Shown here in pieces: positions 1 to 48,484 of a stretch of DNA of 48,484 bases. The stretch lies in contig CAJQPO010000011.1 in assembly GCA_905480225.1 (NCBI GenBank), positions 1 through 48,484 of the forward strand, read 5' to 3'. The number at the start of each line of letters is the position of its first letter. Positions within the stretch are counted from its first letter, which is position 1. A program made the translations under genes and the position numbers. The DNA comes from an uncultured Flavobacteriales bacterium. Its GTDB lineage: Bacteria; Bacteroidota; Bacteroidia; Flavobacteriales_D; Parvicellaceae. The notes beneath the pieces were generated by a model. That model was not told the DNA's origin, searched no databases, and was given only the letters and a program-made list of their open reading frames with translations.

Positions 1-765
1 CCATTTCAATATAGGGTTTTGAAAAGGATTATTATGAAGCCATTTTTCAGCTCTTGTTATGAGGTTTTTCACTTCAGGACTGGGACTTTGTTTTGTGCGG
101 CATTTTTTTGCTTTAACCCAGCCCATTGCGATTCTTGAATCAGAATAAATGGGCATGGTGTGAAATTTTTTGTCTTTGTCTTTTTTGAAGTAAGCAAGTG
201 CGTGAACAAGCGCCAAAAATTCTCCGATATTATTTGTGCCCCTAGTAAAAGGCCCCATCTTAAACAGTACATGGTCTTTATTAAAGGTCCAAACACCCTG
301 ATATTCCATCACGCCCTTGCCGTTGCAAGCTGCGTCAACTGCTAAGCTCATTTCAATAGGATTGCCAATTCTTTTCAAATCAGCAACAGACAAATCTCGT
401 GTTTTTTTATAACTACCGGGATATTTTTCCGGACCCTCTAAAAATGCTTTTTCAGCCAACTGCTTGCTTCCAAAGGTTTTATATTTAGGCTTTTTAAAGC
501 CAGTCATTTGACTTTTTGCTTCTCCCCAATCCTGATATACACCAGGAGTGAATCCTGCCCAAACCACGTAATAATAGGTCTTTTTTTTGCTAGAGACTTC
601 AATAGCATCAGGGTTTTTTAAGGCAAACTCAGCTTCGGCACGAGATTTAAAGGACTTAAATTTAGCATCTTTAAAACCACTAATTTGACGCTGAGCCTCA
701 GTCCAAGACGTGTAAATTCCAGGCCGACGCCCTGCCCAAACCACATAATATTTCTGATCAGCCAT
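1..765 (-). CDS. rnhA: Viroplasmin-type ribonuclease H (3' end cut by window edge)
   Basis: Ribonuclease H that should cleave the RNA strand of RNA-DNA hybrids in the cytoplasm. The frame is open from an ATG at 765-763 to base 1, giving 255 visible residues. Two tandem copies of the small caulimovirus viroplasmin / hybrid-binding domain are visible at about residues 5-50 and 64-110; both begin YYVVWAG and hold a GIY/GVY-x-x-W turn. The RNase H fold follows from about residue 138, with acidic catalytic residues D144 (VDAACNGKG), E182 (NNIGEF) and D209 (YSDSR). The last catalytic Asp/His region lies beyond the left edge. The start overlaps the end of the upstream marC frame by 8 nt (758-765), so translational coupling is likely. 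Eukaryote-like RNase H1 proteins of this architecture are known in Bacteroidota. Confidence 0.88.
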   Translation of the reverse strand, partial: MADQKYYVVWAGRRPGIYTSWTEAQRQISGFKDAKFKSFKSRAEAEFALKNPDAIEVSSKKKTYYYVVWAGFTPGVYQDWGEAKSQMTGFKKPKYKTFGSKQLAEKAFLEGPEKYPGSYKKTRDLSVADLKRIGNPIEMSLAVDAACNGKGVMEYQGVWTFNKDHVLFKMGPFTRGTNNIGEFLALVHALAYFKKDKDKKFHTMPIYSDSRIAMGWVKAKKCRTKQSPSPEVKNLITRAEKWLHNNPFQNPILKW

Positions 766-1405
766 GGACAACAACCTCCTTACTTCCTTCAAGCACATGC
801 AACATGTGGTGTAAATTTTCTGTGAAAAGCTTTACGGCAATCGCTAATAAAACAATTCCAAATACTTTTTTAATTATTGCGATTCCTCCTCTGCCCAAAA
901 GTCGCTCTATTTTTTTGGTTAAAACAAGAACAAGAATGACCACCAACATATTAATTACAATGGCAACAAGTATATCTTGAATGGCATATTCGGCTCTTAA
1001 AGAAACCAGCGATGTCATGGATCCAGCCCCTGCAATAATCGGAAAAGCCAAAGGTACCACAGAAGCTACTTTAGGAGATTCTTCCCCGCCATCATCTTTA
1101 AATAGCGAGATTCCAAGAATCATTTCCAACGACATGAAAAACAAAACAAAGGACCCAGCAACAGCAAAAGATTGCGTATCCAGGCCAATTACCTGTAGAA
1201 TGGATTCGCCAAGAAACAAGAAAAGAACCAAAATAAATAGAGCGACAATTGTGGTTCTAAGAGGAAATATTTGCCCGCCAGCTTTTTCCTTTATGCTGAT
1301 AATAATCGGAATGGAACCCACGATGTCTATTACGGCAAATAAAACCATGGTTGCAACGCCGATATGCTGTAAGTTAAAACCAATTCCAGCAATGTCTAAT
1401 ATCAT
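758..1405 (-). CDS. MarC family integral membrane protein
   Basis: A 215-residue polytopic inner-membrane protein of the MarC/UPF0056 family. It starts with a hydrophobic helix containing the family-typical stretch DIVGSIPIII (about residues 27-36) and has about six membrane segments. The loop after the third segment holds short acidic sequence, and SLFKDDGGEESPKVASVVPLAFPIIAGAGS carries the family's conserved PLAxPxxAGPG-like motif. Function of the family is unclear; early links to multiple antibiotic resistance in E. coli were not upheld. It sits between purN and rnhA, overlapping purN by 4 nt (ATGA at 1402-1405) and rnhA by 8 nt, so the three genes look like one transcript read leftwards. 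Confidence 0.85.
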   Translation of the reverse strand: MILDIAGIGFNLQHIGVATMVLFAVIDIVGSIPIIISIKEKAGGQIFPLRTTIVALFILVLFLFLGESILQVIGLDTQSFAVAGSFVLFFMSLEMILGISLFKDDGGEESPKVASVVPLAFPIIAGAGSMTSLVSLRAEYAIQDILVAIVINMLVVILVLVLTKKIERLLGRGGIAIIKKVFGIVLLAIAVKLFTENLHHMLHVLEGSKEVVVHG

Positions 1406-1992
1406 GGTTTAGTATTTATTTTAGAAATTACAGCCTCAACTGTGCTCGGAAAATACAGGCCTTCCAGCGTTTTAATTTTCTTTTGTAAATGTACGGGATT
1501 ATCACCGGCTTGTATTTGGCAGGAAAATTGGGCAATGATAGCCCCGTCGTCATAGTTTTCATTTACATAGTGAATAGTGATTCCAGAGAGGGTCTCTTGG
1601 GCCTCTACTACAGCCTCATGAACCCGAATACCGTACATTCCTTTACCTCCGTACTTAGGTAAAAGAGACGGATGTAGATTAATTACTCGATTATGAAAAT
1701 TTTTCAATATTCTTTGTGGGAACTTCAGTAAAAAGCCAGCTAAGACAATCAAGTCAGGACTCGTTTCGTTTAAAAACTCGTCAACAATTACGTCTTTTTG
1801 GAGGTCTTTTTTTGTAAAAACCAGGTGTTTAATGTCGTTCTGATTTGCGAGAGTTAAAACGCCTGATTTTGGGTTGTTTGTGCAAATTCCAGAGACAACG
1901 ACGGCGCTATTGTTTTTAAAATATTCCACAATGTTTGTGGCGTTAGAGCCTGCCCCCGAAGCAAAAATAACAATGTTGCTAATCTTATTCAT
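1402..1992 (-). CDS. purN: Phosphoribosylglycinamide formyltransferase (GAR transformylase)
   Basis: Transfers the formyl group of 10-formyl-tetrahydrofolate to GAR in purine synthesis. The protein is 196 aa from the ATG at 1992, close to the family's usual length. Seen: the phosphate-binding FASGAGSN loop (residues 9-17), the catalytic NLHPSLLP motif with N105 and H107, and the YDDGAII motif with the catalytic Asp (D148/D149). The frame extends upstream to 2031, but the extra residues do not resemble the family, and MNKISNIVIFASG is the canonical beginning. It is the first gene of a leftward purN-marC-rnhA group and is divergent from the nitroreductase, with 91 nt between the starts. Confidence 0.93.
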   Translation of the reverse strand: MNKISNIVIFASGAGSNATNIVEYFKNNSAVVVSGICTNNPKSGVLTLANQNDIKHLVFTKKDLQKDVIVDEFLNETSPDLIVLAGFLLKFPQRILKNFHNRVINLHPSLLPKYGGKGMYGIRVHEAVVEAQETLSGITIHYVNENYDDGAIIAQFSCQIQAGDNPVHLQKKIKTLEGLYFPSTVEAVISKINTKP

Positions 1993-2083
1993 GAGGTGTA
2001 AAAATAATTCAATTGTCATAGGGGGCAACAAAAAGTCCGATTTAATGCCAAGTATAATTCAATAGGTTCCTATCTTGGTTGTG

Positions 2084-2755
2084 ATGAGTAATAGCAAGAA
2101 ATTTATCCCATACGAGCAAGAGGACCGAAATGAGGAAGAAGTGCTTTTGAGAAGTGCAGAATTTTATGAGTTTATGAACGCAAGGAGGTCTATTCGTCAG
2201 TTTTCAGAGAAGGCTATACCAAAAAAGGTAATAGACAACATCATAATGGCGGCATCAACGGCACCGTCTGGTGCGAACAAGCAGCCTTGGACTTTTTGCG
2301 TTGTTTCAAGTAAACAAATTAAAAAAGAAGTAAGAATGCTTGCTGAAGTTGAGGAAAAAGAAAGCTATTCGAATCGGATGAGTGAGGAGTGGCTAGAAGA
2401 CCTTATTCCGCTGGGTACAGATTGGCACAAAGACTTTATTGAAACTGTTCCTTGGGTTATTGTTGTAATGAAGAGAGTATACGAGCGAGGAGAAGAAAAT
2501 GCCAAACAAAAAAATTATTATGTCAACGAATCAGTGGGTATTGCTTGCGGAATATTGATCGCGGCAATTCACAATGCGGGACTCTGCACATTAACGCATA
2601 CACCGAGCCCAATGGACTTTTTAACCAAAGCATTAGGCAGGCCCGAAAACGAAAGGCCATTTCTTTTACTCCCTGTTGGTTATCCTACAAAAAACGCCAA
2701 GGTTCCAAACATTCTTAGAAAGGGATTAACAGACGTTGCCGTTTATTATGAATAA
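2084..2755 (+). CDS. Nitroreductase-fold flavoprotein, iodotyrosine deiodinase (IYD)-like
   Basis: A 223-aa FMN-dependent nitroreductase-superfamily protein. The ATG at 2084 is chosen over an upstream TTG at 2075. FMN-binding features are RRSIRQF (34-40), APSGANKQPW (60-69), the GIACGILIAAIHNAGL helix and LLPVGYP near the C-terminus. Compared from memory with human iodotyrosine deiodinase, alignment holds without gaps through the active-site lid: E91, Y95 and K116 fall at the positions of human E157, Y161 and K182, which bind the zwitterion of halotyrosine. This supports a halotyrosine reductive dehalogenase role rather than a generic nitroreductase, although the true substrate in this bacterium is unknown. 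The gene precedes acpP on the same strand by 64 nt but has no obvious metabolic link to it. Confidence 0.82.
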   Translation: MSNSKKFIPYEQEDRNEEEVLLRSAEFYEFMNARRSIRQFSEKAIPKKVIDNIIMAASTAPSGANKQPWTFCVVSSKQIKKEVRMLAEVEEKESYSNRMSEEWLEDLIPLGTDWHKDFIETVPWVIVVMKRVYERGEENAKQKNYYVNESVGIACGILIAAIHNAGLCTLTHTPSPMDFLTKALGRPENERPFLLLPVGYPTKNAKVPNILRKGLTDVAVYYE

Positions 2756-2819
2756 ATTTTGTTTTGTTTTGATTAAGTAGTTTATTTGTGGGCTGAATTA
2801 ACCAACTAAAAAAAAGAAT

Positions 2820-3056
2820 ATGTCTGATGTAAATTCAAGAGTAGTAGCAATTATCGTTGACAAGCTCGGAGTAGATGAGACGGAAGTTACTCCAGAAGCA
2901 AGCTTCACAAATGACTTAGGAGCCGATTCTCTGGACACTGTAGAGTTAATTATGGAATTCGAAAAAGAATTCAATATTGCTATTCCAGATGATCAAGCAG
3001 AAAAAATAGCAACAGTAGGTAATGCTGTAAAATATATCGAAGACAACGCGAGCTAA
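2820..3056 (+). CDS. acpP: Acyl carrier protein
   Basis: A 78-aa acidic carrier of growing fatty acyl chains. The phosphopantetheine attachment site is the DSL motif in [18 protein letters not shown], with Ser37 as the modified residue. Length and the C-terminal [12 protein letters not shown] stretch match the family. It lies directly upstream of fabF, 23 nt away, in the classic acpP-fabF order that supplies the elongating ketosynthase with its substrate carrier. A T-rich stretch (2759-2790) precedes the gene and may hold its promoter. Confidence 0.97.
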
Positions 3057-3079
3057 TTCGCAACTAAAGCTAAAGATAA

Positions 3080-4330
3080 ATGGAGTTAAAGAGAGTTGTA
3101 ATAACAGGTCTCGGTGCGCTAACACCAATAGGGAATTCAATGGAAGAGTATTGGAACTCTCTCATTAATGGCGTTAGTGGCGCAGCTCCAATTACTCATT
3201 TTGATGCTTCTAAGTTTAAAACACAATTTGCGTGTGAGCTCAAGAATTTTGATGTTTTAGAGCATCTAGATAGAAAAGAAGCTCGAAAACTGGATCAGTT
3301 TAGTCAATATGCCATGGTCGCCGCCGCAGAGGCAATGAGCGATTCAGGGCTAGACCTTGAAAACCTTGATCTAGACAAAGCAGGCGTTATCTGGGGTTCA
3401 GGAATAGGCGGTCTTAAGACCTTTCAAGATGAGTGTTTTTCCTATAACTCTGGAGACGGAACCCCTCGATTTAATCCATTCTTTATCCCAAAGATGATAG
3501 TAGATATTGTCGCAGGACACATTTCTATTAAATACGGTTTGAGAGGGCCTAATTTCGTAACAGTTTCAGCGTGTGCCTCTGCTTCTAATGCGATGATAGA
3601 TGCCTTTACTTACATTCGATTAGGTAAGGCTAACGTTATCGTTTCTGGAGGGTCTGAGGCTGGGGTGAATGAAGCTGGCATGGGCGGTTTTAATGCGTTG
3701 AAAGCGCTTTCAACGAATAATGAAAACCCGAAATCAGCATCCAGACCCTTTGATAAGAATCGAGATGGTTTTGTATTGGGTGAGGGAGCAGGCGCTATCA
3801 TTCTGGAGGAGTATGAGCACGCAAAAGCGAGAGGAGCTAAAATATATGCAGAAGTATTGGGAAGCGGCTTGACTGCTGATGCGCATCACATTACAGCTCC
3901 GCATCCGGAAGGAATTGGCGCGGCTAATGTAATGCGATTCGCACTGGAAGAAGCAGGCTTATCGACTTCAGAGATTGATTACATCAACGTGCACGGAACA
4001 TCAACACCGCTGGGTGACATTGCGGAGACAAAAGCAATTAAAACAGTATTTGGAAAAGACGCGTACAACCTCAATATTGGATCGACTAAATCCATGACAG
4101 GCCACCTGTTGGGTGCCGCAGGCGCCATCGAGGCAATTGCATGTATAAAAGCGGTAGAAACAGACATTGTTCCGCCGACAATTAATTTTGAGACCGAAGA
4201 CCCCGAAATTGACTACAAATTAAACTTCACTTTTCACAAGGCTCAAAAGAGAGAGGTTAGAGCTGCGCTTAGTAATACGTTTGGATTTGGCGGTCATAAC
4301 ACTTCAATTATTTTTTCAAAATTGCGCTAA
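3080..4330 (+). CDS. fabF: 3-oxoacyl-[acyl-carrier-protein] synthase II
   Basis: Condensing enzyme that elongates acyl-ACP with malonyl-ACP in type II fatty acid synthesis. It is 416 aa, the usual length. The thiolase-fold catalytic triad is complete: nucleophile C165 in TVSACASASNA, H305 in NVHGTSTPLGD and H342 in GHLLGAAG. The C-terminal SNTFGFGGHN glycine-rich loop is present. Position between acpP and rnc is the typical bacterial order. The next gene, rnc, begins 3 nt after the stop codon, suggesting translational coupling. Confidence 0.97.
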   Translation: MELKRVVITGLGALTPIGNSMEEYWNSLINGVSGAAPITHFDASKFKTQFACELKNFDVLEHLDRKEARKLDQFSQYAMVAAAEAMSDSGLDLENLDLDKAGVIWGSGIGGLKTFQDECFSYNSGDGTPRFNPFFIPKMIVDIVAGHISIKYGLRGPNFVTVSACASASNAMIDAFTYIRLGKANVIVSGGSEAGVNEAGMGGFNALKALSTNNENPKSASRPFDKNRDGFVLGEGAGAIILEEYEHAKARGAKIYAEVLGSGLTADAHHITAPHPEGIGAANVMRFALEEAGLSTSEIDYINVHGTSTPLGDIAETKAIKTVFGKDAYNLNIGSTKSMTGHLLGAAGAIEAIACIKAVETDIVPPTINFETEDPEIDYKLNFTFHKAQKREVRAALSNTFGFGGHNTSIIFSKLR

Positions 4331-4333
4331 TTC

Positions 4334-5002
4334 TTGGGGCTTTTTAGAAAAAATCCAAAAGACCCAATTTCTTCCTTTGTCCACGAAAATTTTGGAGTAT
4401 ACCCGAAAGATTTAACATTGTATTCCACTGCGCTAACGCATAAATCCTACAGTCAAAACTTGCCGAATAATGAACGGCTAGAATATTTGGGTGATTCTGT
4501 AATTAGCACGATCGTTTCTCAATATCTTTTTGAAAAATTTCCCAATGAAGACGAGGGTTTTTTGACAAAACTTAGGTCTAGAATAGTCAGTCGTGACAAT
4601 CTGAATGAAATAGGCATAAAAATGGAGGTGCTTCGGCATGTCAGATATTTTAAGGGAAACAATCATTACAAGTCGTTAGAAGGTAATGTTTTTGAAGCCC
4701 TTATTGGAGCGCTTTATCTTGACTTTGGATTTTCCAAGACAAAAGAAATTATGCTTGCTCGAGTTTTAATAAACACCGAACAATTACAATCAAAGGACAC
4801 TGATTTTAAAAGTCGAGTCCTCGTTTGGGCTCAAAAAAACAAAAAAAAACTGGAGTACAAACTTTCAGAAATAGAAGGTACAGAAAAAAAATACTTAGCA
4901 AAGTTATTTATAGACGGGAAACTGATTTCGGAATCAGTGGGTACTTCAAAAAAACAAGCGGAAAAAGGGGCCGCAAAATCTGCAGCAAACCGCTTATTCT
5001 GA
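4334..5002 (+). CDS. rnc: Ribonuclease III
   Basis: Double-strand-specific endoribonuclease for rRNA and mRNA processing. The 222-aa protein has the signature NERLEYLGDSVI, with E47 and D54 as metal ligands, and a second motif GNVFEALIGALYLDFGF where the usual Asp is Asn, a substitution often met in Bacteroidota. A double-stranded RNA-binding domain ends the protein (GTSKKQAEKGAAKSAA). The only sensible start is a TTG at 4334, 3 nt after the fabF stop; the first ATG would remove the catalytic motif. Translation probably depends on coupling with fabF. Confidence 0.93.
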   Translation: MGLFRKNPKDPISSFVHENFGVYPKDLTLYSTALTHKSYSQNLPNNERLEYLGDSVISTIVSQYLFEKFPNEDEGFLTKLRSRIVSRDNLNEIGIKMEVLRHVRYFKGNNHYKSLEGNVFEALIGALYLDFGFSKTKEIMLARVLINTEQLQSKDTDFKSRVLVWAQKNKKKLEYKLSEIEGTEKKYLAKLFIDGKLISESVGTSKKQAEKGAAKSAANRLF

Positions 5003-5031
5003 AAATTTGTTGGCGAATTTGATTTTTTTTT
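5003..5031 (+). terminator. Possible weak intrinsic terminator after rnc
   Basis: Directly after the rnc stop, AAATT (5003-5007) can pair with AATTT (5016-5020), followed after three bases by a run of nine T (5023-5031). The stem is short and AT-rich, so only the T tract argues strongly for termination of the acpP-fabF-rnc transcript. Confidence 0.35.
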
Positions 5032-5218
5032 CTTGGTAATCATTAGAGGAGTTCAAAAGCCGTTAGTTTGGTGTAAAGCACTTAAAATGAGGTAGTTGTT
5101 TTCCCGGTTTTCCATTTTTCACTTTCCGTTATTTTGCAAGTACTCCAAAAAGTTCAGTATCGAAATGAACCAAACAGCAAACACTTTGTTTAACACTTAA
5201 ACTAAAACATTAAACAAA

Positions 5219-6766
5219 ATGAAAAAATTACTTTACTTTACATTAGGTGTTTCAACCTTGACCACTTTAAATGCACAAACATCTGTATTTGATGTGATTG
5301 AATCGAGCCCTTCCCATACCATATTAGAAACAGCACTGGTCCAAGAAGGGCTGGACGTTGTATTGGATGATTTAACAGCCGATTACACGGTCTTTGCACC
5401 TGACGATGCAGCCTTTGGGCAGTTCTTTAGTGATGCTGGAATTACTGCTGCTGATTTATTAGCCGATCCAAAACTAACGAACACACTTTTACATCATGTT
5501 GTTGGTGGCGTTGTATTATCTACAAGTTTGATGAATGGAGAGGTTACTACCTTGAGTAAACTAGACGTTACTGTAGATGTTACCTCAGGAGCTAAAATAG
5601 ACAGTGCAAATGTGACGTTAGCTGACCTTCCTGCTGACAATGGGGCCGTACACGTTATAGATTACGTTTTACTTCCTACTTACGACGATGTAACTGAGGT
5701 TGTAGCAACTAGCGCAGACCATACGATTCTATTGACAGCGCTGCAAACAGCTGGTTTAGTAACGACCTTGCAGGATATGAGTGCTGACTTTACCGTATTC
5801 GCGCCTACAGATGCAGCCTTTGGGCAGTTTCTTAGCGATGCTGGAATGAGCGCTGCTGATTTATTAGCAGATCCGAACCTTGCAAAAATATTGCTCCACC
5901 ACGTAGTTTCAGGAACCGTGTTGTCTACCAGTCTTTCCAATGGAGAAGTAACTACTATTTCAGGCCTTGATGTTACCGTAGATGTTTCTTCGGGTGCAAA
6001 AATCGACAGCGCAAATGTTGTGGTCGCTGATATCTTAGCGGATAATGGAGTCGTTCACGTCTTGGATTATGTTTTATTACCGACTTACGATGATGTAACA
6101 GAGGTGGTTGCGACAAGTCCTGACCACACGATATTGCTCTTGGCTCTTCAAACAGCTGGTTTGGTTGCGACATTACAGGATTTATCTGCAGACTTTACCG
6201 TATTCGCGCCAACAGACGCTGCGTTTAACGCTTTCCTGGCCGCGAACTCTCTTACTGCTGCCGATTTATTGGCTTCACCTGACCTTAGCAGTATTTTGTT
6301 GCATCACGTTGTTTCGGGTACGGTTTTGTCCACAGGACTTTCTAGCGGACCAGTAACAACAATAAATGGAACAGATGTCGTTGTTGACCTAACTTCAGGA
6401 GTAATGATTGACAATGCGAATGTAACTGCCGCAGACATTGTAGCAGACAACGGTGTAGTTCATGTAATCGATGGCGTATTGGTTTTGCCTTCTACTGGAA
6501 TCATTGAAAACAATTTAAATTACTCAGTGTATCCCAACCCATCTGTTGGAAACACAATAACGATTAAGGGAAATGAAAAATCAACAGAAGGCGCTTTTAT
6601 TGCACTAATAGATGGCGCTGGAAAGCTTATTGCTAATCAATTTGTAACGGTTAACCAATTGCATGCTGGTTACGAGTTTGATATTTCTTCATGTGCCTCA
6701 GGAATGTACAACATCATCATTCGATTCGAGAATCAAATTTCGAGTCAAAGATTGGTCATTCGATAA
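5219..6766 (+). CDS. Secreted triple fasciclin (FAS1) domain protein with T9SS sorting tail
   Basis: A 515-aa exported protein. A signal peptide (MKKLLYFTLGVSTLTTLNAQ) is followed by three FAS1 domains at about residues 23-157, 158-292 and 293-427. Each has the FAS1 hallmarks: TVFAPxDAAF in the first half and LLHHVVxGxVLST in the second, then NGxVHVIDxVLLP. FAS1 domains commonly mediate adhesion or cell-surface interaction. The C-terminal roughly 80 residues (YSVYPNPS..., SGMYNIII..., QRLVIR) are a type A T9SS sorting domain, so the protein should cross the outer membrane through the gliding-linked secretion system and be surface-anchored or released. The three repeats are also very similar at DNA level. 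It appears monocistronic, ended by a strong hairpin at 6821-6847. Confidence 0.92.
   Translation: MKKLLYFTLGVSTLTTLNAQTSVFDVIESSPSHTILETALVQEGLDVVLDDLTADYTVFAPDDAAFGQFFSDAGITAADLLADPKLTNTLLHHVVGGVVLSTSLMNGEVTTLSKLDVTVDVTSGAKIDSANVTLADLPADNGAVHVIDYVLLPTYDDVTEVVATSADHTILLTALQTAGLVTTLQDMSADFTVFAPTDAAFGQFLSDAGMSAADLLADPNLAKILLHHVVSGTVLSTSLSNGEVTTISGLDVTVDVSSGAKIDSANVVVADILADNGVVHVLDYVLLPTYDDVTEVVATSPDHTILLLALQTAGLVATLQDLSADFTVFAPTDAAFNAFLAANSLTAADLLASPDLSSILLHHVVSGTVLSTGLSSGPVTTINGTDVVVDLTSGVMIDNANVTAADIVADNGVVHVIDGVLVLPSTGIIENNLNYSVYPNPSVGNTITIKGNEKSTEGAFIALIDGAGKLIANQFVTVNQLHAGYEFDISSCASGMYNIIIRFENQISSQRLVIR
5285..6495 (+). repeat. Three tandem FAS1 coding repeats, about 405 bp each
   Basis: Units run approximately 5285-5689, 5690-6094 and 6095-6495. 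Units 1-2 share long nearly identical stretches (for instance the GAKIDSAN and YVLLPTYDDVTEVVATS coding segments), and units 2-3 share DFTVFAPTDAAF and LLHHVVSGTVLST. Many third-codon positions agree, suggesting fairly recent duplication or gene conversion. Confidence 0.8.
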
Positions 6767-6820
6767 ATACTGGAAAATTTTAAGTAGTGAATCAAGTAAA
6801 CGATTAAGTAATCAAATTCA

Positions 6821-6847
6821 AAGGGCACCCGTAAAAGGGTGCCTTTT
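6821..6847 (+). terminator. Intrinsic terminator after the FAS1 gene
   Basis: GGCACCC (6824-6830) pairs with GGGTGCC (6837-6843) around a six-base loop GTAAAA. The stem is extended by AAG/CTT with one bulged G and followed by TTTT. It lies 55 nt after the FAS1 stop. Confidence 0.75.
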
Positions 6848-7129
6848 GAGTTATTTGTAAACCCTGATTAAGTCACAATACATATAAGAAAGCCAAACGA
6901 AAAATGAGCTAAGCCAATGCAGACGGGTATTGACAATTGAATACCTGAGCACTTCTTTGTCTACTCTAGCACCAACAATTACCCTTTCTAACTCAACTCC
7001 AAACCGTACACAAAACCAACCGAAGTACTTTTAATGACGATTGTCTTATCTTAACACCGGAATTAACAGGATTTAGAACGGAAGAAATATATTTGATCAA
7101 AATTGTCCATCACAGTGGATTAACAAGAC
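6848..7129. other. Gene-free stretch upstream of the IPExxxVDY gene
   Basis: No reading frame of note on either strand. The only recognisable element is a TAnnTTTG-type promoter box at 7088-7095. The rest is AT-rich sequence without visible repeats or strong hairpins. Confidence 0.5.
7088..7095 (+). promoter_or_regulatory. Candidate Bacteroidota -7 box (TATATTTG)
   Basis: TATATTTG matches the Bacteroidota consensus TAnnTTTG and lies 35 nt before the ATG of the IPExxxVDY gene, so it could drive that gene and pyk. No convincing -33 TTTG element is present at the usual distance. Confidence 0.35.
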
Positions 7130-7546
7130 ATGAAATACACACTATTGGAAGAATACGATTATGACTTTACGCTTATTGGCATCAGCTGTCACGCTAAAGA
7201 TTATCGCATTTGTTGGTCTATCAATCAACGATTCGGGTATGATTTTGAAAAACAGGAACACGATTTGGAAATGCTCAATGACAATAAAGCAGAGACAAGC
7301 GTTCATTCACTTTATGCCTATTACGATGATGACAACCACAACGAACTCTTCTTAATTTCTAACCGAAACAGTAATGGATATTTAATTCCAGAACAACGAC
7401 ATGCAGATTATATGCTAATGGTAAAGGGTGCTGTATCAGTGGATGCAAAGCTGCTTTCTAATGAGCTAAAAGAGATCGACACCGTTCTAACTGCTTTTCA
7501 GATTAATGTGATGGATTTGAAATCTAGAAAGAACCTTATATTTTAA
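7130..7546 (+). CDS. IPExxxVDY family conserved protein
   Basis: A 138-aa soluble protein of the Bacteroidota-specific family named after an IPExxxVDY motif; here the motif reads IPEQRHADY at residues 86-94, with Ala in place of Val. No signal peptide or membrane segment is visible. The N-terminal half is rich in aromatic and acidic residues. Family members are typically encoded next to pyruvate kinase, as here, where pyk starts 3 nt after this gene's stop. Biochemical function is unknown. Co-transcription with pyk suggests a role tied to glycolysis or simply conserved neighbourhood; neither can be decided from sequence. Confidence 0.8.
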   Translation: MKYTLLEEYDYDFTLIGISCHAKDYRICWSINQRFGYDFEKQEHDLEMLNDNKAETSVHSLYAYYDDDNHNELFLISNRNSNGYLIPEQRHADYMLMVKGAVSVDAKLLSNELKEIDTVLTAFQINVMDLKSRKNLIF

Positions 7547-7549
7547 TGA

Positions 7550-8968
7550 ATGAATAGAAAGACTAAAATTGTTGCCACAATTGGGCCAGCAACGAGCAGT
7601 AAAGAACAGTTGAAACAGCTTATTCTCCGAGGGGTAAATGTTTGCCGGTTGAACTTTTCACATGGCAAACATGAAGACCACAAAAAGGTGGTAGAGCTTG
7701 TGCGAGAATTGGATGAAGAACTGGAAACCCACACTGCATTAATGGCGGACTTGCAAGGACCAAAACTGCGGGTTGGTGAGATGAAAGAAAACAGCGAATT
7801 AATAGAAGGCGAAACGTTTAAGCTAGTTAACCGGGAAATTCTGGGAACAAATAAAGAAGCCTACATGAATTATGGTCAGTTGCCAACAGATGTTAAACCT
7901 GGAGAGCAGATATTATTAGACGACGGAAAGCTGAGGCTAGAAGTTGTTAAGAGTAATGAGGTTGATGAAGTAGAAACTAAGGTTCTAGTAGGAGGTGTTT
8001 TAAGCTCTAATAAGGGAGTTAACTTGCCCAACACCTTAATTTCATTGCCAAGCCTAACAGAAAAAGATGAATCAGATTTAAATTCAGCACTGGAACTAGG
8101 CGTAGACTGGATAGGCCTCTCTTTTGTTAGAAGTGCAAGAGACATTATTGAATTAAAGAGCATCATAAAAAAGGAGCACTCTTTAGCGAGGGTTGTTGCT
8201 AAAATTGAAAAACCGCAAGCAATTGAAAATATAGATGATATCATTATGGTTGCTGATGCGGTAATGGTGGCTCGGGGCGATTTGGGTGTAGAAATCCCGA
8301 TGCAGCAGGTTCCAGTTCTTCAAAAGCAAATTGTTCAGAAATGCATGGCTCACGCGAAACCGGTAATTATTGCCACTCAAATGATGGAAACAATGATTGA
8401 CAGCCCGGTACCAACAAGAGCGGAAGTTAGTGATGTTGGCAACGCGGTTATGGACGGAGTAGACGCCGTAATGCTTTCCGGTGAAACCTCTGTTGGAAAG
8501 CATCCTTTAAAAGTGATTGATTGTATGGTGAAAATCATAGAAGAAGTAGAAGAAGGCTATGAAGCTTTGTATCACCATGAACGAATCCCAGAAAAAAACC
8601 AAGAAAGATTTATAACGGATTCAATTTGTTTCAACGCGTGCAGGCTTGCCAATCGCGTGGACGCAAAAGGAATCATCACGATGACGCATTCGGGATATAC
8701 AGCATTTAAAATCTCTAGCCAACGACCTTTGGCGCCGATTTTTGTGTTTTCAGGGAATAAATTTTTATTGTCCATGATGAACATGGTCTGGGGTGTGGAG
8801 TGTTTTTATTATGATAAAATGGTAAGCACTGACCACACAATCGCGGACATCAAATACTTGTTAAAGAAAGACAGACACGTAAAAGATGGCGACATCATTA
8901 TTAATACTGCTAGTATACCTATTGAAGAAAAAGGGTCAACCAATATGCTTAAGTTAAGCTATATTTAG
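7550..8968 (+). CDS. pyk: Pyruvate kinase
   Basis: Converts phosphoenolpyruvate and ADP to pyruvate and ATP, the last step of glycolysis. The 472-aa length fits the bacterial enzyme. Seen: N-terminal KIVATIGPAT and RLNFSHG (substrate and nucleotide site), the IEKPQAIENID catalytic Lys signature, MVARGDLGVE for metal and phosphate binding, and ATQMMETMI...PTRAEVSDVGNAVMDGVDAVMLSGE. The C-terminal allosteric domain is present but short. It is coupled to the upstream IPExxxVDY gene and 32 nt ahead of the M42 peptidase gene on the same strand. Confidence 0.97.
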   Translation: MNRKTKIVATIGPATSSKEQLKQLILRGVNVCRLNFSHGKHEDHKKVVELVRELDEELETHTALMADLQGPKLRVGEMKENSELIEGETFKLVNREILGTNKEAYMNYGQLPTDVKPGEQILLDDGKLRLEVVKSNEVDEVETKVLVGGVLSSNKGVNLPNTLISLPSLTEKDESDLNSALELGVDWIGLSFVRSARDIIELKSIIKKEHSLARVVAKIEKPQAIENIDDIIMVADAVMVARGDLGVEIPMQQVPVLQKQIVQKCMAHAKPVIIATQMMETMIDSPVPTRAEVSDVGNAVMDGVDAVMLSGETSVGKHPLKVIDCMVKIIEEVEEGYEALYHHERIPEKNQERFITDSICFNACRLANRVDAKGIITMTHSGYTAFKISSQRPLAPIFVFSGNKFLLSMMNMVWGVECFYYDKMVSTDHTIADIKYLLKKDRHVKDGDIIINTASIPIEEKGSTNMLKLSYI

Positions 8969-9000
8969 CCTGTAGTTTTGAATTCAAAATAAGATTAACC

Positions 9001-10053
9001 ATGTCGATTAACATAAACCTGTTAAGTGAAATTTGCAGAACTCCTGGCGCTCCAGGGTTTGAACAAAAAGTTAGAGAGCTAGTCATCAAAGAAGTAGAGC
9101 CCTATGTAGATGCCATTGAGGTTGACAATATGGGGAATGTTTCCGCCATTAAAAAAGGTAAAAGCGACAAGAGGGTGATGATAGGTGCCCACATGGATGA
9201 AATTGGATTTATTGTAACGCACATTGACGACGACGGCTTCCTGAGGTTTCATACACTTGGAGGATTTGATCCGAAAACCCATACCGCACAAAGAGTAATC
9301 GTACACGGAAAGAAGGACCTTGTTGGTGTAATGAGTTCCAAGCCAATCCATGTAATGACACCAGAAGAAAGAAACAAACTAGCCAAGAACTCAGACTATT
9401 TCATTGACCTTGGAATGAAGAAAGATGAGGTTGAAAAATTCGTTGAAATAGGCACTCCGGTTACTAGACAACGAGACCTGATTGAGATGGGCGATTGTGT
9501 CAATTCAAAGTCACTAGACAACAGATTAGCTGTTTTTATTCTTATCGAGATGCTTAAAGAGTTGAAAGACGTGGATGTGCCATATGACATCTACGGTGTG
9601 TTTACCGTGCAAGAAGAAGTTGGCTTGAGAGGAGCGAACACCTCGGCCCAAAATATTCAACCGGATTGGGGTTTTGGTTTAGATACAACAATTGCGTTTG
9701 ATTGTCCAGGCGCAGCTAAACATGAAAAGATTACTTCCCTTGGCAAGGGTACTGCCATAAAAATTATGGACTCCAGGACCATATGTGATTATAGAATGGT
9801 GGCATATATGAAACAGGTTGCAGAAAAGCACAAGATAACCTGGCAACCAGAAATTTTGACTGCCGGAGGAACAGACACAGCAGGAATACAGCAGATGACA
9901 GACGGTGGCTCAATTGCGGGTGCCGTATCCATTCCAACTAGACATTTACACCAATCCGTCGAAATGGCCAACAAAGAAGACATCAGAGGAAGTATCGATT
10001 TACTAAAGGCATGCTGTATTGAGCTCGATCTGTACGATTGGTCTTTCAAATAA
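9001..10053 (+). CDS. M42 family glutamyl/deblocking aminopeptidase
   Basis: A 350-aa cytoplasmic dinuclear metallopeptidase of clan MH, family M42 (FrvX/PepA/TET type), which trims N-terminal residues from peptides. Metal and catalytic residues are visible: H64 and D66 in IGAHMDEIGF, D173 in SKSLDNR, E205/E206 in VQEEVGLRG, the GLDTTIAFD stretch, and H315 in SIPTRHLHQSVEMA. Length matches the family, whose members often form dodecameric tetrahedral particles. It follows pyk by 32 nt and may be co-transcribed; the shared job, if any, is not evident. Confidence 0.93.
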   Translation: MSININLLSEICRTPGAPGFEQKVRELVIKEVEPYVDAIEVDNMGNVSAIKKGKSDKRVMIGAHMDEIGFIVTHIDDDGFLRFHTLGGFDPKTHTAQRVIVHGKKDLVGVMSSKPIHVMTPEERNKLAKNSDYFIDLGMKKDEVEKFVEIGTPVTRQRDLIEMGDCVNSKSLDNRLAVFILIEMLKELKDVDVPYDIYGVFTVQEEVGLRGANTSAQNIQPDWGFGLDTTIAFDCPGAAKHEKITSLGKGTAIKIMDSRTICDYRMVAYMKQVAEKHKITWQPEILTAGGTDTAGIQQMTDGGSIAGAVSIPTRHLHQSVEMANKEDIRGSIDLLKACCIELDLYDWSFK

Positions 10054-10127
10054 CCGACGACTTGAAAACAAATTTTTAACGGATGCATAAGTCTTTAACA
10101 GATGATAGATCAGGATTGTAAATTGGT

Positions 10128-11567
10128 TTGATTTTTAGTAGTCTTATATTTTTATTTGCTTTTCTACCTATAGCTTAAGGCATTTACTATTTATTGCCTG
10201 CTTCTTGGAAGAATTACTTTTTAATTTTAGTAAGCTTGATTTTTTTCGCTTGGGGCGGAGTTAGCTATTCTATAATCATTGTTTCATCAATTACATTCAA
10301 TTATCTACTCGGTCTTTTTCTTGATAAGAAATACAAGAGAATTGTTTTGCTTCTGGGTTTGACACTGAACATTGGGATCCTTTTTTACTTTAAGTATTTG
10401 GGGTTTCTAATCACTAATTTATTTTATGTCTTCAGTATTCAATCAGTAGACCCTAACGCCTTTGACGTAGTGCTTCCTATCGGTATTTCGTTTTATACCT
10501 TCCAGGCAATCTCTTACCTAATTGACGCTTATCAGGGTAAAGTTAAAATTCAAAAACGCCTAGATCAACTAGCATTATACATTATTCTTTTTCCGCAGCT
10601 AATAGCCGGACCAATTGTTCGTTATTACGAAATCAAGGATCAGATTAAAGAACGGAAGCACTCTTTGATAAAGTTCTCTTCGGGAGTCAGTCGATTTGCT
10701 TTTGGGCTTGGCAAAAAGGTGCTTATTGCAAACGTACTGGGGGAGTATTCAGAAGAAGTATTTTTAATACCAATTGACAAATTAGATTTAGTTACAGCCT
10801 GGGCCGGTGCTAGTTTGTACGCTTTTCAGATTTATTTTGATTTTTCAGGGTACTCGGATATGGCAATTGGGCTTGGTAAAATGTTTGGATTTGATTTTCC
10901 TGAAAACTTCAATTTTCCTTACGCTGCACGATCAATTAAGGACTTTTGGCGAAGATGGCACATCACACTTTCATCTTGGTTTAGGGATTACCTATATATC
11001 CCTTTAGGTGGCAGTAGAGGGGGAAAGTTCAGGACGCTTTTAAACCTAACGATCGTTTTCATTATCACTGGATTTTGGCACGGTGCAGCCTGGAATTTTC
11101 TAATTTGGGGATTGATTCATGGGTTATTTATCGTAATTGAGAGAGCAGGCTTATCTAAGCTATTGAGCAAGGCACCAAACATTGTTGGCATATTATACAC
11201 TTGCCCAATTGTTATAGTAGCTTGGGTGTTTTTCAGGGAAGAGAATTTGCAAAACTCCTTGGACCAAATTAATATTATGTTCGGTGGAGGCGAGGCAACA
11301 GAGATCAACTATCCATTTTTGAGTCAGTTTTTACATGTGAGGTTGTTGCTAGTCATTGGTTTAGCTTTTTTGTTTTCAACGGGAATATTGAGCTGGATTT
11401 ATGATGGCCTTAAAACGGCATCAAAACATTTTTCGCCAAGAATACAAAATACTGCAGGATTCACGATTTCAATTGTTTCAGGACTCACCCCTGTTGCAAT
11501 AATGTTTTTGTGCATGATAGAATTGAATTTAAATTCATACAACCCATTTATATATTTCCGTTTTTGA
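10128..11567 (+). pseudogene. MBOAT family O-acyltransferase (AlgI/DltB-like), N-terminus interrupted by in-frame TAA
   Basis: Multi-pass membrane O-acyltransferase that passes acetyl groups across the membrane for polysaccharide modification, like AlgI or DltB. Family hallmarks are DFSGYSDMAIGLGKMFG, the FPYAARSIKDFWRRWH motif, WFRDYLYIPLGGSR and the catalytic His in TGFWHGAAWN. The uninterrupted frame begins at a TTG at 10194 (457 aa), but the true family N-terminus is visible just upstream in the same frame: from TTG 10128, IFSSLIFLFAFLPIA, then TAA (10176-10178), then GIYYLLPASWKN. One base change (TTA to TAA) explains it. Either a nonsense mutation has removed most of the first helix, with weak reinitiation at 10194, or this is a sequencing error. 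The following AlgJ-like gene overlaps by one base (TGATG). Confidence 0.75.
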
Positions 11568-12709
11568 TGATTCGATTAAAGTCCATAATTATATTGGTTT
11601 CGTTTATTGCGATAATTGCATTCTCAAATTCAGGCTATTTGTTTGAAGTTGAATCCATTGAAAACCTTGAAAACAGGAACATGGCTAAGTGCCCAAAGCT
11701 GATCTTAAGTAATCTAGATCCGTTTCCGCGTGAATTTGAAAAATACTATGTAGACAATTTTAACTTTCGCCAAACTCTTCTAGAGTGGAATAAATATTTA
11801 AAAGTTAATGTGTTTAAAGAATCTCCACATAAATCAGTAATCATAGGTTCAGACGGATTTCTTTTTGCTGAGAAATACATTAACACCTACACACACCAAC
11901 GAATATTTTCTGAAAATGAAATCAACATGTTCAAGGAAGAATTTACGAGAAGAGTCCGCTGGCTTCAGTCAATCAACGTAAAGCATTATTTGGCCATTGT
12001 TCCCACTAAATTCAATGTCTACTCAGAAAAATTGCCGTTTCATGTACGGCAGTTAACACCAGCGAGTCAAACAACTCAATTCATTGATGCGGTTTCAGAC
12101 ATTGAAGGGATGAACCTGATTAATCTGAAGGACACGCTCCTCCAGGCAGCGCCACTACTTGATGAGAGGCTTTATTACAATACTGACCAACATTGGAATC
12201 AGCTTGGGGCGTATGTGGCCTATTCAAAAATTTTAAATGAGATAAGAAAAGATTTTCCTCAGACCCCAGTTACAAGTCTAGACGCAATGCGCATTACCTC
12301 AGAAAAGACCAAAGGTACTGGCCTTGCCAAAACGATCTTAATGCAAGAGGAGTTTCCAGACAAAGAAATTCAAATTAGTCCGAGGAATAAAATTTTTGAT
12401 TTCTCAACATATAAATACACTTATCCGATTCCTGAAAAATTTCCATACAAGAATGAGTTTCAAGTTCACTACAAATCACACGACGAGTCGCTGCCAAAAA
12501 TCTTGTTCATACGCGATTCCTATTCAAATAATATGCTAGATTTTTTCGGGATGTCATTCAGTGAAAGCATTCTCATCTGGGACAACTGGAACTATAAGTT
12601 GAATGAAGAAATCGTGAAAAGAGAAAAGCCTGATATTATACTCACTTTGATTATTGAAGCAAATTTGGAGTATATCTTGTACAAGCACCCAAATGAAAGG
12701 GAAGAATAG
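11567..12709 (+). CDS. AlgJ/AlgX-like SGNH-fold polysaccharide O-acetylation protein
   Basis: A 380-aa protein with one N-terminal membrane anchor (MIRLKSIIILVSFIAIIAF) and a periplasmic SGNH/DHHW-type domain. The catalytic set is visible: D207 and H209 in NTDQHWNQLG, and nucleophile S318 in FIRDSYSNNML. Proteins of this type receive acetyl groups exported by an MBOAT partner and transfer them to a polysaccharide. The ATG at 11567 shares its A with the MBOAT stop codon, the tight coupling typical of algI-algJ-like pairs; the frame extends upstream to 11510 but that part only overlaps the MBOAT gene. The polysaccharide is unknown; no biosynthesis locus is adjacent apart from the convergent sugar-transferase homologue. 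Confidence 0.85.
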   Translation: MIRLKSIIILVSFIAIIAFSNSGYLFEVESIENLENRNMAKCPKLILSNLDPFPREFEKYYVDNFNFRQTLLEWNKYLKVNVFKESPHKSVIIGSDGFLFAEKYINTYTHQRIFSENEINMFKEEFTRRVRWLQSINVKHYLAIVPTKFNVYSEKLPFHVRQLTPASQTTQFIDAVSDIEGMNLINLKDTLLQAAPLLDERLYYNTDQHWNQLGAYVAYSKILNEIRKDFPQTPVTSLDAMRITSEKTKGTGLAKTILMQEEFPDKEIQISPRNKIFDFSTYKYTYPIPEKFPYKNEFQVHYKSHDESLPKILFIRDSYSNNMLDFFGMSFSESILIWDNWNYKLNEEIVKREKPDIILTLIIEANLEYILYKHPNEREE

Positions 12710-12718
12710 TAGTAGGCT

Positions 12719-12740
12719 ATTTCCTTCAAAATCAGGAAAT
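12719..12740. terminator. Hairpin between convergent AlgJ-like and sugar-transferase genes
   Basis: ATTTCCT (12719-12725) pairs perfectly with AGGAAAT (12734-12740) around an eight-base loop, exactly in the convergent gap. There is no T run on either side, so termination is only a suggestion. Confidence 0.3.
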
Positions 12741-13900
12741 TAACAATGGCTGAAAGTGCTTCTTATTAAAATTTTTATATCCCCAACAAAACTGTTGTGC
12801 TGGGCATACAGAAGATTTAAATCAAGTTCTTTGCCGTTACCCTTTCCTATTGCATGTGCCATCGTAATGATGCCGGCAGGAGCAGTAAATCGTATAGAAT
12901 CTTTATCGGTAGTTAGTCGCTCAGCCTCATGTACTTTTAAGGGCCTATTCCCAACAATACTAATGTCTCCCCTTAGCACATTAACGAACCTAGGAACCAA
13001 ATGTAGTTTTGACTTTTTGATTAATCGAATTAAAATTGAATCAGATTCAGGACTTGTTTCTTCATCTAATTTTTTGGTTTTTATGTGTAAAAAAAGACGT
13101 TCACAAATCTCCTGCTCTTCAATCCTTAACAACGGAGAACATGGACGGCACAACTGCTCGCATTCAGAGCAGTTATGATCGTCCGATGTATAGGTGTAAT
13201 AGCGGCGTGTATTACAGTCTTGAATATCGTTTTGTTTCGTATTGTCTAGATTCATTAGTGTGAGCTGATAAAGATTAAAATTCTTATACCCGGCCCCGAC
13301 TCGCTTCACTTTTGTAAACACAGGTCCTTTTTGATGTAGCTTAATAAACACGATAAGCAGGAAAAATAACGGAGCAGAAAAAGCAAGAGCCGCAGCGGAA
13401 AAGGCGATATCAAAAGAACGTTTTAAAGGAGAAGGGCTGGTATTTTTAGGTGCCTCGTAATTGGCTGTACAACTGGATTGAATTCTAGAATGTAGAAAGC
13501 AAATGCGTTCAAACAACAAATCTGTACTGGTAGACTTAAACAACACATCGTCAATAGCGAGTGTACTGGAAAAATTTATTTCTTCTTCCGACAACAGCTC
13601 ATCAGAAATCAGCAAGAACAGTGGTCGGAGTAATTCGCAAGACATAAGCTCCGGGCTTTGTTTTAGTTGTGCTAGATTATCTGACAATTCATACTCGGTC
13701 AGAATTAAATCTGGAGAAATACTTTGGTTGTGAATAACGGCAGAAGCCTCTTCAAAAGTGTAGCAATGTATCAAGTGAAAATTACGGATATCGAAGGCCT
13801 GCATTCTAGAAACGAACCATATGTCGGGCCCAATATAGATGCCGCACATGGTTTGTGTATTTTCTGAATATTTTATGTCCTTAATATTATGCTCGAACAT
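12740..13900 (-). CDS. Divergent sugar-phosphate transferase homologue with N-terminal pseudo-receiver domain
   Basis: A 386-aa protein with two parts. Residues about 20-135 resemble a response-regulator receiver: PDLILTEYEL has Glu69 where the phosphorylated Asp is expected, and a Lys (K122) sits near the usual C-terminal site. Residues 158-386 resemble bacterial polyprenyl-phosphate sugar-1-phosphate transferases: KRSFDIAFSAAALAFSAPLF with a membrane helix, KGPVFTKVKRVG, and VNVLRGDISIVGNRPL. Yet the canonical KFRTM is QLTLM (212-216), and the usual DELPQ is replaced by LHLVPR. A C-x2-C-x3-C-x2-C cluster (C244, C247, C251, C254) sits in the loop. It may be inactive, regulatory or of changed specificity. 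It overlaps the upstream receiver gene by 14 nt. Confidence 0.72.
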   Translation of the reverse strand: MFEHNIKDIKYSENTQTMCGIYIGPDIWFVSRMQAFDIRNFHLIHCYTFEEASAVIHNQSISPDLILTEYELSDNLAQLKQSPELMSCELLRPLFLLISDELLSEEEINFSSTLAIDDVLFKSTSTDLLFERICFLHSRIQSSCTANYEAPKNTSPSPLKRSFDIAFSAAALAFSAPLFFLLIVFIKLHQKGPVFTKVKRVGAGYKNFNLYQLTLMNLDNTKQNDIQDCNTRRYYTYTSDDHNCSECEQLCRPCSPLLRIEEQEICERLFLHIKTKKLDEETSPESDSILIRLIKKSKLHLVPRFVNVLRGDISIVGNRPLKVHEAERLTTDKDSIRFTAPAGIITMAHAIGKGNGKELDLNLLYAQHNSFVGDIKILIRSTFSHC

Positions 13901-14273
13901 ATTTCGATCGATTAATCAAATTAGCAATGCGAAGCGTTAGCTCTTGCGGACTAAAAGGCTTTATCATGTATTCGTCAGCACCTAATTCAAAACACTTGAT
14001 TCGTTCTGCGCTTGTTTCCAAACCGCTTAACATCATTATTGGAATTGTACTAAGGAATGCACTTGCTTTGATGTTTTGCAATAATTTCCAGCCATCTATT
14101 TCAGGCATCATGATGTCTGCAATGATAACGTCAGGCTTATTTCCTTGACCTAACCAAGTGAGGGCTTCACTACCATTGGTAGTGGTAATAACCTCGTATT
14201 CACTGGATAGCAGATGCTGTAATAAAAGCGAAATGGACGCATTGTCCTCAGCAATAAGAATTTTCTTTTTCAT
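13887..14273 (-). CDS. Single-domain response regulator (CheY-like receiver)
   Basis: A 128-aa stand-alone receiver domain. Conserved features are the acidic pair E9/D10 in LIAEDN, the phospho-acceptor D53 in VIIADIMMPEIDG, S83 in MLSG and K105 in MIKPFSPQEL. No output domain is present, so it should signal by protein contact. The stop lies inside the next gene (14-nt overlap), which encodes a pseudo-receiver fused to a sugar transferase homologue, so that protein is the obvious candidate partner. No histidine kinase gene lies nearby; the kinase must be encoded elsewhere. Confidence 0.93.
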   Translation of the reverse strand: MKKKILIAEDNASISLLLQHLLSSEYEVITTTNGSEALTWLGQGNKPDVIIADIMMPEIDGWKLLQNIKASAFLSTIPIMMLSGLETSAERIKCFELGADEYMIKPFSPQELTLRIANLINRSKYVRA

Positions 14274-14434
14274 TTGTAGTAAGTTAAGTCCAAGACCGCA
14301 GCAAAATCTTCACGGTCTGTAGCAATGGGCTACACCATCACTTATCCAAAACTATTCCAATCGGAACCCGATTGCATCAGTAAAGATTGTTAACCACCTG
14401 TTAAACAGTCACTTATGTCTATATATTTTTTAAA
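14274..14434. other. Upstream region of the receiver gene, no gene seen
   Basis: About 160 nt between the receiver start and the pheS terminator. It is expected to hold the leftward promoter of the receiver/sugar-transferase pair, but no convincing TAnnTTTG box could be fixed. No reading frame is supported. Confidence 0.4.
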
Positions 14435-14492
14435 AAACAGAATAAAAAAAGAGAGAGAGAAAGAAAACAACTCCCAATATGGGATTGGAAGT
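14435..14492 (-). terminator. Intrinsic terminator downstream of pheS
   Basis: Read on the minus strand, ACTTCCAAT (14492-14484) pairs with ATTGGGAGT (14478-14470) around a five-base loop, nine pairs with one G-U. It is followed by a long pyrimidine tract including TTTTTTT and TTTTTT. It lies about 107 nt beyond the pheS stop, so the pheS transcript has a long 3' end. On the plus strand the tract appears as a GA/A-rich simple repeat. Confidence 0.65.
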
Positions 14493-14598
14493 CCCAAAAA
14501 ATCACCTCTTATTTGACAACGCAACTTGATCGATTATAGTCCGGATACAGCTGTTTTCTTCAGAGCTGTGCCTTTTCGGCGACAAGGAGAGTCCTCAA

Positions 14599-15612
14599 CT
14601 AAACAGTACCTTGGAATTGCTTTAAGAATCGAATATCATTTTCAAAGAAGTGGCGCAAGTCATTTACTCCAAACTTAAGCATCGCGATTCGTTCAACTCC
14701 CATTCCAAAGGCGAAACCAGTGTATACAGAGGAGTCTATTCCGCAATTCTCTAATACGTTAGGATCAACCATGCCACAGCCTAAGATTTCAAGAAACCCA
14801 GAGTTCTTACAAACATTGCAACCAGAACCCTTGCAAAGGTTACACGAAACGTCTACTTCGGCGCTAGGTTCTGTAAAAGGGAAATAAGATGGACGAAGTC
14901 TAATTTCAGTTTTTTCACCAAACATTTCTTTTGCAAAATACAACAGGGTTTGCTTCAAATCAGCAAAAGAGACATCTTTATCGATATACAATCCCTCAAC
15001 TTGATGAAAAATGCAATGTGCTCGCGCAGAGATGGCCTCATTTCTAAAAACTCTTCCTGGGGAGATTGTTCGAATTGGAGGGGTCGACTCTTCCATTACT
15101 CGGACCTGCACAGATGAAGTATGTGTTCTTAGCGCGATGTTTTCATCTATAAAAAAAGTGTCTTGCATGTCCCTGGCGGGATGCTCTTCTGGAAAATTAA
15201 GCGCTGTAAAATTATGCCAATCATCTTCAATTTCTGGACCTTCAGAAACGTTGAACCCAATTTTAGAGAAAATTTCAATAATTTCATTTCTAATAATTGA
15301 TATGGGGTGTCTTGAACCTAACGGCAGGGTTTCTGCTGGCCTAGAGTAATCCAGTATATTTTCCTCTGCAACCTTATTCACAGGCCCGGCCTTCAACAAG
15401 CTTATTTTTTCAATTGCCTGTGTTTTCAAATTATTTAACTCTTGTCCAAACGCTTTTTTATCTGCATTCGGAACTTCTTTAAACTGAGTAAATAATAATG
15501 TGATTTCCCCCTTTTTTCCAAGAAACCTAATTCGAAACTGTTCGATCTCATTGAGGTCTTGACTATTAAATGCCATCACCTCACCCAATAAAGACTCAAC
15601 CTTTTTTAACAT
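14599..15612 (-). CDS. pheS: Phenylalanine-tRNA ligase alpha subunit
   Basis: Catalytic subunit of the alpha2-beta2 class II synthetase that charges tRNA-Phe. The 337-aa protein has an N-terminal coiled-coil arm (about 1-90), the motif 1 region HPISIIRNEIIEIFSKIGF, the TALNFPEEHPARDMQDTF loop, motif 2 FRNEAISARAHCIFHQVEG and motif 3 GFAFGMGVERIAML. A four-cysteine cluster, CNLC...CNVC, precedes motif 3 and is common in this phylum's PheS. The beta subunit gene is not in the window; split pheS and pheT loci are usual here. The start ATG at 15612 directly precedes the conserved arm. Confidence 0.96.
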   Translation of the reverse strand: MLKKVESLLGEVMAFNSQDLNEIEQFRIRFLGKKGEITLLFTQFKEVPNADKKAFGQELNNLKTQAIEKISLLKAGPVNKVAEENILDYSRPAETLPLGSRHPISIIRNEIIEIFSKIGFNVSEGPEIEDDWHNFTALNFPEEHPARDMQDTFFIDENIALRTHTSSVQVRVMEESTPPIRTISPGRVFRNEAISARAHCIFHQVEGLYIDKDVSFADLKQTLLYFAKEMFGEKTEIRLRPSYFPFTEPSAEVDVSCNLCKGSGCNVCKNSGFLEILGCGMVDPNVLENCGIDSSVYTGFAFGMGVERIAMLKFGVNDLRHFFENDIRFLKQFQGTV

Positions 15613-15647
15613 GTTGATACAAAAGTAAAAAATTATATGCCTTTGCG

Positions 15648-16553
15648 TTACTGTTTTGTATTTTGGTCCAATATCCTAATGGTCATAATGACATTTTCCT
15701 TAGGCCGACTTTTAGGCCCCACCGGTATGGCGGCAATTTTATCTATCACAGAAAGACCTTCGATAATCTCACCAAAAACAGTATAACCGTTATCCAAATG
15801 CGGAGTGCCACCGACAGTAGAATAAGCATTTCTTTGATCTGGAGTAAACGTAAACGGAGTTTGGTTTTTGCTAACTACCGCGCTTATTCTGGCGATGATA
15901 TTACTCAAAGAATCATCGAGTTTGTTTTTTTGACAGTAACTAACTGCATCGAGATCCGCTTTGTTTTCAGGGTTTCTGAGGTAATCACGAATTATCTTAT
16001 TGCTATTAGATTGGTTGACTCTTTGTTCTTGAGTCTTAAGCATTTGTTCTGAATACACTTTCCCCTGAACGAGATAGAATTGACTACCAGAGCTTCTTTT
16101 CTCGGGATTAACATTGTCTGGTTGCCGTGCCGCCGAAAGCACTCCTTTTTTGTGAAAAAGTGCGGGTAGGATTTCTGCCTTTAACGTATACCCTGGACCG
16201 CCATTTCCAAGGGGTTTATCTGCTGCTGCATTTCTACTGCCAGGATCCCCACCTTGTATCATGAATTGATTGATAACACGATGAAACAGCAAGCTGTCAT
16301 AGTAGTTCTCTTGAACGAGTTTAACAAAGTTATCTCTATGAATCGGTGTTGTATTATATAACTTTCCTTTCATTGTTCCGAAGCTGGTTCGAATTTCAAA
16401 AAGGATTTCTTTTCCTTTAGGTGTAACTTTTTTAGGGCTTATGTTTTTTACTAATGGGGCTGATTGGTCTTTTACTTGAGCCAACCCTTGCACGCAAAAT
16501 AGCGTCATAGCTATGGCCACAAGGGACTTGGAATATACGGTGATTGCTTTCAT
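15648..16553 (-). CDS. Exported cyclophilin-type peptidyl-prolyl isomerase
   Basis: A 301-aa periplasmic cyclophilin that should catalyse proline cis-trans isomerisation during protein folding. A signal peptide ends near VQGLAQ (about residue 26). The cyclophilin core starts with IRTSFGTMKGKLYN, has the catalytic segment LFHRVINQFMIQGGDP and the SGSQFYLVQG strand. Between that strand and the closing DNGYTVFGEIIEGLSVIDKIA there is an insertion of about 75 residues (roughly 175-250) rich in Lys, Asn and Gln, absent from minimal bacterial cyclophilins but frequent in Bacteroidota homologues. The gene lies 35 nt upstream of pheS on the same strand. Confidence 0.9.
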   Translation of the reverse strand: MKAITVYSKSLVAIAMTLFCVQGLAQVKDQSAPLVKNISPKKVTPKGKEILFEIRTSFGTMKGKLYNTTPIHRDNFVKLVQENYYDSLLFHRVINQFMIQGGDPGSRNAAADKPLGNGGPGYTLKAEILPALFHKKGVLSAARQPDNVNPEKRSSGSQFYLVQGKVYSEQMLKTQEQRVNQSNSNKIIRDYLRNPENKADLDAVSYCQKNKLDDSLSNIIARISAVVSKNQTPFTFTPDQRNAYSTVGGTPHLDNGYTVFGEIIEGLSVIDKIAAIPVGPKSRPKENVIMTIRILDQNTKQ

Positions 16554-16569
16554 TGAGATTGAATTTAAC

Positions 16570-16577
16570 TATATTTG
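16570..16577 (+). promoter_or_regulatory. Candidate -7 box for the small lipoprotein gene
   Basis: TATATTTG fits TAnnTTTG, 52 nt upstream of the ATG at 16630. A TTG at 16544-16546 lies 23 nt before it and may serve as the -33 element, slightly further than usual. Confidence 0.35.
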
Positions 16578-16606
16578 TTGACCTAGGTACAACAATAAGG
16601 CCAAGC

Positions 16607-16614
16607 CAAACTTA
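16607..16614 (-). promoter_or_regulatory. Candidate -7 box for the cyclophilin gene
   Basis: On the minus strand the sequence reads TAAGTTTG, a TAnnTTTG match 53 nt before the cyclophilin ATG. With the box at 16570-16577 it would form a divergent promoter pair in a 76-nt intergenic space. No -33 element is obvious. Confidence 0.3.
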
Positions 16615-16629
16615 AGATAAACCTACATT

Positions 16630-16986
16630 ATGAAAAAATTGTCAATAATTTTATTTAGTCTGATTGCGATAACTTTTGCTTTTAACTCCTGTTATAAAAG
16701 AAAAGATACCATTGCTCGAGTAACTGTCGTAGATACAGCTGGTGTTCCTGTTGGCGGCGCTATGGTTAGGCTCTACTATGATAATGGCAGCGAAGTGCCG
16801 CGAGAGGATTTAGAACAATCTAGCAGTACTGACGCCACAGGCATGGCCACATTTAACTATAACGACCTATTCAAGTCAGGTCAGGCAGGCTTTGCCATTC
16901 TAGACATTGATGTCGATACACTTTCTAAAGCTGGAATTGTTCGGATTGAGGAAGAAGAAACGGTCGAGGTCTCAGTTGCTATTTAA
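16630..16986 (+). CDS. Small lipoprotein with carboxypeptidase-regulatory-like fold
   Basis: A 118-aa predicted lipoprotein: hydrophobic signal segment followed by FNSC with C21 as the lipidated residue, then basic residues. The mature part reads like a single beta-sandwich domain: IARVTVVDTAGVPVGGAMVRLYY resembles the start of CarboxypepD_reg or CNA-B-like domains, with DATGMATFNY as the typical second motif. Function unknown; such domains are often structural parts of surface proteins. The stop overlaps the end of the convergent hypothetical gene by 4 nt (16983-16986). Confidence 0.78.
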   Translation: MKKLSIILFSLIAITFAFNSCYKRKDTIARVTVVDTAGVPVGGAMVRLYYDNGSEVPREDLEQSSSTDATGMATFNYNDLFKSGQAGFAILDIDVDTLSKAGIVRIEEEETVEVSVAI

Positions 16987-17321
16987 ATTATATTTTCTGA
17001 TTCAAAATAGCTTATAATCGCCTCTTTTAAAATGTTTTTTTGTTCACTGGAATCTAGCGGAGGCAGGTTTTCAATATTATCAAAATGAGGCCAACCTTCT
17101 TTGTCGTGGCCCAGGAAATGGTAATATCCATAAGGTGTTAATACTGTACAAACACCAATGTGCATTACTTCTACTTTTCTATCTTTTGATAAAGCCAAAG
17201 CGCCTTTTCCAAGCTCTTGTATTCCGATTAAAAACAATACGGAAGGAACGTCTAAGTCTCCGTGGTCAGGCCTAAAGAAATTTAATATTTTTTGCCAGTT
17301 TGCTTCTAGTTCAAAATTCAT
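16983..17321 (-). CDS. Conserved hypothetical protein downstream of pgk
   Basis: A 112-aa soluble protein of unknown function. No signal peptide or membrane helix. The central part, VPSVLFLIGIQELGKG, is hydrophobic enough to be a buried helix, and GVCTVLTPYGYYHFLGHDKEGWPHF is a distinctive aromatic and glycine-rich segment. It follows pgk with a gap of 3 nt, so co-transcription with pgk is very likely. I recall similar proteins next to pgk in other Flavobacteriales, but this could not be checked. Its end overlaps the convergent lipoprotein gene by 4 nt. Confidence 0.75.
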   Translation of the reverse strand: MNFELEANWQKILNFFRPDHGDLDVPSVLFLIGIQELGKGALALSKDRKVEVMHIGVCTVLTPYGYYHFLGHDKEGWPHFDNIENLPPLDSSEQKNILKEAIISYFESENII

Positions 17322-17324
17322 GAG

Positions 17325-18518
17325 TTAACTCATTATGGCTTTAATTCCGGGAAGTTCTTTTCCCTCTAAAAATTCGAGCATCGCACCCCCCCCTGTTGAA
17401 ACATGACTGACCTCTTTCGACAAGCCAAAGAGATTAATTGCAGCGACGGAATCACCCCCTCCTACTAGTGAAAACGCACCGCTTTGGGTAGCGCGAACAA
17501 TTGATTTCGCAGCCTCGTGGGTTCCTGTTACAAAATTGGCCATTTCAAATACACCCATTGGTCCATTCCACAATATCGTTTTAGATTTTGATATTGCCTC
17601 ATGCACATCAGAGATGGTTTTGGGACCCACATCTAGGCCCATCCATCCCGATGGAATACTATTTGTTGCGACAACTTGCGTTTCAGCGTCATTAGAAAAA
17701 GAGCTGGCAATGACAGAATCAACAGGAATGATTACTTCAATGTTCTTTTCAGCAGCAGACCTTAGTATTTGTCTGGCCGTTTCTATGTGATCATCTTCAA
17801 CAACGGAGTCTCCAATATTTCCGCCTTGAGCCTTGGCAAAAGTGTAAGTCATTCCCCCCCCGATGATTAAAATATCAATTTTTTCCAACAGATTATCGAT
17901 GATATTAATTTTTGAAGAAACTTTTGCTCCCCCAATTATTGCGGCAACTGGTCGATTGCCGGATTTCATCAATGTTGAAACACTTTCAATTTCTTTTTCT
18001 ATTAAATACCCAAACATTTTATCTTCTGGAAACTCTTTGGCTATGACAGAAGTGGAGGCGTGCGCTCTGTGCGCCGTGCCGAAGGCATCATTTACGTACA
18101 CATCACCGTGTTTTGAAAGTGCTTTTGAAAATTCAATATTGCCGGCCTTTTCTCTAGGGTCGAACCTCAAGTTCTCGAGAAGAAGAACTTCACCAATGGG
18201 CAAATTGCTGGATTTTTCAAAAGATTTTTCCGTTACGATTTCTTCTGAGAAATGCACTTTAGCACCAACTAATTGTTCAACGGTTCCTACCAAATGTTTT
18301 AAAGAGAATCGATTTTCAGGGCCACTTTTAGGGCGCCCACAATGAGACATTAACACTACCGACCCTCCGTCGTTTAAAATTTTAGTTATAGTCGGAACGG
18401 CCGCTTTAATTCGAGTATCGTCCATAACTTCCAAAGTATTTTTATCTAGAGGAACATTAAAATCTACGCGCACTAAAGCACGTTTTTTAGAAAAATTGTA
18501 CGTATCTATTTTAGCCAT
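17325..18518 (-). CDS. pgk: Phosphoglycerate kinase
   Basis: Glycolytic enzyme forming ATP and 3-phosphoglycerate from 1,3-bisphosphoglycerate. The 397-aa length is standard. Seen: the N-terminal RVDFNVPLD signature, SHCGRPK, LLENLRFDPREKAGN, the IGGAKVSSKINIIDNLL hinge region, GGGMTYTFAKAQG, and the C-terminal nucleotide-binding LWNGPMGVFE followed by LVGGGDSVAA and VSTGGGAMLEFLEGK. It is divergent from holB, with 73 nt between the starts. Confidence 0.97.
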   Translation of the reverse strand: MAKIDTYNFSKKRALVRVDFNVPLDKNTLEVMDDTRIKAAVPTITKILNDGGSVVLMSHCGRPKSGPENRFSLKHLVGTVEQLVGAKVHFSEEIVTEKSFEKSSNLPIGEVLLLENLRFDPREKAGNIEFSKALSKHGDVYVNDAFGTAHRAHASTSVIAKEFPEDKMFGYLIEKEIESVSTLMKSGNRPVAAIIGGAKVSSKINIIDNLLEKIDILIIGGGMTYTFAKAQGGNIGDSVVEDDHIETARQILRSAAEKNIEVIIPVDSVIASSFSNDAETQVVATNSIPSGWMGLDVGPKTISDVHEAISKSKTILWNGPMGVFEMANFVTGTHEAAKSIVRATQSGAFSLVGGGDSVAAINLFGLSKEVSHVSTGGGAMLEFLEGKELPGIKAIMS

Positions 18519-18591
18519 AGCGCGAATTTACTTTTAATCGACAATTTTATAAACCTGAGGACAGATAAATCACTATTTTTAGCAAGATTAA

Positions 18592-19713
18592 ATGCAATAT
18601 TCATCGTTACCGGGACATCAGAGGCTAAAATTAAAACTATCTGCAAATGTGGACAGTGGACGAATCCCTCATGCGCAGCTCTTTTGCGGTGCTGATGGAT
18701 ATGGCCCGCTTCCCTTAGCAATTGCCTATGCGCAGTATTTATTCTGTGAACAAAAGGAAAAAGGAGACTCGTGTGGAAAATGCGCTTCTTGTCAGCGGGT
18801 AGAGTCTTACAATCACCCTGACCTGCATTTTTCTTTTCCTTTCAAGACGGTTAAGAATAAAAAGGAAACATCACATACATATTTCAAAGAGTGGCAAGGG
18901 CAATTAGCTGAAAACCAATATTTTGACATTCAAGACTGGAACGACAAGTGTGACATAGGCAATAGCCAACCCATTATTCCTGCAAGTGAAGCAAAATCAA
19001 TTAGTGAAAAATTAGCGCTGAAATCATTTGAAGGTGGACTGAAGGTGTTGATTATGTGGAGAGCAGACCTACTCAATTCCCAGGCCTCCAATAAACTGTT
19101 AAAATTAATCGAAGAGCCGCCAAATGGAACGGTGATTATACTTACATCCACAGATCAAGACCAACTTTTAAAGACGATTGTATCAAGAACACAATTGGTT
19201 AAAGTTAATCGAATCCCCGACGAGGAATTAACAGAATATCTGGTTGGAAAAGAAGGGCTGGACAGAGGAAGGGCTAGGTCCGTTGTCAATTTAGCTGAGG
19301 GATCTTATTTACGAGTAAAAAGACAGTTGCGCACTTCGGACAATGAACTCATGTATTTTAATCATTTTCAGACCTGGATGCGGCTTTGTTATCAAAAGAA
19401 AGTTCTGGAAACATTTAATTGGTCTGAGACAATCGCTGGCCTTGGAAGAGAGCATCAAAAACAGTTTTTACTTTTTTGTTTGCACATGGCAAGACAGAGC
19501 ATGTTGGGAAATTACACAGACATGCAAATGGTTAGCCTGCAAGGAGAAGAGCGCGCGTTTTTATTAAAATTTGCAAAGTTTATTAATCATAATAATGTTT
19601 TGCAGTTAACCGAAGCATTTAATAAAGCCCACTATCACATAGAACGTAATGCCAATCCAAAAATTCTATTTACTGATTTGTCAATAAAGGTGATTAGACT
19701 ACTCAGAAAATAA
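18592..19713 (+). CDS. holB: DNA polymerase III delta' subunit
   Basis: Clamp-loader subunit of the replicative polymerase. The 373-aa protein opens with LPGHQRLKLKL and IPHAQLFCGADGYGPLPLA, a P-loop without the usual GKS/T, as expected for delta', which does not hydrolyse ATP. A four-cysteine zinc module follows (C-x8-C-x2-C-x2-C around CGKCASC). Further features are KVLIMWRADLLNSQASNKLLKLIEEPP and ILTSTDQDQLLKTIVSRTQLVKV, which carries the SRT sensor. The C-terminal part is the collar domain. It starts the rightward run leading to the PSP1 gene, 150 nt downstream. Confidence 0.92.
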   Translation: MQYSSLPGHQRLKLKLSANVDSGRIPHAQLFCGADGYGPLPLAIAYAQYLFCEQKEKGDSCGKCASCQRVESYNHPDLHFSFPFKTVKNKKETSHTYFKEWQGQLAENQYFDIQDWNDKCDIGNSQPIIPASEAKSISEKLALKSFEGGLKVLIMWRADLLNSQASNKLLKLIEEPPNGTVIILTSTDQDQLLKTIVSRTQLVKVNRIPDEELTEYLVGKEGLDRGRARSVVNLAEGSYLRVKRQLRTSDNELMYFNHFQTWMRLCYQKKVLETFNWSETIAGLGREHQKQFLLFCLHMARQSMLGNYTDMQMVSLQGEERAFLLKFAKFINHNNVLQLTEAFNKAHYHIERNANPKILFTDLSIKVIRLLRK

Positions 19714-19863
19714 ATTTCACAGTCAAAACAACAATTAATGTTCCGCTCCTTGACATTTTAATGAGCTAAAAAAGGTAGAATTATCGCGAAGTAATTACAT
19801 TGAAGGGCAAATAATTTATATTTACAACCATCAATAATTGGTTAATTCAAACAACACTATACC

Positions 19864-21138
19864 ATGGGCTGTGCGTCTTGTGCAAATAAGAATAGTGGTT
19901 CAACCCCCAAAGGCTGCAAGAACAACGGAACTTGTGCTACTGGAGGCTGCGATAAATTAGAAGTTTTTGATTGGCTTTCTAATATGGATTTGCCGGAGGG
20001 CATGGGTCATTTTGATGTCCTAGAAATACGATTTAAAAACGGCCGCAAAAGCTTTTACAGGAATCTTACGAAAGTATATTTCCAAGCTGGAGATACTGTT
20101 GCTGTTATGGCCAGCCCTGGTTATGATGTTGGGGTTGTAACCTTAACGGGTGAATTGGTAAAAGTGCAAATGAGCAGAAAGAAAATCACAGCAAAGAACC
20201 ATGAGTTACCACAAATTATAAGGTTGGCAACGCACGAAGACCTTGATAAATGGAAAAAGGCAAGAGCGCGCGAATATGAAAGCATGCATGAAGCTCGCAA
20301 GATGGCAATACAGCTCAAATTAGAAATGAAAATTTCTGACGTCGAATTCCAAGCAGACAATACGAAAGCCATTTTTTACTACACAGCAAGCGGCAGAGTA
20401 GATTTTAGGGAGCTCATAAAGGTGATGGCGGATAAGTTTCGAATCAGGATTGAAATGAGACAGATTGGAGCAAGACAGGAGTCTGGGAGACTGGGAGGGA
20501 TCGGGTCATGCGGGAGAGAGCTTTGCTGTGCCACATGGCTAACGGATTTTAGATCTGTATCCACTTCTACTGCAAGATACCAGCAGCTGTCCTTGAATCC
20601 ACAAAAATTGGCGGGACAATGCGGAAAATTAAAGTGCTGTTTGAATTATGAGCTTGATATGTATTTGGAAGCATATAAAGATTTTCCTAGTGCAAATACC
20701 AAACTAGAAACAAAGGAAGGTGCTGCTGTACATCAAAAAACGGATCTTTTTAAAAAACAGATGTGGTATTGGTTAAGTGAAGATCGTGGTGGTGGAAAAT
20801 TGGTTCAGCTTCACCTTGATCGAGTAAAAGAAATCATCGCACTTAATAAGTCTGGCAAAAAGCCACAAAATCTGGATAAGTTCATTCATTTTGAGCCTGA
20901 AATTATGGAGCCTCAGTACGAAAATGTTGTAGGTCAAGATGAATTGACGCGGTTTGATGGTAAATTTAACAAGTCGAAAGGGAAAAAGAGGGGAAATAAA
21001 AATAAAAGGCGAAAATCTAATTCGCCGAATAGCAACAAAAAAAACCTAATTACGAGCAAGCGGAAAGGGACAAATTCGAATCAAAAATCGAGCCCAGAAC
21101 AAAAGACTAATGCAAAACGACAAAAGAAGAACAAATAG
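19864..21138 (+). CDS. PSP1 domain protein, RicT/YaaT-like
   Basis: A 424-aa protein with a Cys-rich N-terminus (five Cys within the first 30 residues), a PSP1 C-terminal-type domain, and a long Lys/Asn/Ser-rich basic tail (about 355-424). The core contains the RicT-type signature GSCGRELCCATWL and CGKLKCCLNYE, whose paired cysteines are linked in Bacillus to iron-sulphur binding by the RicA-RicF-RicT complex that affects RNA processing. No RicA or RicF partner is in the window. The basic tail may bind RNA. In this phylum the gene is commonly found between holB and gldH, and here its last 29 nt overlap the start of gldH. Confidence 0.87.
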   Translation: MGCASCANKNSGSTPKGCKNNGTCATGGCDKLEVFDWLSNMDLPEGMGHFDVLEIRFKNGRKSFYRNLTKVYFQAGDTVAVMASPGYDVGVVTLTGELVKVQMSRKKITAKNHELPQIIRLATHEDLDKWKKARAREYESMHEARKMAIQLKLEMKISDVEFQADNTKAIFYYTASGRVDFRELIKVMADKFRIRIEMRQIGARQESGRLGGIGSCGRELCCATWLTDFRSVSTSTARYQQLSLNPQKLAGQCGKLKCCLNYELDMYLEAYKDFPSANTKLETKEGAAVHQKTDLFKKQMWYWLSEDRGGGKLVQLHLDRVKEIIALNKSGKKPQNLDKFIHFEPEIMEPQYENVVGQDELTRFDGKFNKSKGKKRGNKNKRRKSNSPNSNKKNLITSKRKGTNSNQKSSPEQKTNAKRQKKNK

Positions 21139-21607
21139 GCCAGGGCTAAAGATTTTTATAGGGCTAATCTTATCAAGTCTGATTGCTTGTACTGGAAAAC
21201 AACCCTATTACGAAGAGTATATTACCATACCAGATGAGAACTGGCACCAATCAAATGTCCCGTTTTTTGAATTTGAGATTAAAGACACGCTGCAGAGATA
21301 TGACCTGTTTTTTAATATTCGACACGCCAAAACATATGAGTGGAAGAATCTTTGGGTGTTTCTAAAATTTGAATTACCAATGGGTATGTATGATAGGGAT
21401 ACTCTAGAGTTTTTGCTTCAAGATTCACAAGGAAGATGGCTTGGAAAGGGATCAGGAAATATGCGAGATGGAAGCTATCTTTTTAAGACAAATACGAGAT
21501 TCCCATTTCTAGGCAAATACAAGGCATCATTTGAACAGGCCATGCGAGTAGAGTCGATTGAAGACATAACCGACATTGGCTTTAGAATTCAAGAGGTAGA
21601 CGAATAA
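21110..21607 (+). CDS. gldH: Gliding motility lipoprotein GldH
   Basis: A 165-aa lipoprotein needed for gliding in Flavobacterium. A basic N-terminus, a hydrophobic stretch (LKIFIGLILSSLIAC) and C27 form a lipoprotein signal. Family features are the YDLFFNIRHAKTYEWKNLWVFLKF segment and the DTLEFLLQDSQGRWLGKGSGNMRDG segment. The only Met start is at 21110, inside the preceding PSP1 gene, a 29-nt overlap in another frame. Together with two T9SS-tailed proteins in the window it indicates a gliding/T9SS-competent lineage. The class A PBP gene follows after 92 nt, an order known in relatives. Confidence 0.88.
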   Translation: MQNDKRRTNRPGLKIFIGLILSSLIACTGKQPYYEEYITIPDENWHQSNVPFFEFEIKDTLQRYDLFFNIRHAKTYEWKNLWVFLKFELPMGMYDRDTLEFLLQDSQGRWLGKGSGNMRDGSYLFKTNTRFPFLGKYKASFEQAMRVESIEDITDIGFRIQEVDE

Positions 21608-21699
21608 TAGAAGACCACTAGCAATTAACCAAATTTCGTTTATAATCAATAAATGAGCGTTGCGATTAAAGAGTTAGTCTTCGTATTTTAGATACTGAA

Positions 21700-24051
21700 A
21701 TGAAGCAAAAAGCATCTTCAAGAAATAAAACCAGCCAATTAAAAGAAAAACCAAGCACTGGATCGAAGGGCAAAAGCAAAGAACCTACACTCTCGGGCAA
21801 ATGGAAAAGAAGGCTCTTAATTGGAACATGGCTGGTTGTATTTTCGCCTTTTATTTTGATAGCCATTCTGATGTTTACTATCCCCGCAGAAGAATTGCCA
21901 GATTATGCGCTTTTGGAAAACCCCGTAAGCAATCAGGCCTCAACTTTATACGCTGACGGTGAAAAGATCTTGGGAACATTTTTCGTTGACAACAGAAGCA
22001 ATGTTGCGTACCAGGAGCTTTCGGTAAATTTAGTTAATGCGCTCGTAGCCACCGAAGACGAGAGGTATTACAGTCACTCTGGGGTGGACGGATGGGGGCT
22101 GCTAAGGGCGATTTCGGGACAATTATTGGGGCAAAATAAAGGAGGAGGATCAACGATCACACAACAATTAGCTAAAATGATGTTTCACGAGATGCCTTCT
22201 CGAGATAAGTGGGCGAGAGTAAACGAGAAATTAGCAGAATGGGTTATTGCTGCAAGGCTCGAACGGCGTTATACAAAAAAGGAAATTGTTGCCATGTATT
22301 TCAATCAATTTGATTTTTTGTATAACGCTGTAGGAATCAAATCCGCAGCACGAATTTATTATAATACAACACCAAAAGAGCTCACCATTAGTGAAGCAGC
22401 CACATTGGTAGGAATGGCGAAAAGTCCGGTAATTTATAACCCTAAAATGAATCCCAAAAATGCTTTACAAAGGAGAAATACGGTACTCCAGCAGATGGTA
22501 AAAAACGGACTTCTTGATAAAGCGAAATTAGAGAGCCTAAAAAAGGAACCCATACGAATTGATTATCGTCCCGAAACTCAAAATACGGGCGTGGGAGCTT
22601 ACTTTAGGGGCTACGTGAAGAAAGAGGTTCAAAGGATTCTGACCAATACCGGAACGCTTGACCCAGCTGGAAATCCATATAATATTTATCGAGACGGGCT
22701 AAAAATATTTACGTCGCTAGACTATGAATTGCAGAAACATGCAGAAGCTGCGGTTGCCAAGCACCTTGGCACGTATTTGCAACCGGCGTTCCAAAAAGAT
22801 AATTTGAGCAAAAAGCATTCGCCATATGGAGACGAGACAACACGTGAACAGCGTGACAGAAATATTCGCAAAGCAATTGAAAAAACACCACGTTATAAGC
22901 AGTTAAAAAAACAGGGCCTTTCGGAAAAACAAATCAATAAGGTTTTTAGCAAAAAAATCTCTATGAAAATATTTGATTGGGCCGGAAGTAACAAGGAGAC
23001 CAGAGTCATCATGAGCCCTCTTGATAGTTTGTATCACTATAAAAAAATACTTAAAACAGGGTTGGTTTCAATACAGCCTCGAACAGGGCTGGTTAAGGCT
23101 TGGGTAGGTGGGCCAGATTACAAGCACTTTAAATACGATTATGTATCCAATGCGAGAAGGCAAGTTGGGTCGACAATAAAACCATTTGTTTATGGCGCAG
23201 CCATTGAACACGGAATAATCAATGTTTGTACAACATTTCCCAACATAGAATATTGCCTAGACATACCATATGGCAGGGAGGTTAAGCAGTGGTGTCCAAA
23301 AGGATCTGGTTTTGACGGTTTGCCGATGCCTGTTTATTATGCGCTTGGAGCTTCTAAGAACCCAATCACAGCTAAAATAATTAAGGAAAGTGGCGGCACA
23401 AATAAATGGGTGAAAGGCCTTTTTGACAAAATGGGACTATCTAATTCATCTTTTCAAACGGTTCCTGCTCTAGGCCTTGGGGTTTGCGATTTGTCACCAC
23501 TGGAAATGACCTCTGCGCATTGCATATTTTCAAATAATGGAATATATAACGAGCCCATTATGATTGTAAGAATTGAGGACCGAAATGGAAAGGTACTTTT
23601 TGACGCCCTTCCAAGGCAGGTTCCTATAATTTCTCCCACTTCCGCCTTTGACGTTCTGAAAATGATGAAATGTGCATTAGGGGTCGTTAATTCTTATTCT
23701 GGAAAAGAAGGTGGAACCGCAAGAAGGTTGCGATGGGAGCCGGAATATGGGGGGTTTAAGAACCCAATTGCTGGAAAAACAGGAACCACTCAAAATGGAT
23801 CCGACGGATGGTTTATTGGGCATACGCCAGATCTCGTTACTGGAGTATGGGTAGGAAATGACGATCGGATCATACATTTTAATTCTGGGACAATTGGCCA
23901 GGGGGCACGAATGGCAATGCCAATTTGGGGCTACTACATGAAAGCGGCATACACCAATAAAAAGGTTGCAATTTCAAAAGGGGATTTTCAGCCACCTTCA
24001 GCCGGAATACCTACGGTAATTGAATGTGAAGAGGTTGAGCCAAATTGGTAG
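21700..24051 (+). CDS. Class A penicillin-binding protein (PBP1a-like), first of tandem pair
   Basis: A bifunctional peptidoglycan synthase of 783 aa. A basic cytoplasmic tail (1-38) and one membrane helix (about 39-62) lead to a GT51 glycosyltransferase domain with catalytic E119 in ATEDERYYSHSG and GGGSTITQQLAKM. The transpeptidase domain has nucleophile S491 and K494 in GSTIKPF, SKN (S552-N554) and KTGTT (693-697). All expected catalytic residues are present. It polymerises glycan strands and cross-links stem peptides in the periplasm. A paralogue follows after a 54-nt gap to its ATG. Confidence 0.95.
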   Translation: MKQKASSRNKTSQLKEKPSTGSKGKSKEPTLSGKWKRRLLIGTWLVVFSPFILIAILMFTIPAEELPDYALLENPVSNQASTLYADGEKILGTFFVDNRSNVAYQELSVNLVNALVATEDERYYSHSGVDGWGLLRAISGQLLGQNKGGGSTITQQLAKMMFHEMPSRDKWARVNEKLAEWVIAARLERRYTKKEIVAMYFNQFDFLYNAVGIKSAARIYYNTTPKELTISEAATLVGMAKSPVIYNPKMNPKNALQRRNTVLQQMVKNGLLDKAKLESLKKEPIRIDYRPETQNTGVGAYFRGYVKKEVQRILTNTGTLDPAGNPYNIYRDGLKIFTSLDYELQKHAEAAVAKHLGTYLQPAFQKDNLSKKHSPYGDETTREQRDRNIRKAIEKTPRYKQLKKQGLSEKQINKVFSKKISMKIFDWAGSNKETRVIMSPLDSLYHYKKILKTGLVSIQPRTGLVKAWVGGPDYKHFKYDYVSNARRQVGSTIKPFVYGAAIEHGIINVCTTFPNIEYCLDIPYGREVKQWCPKGSGFDGLPMPVYYALGASKNPITAKIIKESGGTNKWVKGLFDKMGLSNSSFQTVPALGLGVCDLSPLEMTSAHCIFSNNGIYNEPIMIVRIEDRNGKVLFDALPRQVPIISPTSAFDVLKMMKCALGVVNSYSGKEGGTARRLRWEPEYGGFKNPIAGKTGTTQNGSDGWFIGHTPDLVTGVWVGNDDRIIHFNSGTIGQGARMAMPIWGYYMKAAYTNKKVAISKGDFQPPSAGIPTVIECEEVEPNW

Positions 24052-24105
24052 TTCTTATTGACACTTTACAAGGCGATTATTTGTTACTTTTATCAATTAT
24101 TAGAA

Positions 24106-26865
24106 ATGGAAGAGACAACAAGAAAAAAAGAGTTTCAAGACCCGCTTGAGTTGAATAACCGTCAAAGAAAAGTACTTTCTAGGAGGAAGAAAAGGGTCAT
24201 AATTGTGCTGCTTTGGTTGGGCCTCTTGTCTCCAACTTATGGATTAATTTCTATGATTTGGATTTCTAGTTCAGAGATTCCTTCTTTTGAACAGCTGGAA
24301 AATCCGAAAAGCCTTTTGGCTTCTACCATTTTCACATCAGATCATGTTGAAATGGGGAGGTATTTTAGAAAAAATCGAACGACTGTTCGGTACCACGAAC
24401 TAACAGACAATCTCATCAATGCATTAATTGCGACGGAAGATGAGCGCTTTCGAGAACACAGCGGAGTAGATTTTCGAGCAACCGCCAGGGTAGTCAAGGG
24501 TATGATTTCTGGAGATAAGAATCAGGGCGGGGGAAGCACGATTTCTCAGCAACTAGCAAAACAACTTTTTCCGCGGGATAGCGGGATAGAGGAGGGAAGT
24601 AAAATAGCGTTTGCCAAACGAAAATTTTGGGAGTGGATTGTTGCCTCGAAGCTGGAAAGAAGCTATTCAAAAAACGAAATAATAACGAACTATTTTAATA
24701 CAATTGAATTTTTGAATAACGCTATTGGAATAAAATCTGCAGCCAGGGTATATTTTAATACAACCCCAGACTCTTTAAAACTGCATGAGGCTGCTATGCT
24801 TGTCGGCATGGCTAAAAACCCCAGCCTTTTTAATCCATTGAGAAGACCAGACACGGTCAAGCATCGACGGATGGTTGTATTGGGACAAATGGTTAAAAAT
24901 GGGTTTATTGATAGTGCAGAATATAACGCCAACAAAGACATACCGCTTGGCCTAAGTTTTACGAAAGTGGATCATCAGGATGGAATTGGAGCATATTTTC
25001 GAGAATCCTTAAGGGCAGAAACATCAAAACTTTTTCGACAATCAGAACACCATCTTTGGATTATTGATACGCTTGGAATAGTTGCAGAAAACCAACGTTA
25101 TTATGATTCGGACTGGCATTATTTAGAAGACGGTAAACCACTCAGGTTTAACTTGAAAGAAGCTGTAGAAACAAAAAACTTTCAATCGATAACGCTAATG
25201 ACGGACACGACTTCAGCGGCTAAGTTTTTCAAGGTAAGAATCCTAGACGTGGAGGACTTAGTCAAAGTTGAATTGAGAAAGTTTAAGTACGCAAAACCTA
25301 ATGGCGCACCTTTTGATTTGTACGCAGATGGTTTGAAAATACATACAACCATTGATTCCAGGCATCAAGAATATGCCGAATGGGCTGTGCAGGAGCATTT
25401 GAAGTCTGAGCTTCAGGATCAATTCTTCAAGAACAATGCAAAGTGGAAAAGACCTCCATTCTCTGACGACTTAAGTGCGGGACAAATAGATACGATTATG
25501 GAACAGTCTAAGCGTCGGTCCATGTATTACAAGCAGCTTTCGGGTACAGTTTGTATGAATTGCCAACGTCCGAAACGATATTTAAGACGTTACATGAAAG
25601 ACGGGAAGCCCCACGTTAGTTGTTATCATTGTGGACACAACAGTGCGATTAGAACTGAAGAAGAGATTGATTTGGTTTTGAATACGCCAGGCCCCATGAA
25701 AGTCTTCGACTGGAAGTCAAAAAGATTTGAAAAAGATACCGTAATGTCACCTATGGATTCCATACGCTATTACAAAAGTTTTCTTCGCGCTGGCATGATG
25801 TCTATTGACCCGAGCACGGGATATATCAAAGCCTGGGTTGGCGGGCCCCATTACCGACACTTTAAATACGACATGGTGAAGAAAGGAAGGAGGCAGGTCG
25901 GCTCTACTTTTAAGCCATTTGTATATGCGACAGCAATTCAAAACAAGCTAATTGAGCCTTGTCAGGAGTTTCCCAATATAGAGTATTGCATTGATGTGCC
26001 CGTAGGAAACGGCAGAATGGAGCCTTGGTGCCCCAATAATTCTGACGGGCAATACGATGGGCTACCAACACCAATAAACTATGCCTTGGCTGCTTCAATG
26101 AATAACATTACCGCAGGGGTAATGAAACAGATCCAATACCCTCAAAAAGTACTGGATTTTGTAGGGGGGCTTGGATTAGACACGGCTTCATTACTACCTG
26201 TACCCTCGATGGCTCTTGGTGTGTTTGATCTGTCTATTTACGACATGGTTGGAGCGATGGGCGCATTTGTTAATAAAGGGAATTACATCAGGCCCATTTT
26301 CATTACAAGAATTGAAGATAAAAATGGCACGGTGCTTTTTGAAGCTCGCCCAGAGATAACCGAAGCCATGCAACCGGACGTTGCCTATACGATTCTTAAC
26401 ATGATGAAAGGAGTTACAGCTGGAGTTCGGCATCCATATAAGGATGCAGTGGCGGGAACGGCAATAAGAATTCGTGGACGTAAGAAAAACAGGCCTTATG
26501 CGGGGATTAAATATCCCATTGCAGGAAAAACCGGCACTACTCAAAATCAATCGGACGGGTGGTTTATGGGACTCACTCCAGACCTCGTTGCAGGGGTTTG
26601 GGTCGGTGGAGAGGATCGGGCCATACGCTTTAGAAGTTTGAAGCTGGGCATGGGAACCAACATGGCACTTCCGATTTGGGGCTATTACATGAATAAAGTA
26701 TACGAAGACTCTACTTTAAATGTATCAAAATCAGACTTTGAAAAGCCAACGGGAATGTTAGACATTCAGTTAGATTGTAGGAAATATAGGTCAAACAAAG
26801 ACGCTGATTTTGATTATGAGGAGGAAATTGATGGTGCAGAAGAGGAATATTATGGTGAATTTTAA
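24106..26865 (+). CDS. Class A penicillin-binding protein with inserted CxxC-CxxC ribbon, second of tandem pair
   Basis: A 919-aa paralogue of the preceding PBP. The ATG at 24106 is preferred to a TTG at 24058 because it begins the basic cytoplasmic tail. The GT51 domain has E111 in ATEDERFREHSG and GGGSTISQQLAKQLF. The transpeptidase domain has S600 and K603 in GSTFKPF, SMN (S664-N666) and KTGTT (808-812). It is about 136 aa longer than its neighbour: a middle insertion (about 305-390) precedes the DLYADGLKIHTTID strand, and a four-Cys element (C483, C486, C506, C509) resembling a zinc ribbon sits just before the transpeptidase core. An acidic C-terminal tail rich in Glu and Tyr ends the protein. 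The CoA-transferase genes follow within 9 nt. Confidence 0.94.
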   Translation: MEETTRKKEFQDPLELNNRQRKVLSRRKKRVIIVLLWLGLLSPTYGLISMIWISSSEIPSFEQLENPKSLLASTIFTSDHVEMGRYFRKNRTTVRYHELTDNLINALIATEDERFREHSGVDFRATARVVKGMISGDKNQGGGSTISQQLAKQLFPRDSGIEEGSKIAFAKRKFWEWIVASKLERSYSKNEIITNYFNTIEFLNNAIGIKSAARVYFNTTPDSLKLHEAAMLVGMAKNPSLFNPLRRPDTVKHRRMVVLGQMVKNGFIDSAEYNANKDIPLGLSFTKVDHQDGIGAYFRESLRAETSKLFRQSEHHLWIIDTLGIVAENQRYYDSDWHYLEDGKPLRFNLKEAVETKNFQSITLMTDTTSAAKFFKVRILDVEDLVKVELRKFKYAKPNGAPFDLYADGLKIHTTIDSRHQEYAEWAVQEHLKSELQDQFFKNNAKWKRPPFSDDLSAGQIDTIMEQSKRRSMYYKQLSGTVCMNCQRPKRYLRRYMKDGKPHVSCYHCGHNSAIRTEEEIDLVLNTPGPMKVFDWKSKRFEKDTVMSPMDSIRYYKSFLRAGMMSIDPSTGYIKAWVGGPHYRHFKYDMVKKGRRQVGSTFKPFVYATAIQNKLIEPCQEFPNIEYCIDVPVGNGRMEPWCPNNSDGQYDGLPTPINYALAASMNNITAGVMKQIQYPQKVLDFVGGLGLDTASLLPVPSMALGVFDLSIYDMVGAMGAFVNKGNYIRPIFITRIEDKNGTVLFEARPEITEAMQPDVAYTILNMMKGVTAGVRHPYKDAVAGTAIRIRGRKKNRPYAGIKYPIAGKTGTTQNQSDGWFMGLTPDLVAGVWVGGEDRAIRFRSLKLGMGTNMALPIWGYYMNKVYEDSTLNVSKSDFEKPTGMLDIQLDCRKYRSNKDADFDYEEEIDGAEEEYYGEF

Positions 26866-26874
26866 AAAAGAAAG

Positions 26875-27573
26875 ATGAATAAAGTCGTAGCCAACGTAAA
26901 AGAAGCGTGTGAGGGTTTAGAAAGCGGAATGACAATAATGTTAGGGGGGTTTGGACTCTGTGGCATACCTGAAAATTGCATTGCTCAAATGGTTAATTTA
27001 GGGATCAATGACTTAACGTGTATTTCAAATAATGCAGGAGTAGATGATTTTGGTCTAGGTTTTTTACTTCAGGGAAGGCAAATAAAAAAAATGATCTCTT
27101 CTTATGTTGGTGAGAATGATGAATTTGAAAGGCAAATGCTAAGCGGAGAACTAGACGTTGAATTGATTCCTCAAGGAACACTAGCAGAAAGATGCAGAGC
27201 AACTGGAGCAGGAATTCCTGCATTCTACACGCCTGCGGGTTTTGGTACTGAGGTTGCTGAAGGAAAAGAAACAAGAGAGTTCAACGGTAAAATGTACGTT
27301 CTGGAAAAAGCATTTGAACCAGATTTTGCCATTGTTAAAGCTTGGAAAGGAGATACGCAAGGGAATTTAATTTATAAGGGAACAGCCCGAAATTTCAATC
27401 CAATGATGGCAAGCGCTGGTAAAATTACCATTGCTGAAGTTGAGGAACTTGTAGCGCCTGGGCAATTGGACCCCAATCAAATTCACACTCCTGGTATTTT
27501 TGTGCAACGGATTTTTCAGGGAGAGAAATACGAAAAGCGAATTGAACAACGAACGGTTCGAATAAAAGGATAG
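26875..27573 (+). CDS. scoA: 3-oxoacid CoA-transferase subunit A
   Basis: Alpha subunit (232 aa) of a succinyl-CoA:3-ketoacid-type CoA-transferase, which moves CoA between succinate and acetoacetate in ketone-body or short-chain acid use. Features are the [13 protein letters not shown] loop, [16 protein letters not shown], and the [22 protein letters not shown] stretch that is highly conserved in this family. Usual subunit length. Subunit B begins 2 nt after the stop. The pair starts 9 nt after the PBP gene and may share its transcript, although function differs. Confidence 0.94.
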
Positions 27574-27575
27574 AA

Positions 27576-28241
27576 ATGGCACTAGATAAGAAGGGTATTG
27601 CTAAAAGAATAGCACAAGAACTGAGAGATGGTTGGTATGTTAATTTAGGAATCGGAATTCCTACTTTAATTGCTAATTATATTCCGCAAGGTATTGAAGT
27701 AGAATTTCAATCGGAAAATGGAATTTTGGGAATGGGGCCGTTTCCATATGATGGAGAAGAAGACGCAGATTTAATTAATGCGGGAAAGCAGACCATTACC
27801 GCGCTGCCCGGTGCAGTTTATTTTGATTCTGCATTGAGTTTTGCAATGATTAGAGGCCAGCACGTCCAACTCACGGTTCTTGGCGCAATGGAAGTTTCTG
27901 AAAATGGTGACATAGCGAATTGGAAAATTCCAGGACGAATGGTTAAAGGAATGGGTGGCGCAATGGATTTAGTGGCCTCAGCTGAAAACATTATTGTTGC
28001 AATGATGCATACCAACAAAAAGGGAGAATCAAAATTGCTGCCCAATTGCACATTACCACTAACGGGAGTTAGCTGCATTAAAAAAGTGGTTACGAATCTG
28101 GCTGTGCTAGATGTTTTGCCAGAAGGAGGATTTAAGTTAATTGAGCGGGCTCCAGGGGTAAGCGTAGATGAAATAATTGCAGCGACCTCTGGCAAACTTC
28201 TAATAGAGGGTGAAATACCTGAAATGGTAATTGAAGAATAA
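27576..28241 (+). CDS. scoB: 3-oxoacid CoA-transferase subunit B
   Basis: Beta subunit (221 aa) of the same CoA-transferase. The catalytic glutamate that forms the glutamyl-CoA thioester is E47 in SENGILGMGP. Further family features are YVNLGIGIPTLIANY, DSALSFAMIRGQHVQLTVLGAMEVS, and PGRMVKGMGGAMDLV. Complete and of usual length. Convergent with the FG-GAP gene; no hairpin terminator is visible in the 17-nt gap. Confidence 0.95.
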   Translation: MALDKKGIAKRIAQELRDGWYVNLGIGIPTLIANYIPQGIEVEFQSENGILGMGPFPYDGEEDADLINAGKQTITALPGAVYFDSALSFAMIRGQHVQLTVLGAMEVSENGDIANWKIPGRMVKGMGGAMDLVASAENIIVAMMHTNKKGESKLLPNCTLPLTGVSCIKKVVTNLAVLDVLPEGGFKLIERAPGVSVDEIIAATSGKLLIEGEIPEMVIEE

Positions 28242-28258
28242 GGAGTCTACCGGCCTAA

Positions 28259-29722
28259 TTAATCAATCTCTAGCACTTCAATTAATTGCTTCGAATGCAA
28301 GTTGTACATACTTTGAACTTTACCAGAAGACCAGTGAATCCTGATTGAATCTATTTTTTCGGATTGCCCAAGACCAAAGTGCAATGTTAATGGTTTTTGA
28401 CCGCCACAACCACCGCCTGACTGTGTACTAACCTCTTGAGTTTGCTTTGTGCTTTTTGTACACACAAGGACTTTGCTCCCAATTGCAGAGCTGTTGCTTT
28501 TTCGTCCCTTCAGGTGAACTTTGACCCAATTATTTTCGTTTCCTCCATTATTGAAAAACTGATTTTTTTGATTACCTCCGTTGGCTACATACAGGTCCAG
28601 AAACCCACTGCGATTTGAGTCGAAAAAGATCAATGCGTTTGAATTGATGCTCGTATCTGTAAAGCCACTTAATGGGGTGAGCTCAAAATATTGTCCCGAG
28701 AAGTTTCGATATAAGTAGTTTGCTCCGTCATTACTTACAGCTAAATCAATCCAACCATCATTATCAAAGTCGCCCCAACAAGACCCCTCGGTTTTACTTG
28801 GTAAATCAGAGAGTCCAGCATCGGTTACTTTTTCAAACTGCCAATTGCCCGTATTTCTATACAAGTGGTTTGGACTATCCCAATTGGTAAAGAATAAATC
28901 CATAGCTCCGTCATTATTGTAGTCACCAACCGAGCATCCGTATGAAAATGTGCCAGCTTCAACGATAGGTGAGTCTGTAAGTTGTTCGAATTTGTATCCT
29001 CCCAAATTTTTGAAAATGTAATTCCGATTTTCACCGGAAATAATTACGTCTAAGAAACCGTTATTGTCAAGATCACTCCATACCGCGTTTAGAGATGAGT
29101 GCGCGCCAATGGACAAAACATGATTTGGTGATTCAATAAGCTGGCCATTGATATTTTTATAGAAAACATTGGGCTGGTTTTTATAGTTCACAGCATATAG
29201 ATCTAAAAAGCCAGAGTTTGTTGCATCTACCCAGGTCATCCCGTAAGTCCAATTATTAATCGCATCATTTTGTGGAAGATCTTTCTTTATAAAAGTGTCT
29301 CCAAGGGCTACGAAAACTTGGTTGGGGGCATTATTGACGTTCGCCACGGCTAGATCAAGCTGTCCGTTTCGTGTAAAGTCACCCCAACACGCACCATTCG
29401 CATTTAAGCGATCATTAACAAAAGAAAATCTCGCATCTTTTTTAAACGTCCCATTGTCATTTAGATAAAAAAAGTTTTTGTCGTTTGTCCAGCTGTTAGT
29501 TGCAAAGATCTCAGGAAAATAATCACCATTTAAATCGACGGCAGTTACACCTTGCGTATAGCTCGAGTCCTGAGCGAGCGAACTACTATTATTCTCAGTC
29601 AACAAGATGTGCGACTTACTGTCGACATGAATAGATGCTGCTTCAGGGTTTGATTTATTATTGGTGCAGCAAAATGGATTAAACAATATGAGCAAGAAGT
29701 AAAATACCGCGAATCTTTTCAT
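28259..29722 (-). CDS. Secreted FG-GAP/VCBS repeat protein with ASPIC/UnbV C-terminus
   Basis: A 487-aa exported protein. The ATG at 29722 is chosen over an upstream GTG at 29749 because it begins a clean signal segment (MKRFAVFYFLLILFNPFCC); a lipid-modified Cys is possible but the lipobox is poor. The body is a run of about seven FG-GAP/VCBS repeats, each with a calcium-loop-like motif such as DFTRNGQLDLAV, DLDNNGFLDVII, DYNNDGAMDLFF and DFDNDGWIDLAV, predicting a beta-propeller. The C-terminal ASPIC/UnbV domain is seen in GSKVLV, STQSGGGCGGQ and LHFGLGQSEKIDSIRIHW. The protein resembles the CRTAC1-type family; its ligand is unknown. Confidence 0.88.
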   Translation of the reverse strand: MKRFAVFYFLLILFNPFCCTNNKSNPEAASIHVDSKSHILLTENNSSSLAQDSSYTQGVTAVDLNGDYFPEIFATNSWTNDKNFFYLNDNGTFKKDARFSFVNDRLNANGACWGDFTRNGQLDLAVANVNNAPNQVFVALGDTFIKKDLPQNDAINNWTYGMTWVDATNSGFLDLYAVNYKNQPNVFYKNINGQLIESPNHVLSIGAHSSLNAVWSDLDNNGFLDVIISGENRNYIFKNLGGYKFEQLTDSPIVEAGTFSYGCSVGDYNNDGAMDLFFTNWDSPNHLYRNTGNWQFEKVTDAGLSDLPSKTEGSCWGDFDNDGWIDLAVSNDGANYLYRNFSGQYFELTPLSGFTDTSINSNALIFFDSNRSGFLDLYVANGGNQKNQFFNNGGNENNWVKVHLKGRKSNSSAIGSKVLVCTKSTKQTQEVSTQSGGGCGGQKPLTLHFGLGQSEKIDSIRIHWSSGKVQSMYNLHSKQLIEVLEID

Positions 29723-29839
29723 TTCTTTTGCGAAGGTAATAACAGACACAACTTGCTACCAATTAATTGTAGTCCTAATATTGTTCTAACTGGCCAAACA
29801 ATGATTTTCAAAGGAAAAACATCGCGTTAAATTATATTT

Positions 29840-29847
29840 TATATTTG
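29840..29847 (+). promoter_or_regulatory. Candidate -7 box just upstream of the GT2 gene
   Basis: TATATTTG, matching TAnnTTTG, ends 8 nt before the ATG at 29856. If used, the mRNA would be nearly leaderless. No TTTG at the -33 distance is evident. Confidence 0.35.
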
Positions 29848-29855
29848 CTTGCCTA

Positions 29856-30578
29856 ATGATTAATAAGTTATCCATAGTAATTCCGGCCTACAATGAGGCA
29901 AAAACAATTCATCTTATTCTCAATAAGGTGGATGAGGTTTGTTTGACAAATGACATTGCGAAAGAAATTATCATAGTTGACGACTGTTCAACTGACAGCA
30001 CTAGGGAGACACTGGAAAAATACATGCTTGATAAACCTGGGTTGAACATTAGGCTATTTAAACAGCCAACGAATATGGGGAAAGGGGCGGCGCTGCACAA
30101 AGGAATTGAGCTTGCAACGGGCGAATACCTGATTATCCAAGATGCAGACCTTGAGTATGATCCAGAGGAATATAATCATCTTTTGAAGCCTGTTTTATCT
30201 GGTTTTGCAGACGTGGTATATGGTTCTCGGTTTATGGGTGGAAACCCACACAGAATTCTATTTTTTTGGCATTCGCTCGGCAATAAATTCTTAACGAGAC
30301 TCAGCAACATGTATACGAACTTGAATCTTACAGACATGGAGACTTGCTATAAATTGATGAGAACAGACATTGTACAAGGCCTAAATTTACGCGAAGCTAG
30401 ATTTGGTTTTGAGCCAGAAGTGACAGCAAAATTATCTCGAGTTCCAGGAGTTCGCATTTATGAAGTTGGAATTTCTTATTACGGAAGAACGTATGAGGAG
30501 GGGAAAAAGATTGGATGGAAAGATGGTTTTAGAGCAATTTGGTGTATTCACAAGTACAATATTTGGTCAAAAAAATAA
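29856..30578 (+). CDS. Family 2 glycosyltransferase, dolichol/polyprenyl-phosphate mannosyltransferase-like
   Basis: A 240-aa soluble GT-A enzyme. Motifs are [25 protein letters not shown] and the metal-binding [12 protein letters not shown], then [11 protein letters not shown] and the late [10 protein letters not shown] motif with [12 protein letters not shown], which is characteristic of DPM1-like enzymes. It probably makes a polyprenyl-phosphate-linked sugar donor on the inner membrane face. The next gene, a GT-C-type membrane protein that would use such lipid-linked sugars, overlaps by one base (TAATG), which supports a donor-maker/transferase pair. Confidence 0.88.
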
Positions 30579-31930
30579 TGTGGGCAAAGCTGTATAAAAG
30601 ACCCTTTTTAAAATTGTCTTTCCTGGCGCTAATTCTATTTACATGGATTCTCCAAGATACTTATAAGGACTCTAGGGGTAAAGAGGATTATTTTTTAGAG
30701 GATGTAGACCAATATTATAGCTACTTGCCAGCTTATTTTATTTACGACGATCTTGAATTTAAATTTGATCATAGCTATTGGCTGATGCCAACAGCATATG
30801 GAAAAAAAGTCCCAAAAGTCACGATGGGTCTGGCTCTAATGAACACACCATTTTTTTTAGTGGGTGATTATTGGGCAAAACACAGTAAGTATTCTCGTGA
30901 TGGATATTCTTACCCGTACGTCTTGTGTATTCGGCTCGGCACGATATTTTATTTTCTTTTAGGAATGCTATTTCTAGCAAAGTCATTATTGAAATTTTTT
31001 AATGAGTTTACGACCGTAATTACATGTGCTCTTGTCTTTCTTGGAACGAACTTGCTTTATTATACGCTTGGTCATGCTGAGATGCCTCATTCGTATTTAT
31101 TCATGCTCTTTTCGGTTATCATTTATCAATCTTTAAGGTGGCACGCAACAGGAAAAATTAAACCACTGTTAGTCGTTTCTTTTCTTAGCGGCCTTGCTGT
31201 TTTGGTAAGGCCCACTGCGGGTTTAATTGTGATGGTGCCCTTATTTTATGGAATCACGAGTGTTGGCCTACTCAAAGAGAAGCTAAGCTTCTTTTGGCGA
31301 CAAAAATGGAGAATTATAATTTCTTTAGCAATCTTTATCGTGCCGTTGGTTCCTCAGCTTCTTTTTTGGAAAATACAAACGGGGAATTATTTTTTCTTTT
31401 CCTATGGTAGTGACGAGCGTTTCTTTTTTACGTCGCCTCACATTCTTGAATTTTTATTTAGCTATCGAAAAGGCTGGCTACTTTACACGCCGATGATGGC
31501 GCTTGCTCTAGCAGGCCTTATTTTTCTTAGAGGAAAAGCCAAAGAGTTGTCGCTGCTTGTGCCTTTCATAATAGTAATTGCAATTTATGTGTTTTCTAGT
31601 TGGTGGTCTTGGTGGTACGGTGGTAGTTTTGGTATGCGCTCTATGGTGCATTATTATCCGTTACTGGCATTTCCATTAGCGGCACTTATTTCTGCCTGTT
31701 TTAATAAGACCACGATGGCTATTGTTGTCACCGTTATATGTGCCTTATTTGTGAGCCTCAATATGGGGCAGGCTCTTCAATACAAAAGGAACATGATTCA
31801 TTGGGATGGAATGACAAAAGAGGCCTACTGGTTCTCGATTACACACCCTCGTTTTGAGGAAGAACACTGGGCAATCTTTGAATCATACATAGAACGCCCC
31901 GACTACGACGCTGCGAAAAAGCCCCAGTGA
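30578..31930 (+). CDS. GT-C-type multi-pass membrane glycosyltransferase (GT39/PMT-like), putative
   Basis: A 450-aa protein with roughly ten membrane segments. The first loop after helix 1 carries acidic residues EDVDQYYSYLPAYF, the position where GT-C enzymes hold catalytic Asp residues facing the periplasm. Further helices include LVVSFLSGLAVLVRPTAGLIVMVPLF, with the RPTA motif often seen in this clan. The ATG at 30578 shares its A with the stop of the upstream GT2 gene; the frame extends upstream to 30539 only inside that gene. It probably transfers a sugar from a polyprenyl-phosphate donor to an exported acceptor; no specific target can be named. Confidence 0.75.
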   Translation: MWAKLYKRPFLKLSFLALILFTWILQDTYKDSRGKEDYFLEDVDQYYSYLPAYFIYDDLEFKFDHSYWLMPTAYGKKVPKVTMGLALMNTPFFLVGDYWAKHSKYSRDGYSYPYVLCIRLGTIFYFLLGMLFLAKSLLKFFNEFTTVITCALVFLGTNLLYYTLGHAEMPHSYLFMLFSVIIYQSLRWHATGKIKPLLVVSFLSGLAVLVRPTAGLIVMVPLFYGITSVGLLKEKLSFFWRQKWRIIISLAIFIVPLVPQLLFWKIQTGNYFFFSYGSDERFFFTSPHILEFLFSYRKGWLLYTPMMALALAGLIFLRGKAKELSLLVPFIIVIAIYVFSSWWSWWYGGSFGMRSMVHYYPLLAFPLAALISACFNKTTMAIVVTVICALFVSLNMGQALQYKRNMIHWDGMTKEAYWFSITHPRFEEEHWAIFESYIERPDYDAAKKPQ

Positions 31931-31956
31931 ATTAGCCAACAAAGAATAGTGAATTG

Positions 31957-33759
31957 CTAGATAACTATTTGTCTTTCTTCTTTTCTTTTCAGATGCGCTT
32001 TAATGTCCTCTATTTCGCCCTTAGGGATAGAGTCAATAAGCTTTTTAGTGTAGGCATTTTTTGGATTTGCATATATTTCATCTGCAATGCCTATTTCTTC
32101 AACCTTCCCCTTATTCATAACAATCATGCGATCACTCATGTATTTGACAACAGATAAATCATGTGAAATGAAAACATAGGTTAGTCCAAATTCATCTCTT
32201 AGCTCATTTAAGAGGTTTAATACTTCTGCTTGCACACTTACATCCAACGCCGAAACAGATTCGTCACAAATAATAAAGCGGGGCTTTACTGCAAGTGCTC
32301 GTGCAATACAAATTCGCTGCCTTTGGCCGCCAGAAAACTCATGAGGATAACGATAAAAATGGGCCTCTTTCATGCTTACCCTTTTTAGTAAGGCAATCAC
32401 GTAGTCTTTTCTATCTACATCGTTATCGAATATGCCATGAACCCGCATTGGTTCCATAATTGCTGCTCCGATAGTCATCCGGGGATTAAGAGAAGAGTAC
32501 GGATCTTGAAAAATAATTTGAATATTTTTCCGCATTTTTCTTAGCTCACTTTGAGAGAGCTCGGTGATCTCTATACCATCATATTGAATACTGCCACTTG
32601 TTGGTTCAATCAGGCGCAATATCGTCCTACCTAATGTTGTCTTGCCACATCCAGATTCTCCAACTAAACCAAGAGTTTCACCCTCAAAAACTTCGAATGA
32701 AACACCGTCGACTGCGCGCAACCATCTTTTTGGTTTTCCGAAAAAATTGTTGTTTATCGGAAAATAAGTCTTGAGGTCCTGCACTTTAAGGATGGTTCGT
32801 TGGGATAGTACATGTTTGATCCGATTGGCGACTTGCTCATTGGATAATTCAAGCTTATCTAAAACACTTTGAACATCATCAGTGATTTCTACTATGCTTC
32901 CATCATTATTTTGAGTCATAAAAGTGCTAGTAGTGGGTAATGACTTTAGTCTCCTTTTTAACGTTGGCCTGCAAGCCAATAAACCCCTTGTATATGGATG
33001 TTGTGGGTTGGAGAAAATATCAAGGACATTTCCTGATTCAACAATTCTGCCCTTATTCATAACAATGACCTTATCGGCCAGTTCAGCAATGACGCCAAGA
33101 TCATGGGTTATGAATAAAATGCCCATTTTCTTTTTGTATTGCATTTCATTCATGAGCTCAAGAATCTCTTTTTGAACCGTAACATCTAACGCCGTAGTTG
33201 GTTCGTCTGCAATCAAAATAGAAGGTTCGCAGCTCATTGCCATGGCAATCATAACGCGTTGTTTTTGTCCTCCTGAAATTTCATGAGGGTAGCTTTTGAA
33301 GATTTCATTGGGTCTAGAAAGCTTCACTTCCCTGAATAACTGTAATGCCTTTTCTTTTGCATTAACCCCCCCCTTTTGGTGCAATTTAATTGCCTCAACA
33401 ACTTGATTTCCGCAAGTGTAAACGGGGTTTAAAGAAGTCATGGGCTCTTGAAATATCATGGCAATTTCGTTGCCACGATATTTACGCATTTCACTATTGG
33501 GTAGATTCGCTAAATCAACCACTCCTGACGTAGAATGCAATTGGATATTGCCAGCAACAATTTTACCTGGAGGGGATTGAATTAGGCCCATAGCGGATAA
33601 AGAAGTAACTGATTTTCCAGATCCAGATTCGCCGACTATCCCAATGGTTTCCCCCCTGTGAAGAGTAAAGCTAACGTTGTTCACAGCAGGAATAATTTCA
33701 TCTTCCGTGTGAAATTCGGTAACTAGGTTTTTTATTTCGAGTAAAGGTGTCTTACCCAT
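31957..33759 (-). CDS. Fused oligopeptide-type ABC transporter ATPase (DppD-DppF-like)
   Basis: A 600-aa protein with two complete ABC ATPase domains. Half one has Walker A GESGSGKS (43-50), signature ISGGQKQRV and Walker [13 protein letters not shown]. Half two has Walker A GESGCGKT (367-374), signature FSGGQRQRI and Walker [13 protein letters not shown]. Both halves carry the oligopeptide/dipeptide C-terminal segment ([11 protein letters not shown] in the first, [10 protein letters not shown] in the second). It would power a peptide importer of the Dpp/Opp class. No permease or binding-protein gene is adjacent, so the partners must be elsewhere, which is common in this phylum. Confidence 0.93.
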
Positions 33760-33867
33760 TTTTCTTGTAGAATGGCGAGTTAAGATAATGTAATGCGTAC
33801 AGTATACAAAAATTCAAGCCGTTGACTTCTCACTTTTTAGACCAAATTCAGCATCTACGGGGTGAAA

Positions 33868-34296
33868 TCACTTCTGTTTGGCTAAATAAGTAATAATTTC
33901 AAGACAAGTTGTGTCCTTACTAAAAAGGAAGAGCTCACCTGGAACATTATGATTATTCGAAAAACTCCAATGACTCCAGTCTTCATCAACTTCTTCTCCC
34001 TCAAATAATTTGTTGTAATACTCTTGAACGGAGCTGTAGTTAAGAGGGCTTTCGGCGTCCACACAAAATTGAGCTTCAATTTGAGATATGATAGCCATTT
34101 GATCAGCGTTAATATGGATTAACCCATGTTTAGAGAGGTAGCTTCTTTGTTGAGAAGGAGTTATTGTGTCTCCTAAGCTAAGGTCAAGGACATGATTTCC
34201 TAGCCAGTTTGGAGAATGGACGGGGGGCGCATCAGTTTGTATTTCTTCACAAGAGCACATTAAAACAAGAACAAGAAGCAAAAACTCAAACCGCAT
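33868..34296 (-). CDS. Hypothetical lipoprotein
   Basis: A 142-aa predicted lipoprotein: a short hydrophobic segment (FLLLVLVLMCSC) with C16 (or C14) as lipid attachment site, followed by acidic residues. The mature region has no recognised domain; it contains GDTITPSQQRSYLSKHGLIHINADQMAIISQIEAQFCV and a Trp-rich stretch EDWSHWSFSNN. It starts 2 nt after the end of the upstream exonuclease gene on the same strand, so it is probably co-transcribed with it. Function unknown. Confidence 0.65.
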   Translation of the reverse strand: MRFEFLLLVLVLMCSCEEIQTDAPPVHSPNWLGNHVLDLSLGDTITPSQQRSYLSKHGLIHINADQMAIISQIEAQFCVDAESPLNYSSVQEYYNKLFEGEEVDEDWSHWSFSNNHNVPGELFLFSKDTTCLEIITYLAKQK

Positions 34297-34298
34297 GA

Positions 34299-34856
34299 TT
34301 AAACTAAAAAAGGCTTGTAAACCCGCCGTTGATATAACTCATAAATAATCGCGGCCTCCATTTTAGAATCTGCCAGACCACGATGGAGTTCTACCATAGT
34401 AGTTTCAGGAAATAAAAAATCCCACGCCTCTTGTGCTTTTGGCCACTTGTATCCATAGGGGCCTTGTAGCTTGAAGTAGTTGACACTTTCTTTCATCGGA
34501 CAATGGATGTCCGGACCTAAATCGAAACCACGAGTTTTTAAAAATGAGCTATCAAAATCCCTATTCCAAGCCGTAATTCGGCCGCAATACCGGTTCAAGA
34601 TTTCTTGAATTCCAGTTGAATATTCCGATAGTGGTAGCGCATTACGCACTTCATCGATTTGCATAAATCCATTTTCAAAGATCCAAGAACTTCTATGTTT
34701 AGCGGTTAATTTGGGGTCCTTAAAAACCTGATCAAAAAGCACTGTTATTCTACCTGAGTTCAGGTCTAATTCGACCATGCCTAATTCCAAGATAAAATCA
34801 GTTTTTGGATCTAAGCCTGTTGTTTCAATATCGAGCACTAAGATTTCATTGGACAT
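34299..34856 (-). CDS. DnaQ-like 3'-5' exonuclease (DEDDh family)
   Basis: A 185-aa exonuclease of the DnaQ/RNase T superfamily. Exo I is LDIETTGL with the catalytic Asp and Glu; Exo II is AWNRDFDSSFL, with Asp; Exo III is HRGLADSKMEA with the His and Asp of the DEDDh type. Small stand-alone members degrade DNA or RNA ends; the substrate is not predictable. It is not the proofreading subunit-sized protein with a C-terminal polymerase-binding region. Genes on both sides read in the same direction with gaps of 2 and 14 nt. Confidence 0.87.
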   Translation of the reverse strand: MSNEILVLDIETTGLDPKTDFILELGMVELDLNSGRITVLFDQVFKDPKLTAKHRSSWIFENGFMQIDEVRNALPLSEYSTGIQEILNRYCGRITAWNRDFDSSFLKTRGFDLGPDIHCPMKESVNYFKLQGPYGYKWPKAQEAWDFLFPETTMVELHRGLADSKMEAAIIYELYQRRVYKPFLV

Positions 34857-34870
34857 CGTTTTTGGTTTTT

Positions 34871-35275
34871 TTATTTTATGAGTACCCCCCGCTTTTCCAA
34901 TATTGGAATTGTTGTAAAGTGCTTTTCTGAAATCGTCTCTGGTAGAAAAATGTATTTTTTATCAAACATCTTTCGATTCAAATAAAAGCTCACCCAAAAT
35001 TCATTATTTAGACCAAACACTTCAGGAACAATCTCTTCAATTTTTTTAAAACTTTTTCCTTCAAGAACATCAAGAAAATGCCTAAAAGTAGCCGTTCTCT
35101 TACTAGAACCAAATACTTTTCCATAACCCCGCGACGACACAAGAACTCCTTCAATTTTTGCAGGCTTTAAATTAACCAGGTATACATTCCACATTTCATC
35201 ACCCAGCTCATTAGTTTCTGGAACTATTCCAACGGCGATATCTTCAACTTTTGGTATTTCTATGTCTTTAAGCAT
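34871..35275 (-). CDS. Conserved hypothetical protein, Bacteroidota-specific
   Basis: A 134-aa soluble protein. Characteristic stretches are EDIAVGIVPE, WNVYLVNLKPAKIEGVLVSSRGYG, ATFRHFLDVL and FLPETISEKHFTTIPILEKRGVLIK. I recall a widespread flavobacterial family of this size and pattern that is often labelled a phenylalanyl-tRNA synthetase alpha subunit in databases; nothing in this sequence resembles an aminoacyl-tRNA synthetase, and the real pheS is at 14599-15612. Function unknown. Its start lies inside the end of the serine hydrolase gene (8-nt overlap). Confidence 0.78.
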   Translation of the reverse strand: MLKDIEIPKVEDIAVGIVPETNELGDEMWNVYLVNLKPAKIEGVLVSSRGYGKVFGSSKRTATFRHFLDVLEGKSFKKIEEIVPEVFGLNNEFWVSFYLNRKMFDKKYIFLPETISEKHFTTIPILEKRGVLIK

Positions 35276-36440
35276 TCATTTCTCTAGTTAGCCCAAGTGC
35301 AATATTAATATAGTTGTAAATGTCTGAAGGGTGGCCGGCAGAATCTACTGTTCCTCTTTCCCAGCCTGTGCGAAGAATGACAATTTTTTCTGAAGGTATT
35401 GTGATAATGTATTGACCAGAAATTCCTCGGGCGTAATGCACATCGAACCCTTTATAATTCAGAATCCACCAGTGTAGACCATATTTGATTAGAGGCTCAT
35501 CATTACAGTTTAAATTTGCTGGGATAAAACAGCTGTCCACGTATTTTTCAGGCACAATTTGCTGTTGGTTCCACACGCCTTTATTTAATATTAATTGACC
35601 CAACTTAGCGAAGTCTCTTGGTGTAGCGTAAAAGCAGCAGAACGCCTTAGCACGACCTTCTTTTTTGTCAAGATTCCAATACGCGTCATGCTCCGCTCCA
35701 ATTTTTTTCCAAACATTCTTCTCGGCATATTTTGCGATAGACATTCCCGTAATTTTCTCTATTAAAAGCCCCAATATTTGAGTGTTTCCACTTTGATATG
35801 AGAATTCTTTCCCGGGAGCATCAACAGCGGTTAAGCTGCTTATTAATTGATCCAGATTGCTGCCATAATAGGCTCCTGCAGCGTCTGAAAATGGATTAGC
35901 ACCACTTTCGTGCCAATCTAGTCCAGAGCTCATGGTTAAAAGATGTCTTATTGTAATTCGCTCTTTTCCAGCAGTGTTGAATTCAGCCAAGTATTTGCCT
36001 ACGCGCTCGTCTAATGATACTATAAGTCCATCTTCTTTAGCAATACCGATTAGTAACGAAACGAGTGATTTAACAGCAGAAAAAGAATTAGTGGGGTGGT
36101 TTTTATTGAAATGGCTCCAATATTGTTCTAAAATTAGTCGTTCATTTTTAATCACCAGAAAAGAGGCTGTTTGGATACTTTCTAATTGTTCTAGCTGAGA
36201 CGCGGACAATGTAGAAGTGTTCTTTGTTGATGGATGCTTCCAAGAATACGGGGTTTCACTGGCAAAGAGAGTATCATTAAAAAAGGAATCTTTTTCATCT
36301 ATGCCTGGCCCACTTCTTCCAACGAGGTAGGTCATGGATACCCCTTTTAAAATGTAGCCATAGCCAGTAGCCCAAAGCCCAAAGCTCAACAAAGCTGTAA
36401 TCGATACAAGCCATTTCAAAAGACGCTTTATACTTTTCAT
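35268..36440 (-). CDS. Membrane-anchored serine hydrolase of the beta-lactamase (class C-like) family
   Basis: A 390-aa protein with an N-terminal membrane anchor or uncleaved signal (about 9-30) and a periplasmic beta-lactamase-like domain. The SxxK motif is S121-A-V-K124 in NSFSAVKSLVSLLIG, followed by GKYLAEFN, TIRHLLTMSSGLDW and FSYQSGNTQILG, the Tyr motif of this subgroup. The C-terminal HYARGISGQYIITIP strand stands where the KTG motif of beta-lactamases lies. Such proteins include esterases, peptidases and lactamase-like enzymes; true beta-lactamase activity is not implied. lipB starts 5 nt upstream of it on the same strand side. Confidence 0.87.
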   Translation of the reverse strand: MKSIKRLLKWLVSITALLSFGLWATGYGYILKGVSMTYLVGRSGPGIDEKDSFFNDTLFASETPYSWKHPSTKNTSTLSASQLEQLESIQTASFLVIKNERLILEQYWSHFNKNHPTNSFSAVKSLVSLLIGIAKEDGLIVSLDERVGKYLAEFNTAGKERITIRHLLTMSSGLDWHESGANPFSDAAGAYYGSNLDQLISSLTAVDAPGKEFSYQSGNTQILGLLIEKITGMSIAKYAEKNVWKKIGAEHDAYWNLDKKEGRAKAFCCFYATPRDFAKLGQLILNKGVWNQQQIVPEKYVDSCFIPANLNCNDEPLIKYGLHWWILNYKGFDVHYARGISGQYIITIPSEKIVILRTGWERGTVDSAGHPSDIYNYINIALGLTREMNA

Positions 36441-36444
36441 TTAT

Positions 36445-37143
36445 CTAATAATAATCGAAATCAAACACATTTGCAAAGTTTGTTTTTAGTGCTGCTTTAA
36501 GATGGTCTAGATTGATTGTCTCTCCAATTTCTTTTTGCATAGAGGTAACTTGTTTCCCCTCAATTCCGCAAGGAATAATATGACCGAAATAGTTCAAATC
36601 TGAATTGACATTGAAACCTATTCCGTGCATGGTTACCCACCTGCTACATTTGACGCCCATAGCACAAATTTTCCGGGCACGGGAAGGGATGTTTGGTTCA
36701 ATCCAAACTCCGGTAAATCCAGGTAGGCGATCCGCAATAATTCCGTACTCTTTAAGTGTAATAATGACTACCTCTTCTAGAAACCGAAGGTATTTATGAA
36801 TGTCGGTAAAAAAGTGATCCAAATCAAAAATGGGATAAGCGACTACTTGTCCGGGTCCGTGATAGGTAATGTCTCCGCCACGATTAATTTTATAAAAGGA
36901 AGCGCCTTTTTCTTTTAAAATGGCATCTGACAGTAATAAATGATCTTTGTTGCCGCTGTTGCCTACGGTATACACGTGGGGGTGTTCACAAAACAACAAG
37001 TGGTTTTGAGTCTCGTTACCGTTACCGGGGTTTTTTCTTTTATCAATTTTGACACCAATGGATTTTTGAAAAATTGTGGTTTGATAGTCCCAGGCTTTTT
37101 TGTAGTCGACGAGACCCAAGTCTTCAAAATGTACTTTTCGCAT
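36445..37143 (-). CDS. lipB: Octanoyl-[acyl-carrier-protein]:protein transferase
   Basis: Transfers octanoate from ACP to lipoyl domains, the first step of lipoate assembly. The 232-aa protein has the signature RGGDITYHGPGQVVAYPI, the catalytic Lys K158 in ARKICAMGVK, the THGIGFNV-like strand MHGIGFNVN and the catalytic Cys C192 in IIPCGI. Length is typical for the phylum. It shares one base (37143) with the stop codon of the upstream SIS-domain gene, so the two are translationally coupled. Confidence 0.95.
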   Translation of the reverse strand: MRKVHFEDLGLVDYKKAWDYQTTIFQKSIGVKIDKRKNPGNGNETQNHLLFCEHPHVYTVGNSGNKDHLLLSDAILKEKGASFYKINRGGDITYHGPGQVVAYPIFDLDHFFTDIHKYLRFLEEVVIITLKEYGIIADRLPGFTGVWIEPNIPSRARKICAMGVKCSRWVTMHGIGFNVNSDLNYFGHIIPCGIEGKQVTSMQKEIGETINLDHLKAALKTNFANVFDFDYY

Positions 37144-38126
37144 TAGACTTTAGCTAATTCCGATTTTAGATATTCAATTACTTTTATTTCAACCGGGTCT
37201 ACATCATTAGATTCTGCTAAAAGAATTGAAATCCAATCGCCAAGTAAAATATGGTAAAAGGCCTGTTCAATGTGATTGGCCCCTTTGGCATTTAGTTCTA
37301 GGACAGTCGGGGTGTAATTTTTAAAGATTTTTTGGGATAAGTCCATCCGAATTTTAGTTCTAGGATTATCGAAATCGCTTCTGAAAATTAAAACAGCAAT
37401 GCTGTCATCTCCCCCTCCCCAGCCAACGAGTTCATTATGATTCATTTCTGGTAGGGCATGATGCCAGGCTAATTGTTTAGAATTTTCGTTCAGTTGTTGT
37501 CTAAATCGTTCGATAACCCCAGCAAAAACAGAATCACCGTAAGCCACAATTCGTTTTCCGTTTATTTTCGTTACAATGGTTTTGGCAAGATTGATAATAG
37601 ACTCTTTTTCGGCGAGTAATAATTTTTGTGCCGTTTTTATTTGACTTAGATAATTACCGTTAATCAGACCGTAATGAACGAAAAGGAAAAAAAGTTGTGT
37701 AAGGGAGTATGCCAGCATGGCTCTAGGTGGATTTCCGCCGGGCACTAAGATGCAGTTCCATTGATTGTCTTTTGCTAGGGCTTCAAGTTGCCCACCTGAG
37801 GTAATGCATGCAATTTGAGCTCCTTTTGATTTGGCTGCATCAATTGCGTTCAGGGTTTCCTCGGTATTGCCCGAGTACGAGCACCCAATCAGTAATGTGT
37901 TGTGATCAACAAAATTGGGGATACCATAGTTCTTATGAATGACGACTGGGACATTAAGTTCGTGGGCAACTAACTGAGAAATAATAGTTCCTCCAATTCC
38001 AGATCCACCTAGACCAGTTATTACAATGTTGTTGATTTTTTTAGTTAGAGGTGAAAGTTGTGCACCCTCTCCAATACTAATTGCATCTGAAAGAAATTCG
38101 GGAAAACGGTCGATCAATAGTTTCAT
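37143..38126 (-). CDS. SIS-domain phosphoglucose/phosphomannose isomerase
   Basis: A 327-aa protein of the bifunctional phosphoglucose/phosphomannose isomerase family, which interconverts aldose and ketose 6-phosphates. The first SIS domain has the sugar-phosphate loops TGLGGSGIGG and IGCSYSGNTEET. The second half carries RFRQQLNENSKQLAWHHALPEMNHNELVGWG, with the catalytic Glu/His region typical of this family, and the C-terminal helix LAESNDVDPVEIKVIEYLKSEL. It starts the leftward group with lipB. It is divergent from lysS, with 107 nt between the starts. Confidence 0.88.
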   Translation of the reverse strand: MKLLIDRFPEFLSDAISIGEGAQLSPLTKKINNIVITGLGGSGIGGTIISQLVAHELNVPVVIHKNYGIPNFVDHNTLLIGCSYSGNTEETLNAIDAAKSKGAQIACITSGGQLEALAKDNQWNCILVPGGNPPRAMLAYSLTQLFFLFVHYGLINGNYLSQIKTAQKLLLAEKESIINLAKTIVTKINGKRIVAYGDSVFAGVIERFRQQLNENSKQLAWHHALPEMNHNELVGWGGGDDSIAVLIFRSDFDNPRTKIRMDLSQKIFKNYTPTVLELNAKGANHIEQAFYHILLGDWISILLAESNDVDPVEIKVIEYLKSELAKV

Positions 38127-38207
38127 GCACTAATTTGTTTAGCAAGCGAAGTTACGAATTAAGTACAATGACCAATATGGTTAATCATAAAAACGAGGAT
38201 AAATTAA

Positions 38208-38215
38208 TATCTTTG
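38208..38215 (+). promoter_or_regulatory. Candidate -7 box for lysS (TATCTTTG)
   Basis: TATCTTTG fits TAnnTTTG and lies 18 nt upstream of the lysS ATG. The expected -33 TTTG is replaced by a GGTTAA sequence at about the right distance. Confidence 0.38.
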
Positions 38216-38233
38216 AGCCCAATAAATTAAGTA

Positions 38234-39943
38234 ATGAGTCAAGAACTTTCTGAAATTGAATTACAAAGGCGAGAATCTCTAAATAAATTAAGGGCACTTG
38301 GGATAGAGCCGTATCCCGCCGCCCTATATCCTGTTGATGCGCTATCTGCCGAAATGAAGAATAACTATTCTGAAGGGAAAAAGGTTTGTTTAGCGGGCAG
38401 ATTAATGCGAAAGAAAGTTCAGGGGAAGGCGTCATTTGGTGAGATTCAGGATTCAGAAGGCAGAATACAAGTCTATTTTAATAGAGACGAGATCTGTACA
38501 GGAGACGACAAGTCCATGTACAATGATGTGTTTAAGAAGTTGCTTGATTTAGGGGACTTTCTTGGAATAAAAGGAGAGCTTTTTAAAACCCAAGTTGGGG
38601 AGATTACGGTTTTGGTTAAAGAATTTCAACTATTAAGCAAATCCATTAAGCCGCTTCCGCTGCCAAAGGTGGATTCAGAAGGAATTGTTCACGATGCTTT
38701 TTCTAATCCCGAAACACGCTACCGTCAGCGGTATGTGGATTTAGTGGTCAACCCATCCGTAAAGGAAACGTTTATAAAAAGATCTAAGATTATTTCTGCA
38801 ATGCGGGAATTTCTAAACAGTAAAGAATACATCGAGGTTGAAACGCCAATTCTTCAGCCAATTCCTGGTGGTGCTGCGGCGAGACCTTTTGTTACGCATC
38901 ACAATGCGTTAGACACGCCATTGTATTTGCGAATTGCAAACGAGCTTTATTTGAAAAGACTCATTGTTGGTGGGTTTGACGGTGTTTATGAATTTGCAAA
39001 AGACTTCAGGAACGAGGGAATGGACAGAACGCATAACCCTGAGTTTACTCAGATGGAAATTTATGTTGCCTACAAAGATTATCTATGGATGATGGATTTC
39101 GTAGAAGAAATGCTTGAAAAAATTTGCATCGATGTTCTGGGAACAACTTCGATACAAATTGGTGAAAAAGAAGTAAGCTTTAAGAGACCATTTAAACGGA
39201 TTTCGATGCTTGACTCAATCCAGGAACACACTGGAATTGACATAGGCAATATGGATTTGTTAGAACTTAGAGAGACATGCAAGAAGCTTGACGTCGAGAT
39301 TGATGAGAGCATGGGAAAGGGGAAGCTGATTGATGAGATTTTTGGAGAAAAATGTGAAAGCTCTTATATACAGCCTACATTTATTACAGATTATCCAGTA
39401 GAAATGTCTCCGCTGTGTAAAAAACACCGAAGCAACCCAGAATTGACCGAGCGCTTTGAGCTCATGATCAATGGAAAGGAACTGGCTAACGCCTACACTG
39501 AGCTCAACGATCCAATTGATCAAAAAGAACGATTTGAAGAACAGGTAATGCTTTCGGAAAAAGGGGACGATGAAGCCATGTTCATTGATTTAGATTTTGT
39601 GCGCTCATTAGAGTATGGCATGCCGCCAACCTCAGGAATGGGAATCGGGATAGATAGATTGGTTATGTTATTGACGAATCAACAATCAATTCAAGAGGTT
39701 TTATTTTTCCCTCAAATGAAACCTGAAGTGTTCGGAGGTAAGAAAGGGCCTGAACTCTCTGAAAATGAGAAATCTATTTTTAGTATTCTTTCAAAATCGG
39801 GATCAATGGACTTGACCACTTTGAAGGAAGCTTCGGGCCTTTCAAACAAACAGTGGGACAAAGGGATTAAGGGGCTTGGGAAACACGGGCTCACAAAAGT
39901 AATCAAAACGGAAGATGCGCTTTTGGTTGAGGTGGTTGCGTAA
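38234..39943 (+). CDS. lysS: Lysine-tRNA ligase, class II
   Basis: Charges tRNA-Lys. The 569-aa protein has an N-terminal OB-fold anticodon domain (about 1-165), motif 1 around [27 protein letters not shown], motif 2 [20 protein letters not shown] and motif 3 [16 protein letters not shown]. About 65 residues follow the usual LysRS end at PEVFG; this extra C-terminal segment ([41 protein letters not shown]) reads like a small winged-helix domain and is typical for Bacteroidota LysRS. Convergent with the small HIRAN gene, 5 nt apart. Confidence 0.96.
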
Positions 39944-39948
39944 AAAGA

Positions 39949-40284
39949 TTAAAATAAAAGCTCAATATCCAGCGATTTTAGAGGCAAGTACTTTAACTTC
40001 TCAATAGATTTTATTCTAGCGATTAATTCCAAACCTTTATCCATTCGAGCAGATACAATAGCGCTGACCTTTTCAGGAAGATAACCCAGTTTAAACCCTT
40101 TGAAGGAGACCTGCACAGCACTTTTGTAATAATGGGCGCTGTCTCGGGTTAAATCAAGAGTAACGCCTTTTGAAAGGTGGTGATAAATGTATATCATGTC
40201 GAAAGATGATAAGTCCATAACGCGTGTTAAAATACCTAGTTCTGGAATATTGTGGTTGGGTCTTGAAGCTGCTAAATTGTTCAT
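39949..40284 (-). CDS. Small stand-alone HIRAN-like domain protein
   Basis: A 111-aa protein from the ATG at 40284; a GTG at 40302 would add six residues and overlap the upstream gene by 8 nt. Nearly all of it fits a HIRAN domain: an early hydrophobic strand (FDMIYIYHH), LSKGVTLDLTRDSAHYYKSAVQV and SFKGFKLGYLPEKVSAIVSARMDKG, where G-x-x-L-x-L-x-R-(D/E), A-V-x-V and the LGYLP motif are the family hallmarks. HIRAN domains bind DNA ends or occur beside helicases and nucleases; here it stands alone with no such partner nearby. It is the last gene of a leftward group of four. Confidence 0.72.
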   Translation of the reverse strand: MNNLAASRPNHNIPELGILTRVMDLSSFDMIYIYHHLSKGVTLDLTRDSAHYYKSAVQVSFKGFKLGYLPEKVSAIVSARMDKGLELIARIKSIEKLKYLPLKSLDIELLF

Positions 40285-40294
40285 GGAATGAGGT

Positions 40295-40645
40295 TTATGC
40301 ACTTTTTAATGCTTTGATGGTATTGAATGCGTAGTTTTTTAATGTTAATGGGTGTCCTAGCTCTTTAATCAAGTTAACTTCACAAATTGAATTGGTGTTG
40401 GAGACAATGTGCTCAGAGATTAATCCGTAAAGGTCTAGCTCATGAACGGAAGACAAGATGCCCATTAATCGATTTAGCTCGTAAAAATCAATACAAATGG
40501 TTGTGTGGAATCGATTGTTGTTTTTTTCTATTTCGCACTCTAGAAGGAGGCCATCATCATTTTTTTCAAAAACTATATAGTTAATGTGAACGGATTCGTA
40601 CCCCAATTTTAAACTTCTTTCAAGAAGTGATTTTACTTTACTCAT
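40295..40645 (-). CDS. Small protein of unknown function upstream of the HIRAN gene
   Basis: A 116-aa protein from the ATG at 40645 (a TTG at 40672 would add nine residues). It begins MSKVKSLLERSLKLGYESVHINYIVFEKNDDGLLLECEIEKN and continues with an FYELNRLMGILSSVHELDLYGLISEHI helical segment. No signal peptide, membrane helix or known motif. It is 10 nt upstream of the HIRAN protein's ATG, so they are probably translated from one mRNA and may act together. I do not recognise the family. Confidence 0.6.
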   Translation of the reverse strand: MSKVKSLLERSLKLGYESVHINYIVFEKNDDGLLLECEIEKNNNRFHTTICIDFYELNRLMGILSSVHELDLYGLISEHIVSNTNSICEVNLIKELGHPLTLKNYAFNTIKALKSA

Positions 40646-40747
40646 ATCGTTTGAATTAATTGCACGATACAAATTTGCGGCACATGTACGTAATCTAATT
40701 ACGTAGTAAAACAGGACTTACAAAAACGTCATTGGATTGATTCACGC

Positions 40748-41770
40748 TTAAAATGTGATTTTTCGCCAATCACTTTCTATTTGATACATGTCTGACATAA
40801 TAGACAAAAGACGTTTAAAAACCAGTAGATTATGCGGACTCAACATTTTTGGATGACTAATAAATTGAACATAGTCGTTATTATTAATAAAGGAACAGTA
40901 TTGTCTCAGCTTAGGCAAAGTTAGTAGCTCAATAGAGAGCATTTCCATGTGCAAATCATATTTTGTCGATTCCCCATTACTAACGAATTTTACTCCTTTC
41001 CCATCTCCATAATTTTGGCCATGCTTTATGCGCCAAAGAACTTTTCTCATTATTCGATTGGCGAAGGTGTCAGCCTCCATAGCTAGGCTGCTAATGGGAA
41101 ATTGCAGGTATTTTCCGTTCGGTGATTTGGACGCTACCTGAGTGTTAAATCGGTAAGGAGAAGAATTGGGCTGAATCGAGCTAAAGTCAAAACTCAAAGC
41201 GTTGGTGTCTCTGCGGCTGCCGCCCATTACACTGAAATCTGCAACAATATTGTATTTATCAAAGAGGTTCGAAAAATCAGCGAATGGTTGAATTGACCAC
41301 CCCCCAGCGCGATACGCATTAATTGAAAATGGGATGCTTGATTCGCGAAGTATTTCAGAAAGGCAATCCATGGACTGATCAAACGCGTCTATCCTTTCTT
41401 GTTCTGTTAAGGAATGAAATCGGTATTTAGAAAGATCCAGAAGACTCCAAGTATTTAATTCTGAGTCATAGACTGCGTCAAGCCAATGTGGGTGAATGTG
41501 GGGATAAACACAATGCCCATTATTTACAAGCCACACCAGTTGCTTTTGAATCAGTTTAAAATCTGTCGCAGCTTTTGCTGATTTGCTGGCAACTTCTTTC
41601 AAGCGAACAAGATATAAAGTGTCGACAAAAAAAATTCCGCGTAAATCGAATTTTTCTAATAAGGCAACGACTTTGCTGGTGGGTTTCAACATGCAGCCTT
41701 CAACACTGCCACTATTAGCGCCTAAAAATAATTCGTAATCAAATGTAAACAGTATCTTTTTGCTTCGCAT
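40748..41770 (-). CDS. NodB-like (polysaccharide deacetylase-fold) protein
   Basis: A 340-aa protein with features of carbohydrate esterase family 4 / NodB homology. FTFDYELFLG near the N-terminus places D11 at the catalytic or metal position, and VYPHIHPHW supplies the H-x3-H metal pair (H91, H95). Later motifs are INAYRAGGWSI and FISHPKML, the Arg/Gly and terminal His regions of the fold. There is no signal peptide, so it is probably cytoplasmic, unlike secreted chitin or peptidoglycan deacetylases. Substrate unknown. It lies 35 nt after the WYL regulator gene on the same strand. Confidence 0.72.
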   Translation of the reverse strand: MRSKKILFTFDYELFLGANSGSVEGCMLKPTSKVVALLEKFDLRGIFFVDTLYLVRLKEVASKSAKAATDFKLIQKQLVWLVNNGHCVYPHIHPHWLDAVYDSELNTWSLLDLSKYRFHSLTEQERIDAFDQSMDCLSEILRESSIPFSINAYRAGGWSIQPFADFSNLFDKYNIVADFSVMGGSRRDTNALSFDFSSIQPNSSPYRFNTQVASKSPNGKYLQFPISSLAMEADTFANRIMRKVLWRIKHGQNYGDGKGVKFVSNGESTKYDLHMEMLSIELLTLPKLRQYCSFINNNDYVQFISHPKMLSPHNLLVFKRLLSIMSDMYQIESDWRKITF

Positions 41771-41805
41771 TACAGCGCATTTTTATTCGGAAAAAATACA
41801 ATTCT

Positions 41806-42828
41806 TTAGTGATACATGTCAAGGATGTTAGAAACAATGGTTTTAATTCGTGTCACGTATGTTTTGGGCTTGAGTATCTTTACTTGTGATCCGTAACTTA
41901 AAATAGCCATATCAAATTCTGGAGTTGGATACAATTCAAATGAAAAGAGCGCTCCATCTTCAGTTGTTTTAATTAGTTTTTGCGAAGAATGAAGCGGCTG
42001 TGAATTGAGATATTGCATTAAAATAGTATTTGCATAAAGTTCTATTTTTTCTGGCTCTTGGTCATTCAATGTAGTAATGCCAATCGTGTATTTAAAATAA
42101 TTGTCAGCGCTAAATGAGTCCTGAGGAATAAAATAGGATTCACTAACAACAAGGTCACGAATTCTGTCTAAACCATAGGTAATGACTCTGTTTTTTTCTT
42201 CGCAATAACCAATTAAGTACCACCGGTTGCGATATTCTTTTAATAAATGCGGGTGAACAATTCTTTCTTTCCACCCTTCGGACTTAGCGGCTTTGTAGCT
42301 TTTATATTTAAAACTGACTTTTAGTTTTTCTTTAATTGTTTTTAATAGGGGCTGCAAATGTTCTCCCCCACCAGTAGAAACTGTAGTTTCGAATTGCACA
42401 AACTGATCAACGGCTGTATCTTGTATGTTGCTTGAAATGTTGACACGATCAAGAATTTTTTCAATGGCAAATTCTACTTTTTGAAATACCTCTACGCCTT
42501 TAAATTGTTCAAATATATTGGCCGCAAATTTTATTGCGTCAATGTCATCTTCACTTAAAGGAATGTTTTCCAGGCTATAATTAGGGTCTGTGTAGTGATA
42601 TCCTTTTTCGCGTTTTACGTATTTTATCGGCGCATCGTGTTCCATGCGCATAGCGAAAATGTCCTTTTCAATTGTAGATTCTGATATGTGAGCTCCATGC
42701 ATAGAGCCATATAAGTTTTCCTCACATAATTGTCTCAAGTCCTCCTTAGAAGGGAAGGGGTCATATTGATTTCTAATAGCGCGGTCGATAATTCGATACC
42801 TTATTTGTGCGTTTTTTACGGAAGGCAT
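41806..42828 (-). CDS. WYL-domain transcriptional regulator
   Basis: A 340-aa regulator. The N-terminal about 85 residues form a winged helix-turn-helix-like region (RYRIIDRAIRNQYDPFPSKEDLRQLC... then ISESTIEKDIFAMRME). The middle and C-terminal part carries a WYL domain: VSFKYKSYKA, RIVHPHLLKEYRNRWYLIGYCEEKNRVITYGLDRIRDL, where RWYLIGY contains the eponymous WYL. WYL regulators respond to ligands such as nucleic acids or nucleotides and often control defence or DNA-damage loci. Here it heads the leftward group WYL, NodB-like, unknown, HIRAN. Confidence 0.88.
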   Translation of the reverse strand: MPSVKNAQIRYRIIDRAIRNQYDPFPSKEDLRQLCEENLYGSMHGAHISESTIEKDIFAMRMEHDAPIKYVKREKGYHYTDPNYSLENIPLSEDDIDAIKFAANIFEQFKGVEVFQKVEFAIEKILDRVNISSNIQDTAVDQFVQFETTVSTGGGEHLQPLLKTIKEKLKVSFKYKSYKAAKSEGWKERIVHPHLLKEYRNRWYLIGYCEEKNRVITYGLDRIRDLVVSESYFIPQDSFSADNYFKYTIGITTLNDQEPEKIELYANTILMQYLNSQPLHSSQKLIKTTEDGALFSFELYPTPEFDMAILSYGSQVKILKPKTYVTRIKTIVSNILDMYH

Positions 42829-43047
42829 AAATTCTGTTTAAACAATGATACGAAATTGACCTGAGTGTTGCGCTAATAGAATTATGTAATAAAGAGATAG
42901 CCCACAGCTTTAAATGATGTTCGTCTAGGTATTTTAACTATTCGTAGACAATAACAGGCAATAAGGCAAAACAGAGGCAACCGATTAACAGTTTTTATCG
43001 TTATAATCAAAGTATTGACTATTCAATGCGAACCAAAACCCACATTG

Positions 43048-43446
43048 ATGAGAAAAACACTGTTTTTTCTTATGTCATTTCTATGCCTCTTTTCTCTATC
43101 CTCAGCGATAGGGCAGGGAACTGCTATTTCTGAAAAAAGGCAAAAAAACAGCGTAAATCTTCAAACCAAAAATCCTTACGAAATTAAATCAGTGAAAATT
43201 CAGTCCAAGACTGTACTTAACAAACCGCTGGGAGCCCTTGGCGTTGATAAATTTAGTGTTGTATGCTCACAGTCACGGGACGAGCTTGAAAATCAAATTA
43301 AGCTTTTGAGAAATGAGATTAGAAGTGATCGGGAATTGAATAGGGATGTTTCTGCGTCTAAAAAGTATCTCAAGACGTTAATATTTCGAAAAAAAACATT
43401 GAAAAAGTATAACCAAAAGAGCGCTAAAAAACCTAATTTATTATGA
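43048..43446 (+). CDS. Small secreted protein of unknown function
   Basis: A 132-aa exported protein. The ATG at 43048 begins a clear signal peptide (MRKTLFFLMSFLCLFSLSSAIGQ); a TTG at 43015 lies upstream in the same frame but adds non-signal residues. The mature protein is strongly basic, with a predicted alpha-helical segment (QSRDELENQIKLLRNEIRSDRELNRDVSASKKYLKTL) that may form a coiled coil. The stop overlaps the start of the T9SS-tailed gene by 4 nt (ATGA), suggesting joint production. No known family. Confidence 0.7.
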   Translation: MRKTLFFLMSFLCLFSLSSAIGQGTAISEKRQKNSVNLQTKNPYEIKSVKIQSKTVLNKPLGALGVDKFSVVCSQSRDELENQIKLLRNEIRSDRELNRDVSASKKYLKTLIFRKKTLKKYNQKSAKKPNLL

Positions 43447-45518
43447 TGTCTGTACAATTTCAGGTTTTACATGTTTGGGTAATTTGCTTTCTGTTGGCTT
43501 TGTTTTCGAATGTATGTGCGCAAGCTCCTGTAGACAATCCTTGCCCGGCGTCTTCGCCGCCAGCCGGAGCAGAGTGGCCCATTAATGGAAACTGTTTTTC
43601 AATGAACACAAACGGAATGTCGCCGCTATTTGACCCGGTGTCGTGTAATTCGGGTTTAAATGATGATGCTTGGGCTTGGTTCACTGGCGACGGAAACAAC
43701 ATAACCGTCGAATATACACCAGCGGCTAATCGAGACGCTGTGATGCATGTCTTTTCGACATCTGCACCCTGCAGTGTTACCATGGAGGGATGTTCTGATA
43801 ACGGTGGTAATGGAGTTGCTGAAACAGTAACACTTAGTCCGTCAGTTCTGGGAATGGTTTATTTTGTGCGCGTTCAACGATGGGCTAGTGATAATAACAT
43901 GACAGGTACACTTTGCGTTACTACTGCTGGCTCAGGTGGTGGTGGTGGTGCAGGAGACGATTGCGGAAATCCCACGGTTTTGGCGTGTGGTGTGACTTTA
44001 GCGGGAGAAACGACCATTGGCCATACTGACACTGAAAGTGCATGGTCATGTCTCGGTATTCCAGGAACAACACCTGGAGAAGATCATTTTTATTCTGTGC
44101 AGTGGCCCGATGCTGCCGCAGGAGGAACGATTAGACTGACTTTTACAAACGTAACCGACGCTAATGACACCTATATGGAAGTATTATCATTAGGAAACAC
44201 ATGTGTGCCAAACGCCTGTGTTGATCATGATCAAATGGAGATATTGCTCGGAACATTTGGAACAGGACAAAATTTCATTGAATATACAGTGGGCGCCGGG
44301 ATAGCAAACTATTATTTTGTTGTAGATGCACAAAATAATGGAATCGACTCGTATGACATTGATGCGTTTTGTTTTGCATCAGGCATTGAATTGGACAATG
44401 TCAATAGTTGTGCGCCCTTGCCTGGAAGCGCTCCAGCAAATCAGGGATACTACCAAACCTGGGATGGAGCGGCGCCTGACGCATCTGTTACTCCTGCGGA
44501 ACTGGCGGCGATGGCGGGAAACACTTACACAATTTGCGAAAACGTATATATTGAAAACCCTTTAGGCTGGGAATGGCTTAAAAATGTGGAACTTACTCTC
44601 GGAGAATGCTGGACTAACCCTTCGAATCTAACACCTGACGGAAATAACACGGCTTTTTACGCGACTACGGCACCTAGAACAGGTGATTGGGCCGGGAATA
44701 TCGTAGGGGGTTCCCCTATTGTTCTTGAGTGGGACTTCACTCATGACTGGGTTGCCGCATGGGGCGATGGAGATGTGTGCTGCTATGCTTGTAATTTATA
44801 TTCTTTTTGCTTCGATGCTGAAGTGGATCCCACTTGTAATGTAATCAATGGATTTCAGAATCAGATTAGCGGAACAGATGATGGAATTGGCGGCGGTGGT
44901 GGTGGTGCCGTTAACGCATCAAATGTCACCCTTTCAAGTACAAGTAGTACTGTTTTGCCTGTAGAATTAATTTCATTTAATGCCTGGCCAAGACTGGAAA
45001 ATAATAATCAGATAGTCGTTATTAATTGGGTTACTGCTTCAGAAACGAATTCGAACTTTTTCTCTTTAGAAAGGTCTTCTGATGGCATAGATTTTGAGGA
45101 AATTCAATCCATTTCTGGGGCGGGAACAACAACAGATATTTCTAATTATTACACGCTTGATGATCAGCCTTTGAATGGAGTAAGCTATTATAGATTGAAG
45201 CAAATAGATTTTGATGGTCGTACGGAATACTTCGACATGGTAGCGGTTAACATTGTTTCACGAGTATCAGAGGTTAGTATTTTCCCAAACCCGGTAAATG
45301 AGGAGCTAATGCTGTCGTTTAATGCGAACAAAACCAGTAAAGAATTATCAATTGTATTTTATAGCATTGCCGGGCAAAAGCTTAACGAGCGAAAAGTACA
45401 GGTTCGAAAAGGAGTGAATAATATTCGTTTTGACACAGGCCATCTGCCAATGGGAATGTATTTTGTTTTAATCGGCAATCACTCTGAGTTTGAAAAGGTA
45501 AAGTTCACGAAAGAGTAA
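43443..45518 (+). CDS. Large secreted protein with T9SS type A sorting domain
   Basis: A 691-aa exported protein. It has a signal peptide ending near NVCAQA, then two beta-rich extracellular modules: one around residues 30-165 (CSNxG-like cysteine pattern, DNPCPASSPP...CVTTAG) and one around 175-310 that starts GDDCGNPTVLACG. Gly-rich linkers GGGGGA and GGGGGGA separate the modules. Toward the end, LPVELISFNAWPRLENNNQIVVINWVTASETNSNFFSLERSSDG is the common fibronectin-like module that precedes sorting tails, and the last about 80 residues (VSIFPNPVNEEL... LPMGMYFVLIG) form the T9SS sorting domain. It probably acts at the cell surface; no enzymatic motif was seen. Confidence 0.87.
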   Translation: MMSVQFQVLHVWVICFLLALFSNVCAQAPVDNPCPASSPPAGAEWPINGNCFSMNTNGMSPLFDPVSCNSGLNDDAWAWFTGDGNNITVEYTPAANRDAVMHVFSTSAPCSVTMEGCSDNGGNGVAETVTLSPSVLGMVYFVRVQRWASDNNMTGTLCVTTAGSGGGGGAGDDCGNPTVLACGVTLAGETTIGHTDTESAWSCLGIPGTTPGEDHFYSVQWPDAAAGGTIRLTFTNVTDANDTYMEVLSLGNTCVPNACVDHDQMEILLGTFGTGQNFIEYTVGAGIANYYFVVDAQNNGIDSYDIDAFCFASGIELDNVNSCAPLPGSAPANQGYYQTWDGAAPDASVTPAELAAMAGNTYTICENVYIENPLGWEWLKNVELTLGECWTNPSNLTPDGNNTAFYATTAPRTGDWAGNIVGGSPIVLEWDFTHDWVAAWGDGDVCCYACNLYSFCFDAEVDPTCNVINGFQNQISGTDDGIGGGGGGAVNASNVTLSSTSSTVLPVELISFNAWPRLENNNQIVVINWVTASETNSNFFSLERSSDGIDFEEIQSISGAGTTTDISNYYTLDDQPLNGVSYYRLKQIDFDGRTEYFDMVAVNIVSRVSEVSIFPNPVNEELMLSFNANKTSKELSIVFYSIAGQKLNERKVQVRKGVNNIRFDTGHLPMGMYFVLIGNHSEFEKVKFTKE

Positions 45519-45538
45519 TTCGAAAATCGCTGTTGTCC

Positions 45539-46651
45539 TTAAAAAGATTTGACAATGCTAAGCTCAACGCCTGCTGCAAAATTACGCGAAGACTTAATTT
45601 GACTTTTACTTAAGCGTTCGTTTCTTGAATGGCTTGTAATACTGCAGCTTCCCGCAATTCCGAACCTCAAAGAAAGTAGTTCAGATAAGTTATATGTACC
45701 TCCGCCTTTTAGGCCCACTGCATAATCCTGGTTTGAAATACTTTGGGCTTCAAAGCCATCGGACCGCAATAAATATCGACAGGAAACAGACCCCCCGTAA
45801 TATGGTGAAATCAATCTTGTAGACGAACCATGCTTTAACACGCCCAATCCAACGCTTACGTAATTAAGTTCTTTGCTGGTTGTGCCAAATGTCCCCTCGT
45901 GATATGCTGAAATTGATTGACCTAGATTTAGGCTTGAGACACTTAATTCAAGAGATATACTTTTACTAATCCTGCGTCCAAATAAAAGTGAATAGGTAGG
46001 CTGGATGAATAAGGCGTTGGCAGAAAGAGATTCTTTATTTGTTGCTTTTTGGAAAGCACTGTTGAACATGGTTACGTTACACAGATTGATTGAAAAAGCG
46101 GCATAGTTAGATGGATTAACTGTGCTAGCGTTAACATTCTTAGATGAAATCGAAGCGAGCTTCTTTTGATTCCAATCAAAGCGATTAGGGTCTAAAATTG
46201 CGGCATACGAAAGAACATTTATAGGGCCACTTAAATTTACGGAATTGGGAGTGTTAAAAGGAGCCTTGGTTTTAGTAATAAGCACATCAGGACCTGTGGT
46301 TGTGTTATTAAAAGGTAATGGAAGTGTAGGTTCGCGCTTAGATTGTTGGTTCCCGTTTTGGTTTAGGGTATTTTGATTTCCAACTTCATTATTTTCAGCA
46401 TTAAAAGGGGTCAAATGAATGGCCGACAAGAGATTTTGTCGAGGAGCATAATCTTTATATCCGCTCGTTCCGATAAAAAGCAAACATCCGACAACAATAA
46501 TTGGCATTAGGAGAAAGGATATTTTGGGTTGCCAATGACTTTTTACATTTGGAATTTCATTTGCAATAGCATCCCAAATGTCAGGAACTGGCTTGCCTTC
46601 TATTCCTTCAAATGAGGATTTGTACCAGTTATGTAATTCATCATTTTGCAT
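45539..46651 (-). CDS. Membrane-spanning anti-sigma-like protein with C-terminal beta-barrel-like region
   Basis: A 370-aa protein. The N-terminal about 45 residues (HNWYKSSFEGIEGKPVPDIWDAIANEIP) match the short cytoplasmic head seen in Bacteroidota anti-sigma-like proteins. One membrane helix follows (about 46-64, ISFLLMPIIVVGCLLFIG). After a low-complexity Asn/Gln-rich linker, the C-terminal about 170 residues (SANALFIQPTYSLLFGRRIS... SRNFAAGVELSIVKSF) show alternating polar/hydrophobic strands and a terminal Phe, as in outer-membrane beta-barrels. It could thus link outer and inner membranes. Its start lies in the end of the sigma gene (11-nt overlap), which makes it the likely anti-sigma partner. 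Confidence 0.7.
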   Translation of the reverse strand: MQNDELHNWYKSSFEGIEGKPVPDIWDAIANEIPNVKSHWQPKISFLLMPIIVVGCLLFIGTSGYKDYAPRQNLLSAIHLTPFNAENNEVGNQNTLNQNGNQQSKREPTLPLPFNNTTTGPDVLITKTKAPFNTPNSVNLSGPINVLSYAAILDPNRFDWNQKKLASISSKNVNASTVNPSNYAAFSINLCNVTMFNSAFQKATNKESLSANALFIQPTYSLLFGRRISKSISLELSVSSLNLGQSISAYHEGTFGTTSKELNYVSVGLGVLKHGSSTRLISPYYGGSVSCRYLLRSDGFEAQSISNQDYAVGLKGGGTYNLSELLSLRFGIAGSCSITSHSRNERLSKSQIKSSRNFAAGVELSIVKSF

Positions 46652-47222
46652 AGGCTAATAGCGATTCGCTATCGAAGTATTCATTAATGTTTTCCCGTAA
46701 TTTTTTCTTTGCTTTAGCCAATTGAGATTTTGATGTGCCCGTAGAAATTTCGAGATTTTTTGCAATTTCTTGATGGGTAAAGCCCTCTACAAAAAACAAG
46801 TTCAGTACAGTCCTGTAGCCGAGTGGTAATTTGGAAATGATTATCTCAAAATCTTCAACTTCAAGCTGACTCAATGCTGTATTGACATCCCAATCCAAAA
46901 AGTTTTCCAATTGATTGTCTTTTTCAATATAGACATAGGACCCAATTTTGTTCGTTCGAATGTAATTCAGGCAGTTGTTAACAAAAACGCGTCTTACCCA
47001 TCCGTCAAAGCTTCCTTTTTTCTTAAAACTTTTAAGGTTGTTAAAGACCCGAATAAAACCCTCTTGTAACATATCTTCTGCCATGTCCCTATCGGACGCA
47101 TAGCCCAGGCAAACTGTAAACATGGGGCTTCTGTACCGCTCATATAATTCGTATTGTGCTTTTTTATTACCACGGATACAATTTTTAATGAGATGGGAAT
47201 CACTATTTACGACAAGCTTCAA
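46641..47222 (-). CDS. ECF-type RNA polymerase sigma factor
   Basis: A 193-aa sigma-70 family protein with only regions 2 and 4. Region 2 is seen in YELYERYRSPMFTVCLGYASDRDMAEDMLQEGFIRVFNNLKSF with GSFDGWVRRVFVNNCLN; region 4 is in LPLGYRTVLNLFFVEGFTHQEIAKNLEISTGTSKSQLAKAKKKL with a clear helix-turn-helix. The start is a TTG at 47222, 3 nt after the lipoprotein stop; the next Met is inside region 2. Coupling with the lipoprotein gene and overlap with the anti-sigma-like gene suggest a three-gene operon. Target promoters are unknown. Confidence 0.9.
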   Translation of the reverse strand: MKLVVNSDSHLIKNCIRGNKKAQYELYERYRSPMFTVCLGYASDRDMAEDMLQEGFIRVFNNLKSFKKKGSFDGWVRRVFVNNCLNYIRTNKIGSYVYIEKDNQLENFLDWDVNTALSQLEVEDFEIIISKLPLGYRTVLNLFFVEGFTHQEIAKNLEISTGTSKSQLAKAKKKLRENINEYFDSESLLAYAK

Positions 47223-47225
47223 GTC

Positions 47226-47876
47226 TTATAAAAATCTAACATCTACGTAATTTGAGATATTCATTAGGATATAAAGGTACAAAGATTGGTTGGAATCACC
47301 GTCTACTACTATCGTACCAGACCCGGAAGCTGCATCGGTCCATGATGATTCGGGAATTCCATCCAAGAGGGCTGTAACGTCAAATTCAATGTTGGCGGTT
47401 CTATCTACTTTCTTAGATAAAAGGATAGTACTAGACCCATCAGCATCTACATTATCTGCACGGATCAAAATGTCAGAGTCGATGTCAATTCTAAAGTTGT
47501 TGAATGCTCCTCCAGAAAAGTAATGTTTCCCGTTAATCCTTAACGTATGAGAAGCCCCTGAATTGCGGGACAATAGAATCTCTGTATTTAAGTCTGTATA
47601 GGTGCCTTGCGGGATGTCAAATTCAATTAATTCAATTTGATTATCATTCAATTGTTTCTCTATGGTTTTTGAAATACTAATATTTCCAGCCTCTTCCCGA
47701 ACTCCCTCAAATGATAATGTTTTAAAGTAGAAAGTAGATGAGGTAATTTCATTAACGCCAGAACTACTCTCGGTATCGAAGATCACGTTAAAATTACATT
47801 GAGTGGGTTGTTTCCATTTTCGCGAGCACCCCATTAAGAGTGCAGATAGAACAAGGGCTACGGTAACAGCTTTCAT
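47226..47876 (-). CDS. Beta-rich lipoprotein heading the ECF sigma operon
   Basis: A 216-aa predicted lipoprotein with signal segment MKAVTVALVLSALLMGC, C17 being the lipidated residue, then a basic stretch. The mature part is rich in alternating beta-type sequence (STFYFKTLSFEG, IELIEFDIPQGTYTDLNTEI, RTANIEFDVTALLDG) and might form a beta-sandwich. No confident family; some likeness to DUF4382-type proteins was considered but is not secure. As first gene in the operon with the sigma factor and anti-sigma-like protein, it may be the sensor part or a regulated surface component. Confidence 0.7.
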   Translation of the reverse strand: MKAVTVALVLSALLMGCSRKWKQPTQCNFNVIFDTESSSGVNEITSSTFYFKTLSFEGVREEAGNISISKTIEKQLNDNQIELIEFDIPQGTYTDLNTEILLSRNSGASHTLRINGKHYFSGGAFNNFRIDIDSDILIRADNVDADGSSTILLSKKVDRTANIEFDVTALLDGIPESSWTDAASGSGTIVVDGDSNQSLYLYILMNISNYVDVRFL

Positions 47877-48147
47877 AAAAAAATTATTGCGTTAAAATTA
47901 CAAATTAATTATGAGGCAACCGTTCATAAGACTTTAGTTGTCTTATTTCAAAGTCGGAAATATTTTGTTCTTAAATAATAGAATTTTAGAAAAGATACAC
48001 CCGAGTAACACTTGAGGCGTTTGCGGTTTCATTTCGGATGGCTTTCGCTAAAATAAAAAGTATCAAAATTAAGGGCTAGGATGCAGCCTTTAATTAATAA
48101 GAAATTATTGCTTATCAAGCCTAAATGTTGTACAACTTACCTGATAT
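47877..48147. other. Gene-free upstream part of the right-end region
   Basis: No supported reading frame. The leftward promoter of the sigma operon should lie in the first about 90 nt. A stable hairpin TAAGGGCT/AGCCTTTA (48070-48077 with 48085-48092) lies shortly before the terminator at 48148-48171. Confidence 0.5.
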
Positions 48148-48179
48148 AAAGCCCTCGTATTCGAGGGCTTTACTTTTTT
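48148..48179 (+). terminator. Strong intrinsic terminator
   Basis: AAAGCCCTCG (48148-48157) pairs perfectly with CGAGGGCTTT (48162-48171), ten base pairs around a TATT loop, followed by a T-rich tail. There is no protein gene on the plus strand upstream within this region, so the terminated RNA is probably non-coding. Confidence 0.85.
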
Positions 48180-48372
48180 CAGGCAAAGGACATTAATCTG
48201 CTTAAAATGAAAATAGTATCATTTCTTAGGGCAACCCAAAAGCAGGTTGCCTATGTCTATATAGTATGAAATGCAAATTGTAATAGATTTCTATTGCAGC
48301 TATGTATGATTCTAGTTGTTGCATTTACTTGCAGCACCAAAAAAGTCAGGAGATGGGACCTGGCTTTTTTGT
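48180..48372 (+). ncRNA. Candidate small RNA ending in a second intrinsic terminator
   Basis: Between two intrinsic terminators lies about 160 nt with no frame. It contains a hairpin of AGG(G)CAACC with GGTTGCCT (near 48229-48252) and a terminal hairpin AAAAAAGTCAGG (48339-48350) with CCTGGCTTTTTT (48359-48370), one G-U pair, which acts as an intrinsic terminator. This is the arrangement expected of a small regulatory RNA. No match to a named RNA class could be made by eye, and no promoter was located. Confidence 0.4.
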
Positions 48373-48405
48373 TTCCAACAGTTTCAAACGATAGATACTA
48401 TATAG
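48257..48405. repeat. Inverted 11-bp repeat flanking the second terminator
   Basis: CTATATAGTAT at 48257-48267 is repeated in inverse orientation as ATACTATATAG at 48395-48405. Each contains the palindrome CTATATAG. The sequence is AT-rich, so chance is possible. Confidence 0.4.
48339..48372 (+). terminator. Second intrinsic terminator of the right end
   Basis: Twelve-pair stem (one G-U) with eight-base loop AGATGGGA, the 3' arm ending in a T run. Strong in both stem length and tail. Confidence 0.75.
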
Positions 48406-48484
48406 AATACTACTTTGACTTATTTGCATCGTAACGGCAACCAACGATCCGCTCTTGACGGGACTTAAAATACTGATTGGGTTC

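Follow-up and report, generated by a model that had tools for sequence, protein, structure and literature searches.

Genes and domains at the locus

The window, by which we mean the whole stretch of 48,484 nucleotides that was analysed, encodes on its minus strand (12740..13900, the strand also of the protein segments and of the regulator gene given below) a protein of 386 aa, read from an ATG start, whose residues 160-382 match PF02397 with 93.6 bits (cut-off 27) over profile positions 1-174 of 179. PF02397 is the bacterial sugar transferase domain, and enzymes carrying it normally initiate the synthesis of surface sugar chains. The first 14 bases of this gene are shared with the end of a gene for a single-domain response regulator of 128 aa (13887..14273; PF00072, 88.5 bits), in which the acidic pair and the Asp, Ser and Lys residues are intact, and the same overlap of 14 bases was found at the orthologous loci of two further species, i.e. 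in 3/3 members of the genus. Hereafter the window's genome, which is 96% complete, is labelled G000 and those of the other two species G001 and G002; the genomes compared are incomplete assemblies. Promoter-like sites numbered 5 versus 6.0 expected and terminator-like sites 3 versus 1.2 (sd 1.1), all of the latter in the gap that separates pheS from the gene for the regulator.

The whole-domain PF02397 match and a D-X12-P re-entrant helix motif identify the window protein as a homologue of the monotopic phosphoglycosyl transferase superfamily. In sequence searches it matched the undecaprenyl-phosphate galactose phosphotransferase 8T53 (E 3e-8), PglC (8e-8 and 1e-7) and WbaP chains (3e-5), and with PglC (8G1N, 8E37), 8T53 and WbaP (9S7S, 30US and others) it has in common the monotopic core with its re-entrant helix. 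This helix comprises residues 158-190 (13331..13429) and keeps D164 and P177 of the motif as defined in PMC12802240; the Asp is replaced by Glu in G001. AlphaFold models (three sequences each) reached mean pLDDT values of 34.5 and 48.3, too low for the models to be used.

The N-terminal residues 17-140 (13481..13852) correspond to an eroded receiver domain. The Pfam search retrieved no PF00072 match in the transferase at E up to 1, and when the N-termini of the genus members were set directly against response regulators, the profile match was weak (44.6%, E 2e-4). The same N-termini matched those of relatives with intact catalytic dyads (97.7%, E 2e-12), which in turn matched the neighbouring response regulators (99.6%, E 3e-24), and because of this chain of profiles the domain is most likely receiver-derived; these comparisons took in 22 of the 34 such relatives (loci L004, L033-L062 and L066-L068), the other 12 being without a long N-terminus. 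In the joint alignment the phospho-Asp column of the window protein is filled by E69, the acidic pair by G24-P25 with D26 adjoining and the Lys column by K122, the Ser and Lys of the receiver set being present and the acidic pair and Asp absent; the full set is found in 0/25 N-termini. An earlier note on this DNA had pointed to the missing acidic pair and to Glu69 as a natural phosphomimic. Both substitutions are real and both are typical of the family: the phospho-Asp column holds Glu in 9 of the 25 N-termini (3 from the genus and 6 from relatives), Asp in 6 and other residues in 10, so that the 22 relatives with intact dyads split into Glu 6, Asp 6 and other 10. Since the residue at this column switches between Glu, Asp and others within the family, Glu69 was dropped as a distinguishing phosphomimic and is better seen as part of a family-wide erosion, although it might still matter within the genus, 3/3 members of which share D26, E69 and K122.

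The active site in the genus and in its relatives

Catalysis by PglC involves the D93-E94 dyad with K59, R88 and R111 (PMC12802240, whose numbering we follow). When the window protein was aligned to 8E37, 8G1N and 8T53, K59 fell on Q212, R88 on K295, D93 on H300 and E94 on L301, and both in this alignment and in that with 61 homologues the D-E-L-P-Q columns are occupied by H300-L301-V302-P303-R304. The protein has therefore neither the Asp-Glu dyad, which is present in PglC and WbaP, nor Lys59 and Arg88, all of which are expected of an active phosphoglycosyl transferase. The alignments agree with the earlier observation that QLTLM (residues 212-216; 13253..13267) stands where KFRTM, or more generally K[FL]R[ST]M, is found in other transferases. 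The accompanying claim that DELPQ had become LHLVPR was right in that the segment is replaced and off by one in its register, the aligned five being HLVPR and the dyad position H300-L301 (12998..13003). KGPVF is retained as had been noted, and so is the conserved active-site Arg of GNRP (R319; 12944..12946), which is here taken as R111 of PMC12802240, though counting from the dyad gives 112.

These losses separate the genus from every other homologue aligned. K59, R88, D93, E94 and the GNRP Arg are present in 61/61 transferases from outside the genus in the 64-protein alignment, and the Pro of the re-entrant helix in 60/61; the 61 are the best search matches rather than a random PF02397 sample, and 15 loci, either repeats of the same proteins or fetched for other genes, were excluded before counting. 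In the three genus members the Lys59 column reads Q/Q/Q, the Asp93 column H/H/N, the Glu94 column L/L/C and the GNRP column R/R/R, so that Lys59, Asp93 and Glu94 are lost in 3/3 versus 0/61. The Arg88 column reads K, K and R, the G001 residue being uncertain since it hangs on gap placement. The pair Q212-L213 was considered as a derived mark of the genus and reduced to Q212 alone, as Leu at the next position occurs in some relatives too.

Invariant across 3/3 genus members are R319, the EAExLTTD block and the four cysteines of a loop with the pattern C244-X2-C247-X6-C254-X11-C266 (residues 244-266; 13103..13171). The four-Cys pattern, lying between KFRSM and DELPQ, occurs in 20/34 of the Bacteroidota relatives with intact dyads, the remaining 14 having the loop without the pattern. 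G000 and G002 retain the C-terminal D374, a position that the shorter G001 protein does not reach. The disappearance of the catalytic dyad and of Lys59 from all genus members, together with the purifying selection measured between two of them, supports the proposal, already made in the earlier note, that the window protein is a retired enzyme.

Selection, recombination and gene history

Comparison of the window transferase gene with its G002 orthologue yielded dS 0.59, dN 0.114 and a dN/dS of 0.192 (codon bootstrap 0.136-0.264), the ratio being 0.094 (0.044-0.172) for residues 1-140 and 0.279 (0.183-0.417) for residues 150-386; for the re-entrant helix alone it was 0.54 (0.165-1.784), which is compatible with neutrality. 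Neutral simulations left 0/500 sequences stop-free at the G002 distance, where the lowest simulated ratio of nonsynonymous to synonymous counts was 1.90 versus 0.95 observed, and 0/300 at about 36% identity, the G001 distance. Reading frames are intact in 3/3 species, the G001 copy being shorter at the C-terminus. On this codon evidence, with selection measured on one species pair (G000/G002) of a gene known from three species, the transferase gene is under purifying selection since the G000/G002 split and is not a decaying pseudogene. The two species share one pattern of missing catalytic residues, and the loss therefore most simply predates their split. The constraint is nonetheless weak relative to the neighbouring genes, since the transferase has the highest dN/dS of 17 comparable genes (19 tried), the other 16 ranging from 0.012 to 0.163 with the response regulator at 0.032, and since its C-terminus is shortened in G001.

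Conservation is unevenly spread along the protein. Identity between G000 and G001 is 124/351 overall, 50/124 in residues 17-140, 23/50 in residues 226-275 and 25/54 in residues 292-345. Compared with G002, codons 184-250 show almost no synonymous difference, with the same codon at 59/60 shared residues, and this stretch is most simply read as a short recombination tract; at the nucleotide level, positions 13150-13350 of the window form an island of 0.90-0.98 identity inside the otherwise divergent gene. An RNA element behind these codons was considered and rejected, as an Rfam search up to E 0.1 retrieved nothing and codon sharing with G001, at 0.50, was not clearly above the overall value of 0.44. 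Because of the probable tract, conservation of the Cys loop between G000 and G002 weighs little and the comparison with G001 is the better guide. Elsewhere in the window, a pair of MBOAT and AlgX-like genes (9788-12700) has dS values versus G002 of 0.09-0.15, compared to 0.45-0.96 in the other 15 genes, and looks like another recombination tract between the window species and G002; in G001 the same slot holds SpoIIE and FIST genes.

The window and G001 have the regulator/transferase pair at a common locus, flanked by the genes for pyruvate kinase and M42 peptidase on one side and pheS, cyclophilin and pgk on the other (names from Pfam matches of the G001 copies), with different genes inserted beside the pair in each, as judged from 20 kb of G001. 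Identities between the two are 81% for pyruvate kinase, 88% for the M42 peptidase, 77% for pheS, 62% for cyclophilin, 71% for pgk and 73% for the regulator versus 36% for the transferase. The transferase tree, built from 43 proteins, places those of the genus in a single clade (100/97) whose branches are long (1.8, 1.01 and 3.45 versus a median end branch of 0.3); the tool warned of long-branch joining, and one other row (L034) was trimmed too short. A single origin of the genus proteins is argued by the shared Q212 and by C-N-x-R-x-x-Y-T-Y-T, neither of them seen in the aligned relatives. The response regulators of the three genus members also form a single clade (100/99), here on branches of ordinary length, and group with those of G710 and G508 (96/87), whose transferases are intact.

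A gene for a single-domain response regulator lies directly upstream of the transferase in 25/34 relatives with intact dyads and in 3/3 genus members, and in these 28 neighbouring regulators the phospho-column is Asp in 27/28 and the Ser and Lys are present in 28/28. A second receiver-domain gene was observed upstream of the response regulator in G710 (L066 3018-3509) and G508 (L067 323-787), which may indicate a longer phosphorelay there. The window regulator retrieved matches at E 1e-25 in 3/39 genomes of the family, all within the genus, and an order-wide scan with the genus alignment (E 1e-12, at most four candidates scored per genome) recovered 7/399 genomes, namely the three of the genus and four with intact dyads.

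The probable former pathway and the proposed role of the pair

In the relatives whose active sites are intact, the regulator/transferase pair belongs to an exopolysaccharide operon. Bacteroidota proteins such as those of G043 (L004), G710 (L066), G508 (L067) and G694 (L068) have the same order of receiver-like and PF02397 domains, the four-Cys loop and a neighbouring regulator; they keep K59, R88, D93 and E94 and adjoin Wzc-like genes, whereas the window protein is without K59, D93 and E94 and lies apart from such genes. In G043 a hybrid histidine kinase gene is followed by those for the response regulator, the transferase, an outer membrane efflux protein, a Wzc-like protein (GNVR domain with 23.9 bits, below the cut-off of 27.7), a Wzy-like protein and three glycosyltransferases, and a Wzc-like gene is also found near the transferase in G710, G508 and G694.

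We searched the genus for three genes of this operon, i.e. those for the Wzc-like, efflux and Wzy-like proteins. The full G043 Wzc-like query gave E 1.5e-74 in G710, and in the genus 9e-4 in G000 and, over part of its length, 2e-16 in G001 and 5e-15 in G002; the G508 Wzc-like fragment retrieved nothing from G000 and G002 and a weak match from G001 (4.6e-4). The Wzz family has 3 matches in the window's own genome. With the efflux protein as query, E values of 2e-10 to 2e-14 were obtained beside the transferases of G710, G508 and G694, and matches in the genus had 19-25% identity (E 4e-7 to 1e-5) and lay on other contigs or far away. The Wzy-like query had no match in the three genus genomes, an absence which is not telling alone because this protein is missing also from G710 and G694, whose transferases are intact. 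As far as these homology searches go, the genus encodes distantly related proteins of the Wzc and TolC types, and close copies of the Wzc-like, efflux and Wzy-like genes were not retrieved. Besides the window protein, a single PF02397 protein was found in the same genome, a large WcaJ/WbaP-type transferase with YKFRSM and LDELPQ intact; it is encoded on another contig, and no functional link between it and the window protein was found.

Taken together, the loss of catalytic residues, the conserved pairing, the continued selection and the lack of a close copy of three operon genes support a reading in which a regulator-transferase switch would have outlived its pathway and persist as a catalytically dead, membrane-anchored partner of the response regulator, an explanation to which we give about an even chance. 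The long branches, rapid evolution, shortened G001 C-terminus and lack of a close copy of the three operon genes would also fit a slowly decaying relic which died with its operon and drifts, held in frame only through the overlap with the regulator gene. We regard such a relic as improbable, because the overlap shields only 14 bases, no bootstrap value of dN/dS reached 1, and frames intact in 3/3 species are not what the neutral runs produced. Alternatively, the protein could have remained an enzyme by means of a rearranged catalytic site, e.g. one in which His300 is the nucleophile, and act on a different phosphate substrate; in favour of this are the retained fold motifs, EAExLTTD block and GNRP Arg. 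Such activity is quite improbable in our opinion: two species have His-Leu at the dyad site where the third has Asn-Cys, all three have lost Lys59 and two have Lys for Arg88, so that no shared replacement is visible.

A role as ligand sensor, with the old site binding a UDP-sugar or undecaprenyl phosphate, or the Cys loop a metal or redox signal, and the protein reporting to the regulator, is unlikely, yet it draws on R319, the re-entrant helix motif (with its Asp to Glu change in G001), the four retained cysteines and the comparatively good conservation of residues 226-275 between G000 and G001. Against it, Lys59 is lost and Arg88 is lost in two species, residues which both orient the substrate in PglC; residues 226-275 overlap the recombination-like stretch, so that part of their conservation in G002 is uninformative, and metal binding is a guess from the motif.

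Returning to the dead-partner explanation, the ancestral pair would have consisted of a single-domain response regulator and a membrane-bound transferase with an eroded receiver, together controlling the first step of exopolysaccharide synthesis. In the genus the rest of the operon was probably lost and the transferase was deprived of its catalytic residues while the pair was kept. By analogy with EpsW and EpsZ of Myxococcus, the phosphorylated regulator would probably dock on the pseudo-receiver and the transferase shell and alter the contact of the shell with another target. The remaining role would be one of binding, either keeping the regulator at the membrane or acting on another enzyme, for which the intact large PF02397 transferase of the same genome is the likeliest target and first candidate. 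Ancestral function, dependence on phosphorylation and the role of the Cys loop are likewise to be taken as presumptive. The suggestion of the earlier note that the enzyme has turned into a regulator agrees with the receiver-like N-terminus and with the overlap, conserved in the genus, with the gene of an intact response regulator, and we infer that the window protein is now probably a regulator rather than an enzyme. Its alternative of a scaffold for polysaccharide assembly is uncertain, given the three operon genes without a close copy in the genus, and for this reason any polysaccharide target probably belongs to another pathway.

A related arrangement has been described in Myxococcus xanthus, where a single-domain response regulator, EpsW, is likewise paired with an initiating phosphoglycosyl transferase, EpsZ; phosphorylated EpsW is reported to stimulate EpsZ, and structural models suggest that it promotes dimer formation (PMC12802240). 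EpsZ differs in being an active, large enzyme that comprises a bundle of transmembrane helices and a cytoplasmic DUF (PMC12802240), whereas in the window protein the catalytic residues are gone and a pseudo-receiver precedes the catalytic domain. Receiver domains occur in some small monotopic transferases, as PMC12802240 states citing an earlier survey, and the architecture is therefore already known, the dead but selected version being new; no pseudoenzymes of the phosphoglycosyl transferase superfamily were found in the full text of open-licence PubMed Central papers. Thus, a similar regulator/transferase pair recurs in Bacteroidota, in 25/34 relatives with intact dyads, and one genus has an enzyme half that appears dead and yet selected, which would separate a docking role from catalysis and provide a natural test of what the regulator binds.
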